NCBI GenBank assembly: GCA_007695195.1
Contig: REEG01000127.1
Location: forward strand, 1-38,908
Reading direction: 5' to 3'
Length of the DNA: 38,908 nucleotides
Origin: Gemmatimonadales bacterium
GTDB lineage: Bacteria; Gemmatimonadota; Gemmatimonadetes; Longimicrobiales; Gaopeijiaceae
This document shows, piece by piece, positions 1 to 38,908 of this stretch. Position numbers and translations under genes: made by a program. Position 1 is the stretch's first letter; each line of letters starts with the position of its first letter. Under the pieces are notes generated by a model, which searched no databases, was not told the origin of the DNA, and saw only the letters and a list, made by a program, of their open reading frames with translations.

Positions 1-333
1 GTTGTAATAGGGGGTCACCACCATTACGGCGTCGACGCCCCATCCGGCCATCTCCCGGGTCTCATCCACGGTGCGGGCGGTATAGTTTCCGCTCACACCG
101 CCCACCACCGGCGCTCGGCCCTTCACCTCGTCCACCACCACCTCCACCACCTTCCGCTGCTCCAGGGGCGTCAGCGTCTGGGCCTCTCCGGTGGAGCCGC
201 AGGGTACCAGGAAGTCCACACCCTGGTCGAGTTGCCAGGCCACGTGCCGGCGGAGAGCCTCTTCATCGACCTCACGACCGGGGGTGAGGGGTGTGATGAT
301 GGCGGTCCCGCATCCCCTGAGCGTCAGGGTCAT
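1..333 (-). CDS. dapA: 4-hydroxy-tetrahydrodipicolinate synthase, N-terminal part (cut by window edge)
   Basis: DapA condenses pyruvate with aspartate semialdehyde in the diaminopimelate/lysine pathway, in the cytoplasm. Only the first 111 codons are in the window; the frame runs open off the left edge. Visible family marks are the N-terminal 'GCGTAIITPL' strand, the substrate-loop motif GSTGE (GTTGE in E. coli, so one conservative Thr-to-Ser change) and the VTPYYN motif holding the active-site tyrosine, which is the last thing seen. The Schiff-base lysine lies outside. The ATG overlaps the dapB stop as ATGA, and a GGGAG ribosome site lies about 8 bases upstream. It is the last visible gene of the M20-lysC-dapB-dapA operon. 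Confidence 0.95.
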   Translation of the reverse strand, partial: MTLTLRGCGTAIITPLTPGREVDEEALRRHVAWQLDQGVDFLVPCGSTGEAQTLTPLEQRKVVEVVVDEVKGRAPVVGGVSGNYTARTVDETREMAGWGVDAVMVVTPYYN

Positions 334-1028
334 GGTTCGTCTCCCGAAAGAATGTCCTCAAAGGTGAATACCCCCTTGCGCCCACAGAGCCACTCCGCCG
401 CCGTCACGGCCCCGTCGGCAAAGACCCCCCGATCCCGCACGGTGTGAACCAGGGAGATCGATTCGTAGCGCCCATCCACCTCCAAGGCGTGGGTCCCGGG
501 GATCCATCCGGTTCTGAGAGAGGTGACGGGCCACTCCCGCTCCCCGTTCTCAGCCACCAGGGCATCCCTCAGCTTGAGGGCGGTACCGGAAGGCGCGTCC
601 ACCTTCTCCCGGTGGTGCCACTCCACCAGCGTGGCGTCGAAGCCGGCCTGACCCCGGAGTGCTCGGGCCATCTCCCGCGCCGCCCGGAGGAGGATCTGCA
701 CCCCCACGGAGAAGTTGGCGGCGTGGAGAAGGGCGCCGCCGCCCGCCTGAACGAGTGCCTCCACGTCGGGAAGGTGGTCGAGCCACCCGGTGGTTCCGGT
801 GACCACGGGAATCCCCAGGTCGGCCAGCCGGACCAGGTTCGCCACCACGGCGTCGGGAGTGGTGAACTCCACCACCACCTCGGCCCCACCCAGCCGTTCG
901 GCGGTGAGGGCCTGACCGTCCGGATTCTCCTGTCGGCCCACCCGGGCCACCACCTGATGTCCCCGACCCTCGGCGGCAGTCTCCACGGCCTGCCCCATCC
1001 TGCCGGTTCCCACAATGGCGAGCTTCAT
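330..1028 (-). CDS. dapB: 4-hydroxy-tetrahydrodipicolinate reductase
   Basis: DapB reduces the DapA product with NAD(P)H in the second committed step of lysine/diaminopimelate synthesis. The 232-residue protein starts MKLAIVGTGRMGQAV, a Rossmann GxGxxG motif. It continues with EFTTPDAV (about residue 54), VTGTTGW (76-82) and the signature EWHHREKVDAPSGTA (136-150), which holds the catalytic His138-His139 pair and Lys142. It is shorter than the E. coli enzyme (273 residues) but typical of the compact form. An open frame extends further upstream, but the ATG at 1028 matches the family start and forms an ATGA overlap with the lysC stop, so the genes are probably translationally coupled. The stop in turn overlaps the dapA start. 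Confidence 0.97.
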   Translation of the reverse strand: MKLAIVGTGRMGQAVETAAEGRGHQVVARVGRQENPDGQALTAERLGGAEVVVEFTTPDAVVANLVRLADLGIPVVTGTTGWLDHLPDVEALVQAGGGALLHAANFSVGVQILLRAAREMARALRGQAGFDATLVEWHHREKVDAPSGTALKLRDALVAENGEREWPVTSLRTGWIPGTHALEVDGRYESISLVHTVRDRGVFADGAVTAAEWLCGRKGVFTFEDILSGDEP

Positions 1029-2368
1029 GCCGACTCCTCGATGAATTCGCGGTGGAGAGCCCGGACCGCGTTGAAGGCCTCTTCTTCCCGAACCACGAAG
1101 GTGAGGTTGGTGCTCGAGGCGCCCTGGGAGACGACCTCGACATTGATGGACCGGATGGCGCTGAAGATCCGAGCTGCGATCCCGGGCGTGTCCCGGAGGG
1201 CGAGTCCCACCACTGCCACGATGGCGCGTTCCGGGGCGAAGGCGACCTCTCCCAAAGCTTCCAGGTCTTCCCGGAGCTTCTCCAGAGGGAAGGAGTTCTC
1301 CACCGTCATGGAGACGCTCACCTCGCTGGTGGCCAGGACATCCACCGAGATCCGGTGGCGTTCGAAAACCTCGAAGAGGCGGCGAAGGAAGCCCGAGGCG
1401 CCCAGCATGCGAGGCGAGGTCACGTTCACAATGGTGATCCCCCTTTTGCAGGAGATCGCCCGAACCGGAGAGGGACCCACCTGCCCCGGGTCCGCGGTGG
1501 AGATGACCCGGGTCCCGGTTCGGTGGGGAGCGAAGGAGTTCAGGACCACGCAAGGGATCCCCGCCTCAACCAGCGGTGCCTGAGTGGCGGGGTGGAGGAC
1601 CTTGGCTCCGAAGGCGGCGAGCTCCGCCGCCTCATGATGACTGGCCACTGTGAGGAGTCGGGCCTGGGGTACTACCCGGGGATCGGCGGTCATGATGCCG
1701 TCCACATCGGTCCAAATCTCTACACGGTCCACCTCCAGCGCAGCGCCCAGGAGGGCGGCAGTGTAGTCGGAACCGCCCCGGCCCAGGGTGGTGGGTCGGC
1801 CGTCCGGACCTGAGCCCAGGAATCCCTGGCTCACGGGAACTACCCCGGTCCCCAGATGGTGAAGGAACGCATCATGGGCACGGGCCGGCAGGCCCTCCCG
1901 CTCCGGAGCGGCCGAGGTGAAGTAGCCGTCGGTGCGGATCACCGAGCGCACGTCCACCCACGCCGAGCGGACTCCTCCCTTCTCCAGGGCGGCCGCCACC
2001 AGGCGGGAACTCCAGAGCTCTCCATGCCCCACCACGAAATCCAGTAGGTCCCCCTCCGGGACGGTGTCGCCCAGCACCTCCAGGGTGGAGGCAAGGCGAT
2101 CCGCCTCCAGGACGGTGGGCTCCGTGACCTTCGCCGGGAGCTCCAACTCCAGCGCCAGGGCCTGATGCCGCTCCAGTAGGGTTTCGACGGCGGCCTTCCG
2201 CTCCTGCGCCGCGAGTAGGGGAAGTCCGAGGAGTGCATTGGATACCCGGGCCAGCGCCGAGACCACCACCAGGGGTCGCTCCGCCTTCCGGGTGCGGACG
2301 ATCTCCACCAGCCGACGAATGGCGGGGGCATCGGCCACGGAAGTCCCACCGAACTTCATGACGATCAC
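1025..2368 (-). CDS. lysC: aspartate kinase (aspartokinase)
   Basis: Aspartokinase phosphorylates aspartate and is the usual feedback-controlled entry to lysine, threonine and methionine synthesis. The protein (447 residues) opens MIVMKFGGTSVAD, the kinase nucleotide-binding signature, and carries GRGGSDYTAALLGAAL and the VDGIMTADPR loop of the amino-acid kinase fold. From about residue 290 two ACT domains follow (TIVNVTSPRMLGASGFLRRL..., then VAVVGLALRDTPGIAARIF...), the normal place for allosteric amino-acid binding. It is monofunctional, with no homoserine dehydrogenase part. I chose GTG at 2368 because it overlaps the upstream stop as GTGA and gives the common MIVMKFGG start; an in-frame ATG at 2359 is the alternative. 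Confidence 0.95.
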   Translation of the reverse strand: MIVMKFGGTSVADAPAIRRLVEIVRTRKAERPLVVVSALARVSNALLGLPLLAAQERKAAVETLLERHQALALELELPAKVTEPTVLEADRLASTLEVLGDTVPEGDLLDFVVGHGELWSSRLVAAALEKGGVRSAWVDVRSVIRTDGYFTSAAPEREGLPARAHDAFLHHLGTGVVPVSQGFLGSGPDGRPTTLGRGGSDYTAALLGAALEVDRVEIWTDVDGIMTADPRVVPQARLLTVASHHEAAELAAFGAKVLHPATQAPLVEAGIPCVVLNSFAPHRTGTRVISTADPGQVGPSPVRAISCKRGITIVNVTSPRMLGASGFLRRLFEVFERHRISVDVLATSEVSVSMTVENSFPLEKLREDLEALGEVAFAPERAIVAVVGLALRDTPGIAARIFSAIRSINVEVVSQGASSTNLTFVVREEEAFNAVRALHREFIEESA

Positions 2369-3423
2369 GGCGTTGCCTTCGGGGCCGGGTCGGCCATTTC
2401 CAGGAGCTGCCGGCAGAGACGAACATACGATTCCACGGCCTCCCGGAGCTCGGACTTCCGGATCCGCTCTCCGTCGGTGTGGGCTACCCGGATCGTACCC
2501 GGCCCCAGTTGGTATCCCGCTCCCCACGGCGCCAGGAGGGCGAGGTCCGAGGTGTAGCGCACTGTTACGGTGTCCCAACCGGGAAGGGGGGCCGACTGCA
2601 CCGCGGGGATATCCAGGGGGAAAGTGAGTCGGAGGTGCGGCCCTAAGGGGGCCACGGCCTTGGCGAAGACTTCCCTCAGGCGAGAAGAGGGTTCCACGGT
2701 TCTCACCAGGAGAGCCGCCGAGGCGGACGGAGCGAGGACGTTGGGAGCCACACCACCCTCCACCAGTCCCACATTCAGGGTAGAGTCCCCCAGCAAGGGA
2801 TCGGACGGTAGGGGGATGGCCCGGATCCGCTCCAGGGCGTCCAGGAGGAGATGGATGGCGGAGCGTCCTTCTTCAGGATGGGCGGAGTGAGCGGAGACTC
2901 CTTCCGCTTCCAGGAGGATGCGAAGCGCTCCCTTCTGCCCGATGGATAGGCGACCCTCGGTGGGTTCGCCGTTCACCAGGAAGCGGCCCCTAGGCTCAAG
3001 CTCAGCGGCTGCCAAGGCACCCTGGGAGCCGTCCTCCTCTCCCACCAGGAAGAGGAGGCCCACCCGCCGCTCCCCCGCCCGTTGGAGGTGTCCCGCCGCG
3101 ACCATCATAGCGGCGGCGATTCCCTTCGCGTCACAGGTGCCCCGCCCGTGAAGCCACTCCTCGTCTTCCCGCAAGGGAAGGTGGGGGGGGACCACATCCA
3201 GATGCGTGGAGAGGACCACCAGCGGAGGGTCTAGGGTGGCGAAGAGGTTGTCCCGCCCCGGGGCGACCGGTTGCCGACGCACGACCCAGTCGGCCTCGAT
3301 CAGGATCTCTTCGACCCGGTCCACAACCGTACCCTCCGCTCCCGTGGGGGAGGGGATGGCCACCAGTTCCCGTGTGAGATCCACTGGGTCCATGCACGAA
3401 TGTGCCCCGTGCGCGAGGCGCAT
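2365..3423 (-). CDS. M20-family deacylase, DapE/ArgE/LysK-like
   Basis: This is a zinc-dependent amidohydrolase of the M20 family, 352 residues. Metal and catalytic motifs are in order: STHLDVVPP (His74, Asp76), GRGTCDAKG (bridging Asp98), VGEEDGSQG (Glu129-Glu130) and NGEPTEG (Glu153). The lid-domain SAHSAHPEEG follows, and a C-terminal VAHTDGER His. It is first in the operon with lysC, dapB and dapA, so an N-succinyl- or N-acetyl-diaminopimelate deacylase role is the best inference. LysK- or ArgE-type specificity cannot be excluded from sequence. The ATG at 3423 has an AGGAG site six bases upstream; ATG 3393 (MDPVDLTREL) lacks a good site but would match many family members. Confidence 0.85.
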   Translation of the reverse strand: MRLAHGAHSCMDPVDLTRELVAIPSPTGAEGTVVDRVEEILIEADWVVRRQPVAPGRDNLFATLDPPLVVLSTHLDVVPPHLPLREDEEWLHGRGTCDAKGIAAAMMVAAGHLQRAGERRVGLLFLVGEEDGSQGALAAAELEPRGRFLVNGEPTEGRLSIGQKGALRILLEAEGVSAHSAHPEEGRSAIHLLLDALERIRAIPLPSDPLLGDSTLNVGLVEGGVAPNVLAPSASAALLVRTVEPSSRLREVFAKAVAPLGPHLRLTFPLDIPAVQSAPLPGWDTVTVRYTSDLALLAPWGAGYQLGPGTIRVAHTDGERIRKSELREAVESYVRLCRQLLEMADPAPKATP

Positions 3424-3574
3424 CCGGAGCTCCTGATGAGGGTTGAGAATCACGGAAGCTAGAAGGGGGCATCTCGTGGCACAACCGGCCATGCCTTCGC
3501 TTTTTCCAAAGTGTGGTTTCCCATATACATCGGGCTGTTCTCCCCGGTGGTGCCGTCTCCGCTTGGGGCGCAAC

Positions 3575-3624
3575 GAAAAACACCGCGCACCCAGAGCATC
3601 AAAACGGCTCCGGTTGCGCGGTGT
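3575..3624 (-). terminator. rho-independent terminator of katG
   Basis: A perfect 10-bp stem (ACACCGCGCA / TGCGCGGTGT, 3580-3589 with 3615-3624) encloses a 25-base loop. On the minus strand it is followed by a run of five T (3576-3580, partly in the stem). It lies 44 bases past the katG stop and before the lysine operon, so it should end katG transcription. Confidence 0.75.
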
Positions 3625-3667
3625 CTGTCCTCCCGGCGGGAAGGGACCGTCCTTTGTCGCCGCTACT

Positions 3668-5908
<2,241 letters not shown>

Positions 5909-5933
5909 GCACCACAATCTGCCGGAATGGTTG

Positions 5934-5973
5934 ATTAGATGCAACGCCTGGACGGGTTCGATGCAACGCCTGG
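5934..5973 (-). promoter_or_regulatory. katG promoter region with a 22-bp-spaced direct repeat
   Basis: The 14-mer GATGCAACGCCTGG occurs twice, at 5938-5951 and 5960-5973, exactly 22 bp apart, about two helical turns. On the katG strand the gene-proximal copy runs into TCTAAT (5934-5939), a possible -10 box matching the consensus at five of six positions. Two sites on one DNA face next to a -10 box look like binding sites for a dimeric activator of katG. The regulator is unknown. Confidence 0.4.
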
Positions 5974-6006
5974 CCGGGGAGGGAGAGCGTGGTCGAACCG
6001 CTCCGG

Positions 6007-7392
6007 TCACCCTCCCGTCAGCATGGGTCCCAGCACCCAGATGACTACCCGGAAGTAGATGAGGAGTCCCACCACATCCATGACCGTGGTGATCCCCGGC
6101 GACGAGGTGAGGGCCGGGTCGATCCCCAGCTTCCGGAAGAGGAAGGGGAGGCTGGCGCCCACCAGGTTCGCGCACAGGGCAATGAGGACCATGGTGATCC
6201 CAAGCGCCACCGCGATCCGTGGCTCGGCTCGGAAGAAGAGGACATACCCGGTCATGAACAGCCCGAACGCCAGGCCCAGGAGGATTCCCGTGCGGAGCTC
6301 CTTCCAGAACACGCTCAGGTAGTCCTTGAGCTCCAGCTCCCGGGTGGCCAGCGCCCGCACCACCAGCGTCGCCACCTGCGCTCCTACATTCCCGCCCGTT
6401 CCGATGAGAAGGGGGATGAAGGCGGCCAGGATCACCACCTCGGCGATGATGTCCTCGTAGTAGTTGATGACGTTGAAGGTCAGGGTCATGGAGACCACCA
6501 GGAGAATCAGCCACGAGGCCCTCTTCCGGAAGAGGAGCCAAGGGGTGGCCCGCACGTAGTCGATATCGATGGGGGCGGCGCCGAGCCGGCGGATGTCCTC
6601 GGTGGCTTCTTCCGTGACCACGTCCAGGACGTCGTCGACGGTGACGATTCCCACCATCCGATCCTCCTCGTCCACTACCGGGAGAACCGTGAAGTCGTAG
6701 TCCGCCATGATACGGGCCACGTCTTCCTGGTCCGTATCGGTGCGGACATAGACCACGTCCGGGTTCATCATCTCGTGGACCCGTCGCTCCGGAGGGGAGA
6801 CGATGAGCTGCCTCAGCGAAAGGACCCCTGTGAGCCGTCCCTGGGCATCGGCCACGTAGAGGTAGTAGATGGTCTCGGCGTCGGGGCCGGCGCGACGGAG
6901 GAAGGCCAGCACCTTCGCCGCAGTCATGGAGGAGCGGACCGCCACGAACTCCGGGGTCATGAGCCCCCCGGCCTCCTCCTCGTCGTACCCGCTCAGGGCG
7001 TCGGCCACCGCCAGGGTCCCGGGATCCAGGACCTCGCGCACTTCCCGGGAGTGCTCCGGGTCGAAGTTCTCCAGTGCCTGCAGGGTGTCGGCCAGATCGT
7101 CGGGAGACAGCTCCTCCAGGACATCGGCCACCTGTGGCAGGGACAGGGCCTGGAGGATCTCGGGTTGTTCCTCGGCGCTCAGGTTCGACAGAAGCTCCGC
7201 CGCAGCCTCGGAAGGAAGGGCGGCCAGCACCCGTTCCCGCTCTCCCGGCTCCAGTTCGTACCAGAGGTCGAGGAGGGTCTGGGGACGGACATCGGCGAGA
7301 AATGCGGCCAGGGCGTCGATCCCCTGGGAGGGGGCATCGAGGGCGGCCTTCAGTCTCGGTAGGAGATCGGGGGTGTCGGATATGGCGTCCAT
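6007..7392 (-). CDS. mgtE: magnesium transporter MgtE
   Basis: MgtE is an inner-membrane Mg2+ channel gated by cytoplasmic Mg2+. This 461-residue protein has the full architecture: an N-terminal helical superhelix domain (about 1-135, with ERERVLAALPSEAAAELLSNL and repeated LP/LS helices) and two CBS domains (about 140-265; LMTPEFVAV... and MMNPDVVYV...VVDEEDRMVGIVTVDDV). A connecting helix follows, then five membrane segments from about residue 295. The pore motif PLLIGTGGNVGAQ and the conserved GIDPA Asp before the last segment are present. It is transcribed alone, away from the propeller operon. No Mg-riboswitch-like leader was recognised in the 135 or so bases available upstream. Confidence 0.95.
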   Translation of the reverse strand: MDAISDTPDLLPRLKAALDAPSQGIDALAAFLADVRPQTLLDLWYELEPGERERVLAALPSEAAAELLSNLSAEEQPEILQALSLPQVADVLEELSPDDLADTLQALENFDPEHSREVREVLDPGTLAVADALSGYDEEEAGGLMTPEFVAVRSSMTAAKVLAFLRRAGPDAETIYYLYVADAQGRLTGVLSLRQLIVSPPERRVHEMMNPDVVYVRTDTDQEDVARIMADYDFTVLPVVDEEDRMVGIVTVDDVLDVVTEEATEDIRRLGAAPIDIDYVRATPWLLFRKRASWLILLVVSMTLTFNVINYYEDIIAEVVILAAFIPLLIGTGGNVGAQVATLVVRALATRELELKDYLSVFWKELRTGILLGLAFGLFMTGYVLFFRAEPRIAVALGITMVLIALCANLVGASLPFLFRKLGIDPALTSSPGITTVMDVVGLLIYFRVVIWVLGPMLTGG

Positions 7393-7568
7393 GAAGGGAA
7401 GTCTACTGTGGAGGCCTCGGGGGGGCCACCGCCGGGATTCCCCCGAGGTGGCCGTCTCGCCCTCCGGTCGCTACCATTGCGCAGTTTGCGACCAGTACAA
7501 GGGAAACGCTGAGTTCTCGGTCCGAACCCATGACCGCGTCTTCCCTTCGCCCCAACCCCGGAGTGATC

Positions 7569-9947
7569 ATGCCCGTGATTCGTTGGATGAACGCCCTTCT
7601 CCTTCCCCTTCTACTCCTTGGCTTCGCTGCCCCGCCCGGCGCCGCCCAGACCTTCATCGGTGGAGAGGAAGCGGCTCCCCTCATGGCGGCGTTCGGGGGT
7701 CAGATCGTTCTCTCCGAGGGACAGATCATCGTGGGCGAGGGCGGGAATACGGTGCGTCCCGGGATGGTGCACATCCACGAGCGGGTGGGCGGGGAGTGGG
7801 TGCGGACGGCGACCCTCATGGCCGAGGATGCCGAGATGATGGACGGGTTCGGGACGGCGGTGGCCGTGTCCGGAGGCGAGATGCTGGTGGCCGGAAACCA
7901 CGGCCTCTACCGGTTCACCCGGCAGGATGGCGAGTGGGTGGCGGCCGGGCGGCTCTCGGAAGAAGGCCTGGACGGCGACGATGCCTTCGGGTCTGAGCTG
8001 GCCCTGAGCGGCGACGTCGCCCTGGTGGGGGCCCCGGCAGCCGCCTCCGGTGCCGGCGCCGTCCACCTCTTCCGCCGCAGCGGAGGCGAGTGGGTCCGAG
8101 TGGGTGGAATCACCCTCCCCGACGGCCAGGAGAACGACCGGTTCGGGACAGCGTTGGCCCTGGACGGTGACCACGCCCTCATCGGCGCTCCCGGACGGGG
8201 CGACGGCAACGGGGCCGCCGCCATCTTCCGGGTCCACGACGACGGCGCCGAGATGGTGGCCGAACTCCAGGGGGCCGGCCTGTCGGGTGGTGACCGGTTC
8301 GGGTCGACGGTGGCCTTCCTCCACGGCCTGGTCTTCGTGGGGGCCCCGGAGAGCGCCGGCGCCGGAGCCGTCTTCGCCTTCGCGGAGTCGGGGAATGGTT
8401 GGCAGCAGGCCGGACGCTGGACTCCCTTCGACGGGGTCCCCCGGCAGGGGCGGCGCCCCGGCAGCGCCTTCGGAGTGGATATGGCCGCCACCGACGGAGC
8501 CGTGTGGGTGGGGTCGAGCCAGGGAATCTACGTCTTTGAACTGGACGAAGAGGGGGCCGTGTCCCGGGTGGTCCGGGATCGGGGAGGGGAGATCGGCGGC
8601 GGATTCGGGAGCACGGTGACGGCCCACGGCACCCTGGCGGCGGTGGGGGCTCCCCGCGCCGACTTCGGGGTCGGGCAGGTGGTGGTTTACGAGAACGGCG
8701 AGGTGACGGCGGTGCTGGGAAGCCAGCCCGAGGAGTTCGACCGGGTGGTTGGGAGTGAGGTCTCCTGCGTGGACGGCCGGGCCGGCGTGTGGGAGTGCAG
8801 CGAGGTGAACCTCCTCTCGTATCTGCCCGTCACCGAGCTGTCCGGGGATGGGAGCCGGGGTCTCCGGTCCAACGACAACTGGGGGTGGCAGGATCCGGAG
8901 ACCGGTCGCAAGTACGCCCTGGTGGGGCTCACCGACCGGAGCTCCTTCGTGGACGTGACCGACGCCGAGAACCCGCGGGTGGTGGGTATCCTCATGATGA
9001 CCGAGGGCGCCAACGGAAGCGCGTGGCGAGACCTCAAGACCTTCGGGAACCACGTCTTCATCGTGTCCGACGCCGCCGGCCCCCACGGCATGCAGATCTT
9101 CGACCTGACCCGGCTCCGGGAGCATACCAGCGGCCCCCCGGTCTTCTTCGACGAGGACCTGGTGTATGACCGGATCGCCAGCGCCCACAATGTGGTCATC
9201 AACACGGACATCGGACACGCCTACATCGTGGGCGCCGGTGGCGGAGGCGAGACCTGCGGTGGGGGGCTCCACATCGTGGACATCAACGATCCCCTGAACC
9301 CGGTCTTCGCCGGTTGCTTCTCGGATCCGGAGACGGGGCGGGCAGGAACGGGGTACACCCACGACGCCCAGTGCGTCATCTATGACGGTCCCGACACCGA
9401 GTGGGTGGGGCGGGCCATCTGCCTGGGCTCCAACGAGACGGCCCTCTCCATTGCCGATGTGACGGATCCGGCCAACGCCGTGAAGATCTCCAGCGCCACC
9501 TACCCCAACGTGGCCTACTCCCATCAGGGGTGGCTCACCGAAGACCACCGCTGGTTCTACATGAACGACGAGTTGGACGAGATCGCCGGGCTGGTGGATC
9601 GGACCCGCACCATCATCTGGGACGTGTCCGATCTCAGCGACCCACAGGTGGCCGGCGAGTTCTTCAGTTCCGAGGCGGCGTCGGACCACAACCTCTACAT
9701 CGTGGGCAACCTCATGTACCAGTCCAACTACAAGGCCGGCCTTAGGGTCATTGACATCACCGAGCCCCTGGAGCCGGTGGAGGTGGGCTTCTTCGACACG
9801 GTGCCCTACGGCGACAACAGCCCGGGGACCTCAGGGGCCTGGTCCAACTACCCCTTCTTCCTGGACGGCACGGTGATCTCCACCGGCGGCGCCGAGGGCC
9901 TCTTCATGCTCCGTCCCACCGTGGGTGGGGTGGTCTTCCAGGACTGA
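7569..9947 (+). CDS. secreted FG-GAP/choice-of-anchor B beta-propeller protein
   Basis: The 792-residue exported protein begins with a signal peptide (MPVIRWMNALLLPLLLLGFAAPPGAAQ). The N-terminal half has at least five FG-GAP-like blades, recognisable by D-x-FG-[ST] and VGAP words (DAFGSELALSGDVALVGAP, DRFGTALALDGDHALIGAPG and so on). The C-terminal half (about 405-790) is a choice-of-anchor B type propeller with LVIVD-like strands such as SSFVDVTDAENPRVVG, GLHIVDINDPLNPVFAG and GLRVIDITEPLEPVEVG. The start at 7569 has GGAG upstream; an in-frame ATG at 7530 would place 13 residues before the signal. It is first of three tightly spaced propeller genes. The extracellular ligand is unknown, and no sorting tail was seen at the C-terminus. 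Confidence 0.85.
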   Translation: MPVIRWMNALLLPLLLLGFAAPPGAAQTFIGGEEAAPLMAAFGGQIVLSEGQIIVGEGGNTVRPGMVHIHERVGGEWVRTATLMAEDAEMMDGFGTAVAVSGGEMLVAGNHGLYRFTRQDGEWVAAGRLSEEGLDGDDAFGSELALSGDVALVGAPAAASGAGAVHLFRRSGGEWVRVGGITLPDGQENDRFGTALALDGDHALIGAPGRGDGNGAAAIFRVHDDGAEMVAELQGAGLSGGDRFGSTVAFLHGLVFVGAPESAGAGAVFAFAESGNGWQQAGRWTPFDGVPRQGRRPGSAFGVDMAATDGAVWVGSSQGIYVFELDEEGAVSRVVRDRGGEIGGGFGSTVTAHGTLAAVGAPRADFGVGQVVVYENGEVTAVLGSQPEEFDRVVGSEVSCVDGRAGVWECSEVNLLSYLPVTELSGDGSRGLRSNDNWGWQDPETGRKYALVGLTDRSSFVDVTDAENPRVVGILMMTEGANGSAWRDLKTFGNHVFIVSDAAGPHGMQIFDLTRLREHTSGPPVFFDEDLVYDRIASAHNVVINTDIGHAYIVGAGGGGETCGGGLHIVDINDPLNPVFAGCFSDPETGRAGTGYTHDAQCVIYDGPDTEWVGRAICLGSNETALSIADVTDPANAVKISSATYPNVAYSHQGWLTEDHRWFYMNDELDEIAGLVDRTRTIIWDVSDLSDPQVAGEFFSSEAASDHNLYIVGNLMYQSNYKAGLRVIDITEPLEPVEVGFFDTVPYGDNSPGTSGAWSNYPFFLDGTVISTGGAEGLFMLRPTVGGVVFQD

Positions 9948-9952
9948 CGACT

Positions 9953-11125
9953 ATGCGACGCTGGATCCCGATTCTCGTTCTTCTGGTTCTCGGGGCACCG
10001 GCCGTCCCCGGGGCGGCCCTGGCCCAGGAGTACATCTACGTATCGTTGCAGGGGGAGGCAGGGGTGGCGGTGGTGGATGCCGCCACCTTTGAGGAGGTGG
10101 ACCGGGTCGATCTCACGGAGCTGGGGTTCTCGGCCAACGCCAACCCCCACCACACGGCGGTGGACCCGGATGGATCCCACTGGTATGTCTCCCTCATCAC
10201 CGAGAACCGGGTGGTGAGGTTCGACCGGGAGAACCGGATGGTGGGGCAGGCCGAGCTGGAGGCCCCGGGGCTCATGGTGCGAGATCCGGACGGCCCGTGG
10301 CTCTACGTGGCCCGCTCCATGATGGCCGCGGACCCGCCCCGGTCGGTGGGACGCATCCACACCGGCACCATGGAGGTGGAGGAGATGGACGTCTTCTTCC
10401 CCCGCCCCCATGCGGTGGCGCTGGCGCCGGGGCTCCAACGGATCTTCTCGGCGAGTCTTTCCCAGAACCAGATGGGGTCCCTGGCGGTGGAGACGCTGGA
10501 GATGGGACTCCTGAACCTGGACGGGCCCATCCATACGGTGGTGCAGGTGGCCGTGTCGCCGGATGAGTCCACCCTGGTGGCCACCGGGGAACTCACCGGC
10601 CGCCTCCTCATCTTTGATCTGGCGGCGCCGGACGAGCCGGAGCTTCGTCACTCGGTGGAGGTGGGGAGTGGGCCCTGGCATCCGGTCTTCGAGCCGGGCG
10701 GGACCCGGGTGTGGATGGGGCTGAAGGGCGACGACGAGGTGGTGGCGGTGGATGTAGTGACGGGCGAGGTGGTGGAGCGGATCTCCCACCCCGCCTTCCA
10801 CGGGCCCCACGGTGCGCTCATCCGGTCCGACGGCCGCTACCTCTTCCTGTCGTCCAGCGGACCTGGCGGGATGGCGGTGGGGCAGACGTTGGCGGGGGGA
10901 GCCCACCACGGGATGCATCACGGAGACCCGGACCACCGGCCGGATCACGGCCACCCGCCGGACCCTGTCCAGGATCCGGGCCATGCCCACGGCCCCGAGG
11001 CCGGGGATGCCGAGGCGCCCCGGACCGTAGGCACCCTGAGCGTCCTCGACCTCTCCACCGGCGAGGTGGTCCGGGTGCTGGAGATGGGGCGGAATACCAC
11101 GGGGATCGGGATGCGGCGCTGGTGA
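9953..11125 (+). CDS. exported YVTN-like beta-propeller with His-rich loop
   Basis: This 390-residue protein has an N-terminal signal peptide (MRRWIPILVLLVLGAPAVPGAALAQ). Its blades resemble YVTN/NHL/cytochrome-D1-type propellers (EYIYVSLQGEAGVAVVDAATFEEV, HPVFEPGGTRVWMGLKGDDEVVAVDVVTGEVV, GTLSVLDLSTGEVVRVL). Between two late blades is an insertion at residues 317-348 with nine histidines plus Asp and Pro, a likely metal-binding loop. It starts five bases after the upstream stop, and its own stop overlaps the next start as GTGA, so the three genes form an operon. Function unknown; a periplasmic or surface metal-binding propeller is an inference. Confidence 0.8.
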   Translation: MRRWIPILVLLVLGAPAVPGAALAQEYIYVSLQGEAGVAVVDAATFEEVDRVDLTELGFSANANPHHTAVDPDGSHWYVSLITENRVVRFDRENRMVGQAELEAPGLMVRDPDGPWLYVARSMMAADPPRSVGRIHTGTMEVEEMDVFFPRPHAVALAPGLQRIFSASLSQNQMGSLAVETLEMGLLNLDGPIHTVVQVAVSPDESTLVATGELTGRLLIFDLAAPDEPELRHSVEVGSGPWHPVFEPGGTRVWMGLKGDDEVVAVDVVTGEVVERISHPAFHGPHGALIRSDGRYLFLSSSGPGGMAVGQTLAGGAHHGMHHGDPDHRPDHGHPPDPVQDPGHAHGPEAGDAEAPRTVGTLSVLDLSTGEVVRVLEMGRNTTGIGMRRW

Positions 11126-13095
11126 GTCCGGGCCGGGGAGGGGAGGGACTCCGGTCCCGTGATGGAAGATCCGGGAAGGGGAGGCGCCACCTCCGCGCCC
11201 TTGCCATGCTCGTGCCCATCATGGCGCTGGCGGCGTGCGGTGTGGGCGGGGCAGGGGCCGGTCCGGGCATGGGCGTGGAGGCCGAGGCCGGTCCTGCCTT
11301 CCTCCCCTCGGATTCCTTCGAGCGCGTCATCGCGCCCTTTGAGGTGGTGGGCCGGAGTGGGGTGCCGTATGAGTTCCCCTTCCTGGGCGGGTTCGAGGTT
11401 CCCCGGCCCCATCTGGTGGACATCAACGGAAACGGCCTGCACGACCTCTTCGTCCAGACCTTCCGGGACGAACTGGTCCACTTCGAGAATGTGGGGACGG
11501 CTGCGGAGCCGCGCTTCCAGTGGCGAAGCTCCCGGTTCCAGGAGCTGGATGTGGGCGGGTGGGTGCGGTTCTTTGATCTGGACGGGGACGGCCGGGTGGA
11601 CCTCTTTGTCGAGCTTCCCAACAGCCTCATCCAGTACGTGCCCAACACGGGCACTCCCGAGGAGCCCCTGTTCCAGATGCCGGGCCTCCCGGTGCGGGAC
11701 ACGGAAGGGCAGCGGATCTTCGCCGACGCCCAGAATATCCCCTTCCTGGTGGACCTGGACGCCAATGGGCGGCCGGACCTCTTCCTGGGCCGCATCGATG
11801 GGACGCTGACCCGGTACGAGTTCGTGGAGATGGACGACGAAGGGCCGGTGTTCCGGCAGGTCACGGACCGCTTCGCCAACATCGAGATCTACGGCGCGTA
11901 CACGGATCCGCCCTCGGGGCAGGGGATTCCCCTGGTGGGGCACGAGCGGCCCTCCCTTCACGGAGCCAACTCCATGGCCTTCGCCGACATCACCGGGAAT
12001 GGGGTGCCGGATCTGGTGTGGGGAGACTTCTTCGAGCCGGGGCTGCTCCTCATCGAGAATGTGGGGACGCGGGAGGCGCCGGATCTGGATGTGCCGCCGG
12101 TGCTGCTCCCCGCCGAGCCCACGGTGGTGACGAGTGGGTTCAATGCCCCGGCCCTGGCCGACCTCACCGGCGATGGGCGGCTGGACCTCCTCATAGGGGT
12201 CCTGGGCGGGGCCTACAACGCCAACAGTACCTCGGCCAATAACCTGGTCTTCTATCGGGGAACGGAAGAAGGGGGCTTTCGGCTCGAGACCACCCGCTTC
12301 CTGAACGGGATCGACTGGGGGAGTGAGGCGGTGCCGGCGGTGGGTGACCTCACCGGGAACGGACTGCCGGATCTGGTGGTGGGGTCGAAGCTGGATCCGG
12401 CCACCTCCCGTCCGCCGCCCCTTCACTGGTACGCCAATGTGGGGACGCCGGGGGCGCCGCGTCTTGAGTACCGGGGCCAGATCTCCGAGGCCGCGCACCT
12501 GAACGGGGCACCGGTGCTGGCGGACCTCACCGGTGACGGGCGCCTGGATCTGGTGGTGGGGAGCTTCAACCGGGGCGTCTTCCTCTATGGGAACGAGGGA
12601 GGCGTGGATGAGCCCCGATTCGTGCCGGTGGGCGATGGCCCTATCGCCCGCCCGCCCCGGGGGAACTACTTCTCGCCGGCGGTGGGGGACCTGACGGGAA
12701 ACGGGCTCCCGGATCTGGTGGTGGGGGAAGGGTCCGGGCGTCTCACGCTCTTTGTGAACGTGGGCACGGTGGGGGCGCCGGATCTGGAGCTCGTACCCGA
12801 TGCCCTGGCCGGAGTGGAGGTGGGCGCCCGGAGCGCGCCGACGCTGGTGGACGCCACCGGGGACGGCCTCCTGGATCTGGTGGTGGGTGCCCGCGACGGC
12901 CGGGTCATGGTCTTCCAGAACCTGGGGCCGGGTCCGGATGGGCTTCCACGGTTCCGGGAAGACGGCACTGCCCTGGGAGGGCGCTTCGCCCGCCTCGCGG
13001 CTCCCCGGCTTGTGGACCTCACCGGCAACGGTCTACTGGATCTCCTGGTGGGAAGCCAGGACGGCGGGGTCACCTTCTACCGGAATCTGCGCTAG
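11122..13095 (+). CDS. VCBS/FG-GAP ten-repeat lipoprotein
   Basis: A lipoprotein with lipobox LAAC (Cys39 from this start) after an Arg-rich n-region. The mature part holds ten copies of a D-[LIA]-x-G-[ND]-G-x-x-DL-[LVF] motif (LVDINGNGLHDLFV, FFDLDGDGRVDLFVE, LADLTGDGRLDLLIG, VGDLTGNGLPDLVVG and others). These match calcium-binding FG-GAP/VCBS propeller blades, spaced about 50-70 residues. GTG at 11122 overlaps the previous stop (GTGA) and gives 657 residues; ATG at 11206 is an alternative but leaves almost no n-region before the lipobox. The 3' end overlaps the convergent PHP gene by 26 bp. Exact ligand unknown. Confidence 0.8.
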   Translation: MSPGRGGEGLRSRDGRSGKGRRHLRALAMLVPIMALAACGVGGAGAGPGMGVEAEAGPAFLPSDSFERVIAPFEVVGRSGVPYEFPFLGGFEVPRPHLVDINGNGLHDLFVQTFRDELVHFENVGTAAEPRFQWRSSRFQELDVGGWVRFFDLDGDGRVDLFVELPNSLIQYVPNTGTPEEPLFQMPGLPVRDTEGQRIFADAQNIPFLVDLDANGRPDLFLGRIDGTLTRYEFVEMDDEGPVFRQVTDRFANIEIYGAYTDPPSGQGIPLVGHERPSLHGANSMAFADITGNGVPDLVWGDFFEPGLLLIENVGTREAPDLDVPPVLLPAEPTVVTSGFNAPALADLTGDGRLDLLIGVLGGAYNANSTSANNLVFYRGTEEGGFRLETTRFLNGIDWGSEAVPAVGDLTGNGLPDLVVGSKLDPATSRPPPLHWYANVGTPGAPRLEYRGQISEAAHLNGAPVLADLTGDGRLDLVVGSFNRGVFLYGNEGGVDEPRFVPVGDGPIARPPRGNYFSPAVGDLTGNGLPDLVVGEGSGRLTLFVNVGTVGAPDLELVPDALAGVEVGARSAPTLVDATGDGLLDLVVGARDGRVMVFQNLGPGPDGLPRFREDGTALGGRFARLAAPRLVDLTGNGLLDLLVGSQDGGVTFYRNLR

Positions 13096-14215
13096 AGCCG
13101 ATGCCGAAGGGCTGGGTCCCGGTAATGGTGTTCCCCGGACCCCAGATCTCGGCCCGGACGTATCCCTCCACCGGCTCCAGCTGGGTCAGATCGAGGGTGG
13201 CACCCGTCTGGATCGTGTCGCCGCGGGAGATCCAGTAGATCCGGTCCCCTCCCTCCACATCCAGATCGATGATCCCCCTTCGTCCGTCGACCCGAACGCC
13301 GCGGAGGGCGGGAGGGGTGGGGCCGGACTGTCCTTCCGGTGCGTAGACCCAGTAGAAGCGGCCCTCTTCCATGGCCGCCCTCAGCTCATCCTGGGAGAGC
13401 TCCGTGAGAGGAAATACGTTCCAGTTGCGACCCAGATGCCCGGCGCTGTGCATGTCGTCGTTGGAGTAGGCCCAGATGGGGCGCTCCGGCATGAGTTCGG
13501 TGAGGAGGCGGTCCCAGAGCCCACGATCGGTGGGATAGCGGTCTCCCTGATTGTAGATCTCGATGCCCACCACATTGTGGAAGGTCCGGTACTGGTCCAG
13601 GTACCATTGGTCGGTGTAGGTCTCCGGCGCACGGTCCGTGTACCGGCCCGGGTGGAAGAGGACGACGGTGGCCCCTGCTGCTTCCAGACGACGGAGTGTT
13701 TCTCCTTCGGTGTCCGCCCGGTCATTGAAGTCGCTGAAGTAGCTTCCCACGTGGTGTGGGGCCGAAACCTCATTGGCCTGGATGGCCAGCATGCCCAGGG
13801 AAGAAGGGTCCCGGTCTTCGTAGACGAAGTCGTCGGGCATGTTCTCCGGCTGCGACTCCATCCGGTTCAGGGAGGTGTTGCTGGGCTCCATGGCGGAGAA
13901 ACCCGTCCACGGGTAGGTGACCTCGTTGTGATCGGTGACGGCGAGAATGTGATAGCCCATTCGGTGGTAGTGATCCACCACCTCCTGCGGGTTGATCCGC
14001 CCGTCGCTCCGGGTGGTGTGGGTGTGGAGATTCGCCTTGTACTGATCACTCCCTTCCCAGTCCACGCCCGCGTAGGGGTTCTGGATCTGGATCTCCGTCG
14101 AAGGAGCCTGGCATGCGGTCGCCAGGGTTACCGCGGCCAGCCCCAGGGCCAGTGCCATGGGTGCGGGACGGCTGCGGGAGAACCAGAAAGACAGGAGACG
14201 GGTCGGTACGGTCAT
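13070..14215 (-). CDS. PHP-domain phosphoesterase-like lipoprotein
   Basis: An exported protein of 381 residues with signal and lipobox LATAC (Cys35). PHP metal motifs follow: NLHTHTTRSDG (His64, His66), AVTDHNEV (Asp95, His96), ANEVSAPHH (Glu), VLFHPGRY (His) and SNDDMHSAGH (Asp, His). PHP domains are trinuclear metal phosphoesterases or nucleases. The lipoprotein signal places this one in the periplasm, so a phosphoesterase acting on an envelope or imported substrate is likely, but the substrate is unknown. The gene is alone and overlaps the VCBS lipoprotein gene tail-to-tail, leaving no room for a terminator between them. Confidence 0.85.
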   Translation of the reverse strand: MTVPTRLLSFWFSRSRPAPMALALGLAAVTLATACQAPSTEIQIQNPYAGVDWEGSDQYKANLHTHTTRSDGRINPQEVVDHYHRMGYHILAVTDHNEVTYPWTGFSAMEPSNTSLNRMESQPENMPDDFVYEDRDPSSLGMLAIQANEVSAPHHVGSYFSDFNDRADTEGETLRRLEAAGATVVLFHPGRYTDRAPETYTDQWYLDQYRTFHNVVGIEIYNQGDRYPTDRGLWDRLLTELMPERPIWAYSNDDMHSAGHLGRNWNVFPLTELSQDELRAAMEEGRFYWVYAPEGQSGPTPPALRGVRVDGRRGIIDLDVEGGDRIYWISRGDTIQTGATLDLTQLEPVEGYVRAEIWGPGNTITGTQPFGIGSSADSGRR

Positions 14216-14355
14216 GGGGACGTCAACTCCAGACAGGGGCGGACACTTGCGGAGGTTACCGAGCGGAGCGTAGACCCTCCCCCGGACATCCGGAAGGGGA
14301 GAGACAGGATTGTGACAGGGGCCGTGGACATGGTGGGTCGGGCCCGGAAACGAAG

Positions 14356-14393
14356 AACGGCCGGGCCGACCCCCGAAAGGATCGGCCCAGCCG
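14356..14393 (-). terminator. hairpin terminator after the small membrane protein
   Basis: Arms ACGGCCGGGCCGA (14356-14368) and TCGGCCCAGCCGT (14381-14393) pair with a single imperfect position around a 12-base loop. A T-rich stretch (TTCTTCGTTT) follows on the minus strand. It lies 70 bases past the small gene and its right arm is shared almost exactly with the hairpin at 14830-14846. Confidence 0.55.
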
Positions 14394-14463
14394 TGAAAAC
14401 CGGGATCAACGGACGAGGTCTACCGGTTTGCTGCATGCCGCACAGCTCTTCTTCAGCGCCGCG

Positions 14464-14649
14464 TCAGACTTCCGCTTCCTGGGGCTGGAGTTCCTGCCGG
14501 GATGCCGAGATCACCAGGAAGCCGGCGATGGGGAGGAGGACCGAGGTGGCGAACAGAGCGGGACCGATGGGGCTCGTGGTGGCAACCAGGCTCCAGACCC
14601 AGAGTCCGACGAGCGCGAGGGCGAACCAGAAATTCCGATGCAGAAACAT
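14464..14649 (-). CDS. small two-helix membrane protein
   Basis: A 61-residue protein, MFLHRNFWFALALVGLWVWS and onward, has two clear hydrophobic segments (about 7-25 and 31-51, the second ISPIGPALFATSVLLPIAGFLVI-like) and a short charged tail. The ATG has GGGAG about eight bases upstream. It stands alone between two look-alike terminator hairpins, with a palindromic operator-like site in its upstream region, which supports it being a real regulated gene. No family is recognised; function unknown. Confidence 0.65.
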   Translation of the reverse strand: MFLHRNFWFALALVGLWVWSLVATTSPIGPALFATSVLLPIAGFLVISASRQELQPQEAEV

Positions 14650-14702
14650 TGATGTACTCCCAGGTGGAGGGTAACGGTGTCTAGCTAGCGTCCAGGGCAC
14701 GT

Positions 14703-14773
14703 CCTGAACAAGAGCTGTGCAAGTGATGATCTCTTGCTGCGCATTGCCTGAACAACTGCTGTACAGTAGTTGT
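14703..14773. promoter_or_regulatory. repeated operator-like sites upstream of the small membrane gene
   Basis: A near-perfect 22-bp palindrome at 14752-14773 reads ACAACTGCTGT / ACAGTAGTTGT with one symmetric mismatch around a CTGTACAG core. A related copy sits exactly 44 bp upstream: CCTGAACAAgaGCTGTgCA at 14703 against CCTGAACAActGCTGTaCA at 14747. This is the layout of a strong and a weaker repressor site upstream of the gene starting at 14649. The regulator is unknown; no repressor gene is adjacent. Confidence 0.5.
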
Positions 14774-14800
14774 ACGATCAGGTTCCCGCAAGTGTTGGAC

Positions 14801-14846
14801 AAAAAGGAACGGCTGGGTCGATCCCGTGGGGGATCGGCCCAGCCGT
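14801..14846 (-). terminator. terminator of the metalloprotease gene
   Basis: A 17-bp stem with one G-T pair (14809-14825 with 14830-14846) closes a 4-base loop. On the minus strand it is followed by CCTTTTTG (five T at 14801-14805). It is 63 bases past the protease stop. Confidence 0.85.
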
Positions 14847-14908
14847 AGAAAGGGGGGAGGTGTTCCCGGACCAGGGCCGTCGGCACCTTCCCGACAACCC
14901 CCGGGCAC

Positions 14909-17128
14909 TCAGTCCAGTGACAAGGCGAAACGCTCGATTTCCTCCAGGACCGGCGCGTTGACCCCACGCTTCTGCAGGGTGCGCTTGAGGCTGCGGACCT
15001 CCTTCCTTCCGTCTCCGGCGCGACCGGCGGCGACCAGAGCCAGGGCCCGGTCTCGCACCAGTTCGTGGTGGAGGAGGTTGACGGCCGGGACGTCGAGCCT
15101 GCCCAGGAGGCGGGCGGCCTGCTGCGTGACCTTGAGGACCTCTTCGGGATCAGGTGCGTGGGAGAGGGTAAGGCGCGGCCGCTCCCCCTTCTCCTCTTCC
15201 CCCAGACGGAAGTGGCTGCGGGACTCGGCCTTGGCTACGGTGAGTGCCGCGTGGACCCCGGCCAGCGAATCCTTGAACCGGTCGGCGACCTCGCGGAGGA
15301 CATCCATGGCGCCCTTGAGGGCCGGTGCGTTGGATCCATCCAGGTAGATGGCCAGCCCCACCTCGCGGCTGAAGACGTCTGACGCCATCCGGTCTTCTTC
15401 CCGTCCGGCGGGGTTGCCCACCCGCAGGGAGTGGACCGCCGAGGGGAAGTTCACGCCCATGGGGTCGTGGTAGGTGGCCCGGATCCGGTACTCGCCGGGC
15501 TCGGCAAAGGTGAAGCCGCCCTTTCCGAAGGCCAGGGAGACGGTCTGGCTGAATCGGTCGGTGCCGGGCTCGGAGCCTTCCGGTTGCAGCGTCCGGGTCT
15601 CGGCCGGCCCCAGTTCGCACAGGAGGGGGTCGTGATGGACGATCTGGCCCGAGGGCTTCTGTACCTCCACCGATACGTAGCCGGCTTCCAGTCGAAGGTC
15701 GGCGGCCGCTTCCCAGGGGAAGGGTGAGGTGTTCCGGAGCCGGAACTCCACCTCCACCGGCTCCAGGAAGTCCACGTACCCCGCCGAGCGGACCCGGAAC
15801 TCCAGCGGCATCTCCCCCTCCGGTGGGAGGAGGGCCGTGCCGTGGCCGTGATCCTCCAGGTGGAGTCCGGTGGCCCAGGCGTCGCCCCCGGGAATCACCG
15901 AGGCCCTGTCCCCGTGCCGGAGGTGGATGAGTTCCTCCTCGTCGAACTCCAGGAGGAAGTTGTTCCAGAAGTTCGTCACGTTCTGGGGGTAGTTCATCCA
16001 CGACAGGGAGTCGGGACGCCCCTTGTTCCACGAGTGGACGAAGTTGAAGGCGTGACCGGCCTCGTGCACCCATGTGTAGAGATAGACCCGGAGGGCCCGG
16101 GCCTGGGCCTGGGTGATGGGAGCTCCCGAGGGTACGCTGTTGAACCACCAGTGATTACGGAACAGGGCAAAGCCCTGCCGCTCCGGGGGCCGGTTCGTGG
16201 CGCTCCAGTCGAACATGATCCCCGCCAGTCCGGCATTGTCGTGGCGACCACACAGGATTCCCCAGAGGTCCCACTTGGGCCACGCGCCACCGGCGGCGTA
16301 GCGGCTGAAGTGGGTCTCCATGGCATCGTGGAGTTCGTCGTTACTCCAGGTAGTGAACTGGGCCGCGCTGTCGTCGAATACGGTCGGGGTCGGCGGAATA
16401 TCCAGGTGCACCCCTGCCTCGTCGAAGGCAGAGGCCATGGTCATGTTCCGCTCGGCCAATTCGGTGGGGCGATCGGACGCGGCGTGGGTGTTGTAGGTGG
16501 GAAGAATGGGCTCGCTGTTCACCGAGTCGCAGACGGCCACCTCCAGGCGCACGTCACGGAAGGCCCGGGAGGTGCGGGTGCAGTGGAAGGTCCGGATGAG
16601 GCGGCGGGTGCGGCGATCCCGGATGAATACCTCCACCGGCGCACCCACCCGACCATTCCCCACCGGGATGCGCACCTCCACCGCCTGCCTGACCAGTCCG
16701 CCGGACCAGTTCCGGATTCCGCCCCGGAGGACGCGGACCTGGCCTTCCCACTCCCGCTCCACCTCGTCCACGATCCAGGAGCGTTGGTAGGTGGTCCAGG
16801 TGAACGTGCGTCCCCCCCAGGTCCAACGCTGGATCCGGAAGATGTCGGCGCTGAGGCGGTTGAGCACCGGTGAGTGGGCGGAGCGGGCATCCACATCCAC
16901 CCGGAGCACGATGCGCTCATCGGCATCCGGGCTGATGGAATCGCCCTCGTACCGCCCACTCACGCTGATGAAGCGGAAGATGTGCTGAAGATCCAGGTTG
17001 ATGAGGTGATCCCTGGGGAGCGTTACACGTTGCAGATCCCGGAGGCTTTGACGGACCTGCAGGTTCCGAGGGTCCGGATTGTGTGGGTCGAGGGAGGAGG
17101 GGTCGGGTGAGTCGGGGTCCTGTGGCAT
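14909..17128 (-). CDS. metzincin-like zinc metalloprotease, no recognised family
   Basis: A 739-residue protein with a zinc-protease core at 355-365, HEAGHAFNFVH: His355, Glu356, His359 and His365. This is the metzincin HExxHxxGxxH pattern with Asn in place of Gly. Thirteen residues on is SWMNYP (Met378), which looks like a metzincin Met-turn. Before it lie a DP-rich N-terminus (1-20) and a beta-rich region (about 50-200). After it comes an Ig-like beta-sandwich (about 430-580, RVRSAGYVDFLEPVEVEFRLRN...AEPGEYRIRATYHDP) and a helical C-terminal domain (about 600-739). No signal peptide or lipobox is visible. The start has GGAG eight bases upstream. A 100-residue gene precedes it by 57 bases. 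Substrate unknown; protease activity is inferred from the motif. Confidence 0.75.
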   Translation of the reverse strand: MPQDPDSPDPSSLDPHNPDPRNLQVRQSLRDLQRVTLPRDHLINLDLQHIFRFISVSGRYEGDSISPDADERIVLRVDVDARSAHSPVLNRLSADIFRIQRWTWGGRTFTWTTYQRSWIVDEVEREWEGQVRVLRGGIRNWSGGLVRQAVEVRIPVGNGRVGAPVEVFIRDRRTRRLIRTFHCTRTSRAFRDVRLEVAVCDSVNSEPILPTYNTHAASDRPTELAERNMTMASAFDEAGVHLDIPPTPTVFDDSAAQFTTWSNDELHDAMETHFSRYAAGGAWPKWDLWGILCGRHDNAGLAGIMFDWSATNRPPERQGFALFRNHWWFNSVPSGAPITQAQARALRVYLYTWVHEAGHAFNFVHSWNKGRPDSLSWMNYPQNVTNFWNNFLLEFDEEELIHLRHGDRASVIPGGDAWATGLHLEDHGHGTALLPPEGEMPLEFRVRSAGYVDFLEPVEVEFRLRNTSPFPWEAAADLRLEAGYVSVEVQKPSGQIVHHDPLLCELGPAETRTLQPEGSEPGTDRFSQTVSLAFGKGGFTFAEPGEYRIRATYHDPMGVNFPSAVHSLRVGNPAGREEDRMASDVFSREVGLAIYLDGSNAPALKGAMDVLREVADRFKDSLAGVHAALTVAKAESRSHFRLGEEEKGERPRLTLSHAPDPEEVLKVTQQAARLLGRLDVPAVNLLHHELVRDRALALVAAGRAGDGRKEVRSLKRTLQKRGVNAPVLEEIERFALSLD

Positions 17129-17185
17129 GGGGCGGCTCCGGTCCTTGAGAAATCGAGGTCGCCGGGCCGTCCAGGGGTCCGGCGC

Positions 17186-17488
17186 TCAGAGGAATCCCAG
17201 CGGCTCCGTATCCACCATGACCATGAGCCTGCCACCTTCCAACCGGATCCGCACCCAGCGGTCCCCTTCTCCCCCCGGAATGGTGGTCCGGTCCGCCAGT
17301 CCCATGGCGGGAAGCCCCACCTCCAGAATCTCATGGGCCTGAGCCGGAAGTGATTCAGTAAGTTCGGCCGCGAAGCCCATCATGAGATCGGTGGTGGCGG
17401 GTCCCTGGAAGATGGGTCGCCCCCCCAGCATCACCTCCACCTCTTCCCCGGAGAATCCTCGTTCCAGGTAGCAGTAGAGGGTGGGCAC
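17186..17488 (-). CDS. small protein of unknown function upstream of the metalloprotease
   Basis: A 100-residue protein from a GTG start with GGAG seven bases upstream; an in-frame ATG at 17569 would add 27 residues of less convincing sequence. The sequence (PTLYCYLERGFSGEEVEVMLGGRPIFQGPATTDL...) alternates in a way that suggests a small beta-sandwich, with a hydrophobic end VMVDTEPLGFL. No signal peptide, no known motif. It is 57 bases from the protease start on the same strand, so it is probably co-transcribed and may be an inhibitor, chaperone or accessory protein; that is inference from position only. Confidence 0.6.
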   Translation of the reverse strand: MPTLYCYLERGFSGEEVEVMLGGRPIFQGPATTDLMMGFAAELTESLPAQAHEILEVGLPAMGLADRTTIPGGEGDRWVRIRLEGGRLMVMVDTEPLGFL

Positions 17489-17648
17489 GGTGGGCTCCAA
17501 GGTGGTGTCGGGTGGGCGCCTCGTCCCGATCCTGACGAGTGGCGTACAGCAGTGTGGGATTCCCGTCAAATATGGGGGTAGGCGGCCGCCGGGATCAAGG
17601 GTGGGGTCGGGTCGGACTCGCCACCCTGCGACTCAGTGGGAAATGGCC

Positions 17649-19241
17649 TCAATATCCGATGTGGATCCCCGTTCCATCATCTTCCCATTCCAGCTCGATC
17701 CATGCCGACTCCCCTGCGGTCCAGGCCAGAACCAGGAGTTCGGCCCCGTCGAGCCACGTCGCCCACTCCGCCTCGTCGAGCCACGCCGCCCGTTCCACGC
17801 CGTCCATGGACTCCGGCCGGTCCGGAATCAGGGTCATACGGGCCATTTCCCCTTGCCCCCCGCGCCCCCGGAGAGGGAGAGAAGGGGGCCGTCGACGGAA
17901 GGTCTCTCCCTGGGTGGACCGAAGAACCAATGCCTCGCTCCGCTCCGGGTGATGGAGGAGGTACTGGAATTCCCGGTGCGAGATGATGGGCTGACCCAGG
18001 GGACTCATGGGCACCAGGTGCGGTAGACCCTCCTCGAGCCTTGAACTCCGGTAGCTGACGGCGAGGCGAGGACCTTCCTCGTCCACCGCCCAGGCGTGCA
18101 CTCTCCACCGGATCCTGTGATCCACAAGGCGAGACCGATGGGGCGTGAGCCGTGCCAGGAGGAAGGGCTCAAGGGCCACGAGCCGGCCCGATACCGTCAC
18201 GCTCCCGCCGGAGTCCCGAAAGCCCCGGGCCGTCGCCTCCGGGATCTCCACCGAGAAGCCGTGGCCCAACTCCCTTTCCGGCGCCCATTCGCCCCGAAGG
18301 GACCCCAGCCATCGGACAGGCCGAGTGGAGATCCATTCCCGGGAGGGCCAGGGCGGTGCCGGTGGCCAGGTGACGTGCGTGCGTATGGCACTCGCATGGG
18401 CCTTGCCTGATCCTTCCGGTGCCTCGCCCCGGGGCACCACGGTGACCTCCGGTTCGATCAGGATGCCAGGGAACGCCCGGGATACCGTGTCCGCATCCAA
18501 GCTCACGAGTACCATGGTAGGATCGGGGCGACCCATGCCTGCCCCGTGGACGCGGACGTGGTTGATCCGGACGGCGGGTACCCCTTGGGGCGTCCCCGAG
18601 GCCATCCCTACGGCCAGGGGGGCCACATCCCTGTCTCGGGCACCCTCCAGGGTGGGGGGGGCATCCCGGGCGAGGAGTGGTGCCGGGATGGGTTCCCTGT
18701 CATCGTCCGAGATGAGAGAATTGATTGAGTTGCCCATCACCAGCAGGACGATCAGCACGGCGGCGAAAGCCTTGAGGGAGTGGGTGAGATAGGCTGCGGC
18801 GCCCACCGCGACCACGGCCCACAGCCACGCGGCCAGCGTTGCCGCGCCCAACGCCGCGGCGATCTCGGTCCCGGGGATGCCGAAGCCCACGACCCAGGGC
18901 ACTTCGAGGATGAGCGTCAGGGGGACGAAGAGGAGGCCCGCCAGGACGACCTTCCCGGTGAAGATGGCTCCGGCACTCAATCCCTGGCCGTGCACCCGGC
19001 GATCCGGGCTACGCAGCGGATCGGCCTGGATGGCCGCGGCCAGGACAAAGGCTGCCACCAGGGTCGCAGCCAGGGCGGCGAAGGAGAAGAACCCCCACCC
19101 CAAAGGCATCAACGGTCCCACCAGACTCGCCGAGGCCGCCAGGGTCAGGGCCCCTACGACCGGGCGACGCCACCGGGTGAGGTCCCGCCGGACGAGTTGC
19201 GGAATTGAGTTCCGGGAGTCGGTGGGGATTCGATTGTTCAT
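17649..19241 (-). CDS. membrane protein with ABC-2-permease-like N-terminus and large extra domain
   Basis: A 530-residue protein. The N-terminal 190 residues contain about five hydrophobic segments (VVGALTLAASASLVG, FFSFAALAATLVAAFVLAAAI, IFTGKVVLAGLLFVPLTLIL, ALGAATLAAWLWAVVAVGAAA, KAFAAVLIVLLVMGNSI) in an arrangement reminiscent of ABC-2 type permeases. The remaining 330 or so residues are soluble, beta-rich and unrecognised, and end in an acidic, tryptophan-rich tail. No ATPase gene is adjacent. The start ATG 19241 has GAGGG about six bases upstream; ATG 19259 is an alternative. Function unknown. Confidence 0.7.
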   Translation of the reverse strand: MNNRIPTDSRNSIPQLVRRDLTRWRRPVVGALTLAASASLVGPLMPLGWGFFSFAALAATLVAAFVLAAAIQADPLRSPDRRVHGQGLSAGAIFTGKVVLAGLLFVPLTLILEVPWVVGFGIPGTEIAAALGAATLAAWLWAVVAVGAAAYLTHSLKAFAAVLIVLLVMGNSINSLISDDDREPIPAPLLARDAPPTLEGARDRDVAPLAVGMASGTPQGVPAVRINHVRVHGAGMGRPDPTMVLVSLDADTVSRAFPGILIEPEVTVVPRGEAPEGSGKAHASAIRTHVTWPPAPPWPSREWISTRPVRWLGSLRGEWAPERELGHGFSVEIPEATARGFRDSGGSVTVSGRLVALEPFLLARLTPHRSRLVDHRIRWRVHAWAVDEEGPRLAVSYRSSRLEEGLPHLVPMSPLGQPIISHREFQYLLHHPERSEALVLRSTQGETFRRRPPSLPLRGRGGQGEMARMTLIPDRPESMDGVERAAWLDEAEWATWLDGAELLVLAWTAGESAWIELEWEDDGTGIHIGY

Positions 19242-19380
19242 ATTCACCCTCGGTCGCATCTTCGATGCTCGCGGCCCGGCGAACCGCTTACGGACTGTCA
19301 GGCCACAATGCGCGCCACGACTCGGAGACTCTCACGCCACCTTAAGCCCCTCGACTTGAAGGCGCAAAGTCAGTCCCCAG

Positions 19381-19392
19381 GGGTGCACACCC
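19381..19392. promoter_or_regulatory. small palindrome before the hydrolase gene
   Basis: GGGTG-ca-CACCC is a perfect inverted repeat 13 bases before the ATG at 19406, in the 164-base divergent spacer. It is short and GC-rich, so it may be chance; it could be an operator or a start-masking hairpin. Confidence 0.25.
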
Positions 19393-19405
19393 GGACTCCC
19401 GTGCC

Positions 19406-20362
19406 ATGCCAGATCCAATAGCAACCATCCGTACCGCTCTCATCCTGATTCCATTCATGGCGATGATCTCGCCGCCTCCCTCCCTCGCGGCCCAGGAGGC
19501 ACTGGCCGAGGCGCTCCTGCGGGTCGAGTATGCCTTGGCCGAGCGACCTCCGCAGGCGGAGGAGGTAGCGGAACTCAACCAGCGCTTCGATCGGGCCACC
19601 CTGGCCTTCTTCGCGGGACAGCAGGAGGCCGTGCTCCAGGCCATGGACGAACTGGCGGCCCGGATCGAGCCCGACGAGGGTGTCCGCGCTGGTCAGGCCG
19701 AGCGGGCACGGGCGACGGTGGAGGCGCTCCCGGCGCGGGGCCGGACGCTGGATCGACCCACGCCTCTCCCCTACCGGCTCCACTGGCCTGAGCTGGAGGA
19801 AGGGGATCGATGGGCGGGGCCCCTTCCCGTGGTGGTGGCACTCCACGGCGCCGGGGGCAACGAACACATGTTCCTGGAGGCCTACGGCGCCGGGCGTCTG
19901 CCGGCGCTGGCCGATGCGCTGGGCTTCGTGGTGATCTCCCCCTCCACACCGGCCATGGCGGCGGACCCTGGTGCGTTGGGGGCGCTCCTGGACGCAGCCG
20001 CCGAGGAGGGGGCCATCGACCGGGACCGGGTCTACCTGGTGGGCCACTCCATGGGGGCGGGAGCCGCCTGGAGTCTGGCCACCCGGCAGCCCGACGCCAT
20101 TCGGGCCGTAGCCTGTATCGCCGGCCCCTGTGGTGGCGGTGTTCCAGCCGGGACCGGGGCGACCCTGCCCCCGCTTCTAGCCGTTGCCGGAGGGCTCGAC
20201 CCACTGGCGGCCCCGGACCGGATGCAGGCGGCGGCAGAGGCCGGGCGACGTGAGGGGGTCCAGGTGGATCTCCGTGTCATGGACACGCAGGGCCACACAC
20301 TCATCGTCGGCGCCGTGTTGGACGAGGTGATGACCTGGCTGCTGGAACGGGTTCCCCACTGA
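19406..20362 (+). CDS. secreted alpha/beta hydrolase (esterase/PHB-depolymerase-like)
   Basis: A 318-residue exported protein with signal peptide (to about residue 29, SLAAQ). A helical region (30-110) precedes the alpha/beta hydrolase domain. Visible features are the oxyanion strand VVALHGAGGNEHMF (about 143-156), the nucleophile elbow VGHSMGAGA (Ser215), the acid AGGLDP (Asp265) and the base TQGHT (His297), a complete triad. The closest look is the LpqC/PHB-depolymerase type of esterase. It acts outside the cytoplasm; substrate unknown. No ribosome site is evident just before the ATG, so the start is moderately sure. It converges on the D-aminoacylase-like gene, 75 bases away. Confidence 0.85.
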   Translation: MPDPIATIRTALILIPFMAMISPPPSLAAQEALAEALLRVEYALAERPPQAEEVAELNQRFDRATLAFFAGQQEAVLQAMDELAARIEPDEGVRAGQAERARATVEALPARGRTLDRPTPLPYRLHWPELEEGDRWAGPLPVVVALHGAGGNEHMFLEAYGAGRLPALADALGFVVISPSTPAMAADPGALGALLDAAAEEGAIDRDRVYLVGHSMGAGAAWSLATRQPDAIRAVACIAGPCGGGVPAGTGATLPPLLAVAGGLDPLAAPDRMQAAAEAGRREGVQVDLRVMDTQGHTLIVGAVLDEVMTWLLERVPH

Positions 20363-20387
20363 TCTGGATGGTGGACGGACGAGGGCA

Positions 20388-20434
20388 GGGATGGCGGGGC
20401 GATGAGAGGATCGGGGTCCTTCACGCGCCATCCC
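20388..20434. terminator. possible hairpin between convergent genes
   Basis: GGGATGGCG (20388-20396) and CGCCATCCC (20426-20434) can pair over nine bases around a 29-base loop, in the spacer between two convergent genes. There is no T-run, so intrinsic termination is doubtful. Confidence 0.3.
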
Positions 20435-20437
20435 CCA

Positions 20438-22069
20438 TCAGTGCTCCCCGCTCCCGGGAGGCCGCTGACGGAGGGGTAGCCCAGCATGCCCGGCCTCCGA
20501 CGGGGCCCCATCGGTCCACGCCGGCACCCCGTTCACCCAGACCCGGCGCATCCCTTCGGCCAACCGGTGGGGGTTCTGGAAATCGGCCCGGTCCCGGACC
20601 TCCCCCGGGTCGAAGGCGGCGATGTCGGCGGCCCACCCTTCCTCCAACCGGCCCCGGGGGACCTCCACCCGCTCCGGGTCATCCAGCCTCAGGATGCGGG
20701 CGGTGAGCCCTGTCATCTTCCGCACCGCCTCTTCCAGCGGCAGGAGTTCCTCGTCCACCACATAGCGACGGATGACCAGGGGAAACGATCCGTAGCCCCG
20801 AGGGTGGCGCATGGTGGGGCTCCCGTCCGAGCCCACCACCACGAAAGGGTCGGCCAGGAAGGTGGTCATGACCTCTTCGTTCATGACGAAGTAGGCGGCG
20901 GTGGCACCGCCGGGACCCAGCTCCACCAGGAGGTCCTCGAATAGCCGGTCCTCCACGGCGGCGGCCTGGGCCAGCGTCATCCCCGCCCAGGGGCCGGAGC
21001 CGAAGAGGGTGGCTTCGGGGCCGTTGCGGCCTTCCACACGCTCCCGGAGATGGGTGGCCAGTTCGTCCCGGCGGTTCGCCACCACCCGGTCGTAGTCGTG
21101 AGGCGGGCGGGCCCACTCCGGGAAGAGGATGGACAGACCGGTGAAGGAGGCGGTGTACGGGTAGACGTCGCCGGTGGCCTCCACGCCCGACTCCCGCGCC
21201 GCCGCCAACGCGTCCAGCATGCGCCGCGCCTGGTCCGGGTCGTTCCCCAACACCGATTTCATGTGGGAGACGTGCACCCGGGCGCCGGAGAGGCGGCCCT
21301 GTTCCAGAAGCTCGTCCAGGGAGTCCTCAACCTGGTCGACGTCCTCGTTTCGCATGTGGCTCATCACCACGCCGTCCCGGTCCGCCACCGGCCGGGCGAT
21401 GGCCACCAGTTCGTCCATCCCGGCCCGGACCCCGGGATCGTACTCGAGGCCCAGGGAGAGGCCGAAGGCGCCCTCGTCCAGCGCCACTTCCGCCAGCTCG
21501 GCCATGCGCTGAAGACCGGCCGCGTCAGGCTCGCCGAACTCGACCCCCGCCGCCATCCGGATGGTGTTGTGGCCCGTGAGCCACGCCACATTCACAGCCG
21601 GCGGTGTCAACTCCAGCTCCCGGATCAGGGCCGGCATGTCGGCGGGTCTCGGACTGGAGCCGTCCTGCCCCAGCACGATGGTGGTCACCCCCTGGGCGAG
21701 GAAGTTGGGAAAGCCCGGTGTCTCGGTGGGATCGCCGTGGGCGTGGGCGTCGATGAAGCCCGGGGTGACAGTGAGGCCGCGCGCGTCGAAGCTGTCCAGC
21801 ACCGTCACGGTGTCGGCATCCACCGTCCCCACATGGACGATGAGGCCGTCCCGGATCAAGAGGTCGCCGGCGCGGGGGGGTGCGCCGGACCCGTCGATGA
21901 GGGTGCCTCCCCGGATCAGGAGATCGAAGGGGACCGTGGACTCCACGGGCAGGACGTCCGGCCGTGCCTGGTCGTCGCCGGGTTCGGGATCCGGTCGGTC
22001 CGGGGCACAGGCGGCGGCCAGGAGGAAGACGAGAACGGCGGGGAGGATTCGGAGCGAAGAAGAGGGCAC
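20438..22069 (-). CDS. D-aminoacylase/N-acyl-D-amino-acid deacylase-like amidohydrolase lipoprotein
   Basis: A 543-residue lipoprotein (lipobox LAAAC, Cys21) of the metal-dependent amidohydrolase superfamily. Domain marks: RGGTLIDGSGAPPRAGDLLIRDG N-terminal beta domain, metal motif GFIDAHAHGD (His109, His111), GLSLGLEYDPG, VMSHMRNEDVDQVEDSLDELL, VHVSHMKS, and GSDGSPTMRHPRGYGSFPLVIRRYV, all characteristic of N-acyl-D-amino-acid deacylases. The family releases D-amino acids (or iso-peptides) from acylated forms; here it would work in the periplasm or outer membrane. The usual NCG motif after the HxH is LGQDGSS, so the cysteine metal ligand of classical D-aminoacylase is not at that place. The start is GTG; no ATG fits the signal peptide. 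Confidence 0.85.
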   Translation of the reverse strand: MPSSSLRILPAVLVFLLAAACAPDRPDPEPGDDQARPDVLPVESTVPFDLLIRGGTLIDGSGAPPRAGDLLIRDGLIVHVGTVDADTVTVLDSFDARGLTVTPGFIDAHAHGDPTETPGFPNFLAQGVTTIVLGQDGSSPRPADMPALIRELELTPPAVNVAWLTGHNTIRMAAGVEFGEPDAAGLQRMAELAEVALDEGAFGLSLGLEYDPGVRAGMDELVAIARPVADRDGVVMSHMRNEDVDQVEDSLDELLEQGRLSGARVHVSHMKSVLGNDPDQARRMLDALAAARESGVEATGDVYPYTASFTGLSILFPEWARPPHDYDRVVANRRDELATHLRERVEGRNGPEATLFGSGPWAGMTLAQAAAVEDRLFEDLLVELGPGGATAAYFVMNEEVMTTFLADPFVVVGSDGSPTMRHPRGYGSFPLVIRRYVVDEELLPLEEAVRKMTGLTARILRLDDPERVEVPRGRLEEGWAADIAAFDPGEVRDRADFQNPHRLAEGMRRVWVNGVPAWTDGAPSEAGHAGLPLRQRPPGSGEH

Positions 22070-22231
22070 GGGTCGACTCGCGATGGGGCGGACGGGGATG
22101 AGATTGAGAGATAGGGGCGAGAGGTCGGGGTGGGAAGGGCGGTCGATGCCAGGGAGGGAGGTGAAACCCCGCAGGCCCCATCGGTAGTATATTCCTTCTG
22201 ACGCTCACCCCAGTCAGGAGGCCTATCCTTC

Positions 22232-23005
22232 ATGTCATCGCCCATCTGGACCTTGTCGACAGCCCTGGTGCTGGCCGGATCGCTCGTGCTCACCTCCGCC
22301 GTCGAGGCGCAGGAGCGCACCCACACGACGGTGCAACCCGGTGCCCCGGGTGAGGCCGGCCGGACGCTGAGCCCGGACGACCTGCGTCCCCCGGAGCGGG
22401 ACAGCTATACCGAGGCGGATGTGCGGTTCATGCAGGACATGATCCACCATCACGAGCAGGCCCTCATCATGTCCCGCATGGTGCCGGAGCGCTCGGCGCG
22501 CCATGACGTCCGGACCCTGGCCGAGAAGATCGAGCGGGCCCAGGGCGATGAGATCTGGGCCATGGTCCGTTGGCTCCAACTCCGGGGCGAGGAGGTCCCG
22601 CCCCTCTCCGTGGAGTTGGACGTTCCGGATCGGGATCATGATCACGGCCATGAGGATCATGGGGCGCACCATCACCACCACCACGATCATCACCACCCTC
22701 ACGGGGATCCCGACGACCACGATCCCCATGCCCACCATCACGGCCATGACCACGAGATGATGGCGGGCATGCTCACCGACGAGGAGTTGGCGCAGCTCGA
22801 GGCGGCGCGGGGCGAAGAGTTCGACCGCCTCTTCCTCGAGTTCATGATCTATCACCATGAGGGAGCGATCCTTATGGTGAATGAACTCTTCGGATCACCG
22901 GGGGGAGCGCGGGGGAGCGACATGTTCGAGTTTGCCACCCACGTGGCCAACGACCAGCAGGACGAGATCGCCCGGATGCGAGCCATGCTCGCCGATGACC
23001 GCTGA
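22232..23005 (+). CDS. exported DUF305 protein with a long His-rich insert
   Basis: A 257-residue protein with signal peptide (to about VEAQ, residue 27). DUF305 proteins are periplasmic ferritin-like four-helix proteins, some linked to copper tolerance. The two DUF305 half-motifs are FMQDMIHHHEQALIMSRM (66-83) and FLEFMIYHHEGAILMVNEL (201-219). Between them, residues 136-174 hold 21 histidines with Asp and Gly, a stretch made for metal binding. The ATG has AGGAGG about ten bases upstream. It is followed 67 bases later by an LVIVD-propeller gene on the same strand. A metal (copper, zinc or nickel) binding role is inferred, not shown. Confidence 0.9.
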   Translation: MSSPIWTLSTALVLAGSLVLTSAVEAQERTHTTVQPGAPGEAGRTLSPDDLRPPERDSYTEADVRFMQDMIHHHEQALIMSRMVPERSARHDVRTLAEKIERAQGDEIWAMVRWLQLRGEEVPPLSVELDVPDRDHDHGHEDHGAHHHHHHDHHHPHGDPDDHDPHAHHHGHDHEMMAGMLTDEELAQLEAARGEEFDRLFLEFMIYHHEGAILMVNELFGSPGGARGSDMFEFATHVANDQQDEIARMRAMLADDR

Positions 23006-23072
23006 GGCCTCGGCAGGCGTGGGAACGCCATCCATCACACCACCAGGACAATCAGACAGGAGAAGAACCGGT

Positions 23073-24902
23073 ATGACGTCGACACTTCGTAGTGGGGTAT
23101 GGGGCCGGGGTCGGCACCTGGGGCTCATGGGCGGCGCCCTGGCGGCGGCGCTGGTCCTGGGCGCTCCGGGCGCGTCGGCCCAGGACTTCACCCTGGGCGG
23201 CGACGATGATCCCCGGGTGGGACTGGGAGCCGGATGGTTCGATGCGGAGGAGGCGGCCTGGAACATGGACCTCCTCCTCAACCTTCCCCGTCCGGACGGC
23301 TTCTATGATCCCGACGATCCCGGCGCGTTCCCCTTCGCCAACACTGACCTGGCCTTCCAGGAGAATCTGGTCTATGTGGGGAATTACCACGGGATCCAGA
23401 TCTACGACATCACCGATCCCACCCGTCCCGTCCTCCGTACCACCATCGTGTGCCCGGGTGGGCAGGGGGACGTCTCGGTCTACGGGAATCTGGTCTTCAT
23501 GTCGGCGCAGGAGCCCCGGGGTCGCATCGACTGCGGCACCCAGGGAACGCTGGACGGCCCGGTGGACCCGGAGCGGTTCCGGGGTGTCCGGATCTTCGAC
23601 GTGAGTGATCTGGACAACCCGGTGCAGGTGGCGGCGGTCCAGACCTGCCGGGGGTCCCACACCCACACCCTGGTAGACGATCTGAACGACCCCAACATGC
23701 TCTACGTCTACAATTCCGGCACCAGCGCGTCCCGGTCCGGTGACGAGATGGCCGGGTGCGTGGATGACCGGGATCCGCTGAACCCCAATACGGCCTACTG
23801 GAGCATCGACGTCATCGAGGTGCCGCTCAGCGCACCTCAGAACGCCCGGCTGGTCTCGTCGCCCCGGATCTTTGCCGATGCCGAGACGGGGCGCATCGAC
23901 GGGCTCTTCCAGGGTGGGGACCACGGAGACGCCACCCAGACCACCCGGCCCACCGACCGGTGCCACGACATCACGGCCTACCCGGAGTTGGGGCTGGCCC
24001 TGGGAGCGTGCTCCGGGAACGGGATCCTGCTGGACATCTCGAACCCCCGGGAGCCGGTGCGGATCGATGAGGTCATCGACCCCAACTTCGCCTTCTGGCA
24101 TTCGGCGACGTTCAATAACGACGGCACCACGGTGATCTTCACCGACGAGTGGGGAGGCGGCACCCAGCCCCGCTGCCGCGCCGAGGACCGGTACGAGTGG
24201 GGCGCCAACACCATCTTCACCCTCTCCAACGGCCGCATGAGCCACGCCAGCTACTTCAAGATGCCGGCGGCCCAGACCAGCACCGAGAACTGTGTGGCCC
24301 ACAACGGCTCGCTGGTGCCGGTGCCGGGGCGCGACATCAAGGTGCAGGCCTGGTACCAGGGCGGGGTGTCCGTCTTCGACTTCACCGACGCCCACAACCC
24401 GCAGGAGATCGCCTTCTTCGACCGGGGCCCCATCGACGCTGAGGAGCTGTACCTGGCCGGCTACTGGGGGACGTACTGGCACAACGGGTACATCTACGGG
24501 TCCGAGATCTCCCGCGGGCTCGACGTCCTGGAACTGACCGCCAGTGAGTGGCTGACCGAGAACGAGCTGGAGGCGGCGCGTCTGGTGCACTTTGAGGAGT
24601 TCAACCCCCAGCACCAGCCGCGCATCGTCTGGCCTGCCCACTTCGCCGTGGCCCGGGCGCTCCATGACCAGTTGGTGCGTCATGAGGGTGTGTCTTCGGC
24701 GCGGGCGTCGGAGATCTCCTCGGAGCTGGCCCGTCTCGAGGCCATGCCGGCGGGGTCGGAGCGGTCCTCTGCGCTGGCCGATCTGGCCATTGCCCTCTGG
24801 GATGACGCCCGGCGGGCAGACCACGGACAGGCCCAGGGTGACGTGGAGCGGATCCGGCGTCTGGCCGGCGCGGTGCTGGACCTGGCCGCTGAGGGGCGCT
24901 GA
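23073..24902 (+). CDS. exported LVIVD-repeat beta-propeller protein
   Basis: A 609-residue protein with signal peptide ending ASAQ (about residue 37) and LVIVD-type blades: GIQIYDITDPTRPVLRTT, GVRIFDVSDLDNPVQVAA, GILLDISNPREPVRIDEV and GVSVFDFTDAHNPQEIAFF. At least eight cysteines are spread over the propeller (CPGG, DCGT, TCRG, GCVD, RCHD, ACSG, RCRA, NCVA), which suits disulfide bonds outside the cytoplasm. The last 100 or so residues are helical (ASEISSELARLEAMPAGSERSSALADLA). AGGAGA lies ten bases before the ATG. It forms a probable two-gene operon with DUF305 and ends at a strong terminator. Related propellers occur at 7569-13095. Function unknown. Confidence 0.85.
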   Translation: MTSTLRSGVWGRGRHLGLMGGALAAALVLGAPGASAQDFTLGGDDDPRVGLGAGWFDAEEAAWNMDLLLNLPRPDGFYDPDDPGAFPFANTDLAFQENLVYVGNYHGIQIYDITDPTRPVLRTTIVCPGGQGDVSVYGNLVFMSAQEPRGRIDCGTQGTLDGPVDPERFRGVRIFDVSDLDNPVQVAAVQTCRGSHTHTLVDDLNDPNMLYVYNSGTSASRSGDEMAGCVDDRDPLNPNTAYWSIDVIEVPLSAPQNARLVSSPRIFADAETGRIDGLFQGGDHGDATQTTRPTDRCHDITAYPELGLALGACSGNGILLDISNPREPVRIDEVIDPNFAFWHSATFNNDGTTVIFTDEWGGGTQPRCRAEDRYEWGANTIFTLSNGRMSHASYFKMPAAQTSTENCVAHNGSLVPVPGRDIKVQAWYQGGVSVFDFTDAHNPQEIAFFDRGPIDAEELYLAGYWGTYWHNGYIYGSEISRGLDVLELTASEWLTENELEAARLVHFEEFNPQHQPRIVWPAHFAVARALHDQLVRHEGVSSARASEISSELARLEAMPAGSERSSALADLAIALWDDARRADHGQAQGDVERIRRLAGAVLDLAAEGR

Positions 24903-24988
24903 GGCCCCGCGTCCATGACGCGGTGACCGGGGAGGCCGGTTCGGGCGTGCGCACTCCCTGCGCCTGAACCCGGCTTCCCACGAACGAG

Positions 24989-25028
24989 AAAGGGGCGGTT
25001 CCCGGTACGTACGGGAACCGCCCCTTTT
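24989..25028. terminator. bidirectional terminator
   Basis: A perfect 16-bp stem (24989-25004 with 25012-25027) around a 7-base loop, with AAA before and TTTT after. It sits between the convergent propeller and receptor genes and can end transcription from both sides. Confidence 0.95.
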
Positions 25029-25045
25029 GCCTTCTCCCCGCTGAC

Positions 25046-28000
25046 TTATCCCTGCCCCGGGCGGCGGCGCACCGGAGCGTCCGGACCGCCCCGCTGCCCT
25101 CCTCCCCACCCCTGCCGGAGCTGCGGGGGTACCCGCTCCCACTGCTCGGGCGAGAGCACGCCCTGCACCCGTGTCATGGCCGCCTGCATCTCCTGGCGTC
25201 CTTCCTGAAGTTCGGGCTGCAGTTCCTGGAAGAGGGCTACGGCATCCTCCGGGGCCACTCCGTCGAACCGCTGACCCAACCGTTCGCGGCGGTTGTCCAG
25301 GAGCTCCTGGAGCTCGGACGAGATGACCTGGATCTGCTGGGTCTGCTCGGCGGAGAGGCCCAGGTCGTCTTCCAGCTCCAGGAGGACCTGCACCGGGTTG
25401 GCCAGGGACCGGTCCAGCAGGGTGAGGGGGTTCACTCCCGCCGCCCCCAACATGGCGGCGAGCCCGCCGCCCCGTGCCTGGCCCTCGGCTCCCGGCGCCC
25501 CGCCCGGGCGGCCTTCCTGACCACCCTCCGCCATGGCTGCGGCAATACGCTCCCGGATGGCGGCCATGTCGGCGCCGCCCATTCCCCCCCGGCCGCCGGC
25601 CCAGCCTCCGCCCCCGCCGAAGCCCCGGCTGGTCCCGCCCCGGACCTGACCCAGAGCGACCCGCGCCGAGATGGTGAGCCCGAAGGGCGCGCGGAGCGCA
25701 TTGGCCCCCCGGCGACTCTGGCCAAACGCCTCATTCACCTCGTAGTTGAAGGCCCCGCGATCCACATCGAACCCGGTAACCCGGAGCAGCACGGGCTCGG
25801 CCCGCGCCCCGTCACCCCACCCCCGCATGTTCTCGCTCCCGTTCACCAACTGATCCATTCCGGTGAGGATGTTCACCGCATCCACCGAGATGGTCATGCG
25901 GCGATCGAGGCGGGGAAGCTCCGGTCGGAAGCCGATGCGAGCGCTCAGCGACTGGGTCCACCCATTCCGGCAACTGTTCCGCCCCGCCACTCCACCCATC
26001 TGGTCGGTGAGGCACTCCACGATCCTGGACGGAGCGGTGGCCAGGAGCGTCTCCATCCCCAGCGCCACGCTGGGATCCGAAGCCAGAGTCGGGTCGAAGA
26101 CGAAGGCCCGGTCGTTTCGCAGGCCGTCGCCGTTCATATCCCGGTCTACCAGCGGTGTGAAGGGGGTGCCCGACGACAGCCGTCCGGACACCGACACCTC
26201 GAGGCTGGGACGAAGAGCCCGGGAGACGTTCAGGTTGACGGTGTGGCGCCGGTCGTTGGCCGAGGGTGCCCAGTCGCGCTGGTTGGGGTTTCCGGCGGTG
26301 GGCGCGAAGAGGCTTCCTCCCCCACCCCCGGCGAAGCGCCCGGTCCCACCCCCGGCCGACCCCTCATCCCGGCTCCAGCCCAGGGTGTAGGAGGCCACCA
26401 CCCGCGTGTCGGCGCCCAGGGAGCCAAACGCCTGAGCCGAGACCTGGTGCGACGACGACCGCAGGTCCGTCATGACTTCAAGGACATTGCCGAATTCGGG
26501 ATCCAGCCGCGACGGCACCGACGACACGGCGCCGGTCCGGGTCGAGATGGCCGAGGGGTCGCCGAAGAAGGGTCGCCCTTCGTCGGCCAGGATGAAGAAG
26601 CGCTCCTCGTCCAGGTTCAGATCCTGGGCGCCCCAGAGGCCGAAGCCCCGGGACCAGGTGTAGCGGACGTTGATGGGCAGAAGGTCCCGGACCCGCGTCC
26701 GGTATCCCAGATCGGCCCGGAGGGATGCCGGAAGGCTCGGGGACGTTCCCAGGAGCGTCACATCCGGCGCCCGGGTCGAGAAGGCCGGGGGCAGCCCCGT
26801 TCCACCGTCGGCGCAGAGCTCCGGAACGCCCGACGGATCGCCGGAGAGGGCGCGCCAGTCCGGGATGGGCACCGCGTCCCCGATGCAGATGAGTTGCTGC
26901 TCCGCCGAGGGAAGACCGGTCTGGCGGAAGGCCTGGTTGAACACCTGTACCGGCGCCCGCCCGGCGAAGACACCGATGCCGCCGGAGAGGGTGCGTCCCA
27001 TCCCGGGGATGGGCGGTCCATCGCCGCTCCGGGAGAGCTGGTAGTTGAAGCCGATCCGCGGACTCAGCATGGAGGCCCCGGCCCTCACATCGGTGCGCCG
27101 GCCGAAAGCTTCGTCCACCGCCGGATTGTACTCGGGGCGCGCCTCGAGGCCGGAATAGTCCCAGCGCACGCCCATGGTGAGCTCAAGGGGCTGACTCACC
27201 CGCCACGTATCCCCCACGAAGAACCCGAGGTCGGTACGGGTGGTGGTGAACTCGGTTCCGGTGAGGGCCCGCTGGAACCGGTCCGGCAGGTTCGCCTCGA
27301 AGTCTTCCAACGACGCGTAGCTATACGAACCGAAGAGGTTGGTACTGGACTGGCTCACCGTCTCCTGGCGCTGCACGGCCGCTCCCACCTTGAGCCGGTG
27401 GATCTGCGAGCCCACGGGCTGCAGGAAGGTGAGTTCGTTGGAGAGTTGCAGGTCGGTGGAGCGGAGGTCCGACGGCATCCCCCGATTTCCCCCGAAGGTG
27501 AGGGTCCGGGCCTCCCGGGTTCCGTCGTCCCACTCCGAGGTCACCCGCACCCGTCCCTCGGGCATCTCGGTGAAGGGAAGGGTGGCGTTGGTGGTCCGAC
27601 CCGCCGAGGCGGTGAGTCGGTGGGTCCAGGTGGTGCGGAACCGCGAGTTCAGGGTGACGGCGGCCAGAAGGGAGTTGCGCTCCGTGTCTCCGCCCCGCTC
27701 GGCCAGATCCAGGGGGCTGATCCGTGTGCTGTCCTGGTCCGCCAGGTTCACATTGAAGCGAGAGGTGAGGCTGTGGGACGAGGTGGAGCCCTGCTGGATG
27801 TTCCAGTCCAGTCGGCCCGACAGGCGCAGGTCGTCGGAGACCTGGCTGTAGGGACCGGTCAGGCCCACGGGGGCCAGTGCTCGCTCGCCGCCCAGGATAT
27901 CCAGGAAGCGAAGGATGGAGTCGGGGGCCACCCCGGATCGCTGGGCGGCGAGAGGGTCCGATCCGTCCAGGGCGAAGCGCTGGTTCCGGTTCCGCCCCGC

Positions 28001-28936
28001 CTGGAACGACACGTTGTAGAAGAGCTGGTTCTGGATGAGCGCCGATCCCCACGATCCCCCCAGGTTCTGTCGGGAGAACCCCTGGGTGACCGCCGCCGAG
28101 TTCATCTGGAGGGCGTCGTTGTCGAACCGCCAGGTGAAGGCGCCTCCGGGCCGATTGGAGCCCCGGGCCGAGGTCAGGCTCACGAGCCCGCCGGCGAATC
28201 CGCCCCGGCTCACATCGAAGGTGCTGGTGGTCACCTGGGTCCGCCGGATCCCCTCCTCAGGGACCTGGAGGCCGCCATCCCCCAGGGAGATCCCGTCCAG
28301 CGTCACGTCGTTGAGCAGCTCACTCATGCCCCCCACGGAGAAGCCCATCTGACCGCTGATGGAGTCCAGGTCCGTGGCCACCACCCCCGCCGCAAGAAGC
28401 GCCAGTGTGGTGGGATCCAGATCCGGAAGCGGGAGTCGGTTCAGGAGATCCTGAGAGAGGTCGGTGGTCTGCTCCCCACTCTGGGCCAGCGCCGGCGGGG
28501 TCATGCGCCCCTCCACCTGGAACCCCTCGATCTCGATGGCCTGGGGCTGCATGGTGAGATTCTGGAGGAGGATCTCCTCCTCCCCCTGCCGGACCAGCGT
28601 CACAGCCAGATCGCGCTGGCCGATGAAGCTGACCCGGACCACGTAGGCGCCGCCGCCATCCGGGAAGAGCAGGGTATAGCGCCCGTCCTGGTCCGTGAGG
28701 GCCGAGCGGCTCGTCTCCAGCTCCAGCGAGAAGACCTCCACCCGGGCTCCCGCCAGCGGACTGCCGTCGGCGCGAGTGACCTGCCCGGTGATGAGGTCGG
28801 CGCTCTGGGCCACCAATTGGCTCCCGGGGACGACCAGAGGGGCCGCAAACGCCGCAGAGGCGAGAAGAACCACCGGGAACAGCGCCACGGCCAGGCGTCG
28901 AAGGAAACCAGGGACATGGAGAAAAGAGCCGAGCAT
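25046..28936 (-). CDS. Oar-like TonB-dependent receptor with C-terminal Spy/LTXXQ-like domain
   Basis: A 1296-residue outer-membrane protein. After a signal peptide comes a carboxypeptidase-regulatory-like domain (about 48-125, ITGQVTRADGSPLAGARVEV...DGRYTLLFP). A plug follows (about 155-280, LNDVTLDGISLG, TSTFDVSRGGFAGGLVSLTSARG), then a long beta-barrel to about residue 1097. Unusually, the protein continues with an 88-residue Gly/Ala-rich linker and a helical domain (1186-1296) with LGLSAEQTQQIQVISSELQ and VLSPEQWERV, the two-repeat pattern of Spy/CpxP (LTXXQ) periplasmic proteins. The ATG has only a weak ribosome site. It lies last in the long minus-strand run. The ligand is unknown. The window has no tonB/exbB genes. 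Confidence 0.85.
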   Translation of the reverse strand: MLGSFLHVPGFLRRLAVALFPVVLLASAAFAAPLVVPGSQLVAQSADLITGQVTRADGSPLAGARVEVFSLELETSRSALTDQDGRYTLLFPDGGGAYVVRVSFIGQRDLAVTLVRQGEEEILLQNLTMQPQAIEIEGFQVEGRMTPPALAQSGEQTTDLSQDLLNRLPLPDLDPTTLALLAAGVVATDLDSISGQMGFSVGGMSELLNDVTLDGISLGDGGLQVPEEGIRRTQVTTSTFDVSRGGFAGGLVSLTSARGSNRPGGAFTWRFDNDALQMNSAAVTQGFSRQNLGGSWGSALIQNQLFYNVSFQAGRNRNQRFALDGSDPLAAQRSGVAPDSILRFLDILGGERALAPVGLTGPYSQVSDDLRLSGRLDWNIQQGSTSSHSLTSRFNVNLADQDSTRISPLDLAERGGDTERNSLLAAVTLNSRFRTTWTHRLTASAGRTTNATLPFTEMPEGRVRVTSEWDDGTREARTLTFGGNRGMPSDLRSTDLQLSNELTFLQPVGSQIHRLKVGAAVQRQETVSQSSTNLFGSYSYASLEDFEANLPDRFQRALTGTEFTTTRTDLGFFVGDTWRVSQPLELTMGVRWDYSGLEARPEYNPAVDEAFGRRTDVRAGASMLSPRIGFNYQLSRSGDGPPIPGMGRTLSGGIGVFAGRAPVQVFNQAFRQTGLPSAEQQLICIGDAVPIPDWRALSGDPSGVPELCADGGTGLPPAFSTRAPDVTLLGTSPSLPASLRADLGYRTRVRDLLPINVRYTWSRGFGLWGAQDLNLDEERFFILADEGRPFFGDPSAISTRTGAVSSVPSRLDPEFGNVLEVMTDLRSSSHQVSAQAFGSLGADTRVVASYTLGWSRDEGSAGGGTGRFAGGGGGSLFAPTAGNPNQRDWAPSANDRRHTVNLNVSRALRPSLEVSVSGRLSSGTPFTPLVDRDMNGDGLRNDRAFVFDPTLASDPSVALGMETLLATAPSRIVECLTDQMGGVAGRNSCRNGWTQSLSARIGFRPELPRLDRRMTISVDAVNILTGMDQLVNGSENMRGWGDGARAEPVLLRVTGFDVDRGAFNYEVNEAFGQSRRGANALRAPFGLTISARVALGQVRGGTSRGFGGGGGWAGGRGGMGGADMAAIRERIAAAMAEGGQEGRPGGAPGAEGQARGGGLAAMLGAAGVNPLTLLDRSLANPVQVLLELEDDLGLSAEQTQQIQVISSELQELLDNRRERLGQRFDGVAPEDAVALFQELQPELQEGRQEMQAAMTRVQGVLSPEQWERVPPQLRQGWGGGQRGGPDAPVRRRPGQG

Positions 28937-29076
28937 GGGGACGCATCCGCGGTGGGGCGTGGATCCAGATCGCCGCCCCGCCCCGATGATCCTGTCGGAC
29001 TCAGGGGAGGCGGCGAGCGCGCTTACTCCCTACAGAGCTTTTCGGTGTCCCATTCGTTAACCCCGGTCGGACCGCC

Positions 29077-31440
29077 TCAGCCGGGGTTGTACCGCCGAAG
29101 CGCATTTCGCTCGATGTCCTCGTCGGTCCAGAGGGTCGGCGTCATGCGCTCTTCCACGAAATCGTGGAGTTGGTCCTCGTGGTGGGGACTCTCGGGCCGA
29201 TTGCTCTGACCGTAGGCCAGGACGGTATAGGCCCGGGGGTTGGGTCCGAACTCCACGGCCGAGATCCACCCGTCTCCGCCCCGGACCCGCCGCCGTCCGT
29301 CGTCGTCGTCCATGAACCAGATGACCCGGAAACACCCCAGGAGCCCGTCGCACCCGCCCACGGGGAGGTCGAGACGTCCGTGTCGCGCCCGGTGGACCGC
29401 CCCCCACGCCACGTCCACCGATCCCCACCGGTCCCGGGTGGCCGCCGCCGCCTCCCGGAACGCCTCCACGGCCCGGTCCCGGTCGGCCAACCCCTGGGGC
29501 GTGGTCATGGGGGCGTCGGCGGTCCACGGCTCGCGGAAGAGCCGCTCCGCCGGGGCCGGGAAGCCCGCCGACGCCGGCGCTGCGGAGGCGCGTCCGGCCC
29601 CCTCCAGGTACCGCTCCCACCACTCGGTGAAGAGGACGGCGCCCCGAGCCTCCACCGCCACCGTGCGGTCCCACCCCTCCAGCGTCCCCAGCGCCCGATC
29701 CAGGAGCGGGGACCAGTCCTCCCCCCGGGCCCGGGCTTCCCGGAGGCCGGCCAGAAGATCGTCCAGCACCCGGTCGGCCAGGAGCATCCGCTCGCTGGCC
29801 CGGAGCGCCACCACCTCTTCCAGCGAGAAGCGGCGGTCGTTGTGGAGGAGCTCCAGGGAGTGCTGACTCCGAAGCCGCACCCGCGGCTCCTCCGCCTCCG
29901 GAGGGAAGTGGGCGGCGTCCAGGATCTGGTTCAGGTTCGTGTGGTGGAAGGGGTCGTTCTCATTCCGCAGATACCCGCCCGGGGGGTTCAGAAGTTGGGG
30001 CAGGTCATCAAAGGGGAGGAGCTCGTGCCAGGCGTCGTCGGGTCCCCGGGCCAGGTGGGCCACCGAGTCGGCGCCGAAGGGGTGGGGGCGCACCGGATGC
30101 ATGGCGTTCCACACGTAGAAGATGTTTCCGTCGGCATCGGCGTAGGTGAAGTTGGACTGGGTGCGGTCCTGCATCCGCATGGCGTCCAGCCACTGGTCCA
30201 GGTTCTCAGCCCGCATCATGGCCAGGAACTGCCGGCCCAGCCGCGGATTCCCGTCGCCGGCGGTGCGGACCACCAGCACCTCCTCGTCGCCCTGATGCAC
30301 CACGGGACCCAGCGGGCTCTCCAGGATCTCCCGGGTCCGGGTCTCGAGCTGCCGGCCGGTCCACACTTCCACCGTGTAGCTTGCCACCTCCAAGGGCACC
30401 GAGGCCCCGTCCCAGAGGACATGGCCCGGGCGGTCCCGGTCCAGCGTCAGGCGGTACAGATCCGAGAGTTCCGGGTTGTTGTTTGTGGTGGACCAGCCGA
30501 GGCGGGCATTCCACCCGCCGATGACGCTGAACGGGCCGCCGATGCGGAAGTCCCCGTAGAACTCAAGGTCCCCGTCGATGCGGAGATGGGCCTCGTAGTA
30601 GCCGGCCGTCCACGCCAGATGGGGATTGCGCATGAGGATGGCGTGTCCGGAGGTGGTCCGCTCCGGCGCCAGCGCCCAGGTGTTGGAGCCGGCCTCGGCC
30701 CAGACATCGCCCCCTGCATTATCCCAGGCCTCCCGGTCCTCGGTCCTGCCCCCGTAGGCTCCCGTGGACGCCCCACCCCGCGCTACATACCGCTCTCCCA
30801 ACCCCCAGGCCGGGCCAGGAATGTCCCTCGCCAGGATGTGGAAGCCCTGGAAGTCCGGCCGCAGCGCCGGCGGGGCGTCCTCCGGGTTCAGCTCGAGCCA
30901 CCGATTCACCGCCAGGGCGAACCCGGTGTAGATGGCCTGCAGGTCGTGGGGGAGTGTGGGGAAGGCCGCCTCGGCCTGAGCCAGCGTCCGTCGGGCGCGC
31001 ACGTCCGAGGTGATCCGTCCGTCGCCGGCCCCCGGGCCGAAGTACCGTGCCGTCTCGCCCCGAGCCGAGAGGAGAAGCTCCACCACCCGAGGCCCGTAGT
31101 CCTCCATCTGCACCCAGCCAAGGGCGAAGCCGGCGGCGCCGGTGTCCCGGGCCCGGATGTGGGGGATCCCCCGGGTGGTGCGAATGATCTCGGCCCGGGC
31201 CGACAGCGCTTCCCAGGTGGGGTCGAACGCCGGAGCGGCGATCTCGCCCGTCTCCTGCGCCGCCGCCGGCGTCGTCGAAGGGCCCGAGGCGATCAAGAGC
31301 CCCAGGAGGAGGGCCGCGAGTGCGATGCCCAGCCTGGGCATCTGTTCATCACGCCGATCCATCCGCCTCAGCTGATCGCCACGCTCCCGCTGATCTACAC
31401 GACGCTCCCGCTGATTCACACGCCGCCTCTCGGTCATCAT
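29077..31440 (-). CDS. penicillin-acylase-family (S45) N-terminal-nucleophile hydrolase
   Basis: A 787-residue exported hydrolase of the penicillin/AHL acylase family, made as a precursor that cuts itself. The nucleophile is Ser252 in EAGSNTWAL, with the expected Gly before it. The alpha chain before it has IIRTTRGIPHIRA and the typical helical region. The beta chain follows with ILMRNPHL, GWNARLGWSTTNNNPELSDLY, GNIFYVWNAMHP and GGYLRNENDPFHHTN. Substrates in the family include penicillins, acyl-homoserine lactones and other N-acyl amides; specificity cannot be read here. The start overlaps the oxidase stop as ATGA but leaves a 33-residue Arg-rich leader before the real signal peptide (MPRLGIALAALLLGLLIASG). 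ATG at residue 27 (MDRRDEQ), with GAGG close by, is an alternative. Confidence 0.9.
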   Translation of the reverse strand: MMTERRRVNQRERRVDQRERGDQLRRMDRRDEQMPRLGIALAALLLGLLIASGPSTTPAAAQETGEIAAPAFDPTWEALSARAEIIRTTRGIPHIRARDTGAAGFALGWVQMEDYGPRVVELLLSARGETARYFGPGAGDGRITSDVRARRTLAQAEAAFPTLPHDLQAIYTGFALAVNRWLELNPEDAPPALRPDFQGFHILARDIPGPAWGLGERYVARGGASTGAYGGRTEDREAWDNAGGDVWAEAGSNTWALAPERTTSGHAILMRNPHLAWTAGYYEAHLRIDGDLEFYGDFRIGGPFSVIGGWNARLGWSTTNNNPELSDLYRLTLDRDRPGHVLWDGASVPLEVASYTVEVWTGRQLETRTREILESPLGPVVHQGDEEVLVVRTAGDGNPRLGRQFLAMMRAENLDQWLDAMRMQDRTQSNFTYADADGNIFYVWNAMHPVRPHPFGADSVAHLARGPDDAWHELLPFDDLPQLLNPPGGYLRNENDPFHHTNLNQILDAAHFPPEAEEPRVRLRSQHSLELLHNDRRFSLEEVVALRASERMLLADRVLDDLLAGLREARARGEDWSPLLDRALGTLEGWDRTVAVEARGAVLFTEWWERYLEGAGRASAAPASAGFPAPAERLFREPWTADAPMTTPQGLADRDRAVEAFREAAAATRDRWGSVDVAWGAVHRARHGRLDLPVGGCDGLLGCFRVIWFMDDDDGRRRVRGGDGWISAVEFGPNPRAYTVLAYGQSNRPESPHHEDQLHDFVEERMTPTLWTDEDIERNALRRYNPG
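31381..31422. repeat. two tandem 21-bp repeats in the acylase leader
   Basis: ACGCTCCCGCTGAT plus seven bases occurs twice in tandem (31381-31401 and 31402-31422), differing at two positions, with a degenerate third copy downstream toward 31360. It encodes the repeated QRERxxD words before the acylase signal peptide. Confidence 0.7.
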
Positions 31441-32933
31441 TCCACCAGGATGTTGGCCATCATCCCCAGATCCTCGTGTTCCAGGTTGTGGCAGTGAAGG
31501 AGGTACAGGCCCCGGTGGGCCGTGAAGCGAACGGCCACCCGGACGGTCTCGAAGCCCTGCAGCAGAACGGTGTCCTTCCGCCCTGCCTCCCACGGAAACA
31601 CCCGTCCCCGCCCGCCGCTCCGGGAGAGGACCCGGAAGTGGGTGGCGTGGAGGTGCACGGGGTGGGGCAGCCCGCTCTCGTTCACGAACGACCAGATCTC
31701 GGTTTCTCCGAAGGGGACTCGCTCGTCAACCCGCTCCATCTCGAAGTTCCGACCGTTGATGAAGTGGTTCATCTGCCGGGAGTCGAAGCGGAAGGTGCGC
31801 TCCCGGACGGCGTCGGCCGGGTCGGGGAGGGCCACCGGCGGGAGGCTTGTGGGAATGGACGCGCCATCGTCCACTGCTCGGGCCACCCGGAGTTCCAGAA
31901 GTGCCAGGGGATCGCCCTGCAGGTTCTGGCCCCCCATGAACCCCATCCCACCGCTGAGGGAGAAGGGGAGAGAGCGGAGCATGAGCTGTTCTCCCACATC
32001 CCGTCCGCGAAGGTCCACCAGCAGGTCCACCCGCTCCGCCGGAGCCACATCCACGGCGGTGAGGACCTCCGGCGCCGGGAGGAGCCCACCGTCGTTGCCT
32101 ATGAGGTGGAAGGGCGTCCCGTCGGAGAATCCCAGGCGGAAGATCCGGGCGTTGGAGCCGTTCAGGATCCGGAACCGGTAGAGCGCCGTGTCCACCTCCA
32201 GGTAGGGATCCCGAACCCCATTTCCCATGGCCTGGGTTCCCATGTAGCCGGCCATGAGGGCGGGCCCGAAGGGTTGGAAGAAGGGGACCCCCTGAGCGTC
32301 CACTCTCCGGTCCTGGAGGATGAGGGGGATCTCCCGGGGTCCGGAGGGGAGTCCCAGAGCGTCCTCCTCGTCGTCAGTCACCAGGAGGAGGCCGGCGATC
32401 CCCCGGTAGGTGTGCTCGCCGGTGTGATGGTGGGTGTGGGAGTGATACCAGTACGTGCCGGCCCGGTCTTCCACCGGGAAGTCGTAGTGGTACGATCCTC
32501 CGGGGGGGACGGCGAAGCGGGGGTGCCCATCCATGTCGTCGGGGGGCGCCAGGCCGTGCCAGTGGAGGATGAGATCGTGGGGCACCTGGTTCTCCATGAC
32601 CGCCCGGAAGCGCTCGCCGCGTCGGACCCGGATGAGGGGTGAGGGCACCTCTCCATTCAAAGCCCAGACCGGCGTCCTGAGGCCCCCGCCGATGTCCCAC
32701 TCGGTTGGAGCGGCCACGAAGCGGAGGTCACCGGCTCCCACCGCCTCGGGAAGCCGGAGGGGGAAGCGGCTGTCCGCTCCCCCGTTGGCCCCGTTCCCCG
32801 GCGGGGGAATGGGGTCGGCGCCGCTTCCGCACGCCGCCAGGAGGGGTGACGTACTCAGGGATGCGGCCATGGGGGCCACCAGGCCGGCCCGTCCGGTCAG
32901 TCGGATGAAGTCTCGTCGCGATAGTCGCCGCAT
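31437..32933 (-). CDS. Tat-exported multicopper oxidase lipoprotein
   Basis: A 498-residue three-cupredoxin multicopper oxidase. The signal SRRDFIRLTGRAG is a twin-arginine motif and is followed by lipobox LAAC (Cys35), so the folded, copper-loaded protein is probably exported by Tat and lipidated. Copper motifs are complete: HWHG (124-127), YHSHTH (163-168), HPVHLHATHF, and the C-terminal HCHNLEHEDLGMM with the type 1 Cys and Met. The arrangement resembles CotA/bilirubin-oxidase or CueO types. Roles in the class are oxidation of phenols or of Cu(I)/Mn(II)/Fe(II); no methionine-rich CueO insert is obvious. ATG 32933 has AAGGA five bases upstream. The stop overlaps the acylase start. Confidence 0.95.
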   Translation of the reverse strand: MRRLSRRDFIRLTGRAGLVAPMAASLSTSPLLAACGSGADPIPPPGNGANGGADSRFPLRLPEAVGAGDLRFVAAPTEWDIGGGLRTPVWALNGEVPSPLIRVRRGERFRAVMENQVPHDLILHWHGLAPPDDMDGHPRFAVPPGGSYHYDFPVEDRAGTYWYHSHTHHHTGEHTYRGIAGLLLVTDDEEDALGLPSGPREIPLILQDRRVDAQGVPFFQPFGPALMAGYMGTQAMGNGVRDPYLEVDTALYRFRILNGSNARIFRLGFSDGTPFHLIGNDGGLLPAPEVLTAVDVAPAERVDLLVDLRGRDVGEQLMLRSLPFSLSGGMGFMGGQNLQGDPLALLELRVARAVDDGASIPTSLPPVALPDPADAVRERTFRFDSRQMNHFINGRNFEMERVDERVPFGETEIWSFVNESGLPHPVHLHATHFRVLSRSGGRGRVFPWEAGRKDTVLLQGFETVRVAVRFTAHRGLYLLHCHNLEHEDLGMMANILVE

Positions 32934-32982
32934 CGGTTCCTTCGCTGCTATGGGGAAAGATTGGTGATGGACGTCCACGGCC

Positions 32983-33828
32983 TCACTGAGGCGAGCCTCG
33001 CATCAGTTCAGAGAGCTCTTCCCGGTCCGTATTGCCCCGCTCCCGCCGGGCCGTCACACGCCCTCGGGCCAGGACCACGAACCGGTCGCCCACCTGCAGG
33101 GCGTGTTCCGGGTTGTGGGTGATGAGGATGACGGCGGTGCCCCGGTCCCGGGCCCGGATCACCCGGTCCAGCACCAGGGCCGACTGGCGCACGCCGAGGG
33201 CGGCGGTGGGCTCGTCCAGGATCAGGACCCGGGCGCCCTGGTGAAGGGCCCGGGCGATGGCCAGGCTCTGGCGCTCGCCACCGGAGAGGACACCCACCGG
33301 TTCATCCGGGTCCCGCACTGTGATCCCCATTCGGGCGAGCTCCGTTGTGGCCTCGTCCCGGGCTCGTGTCCGGTCGAGCCGACGGAGTGGTCCCCAGCCC
33401 CGGGCGGGCTCGGCCCCAAGTACGAAGTTCCGCCAGATGCTCATCAAGGGTACGATGCCGAGATTCTGGTGGACGGTTGCAATGCCCAGGCGCCGGGCGG
33501 CCCGGGGAGAGGGGATCTCCACGGATCGGCCGTCCAGGAGGAGGGTGCCGGAGGATGGTCTGTGCACCCCGGAGAGAATCCGGATCAGGGTGGACTTCCC
33601 GGCGCCGTTGTCCCCCAGGACGCAGGTCACCGCCCCCTCGTACACCTCCAGATCCACCCCGTCCAGCGCCACCACCGGTCCGAACCGGCGGGAGAGCTGA
33701 CGTGCCTCCAGGACGAGGTGGGCGCCGGCGCCGGCGGCTCCCTCCGGCCCTCGCGCCGTGCCGCCCTGTTCCCCGCTGATCGCGGCGTCATCCGGTGCCT
33801 CCGACCCCTGGGGCTGCTCCGCCGTCAT
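32983..33828 (-). CDS. sugar-type ABC transporter ATP-binding protein
   Basis: A 281-residue single-domain ATPase (half the size of RbsA-like two-domain ATPases, like FrcA). After a 38-residue disordered acidic N-terminus come Walker A GDNGAGKST (72-80), Q-loop HQNLG, signature LSGGERQSLAIARAL, Walker B VLILDEPTAALG and H-loop ITHN. It energises the permease encoded upstream for import of a ribose-, fructose- or nucleoside-like solute. Its ATG overlaps the permease stop (ATGA). The open frame extends upstream into the permease gene, but this start matches the overlap pattern of the operon. Confidence 0.93.
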   Translation of the reverse strand: MTAEQPQGSEAPDDAAISGEQGGTARGPEGAAGAGAHLVLEARQLSRRFGPVVALDGVDLEVYEGAVTCVLGDNGAGKSTLIRILSGVHRPSSGTLLLDGRSVEIPSPRAARRLGIATVHQNLGIVPLMSIWRNFVLGAEPARGWGPLRRLDRTRARDEATTELARMGITVRDPDEPVGVLSGGERQSLAIARALHQGARVLILDEPTAALGVRQSALVLDRVIRARDRGTAVILITHNPEHALQVGDRFVVLARGRVTARRERGNTDREELSELMRGSPQ

Positions 33829-34802
33829 CCCGCCCCCGCAAGACGCCGCCGCGCCACCTGGTTGAAGAGAACGGCGGCCAGGAGCATGAAGCCCAGGAAG
33901 ACCTGGAACCAGTCGGCGTCCACCCCGGTGATCACCAGGCCCTGTTGCACCATACCGAAGATGACGGCCCCGAAGACGGCGCCCAGCACCGAGCCGTAGC
34001 CGCCGGTGAGGAGCGTCCCGCCGATGACCACGGCGATGATGGCCCGGAACTCGAAGAGCTGTCCCCGGAGCGCGTCGGCGCCGCCGAACTGTACGGCCTG
34101 GATCACCGCCACGAGACACGCCGCCGCCGCCGTGACGGCGAAGAGGGTGATCCGGACCCGGTCCACCGGCACCCCGCTGTTCCTGGCTGCCTCCCGGTCC
34201 CCGCCGGTGGCCAGGATCCAGTTGCCGAAGACGGTGCGGCGCAGCACCCACATCCCCACCAGGGCGCACCCCAGCCACCACAGGACCGCAGCCCGCACCG
34301 AGCCGACCGGGGTGGAGGCCAGGAGGAGCCGGGCGCTCTCGAATCCCTCCACCTCCCGGATCCCCCCGAGCTGGGTCCGACCCGTGGCGGCCCGGCTTCC
34401 CCCTACCGCCAGCCCTCGGAGGATGAAGAGGGTGGCCAGCGTCACGATGAAGGAAGGGAGGCCGGTGCGGACCACCAGGAGACCGTTGGCCACGCCCACG
34501 GCCAGGGCGAAGACGAAGGTGGCGGCCATGGCCGGCCAGAGGGACCATCCCACCGGTCCCACCATGACCATGAGGAGCATCCCTGCCGCGCCGATGAGTG
34601 AACCCACCGAGAGGTCGAACTCCCCGGCGATCATGAGGAGGGCCACCGCCACTGCCAGGATCCCCAGCGGAGCCGAGGCGTTCAGCCAGGCGGCCGTGGC
34701 TTCGGGAGAGGTGAAGGCGCCGCCGGCCACCCCGGCGAAGACTCCCCAGACCAGCACCGCACCCCCCACGGCGGCCAACTCCGGCCGGCGCAGAAGCCTC
34801 AC
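33825..34802 (-). CDS. sugar-type ABC transporter permease (RbsC-like)
   Basis: A 325-residue inner-membrane protein of the branched-chain/ribose-type permease family (BPD_transp_2), with nine or ten hydrophobic segments. Family words are [18 protein letters not shown] (about 56-73), [19 protein letters not shown] and [33 protein letters not shown] near the C-terminus. It starts at GTG, overlapping the stop of the binding-protein gene (GTGA), and is followed by the ATPase with an ATGA overlap. Confidence 0.93.
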
Positions 34803-35932
34803 CGCACGCCCTGCCGGGTGAATTCCACCACCGCCCGGGCCTCCTCGGGGGTCACGAAGCCGGGTCCGGTGCGCACCACCTCGCCACCCCCGGGCATGGT
34901 GCCCGTCTCCAGGAACTGCACCAGGAAGACCACGGGGAGGTAGCCCTGGAGGTACTGCTGCTGGTCGATGGCGAAGGCCAGGTGCCCCTCTTCCACTGCG
35001 GCCAGGACCTCGGGGGAGAGGTCGAAGGTAGCCGCCAGCACCCGGTCGTGGGCGCCGGTCTCGTCCAGCGCCTGTAGCATGGGCTCGGCGGCGATGGTGG
35101 CCAGGGTCAGGAGTCCGTCGACCCCTGCGTCACCCCGGAGTTCGGCGGCGATGCGCTGACGGGTGCCCTCGGGGTCGGCCAGTTCCACTGCCAGGATCCG
35201 GGTTCGGGCCCCTGCCTCCGTGAGGGCGTCGGTGAAGCCGCGGCAGCGGAGGTCCAGCGCCAGGTTGCCCACCTCCTGGTTCACGCACACCGCGCTCTGG
35301 ACCCCGGCGGCCGCCATCCGCTCCCCGGCCCCGAAGCCGGCTTCATACTCGGTCTGACCTACGTGGGCCCGCACCCCAAGGGCGGCGGCTCGCTCGGCGC
35401 CGGAGTTGATGGAGATGACGGGGATGCCGGCAGCCACGGCCCGGCGCACCGAACCTTCCAGGGCGTCGGGGTCGGGGAGGGAGACGATAAGGCCGTCCGG
35501 GCGGGAGGCCACAGCCGCGTCCATGAGGTCGCTCATCTCCACCATGTCGAAGGTGGACGGGGCCTGGTACTCGACCCGGACGCCCAGGTCACGCCCGGCG
35601 GCCCGAAGGCCGTTGGAGACCACGGACCAGAAGGGGTCGGCGGGCTGGCCGTGGGTCACGGCCACAATGCGGACGCCGGCGCGCTCTTCCATCAGGGCCT
35701 CCCGACCGTCGTCGCAGCCCGCCAGGGCACCTACGGCCAGAATCCCAACCACCGCAGAGTGGAGGCCTCGGCGGCCGAGACGGAGCCGGCGAAAGGGCCC
35801 GGTGCCGACCAGCGCCGACCTCGCTCCCCTCCGGTCTTCCGGCTCTCTCCGGTCTGCTCCGTTTTCCTTCTTCCCGAATCCACTCACGCCCAACTCTCTC
35901 ACACCCAACTCTCTCACACCCAGTTCTCTCAC
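34799..35932 (-). CDS. sugar-type ABC transporter substrate-binding lipoprotein
   Basis: A periplasmic-binding-protein-like (Peripla_BP_4) lipoprotein with lipobox ALAGC (Cys73). The fold is seen in [70 protein letters not shown] and [37 protein letters not shown], typical of ribose/simple-sugar receptors. The 72-residue leader is far too long for a signal. It starts in a 15-bp tandem repeat that offers in-frame GTG codons at 35932, 35917, 35902 and 35887. GTG 35932 has GGGAG eight bases upstream. The real ligand is unknown. The gene begins 46 bases after the symporter stop. Confidence 0.88.
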
Positions 35933-35936
35933 ACCC
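35892..35936. repeat. three tandem 15-bp repeats carrying start codons
   Basis: On the minus strand GGGTGTGAGAGArYT is repeated three times (15 bp, 35892-35936) with degenerate flanks. Each copy holds an in-frame GTG preceded by an AGAGAG-like ribosome site, encoding VRELG repeats at the start of the binding-protein gene. Confidence 0.85.
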
Positions 35937-35978
35937 AGTTCTCCCGGTCCGGACCGCTCCCGTCCGAACGGAGCAGCC

Positions 35979-37661
35979 TCAGTGATCGATGGCGGCGCCG
36001 CTGCCCCGGGGATACCGGATCCGTTGCACCAGCTCCTGGATATCCGGGGGCGGCGGCGGTGTGAGGCGCGACACCACGAAGGTGAGGACGAAGCTCAGGA
36101 GCATTCCCACCGTGCCGATTCCCTGCGGCGAGATCCCGAAGAACCAGGGGTCCCAACCGATGCCGATCCCAGGAGCCACCGTGATGATATAGAAGGCGGT
36201 GAAGGTGATCCCCGCCAGCATTCCCGTGATGGCGCCCTCCCGCGTCGTCCGAGGATCAAAGATGCCCAGGACGATGGCGGGAAAGAAGGAGGCGGCGGCA
36301 AGGCCGAAGGCGAAGGCCACCACCTCGCCCACAAAGGCGGGTGGGAACACCCCCAGGATCCCGGCCAGCGCCACGGCGCCCAACATGGCGCCCCTTGCCA
36401 CCAGGAGCTCTTCGCGCTCCGAGGCGTTGGGGCGGACGTAGGTCTTGAAGATGTCGTGGGAAAGCGACGAAGCAATGACCAGGAGGAGTCCCGACGCAGT
36501 GGAGAGGGCGGCGGCGAGACCCCCTGCCACCACGATGGCGATGACCCAGTCCGGGAGGTTGGCGATTTCCGGGTTCGCCAGCACCATGATGTCCGGGTCC
36601 ACGTAGAGTTCGTTGGCGCTGGCTGGATCCCGCATGGCGCCGGGGGCGAAGTCGATGATGCCGTCGGCGTTCTTGTCCTGGAACTCCAGGAGCCCGGTGT
36701 CTTCCCAGGTCCGGAACCACTCCGGACGATCCTCGTAGCGCTCTCCCACCACTGTGTCCAGGAGGTTGAACTTGGCGAAGACCGCCACCGCCGGTGCGGT
36801 GGTGTAGAGAAGGGCGATGAAGAAGAGGGCGAAGACGCCGGTCCAGCGGGCGCCCCGGACCGTGCGGGTGGTATAGAAGCGGATGATGACGTGGGGAAGG
36901 CCCGCTGTTCCGCACATGAGCGCCATGGTGATGAGCATGACGTCAAGGCGAGACAGGTTGGTAAAGGGCGAGGTGTACGCCCCGAAGCCCAGGTCCTCCA
37001 TGACCAGGTTCAGCTGGGTCGCCACCTGAGGGAAGGCCACCTGGGGAAGGGCGCCTCCTGTGAGTTCCAGACTGATCCCCACCGCCGGGATGATGAAGGC
37101 GGTGATGAGGACCGCGTACTGCGCCACCTGGGTGTAGGTGATCCCCTTCATTCCGCCCAGAACGGCGTAGAAGGCCACCATGGTCATTCCCGCTACCACC
37201 CCCCACCCGATGGGGATCTCCAGGAAGCGGGAGAAGACGATACCGGCTCCTCGCATCTGCCCCGCCACGTAGGTGAACGAGACCGCCACGGCGCACACGG
37301 CAGCCACCACCCGGGCGGTGGACGAGTAGTACCGGTCGCCGATGAAGGCCGGGACGGTGAAGCGCCCGAACTTTCTCAGGTATGGCGCCAGGAGGACGGC
37401 CAGGAGCACGTATCCCCCGGTCCACCCCAGGAGGTACATGGCCCCATCAAAGCCCAGAAAGGCGATGAGCCCGGACATGGAGATGAACGAGGCGGCGCTC
37501 ATCCAGTCGCCGGCGGTGGCCATTCCGTTGAAGAAGGGCGGCACCCCCTGGCCCGCCACGTAGAATCCCTTGGTGGTGGACACCCGGGCCCAGAGGGCGA
37601 TACCGACGTACAGCCCGAAGGTGAGGAAGACCGCCAGAAGGATCCAGATCTGAAGTGTCAT
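35979..37661 (-). CDS. sodium:solute symporter, VC_2705/ActP-like subfamily
   Basis: A 560-residue SSS-family inner-membrane symporter with about thirteen membrane segments. Family regions include [37 protein letters not shown] (about 28-64), [20 protein letters not shown] and [18 protein letters not shown]. It resembles the acetate/pyruvate-type VC_2705 subfamily, which works with a DUF4212 small subunit; that subunit is encoded seven bases upstream. Between two membrane segments there is a soluble stretch with an EF-hand-like loop DKNADGIID (329-337). Substrate is probably a small carboxylate, by family inference. Confidence 0.92.
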
Positions 37662-37668
37662 GGCTTCG

Positions 37669-37929
37669 TCACTCCCCCACGTCGAACCGCTGGTCCAGCC
37701 GGTTCATCTGGAGGGCGTAGACCAGGATCAGGATCCAGAAGACATATATGGATCCGTTCTGGGCGATCCAGAATCCCAGGGGGCCGCCCAGGAAGGTGAA
37801 CTGGTTGAGCCACGGCCCCAGCAGGTACGGGATCACGAAGCCGAAGGCGAACCAGATGGAAAGAAGGACCACAATAAGGATGAGGTTCCCCTTCCAGTAG
37901 CCGTCCCGTGCTTTCTGTTCCGGTTCCAT
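37669..37929 (-). CDS. DUF4212 symporter small subunit
   Basis: An 86-residue protein with two membrane segments (about 14-37, NLILIVVLLSIWFAFGFVIPYLLG, and about 53-73, GFWIAQNGSIYVFWILILVYALQ) and the short charged tail MNRLDQRFD. This matches the DUF4212 partner of VC_2705-type sodium symporters. GAGGAGG sits four bases before the ATG. It is the first gene of the long minus-strand run and has a good promoter upstream. Confidence 0.93.
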   Translation of the reverse strand: MEPEQKARDGYWKGNLILIVVLLSIWFAFGFVIPYLLGPWLNQFTFLGGPLGFWIAQNGSIYVFWILILVYALQMNRLDQRFDVGE

Positions 37930-37960
37930 TCCGCCTCCTCAGGGTGGATTTGACGGTCTG

Positions 37961-37990
37961 GTTATAGAGCGTTCGCGGGGGGTGGCGCAA
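37961..37990 (-). promoter_or_regulatory. sigma70-like promoter of the DUF4212-symporter operon
   Basis: On the minus strand TTGCGC (37985-37990) is followed after 18 bases by TATAAC (37961-37966), five of six matches to the -10 consensus. It lies 32 bases before the DUF4212 start. Confidence 0.55.
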
Positions 37991-38027
37991 GACGCTGGCA
38001 GGCGGGGACGTCGCTGCTTCCATCGAC

Positions 38028-38050
38028 AAAAAGCCCAGCCAGGCTCGGGC
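38028..38050 (-). terminator. short intrinsic terminator of the leftward ORF
   Basis: On the minus strand GCCC-GAG...CT-GGGC forms a compact hairpin followed directly by TTTTT (38028-38032). It lies 180 bases past the stop at 38231. Confidence 0.5.
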
Positions 38051-38180
38051 GAAATCATCCGCCGGCGAGAGGATTCGGGAGAAGATCCCGGCGCGATTTG
38101 GACTGCTCGTCATGGCCTGGCCCCCCGGTTATCGCCCTGCCCCGTGTTTCGGACCCTCGGTACTGCCCTCCCTGGTCCCG

Positions 38181-38204
38181 AAATTAGAATCTGGATTCCA
38201 ATTT
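38181..38204. promoter_or_regulatory. 24-bp AT-rich imperfect palindrome
   Basis: AAATTaGAATC / GATTCcAATTT with a 2-base centre and one mismatched pair, in otherwise very GC-rich DNA, 26 bases past the transposase-like stop. It could be an operator or an element end; nothing identifies which. Confidence 0.4.
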
Positions 38205-38230
38205 GGTGCCGGCCGTCAACGGACTCGGCG

Positions 38231-38908
38231 TCACCGGACCCAGCAACGCCGATCCCTGGCTACGGGTCCCTCCGCGGCGCGGACGCTGATCTCGACGAGG
38301 CGCCACGTCAGCGCTGCCCAGCGCTGCTCGCGGAACCGTTGCCACCGGGACGATTGCATCCCGGGCCGTTTCTGCCGGAACCGCTGCGTCGCCGTCGCCC
38401 ACCCGCCCTCGTAGAGTTCGGCGAAGAGCGCCAGATACCCCCGGAGCCACCGGGTCGAGACCCCCCGGTAGCGCCGGAGCCAATGCTTGAGCCCGATGGC
38501 CAGGTCCCGGGCCCGAGTCGCCTCCCGTTTCTGTGCGCCCGAATCCGGCGAATTCGCGAGCGCCCACCCTGGCCTCCGCTGCGGCCTTCGCGGGGACGGC
38601 CGCTCGTGCCGTCGTCCTGATCTCCACCCGTGCCCTTGTCCAGACCTCCATCCGCGTCTTCGGGCCGACCTCAACTCCGGCGGCGCCTGTCCCGTGGCCC
38701 ACCACACCGCCGTCATCCCCACCTCCTCCGCCACCTCTGCCCAGGGGTAGAACCGCCACCCTAGCCACCAGATCTCCGCGCCGGGGGCACACCACCGGGT
38801 CAGGAGCCGTCGAGGCGACGGGACCCGGTCCGCCGGTCCCGGTCGAAAGCGGGTCCAGGCCCGTCCGCTCCTGACCCAGTCCCACAGCGGCAGCGGCGAA
38901 CCCGGCGG
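38231..38908 (-). pseudogene. partial transposase-like ORF, probably degenerate
   Basis: The frame is open from the right edge to a stop at 38231 (225 residues seen; the start is outside). The segment IGLKHWLRRYRGVSTRWLRGYLALFAELYE near the C-terminus resembles the end of IS1595/ISXO2-type transposases. Nearer the edge, WRFYPWAEVAEEVGMTAVWWAT looks like a helix-turn-helix. Between them lies an Arg-rich low-complexity stretch (GWRSGQGHGWRSGRRHE) where the DDE catalytic core should be, so the core is missing or the gene is decayed. High GC keeps other frames open too, which lowers confidence. An internal ATG at 38716 is not a convincing start. Confidence 0.35.

Follow-up and report, generated by a model that had tools for sequence, protein, structure and literature searches.

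TonB-dependent receptors are known to signal through an N-terminal STN domain, and the LTXXQ family of proteins is large and mostly uncharacterised. In the FoxA/FoxR system the anti-sigma factor has an STN-like domain, which is contacted by the N-terminal STN-type domain of the receptor (PMC11637429). Periplasmic metal sensing by CnrX acts through the anti-sigma factor CnrY and results in release of the ECF factor CnrH (PMC4598750, PMC7689651). The gene described here lies in a stretch of 38,908 nucleotides (the window) from a Gemmatimonadales genome, and its product is predicted to be a TonB-dependent-receptor-type protein with an LTXXQ-superfamily domain fused at its C-terminus. No report of this architecture was found in the open-access literature, coverage of which was incomplete.

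The fusion gene and its parts

The gene is one open frame of 1296 codons, with no internal stop between 28936 and 25046 on the minus strand. An earlier note on this DNA had described a receptor and a Spy-type tail within a single protein, and this is borne out by the intact frame, the Pfam LTXXQ match, and the profile-profile comparison. Residues A43-Q44 of the probable signal peptide are invariant in 16 family members. The barrel is matched above cut-off by PF25183 OMP_b-brl_4 (101.5 bits, residues 367-992) and by PF00593 TonB_dep_Rec_b-barrel (37.9 bits, residues 365-635). The Plug domain PF07715 is matched by 4 of 16 family members in Pfam, the window protein itself not being among these, and an STN signalling domain was sought with Pfam in 16 family members and gave no match.

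A Gly/Ala-rich linker is found across the family, varying in length. The earlier note was right as to the presence and composition of this linker, yet its length of 88 residues does not stand; conservation and the structural model place the start of the domain at about residue 1170 and the linker is therefore of about 72 residues. The paired words it had picked out are present as LSAEQTQQI from residue 1194 and LSPEQWERV from residue 1261. In the established topology of these receptors the C-terminus of the barrel is periplasmic, by which the tail domain of the window receptor should lie in the periplasm. Coordinates of these features, and of the gene cassettes that adjoin fused receptors in some relatives, are given in Table 1.

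Table 1. Features of the receptor-LTXXQ fusion gene (window coordinates) and receptor-linked cassettes in relatives (locus coordinates).
Feature	Location	Strand	Basis or gene order
Receptor-LTXXQ fusion gene, 1296 aa	25046..28936	minus	Intact ORF; Pfam architecture; fused orthologues
Probable signal peptide, residues 1-44	28805..28936	minus	Hydrophobic N-terminus; inferred cleavage site
CarboxypepD_reg domain, residues 49-119	28580..28792	minus	PF13620, 48.2 bits, E 1.4e-12
Plug region, about residues 150-260	28157..28489	minus	Inferred boundaries
Outer-membrane beta barrel, about residues 365-1097	25646..27844	minus	PF25183, PF00593
Gly/Ala-rich linker, about residues 1098-1170	25427..25645	minus	Sequence
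LTXXQ (Spy/CpxP-superfamily) helical domain, about residues 1171-1276	25109..25426	minus	PF07813, AlphaFold2, hhalign
First LTxxQ-type motif LSAEQ, residues 1194-1198	25343..25357	minus	L and Q conserved in at least 90% of 71 tails
Second LTxxQ-type motif LSPEQ, residues 1261-1265, then family-specific Trp 1266	25142..25156	minus	L, T, Q and W columns conserved in at least 90% of 71 tails
Cassette, lineage L162/L108 (and L241)	L162:1482-6806; L108:9407-14859		ECF > anti-sigma > CnrX-like > receptor
Cassette, lineage L093/L094	L093:7888-13066; L094:7052-13065		Receptor > ECF > anti-sigma > CnrX-like
Cassette, lineage L240	L240:4172-9729		Receptor > ECF > anti-sigma > CnrX-like
Cassette, lineage L117/L105	L117:4086-10210; L105:9901-16159		Receptor divergent from free LTXXQ > ECF > anti-sigma > CnrX-like

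Identity of the tail domain

The LTXXQ family PF07813 matches residues 1188-1265. Its curated cut-off is 24.3 bits; the full protein scores 20.5 bits, the 199-aa tail 22.8 bits and the domain taken alone 25.1 bits. The relationship to LTXXQ/Spy proteins proposed in the earlier note is thus recovered by family search, and 59 of 71 homologous tails scanned singly also match PF07813. When the tail profile was compared by hhalign with one built from 13 free LTXXQ proteins of Gemmatimonadota together with Spy and CpxP of E. coli, homology was detected at 97.5% probability (E 6.6e-12), spanning the domain from end to end over 88 columns that include both motifs. Against Spy and CpxP only, the probability was 17%, this score being weak because the template contained just two sequences; the link from tail to Spy therefore passes through intermediates. 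Searching PDB sequences with the tail profile returned designed repeat proteins and apolipoproteins with weak E-values, which reflect helical composition and not homology. Within the tails, N-P precedes the first motif, invariantly so in the nine-row profile A1, and P trails the W of the second motif.

AlphaFold2 modelling on 71 aligned tails predicts an all-helical domain (pLDDT 87.7, pTM 0.79), in the order short helices, motif 1, long helix, long helix, motif 2 and short helix. An uncalibrated Foldseek comparison of this single-tail model with the PDB gave no match below E 0.001. The weak matches include NccX (E 1.5) and CnrX (E above 3), and neither Spy nor CpxP is among the best 50 matches listed. 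Two tandem tail domains are found in some relatives; the tandem model has a pTM of 0.46, making its domain packing unreliable, and Foldseek found nothing significant with it. Taken from family, profile and motif matches, the tail is best assigned to the LTXXQ (Spy/CpxP) superfamily.

The window genome also encodes a free LTXXQ/Metal_resist protein (L001:1273-1848), the C-terminus of which is His-rich whereas the receptor tail is His-free.

Conservation and origin of the fusion

A whole-protein search of the genomes of the family found orthologues at 42–64% identity in several genera, and those that are complete to the C-terminus have the tail. Tail profile A1 matched 237 of 395 sampled Gemmatimonadota genomes, with the best matches mostly in frames of 1200–1500 aa. 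An independent scan of public genomes used patterns from the receptor rather than from the tail. Of the 80 loci kept, nearly all were from the Gemmatimonadota, which are soil bacteria. Contig ends truncate four of these loci and a fifth is interrupted by an in-frame stop, leaving 75 that could be assessed; the tail is present in 70 of these and absent in five. Separate LTXXQ genes were sought in the five tail-less loci and none was found. The survey of receptor homologues that the earlier note had proposed therefore finds the tail to be usual in them.

In a FastTree phylogeny of the barrel only, in which the details of branching are provisional, all fused receptors form one clade with a support of 100, separate from 23 tail-less paralogues. 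Presence of the tail needs five state changes on this tree, which a single gain followed by about four losses would explain. The fusion is an old, conserved trait of one Gemmatimonadota receptor family, with a single origin; this phylum is the one that was surveyed, and independent fusions may occur in others. Tail dN/dS is 0.06–0.35 in ten close pairs. Selection therefore keeps the sequence of the tail, which is under purifying selection.

One fused receptor (L172, L240:4172-7891) has an in-frame stop within the barrel, with the tail resuming downstream in the same frame.

Genes adjoining the fused receptors

In the window, the receptor gene is accompanied by genes for a penicillin-acylase family protein, a multicopper oxidase, a sugar ABC transporter and a DUF305 protein. 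The penicillin-acylase family gene (29077-31593), the product of which weakly matches the PvdQ acylase, shares the strand of the receptor gene and lies immediately upstream of it. Convergent to the receptor gene (22232-24902) are genes for the His-rich DUF305 protein and then a choice-of-anchor B / LVIVD protein, while 32983-37661 encodes a sugar-type ABC transporter, whose binding protein is of the rhizopine type, along with a sodium/solute symporter of the VC_2705 family. This neighbourhood is not common to the closest orthologues, the exception being a DUF305-like gene about 5 kb downstream of the receptor in L126. A link to copper through the multicopper oxidase and the His-rich DUF305 protein was dropped because, this one gene aside, the closest orthologues do not have that neighbourhood. 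No partner gene is common to all of the roughly 99 loci compared, and the neighbours differ between lineages. A gene identified by eye as a PhoB-type response regulator divergently adjoins the fused receptor in L092, L098, L137 and L138. In L092 it is followed by genes, likewise identified by eye, for a histidine kinase, a PstS-like and a PstC-like protein, which suggests phosphate control there.

In four lineages, the fused receptor adjoins genes for an ECF sigma factor, a putative anti-sigma factor that is small and has a hydrophobic segment, and a CnrX-like LTXXQ protein anchored in the membrane. The ends of the cassette and receptor genes overlap in L162. The sigma factors are confirmed by Pfam. 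The putative anti-sigma factors have no match to an anti-sigma family in Pfam and are assigned by position, size and the hydrophobic segment. Sub-threshold LTXXQ or Metal_resist matches are present in three of four anchored proteins scanned from receptor-linked loci, and in a wider anchored set 16 of 17 match LTXXQ. The tail profile is homologous to the profile of the CnrX-like anchored proteins (hhalign, 96.6%, E 5.1e-10).

Most fused receptors have no adjoining cassette, and 17 cassettes not adjacent to receptors have no receptor of either kind nearby. Profile A8 was made from 17 anchored proteins that are not adjacent to receptors, chosen against circularity, and has about two matches per genome in 53 genomes. 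At this rate, about 105 fused receptors should produce approximately 0.3 adjacencies within 3 kb, against four lineages in which one was seen (Poisson about 3e-4), these being approximate tallies made by eye for a pattern first spotted at the very loci later tested. On these approximate counts, the cassettes adjoin fused receptors more often than chance.

Possible roles of the tail

The favoured role for the tail, and the most likely of those considered although it is held tentatively, is that of a periplasmic coupling or signalling module that links the receptor to LTXXQ-type envelope signalling. The barrel C-terminus would exit into the periplasm bearing the flexible Gly-rich tether and the LTXXQ helical domain. 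There the tail would have a second LTXXQ protein as its pairing partner, typically one that is anchored in the membrane as the CnrX-like subunit of an ECF sigma/anti-sigma complex. The state of the receptor, whether it has bound its ligand or has been assembled into the membrane, would thus be reported to the inner membrane. Like-with-like LTXXQ pairing across the periplasm would be the simplest reading of a receptor family that has no STN domain, has a C-terminal LTXXQ domain, and has a linked inner-membrane LTXXQ protein. Both His and Cys are lacking from the periplasmic part of the CnrX-like protein in the receptor-linked cassettes of L162, L093, L094 and L108 (for the last, the receptor-adjacent copy), so that a protein partner is plausible as its input. 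No CnrX-like protein was matched in the window genome, and no cassette adjoins the window receptor gene. For this receptor we therefore infer the mechanism, as we do the physical pairing of tail and CnrX-like protein, the direction of the signal, and its relevance here.

It is possible, if doubtful, that this is a second architecture for cell-surface signalling, in which a C-terminal LTXXQ domain talks like-with-like to an ECF sigma/anti-sigma pair via a membrane-anchored LTXXQ partner, much as FoxA and FoxR pair by their STN-like domains, though at the other end of the receptor and with a different fold. If so, the C-terminal LTXXQ domain, found phylum-wide and sometimes co-operonic with ECF, anti-sigma and CnrX-like genes, would be an independently evolved signalling route, and one member of the LTXXQ family would gain a specific candidate role. 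The alternative to a new signalling route is a receptor with its own chaperone.

As a tethered chaperone, a Spy-like tail would sit where the barrel opens to the periplasm and would shield the receptor while it assembles, its plug while TonB remodels it, or a protein or peptide being imported. Membership of the LTXXQ superfamily is in keeping with this, the long flexible linker fits a tether, and the tandem copies in several relatives could form an intramolecular pair like the Spy homodimer. The arrangement of the two domains is, however, of low confidence in the tandem model, Spy and CpxP are missing from the Foldseek matches listed, and tail-less paralogues of the same phylum evidently assemble unaided. 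This function is somewhat unlikely.

The LTXXQ domains may instead pair receptors with one another or with free periplasmic LTXXQ proteins, serving to cluster or anchor them with no signalling. CnrX is a dimer in its solved structure (PMC7689651), tails with one and with two domains occur, and free LTXXQ genes adjoin fused receptors in, for example, L094 (where one has the same NP motif), L105, L117 and L123. Linkage to sigma and anti-sigma genes points past simple clustering, and dimerisation or docking as the whole function is considered unlikely.

That the tail senses metal stress or buffers metal, in the manner of ZraP or CnrX, is highly improbable. The earlier note had raised metal sensing on the likeness to Spy-type proteins; Metal_resist (PF13801) weakly matches 5 of 71 tails in Pfam, and the multicopper oxidase and His-rich DUF305 genes are near the window receptor. 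However, the mean content of the tails is 0.43% for His and 0.01% for Cys, and the window tail has neither residue, which argues against metal sensing, and the neighbours vary across relatives.

That the tail belongs to a separate gene, brought into frame by a sequencing error such as a frameshift, or is a meaningless extension, has next to no likelihood and is dismissed, since, although a broken copy with a stop inside the barrel does exist, the tail is in frame in orthologues across the phylum (the 70 assessable relatives above), the fused receptors form one clade, and tail dN/dS is well below 1.

Comparison with known systems

Having the signalling module as the favoured reading, the fused family can be set beside the systems that it resembles. 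CarboxypepD_reg, a putative plug-like region and a barrel are shared with the Oar-like / CarboxypepD_reg receptors (OMP_b-brl_4, PF25183). The tail-less paralogues among these stop at the last barrel strand, whereas the fused family continues. As in Spy and CpxP (PF07813), two LTxxQ-type motifs bound two long helices, here predicted ones; there is profile homology between them, and the tail is probably periplasmic too. Unlike these free, soluble periplasmic proteins, the receptor tail is fused in one ORF to an outer-membrane receptor, and the receptor tails add a conserved N-P before motif 1 and a W after motif 2.

CnrX and NccX belong to the same LTXXQ/Metal_resist superfamily as the tail, and CnrX-like genes are present in the cassettes adjoining some fused receptors. 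The receptor tail differs in being tethered to the outer membrane and in having no His or Cys metal ligands. In contrast to CnrX/CnrY/CnrH, the cassette is linked to fused receptors in some lineages only and is absent from the window genome. The TonB-dependent transducers FecA, FoxA and PupB are likewise receptors with an extra periplasmic domain, and ECF and anti-sigma genes are near the fused receptors in some genomes. Homotypic pairing with an inner-membrane partner, as in these transducers, may also occur in the fused family. The candidate signalling domain of the fused family is, however, a C-terminal helical LTXXQ domain, where that of the transducers is an N-terminal STN domain.
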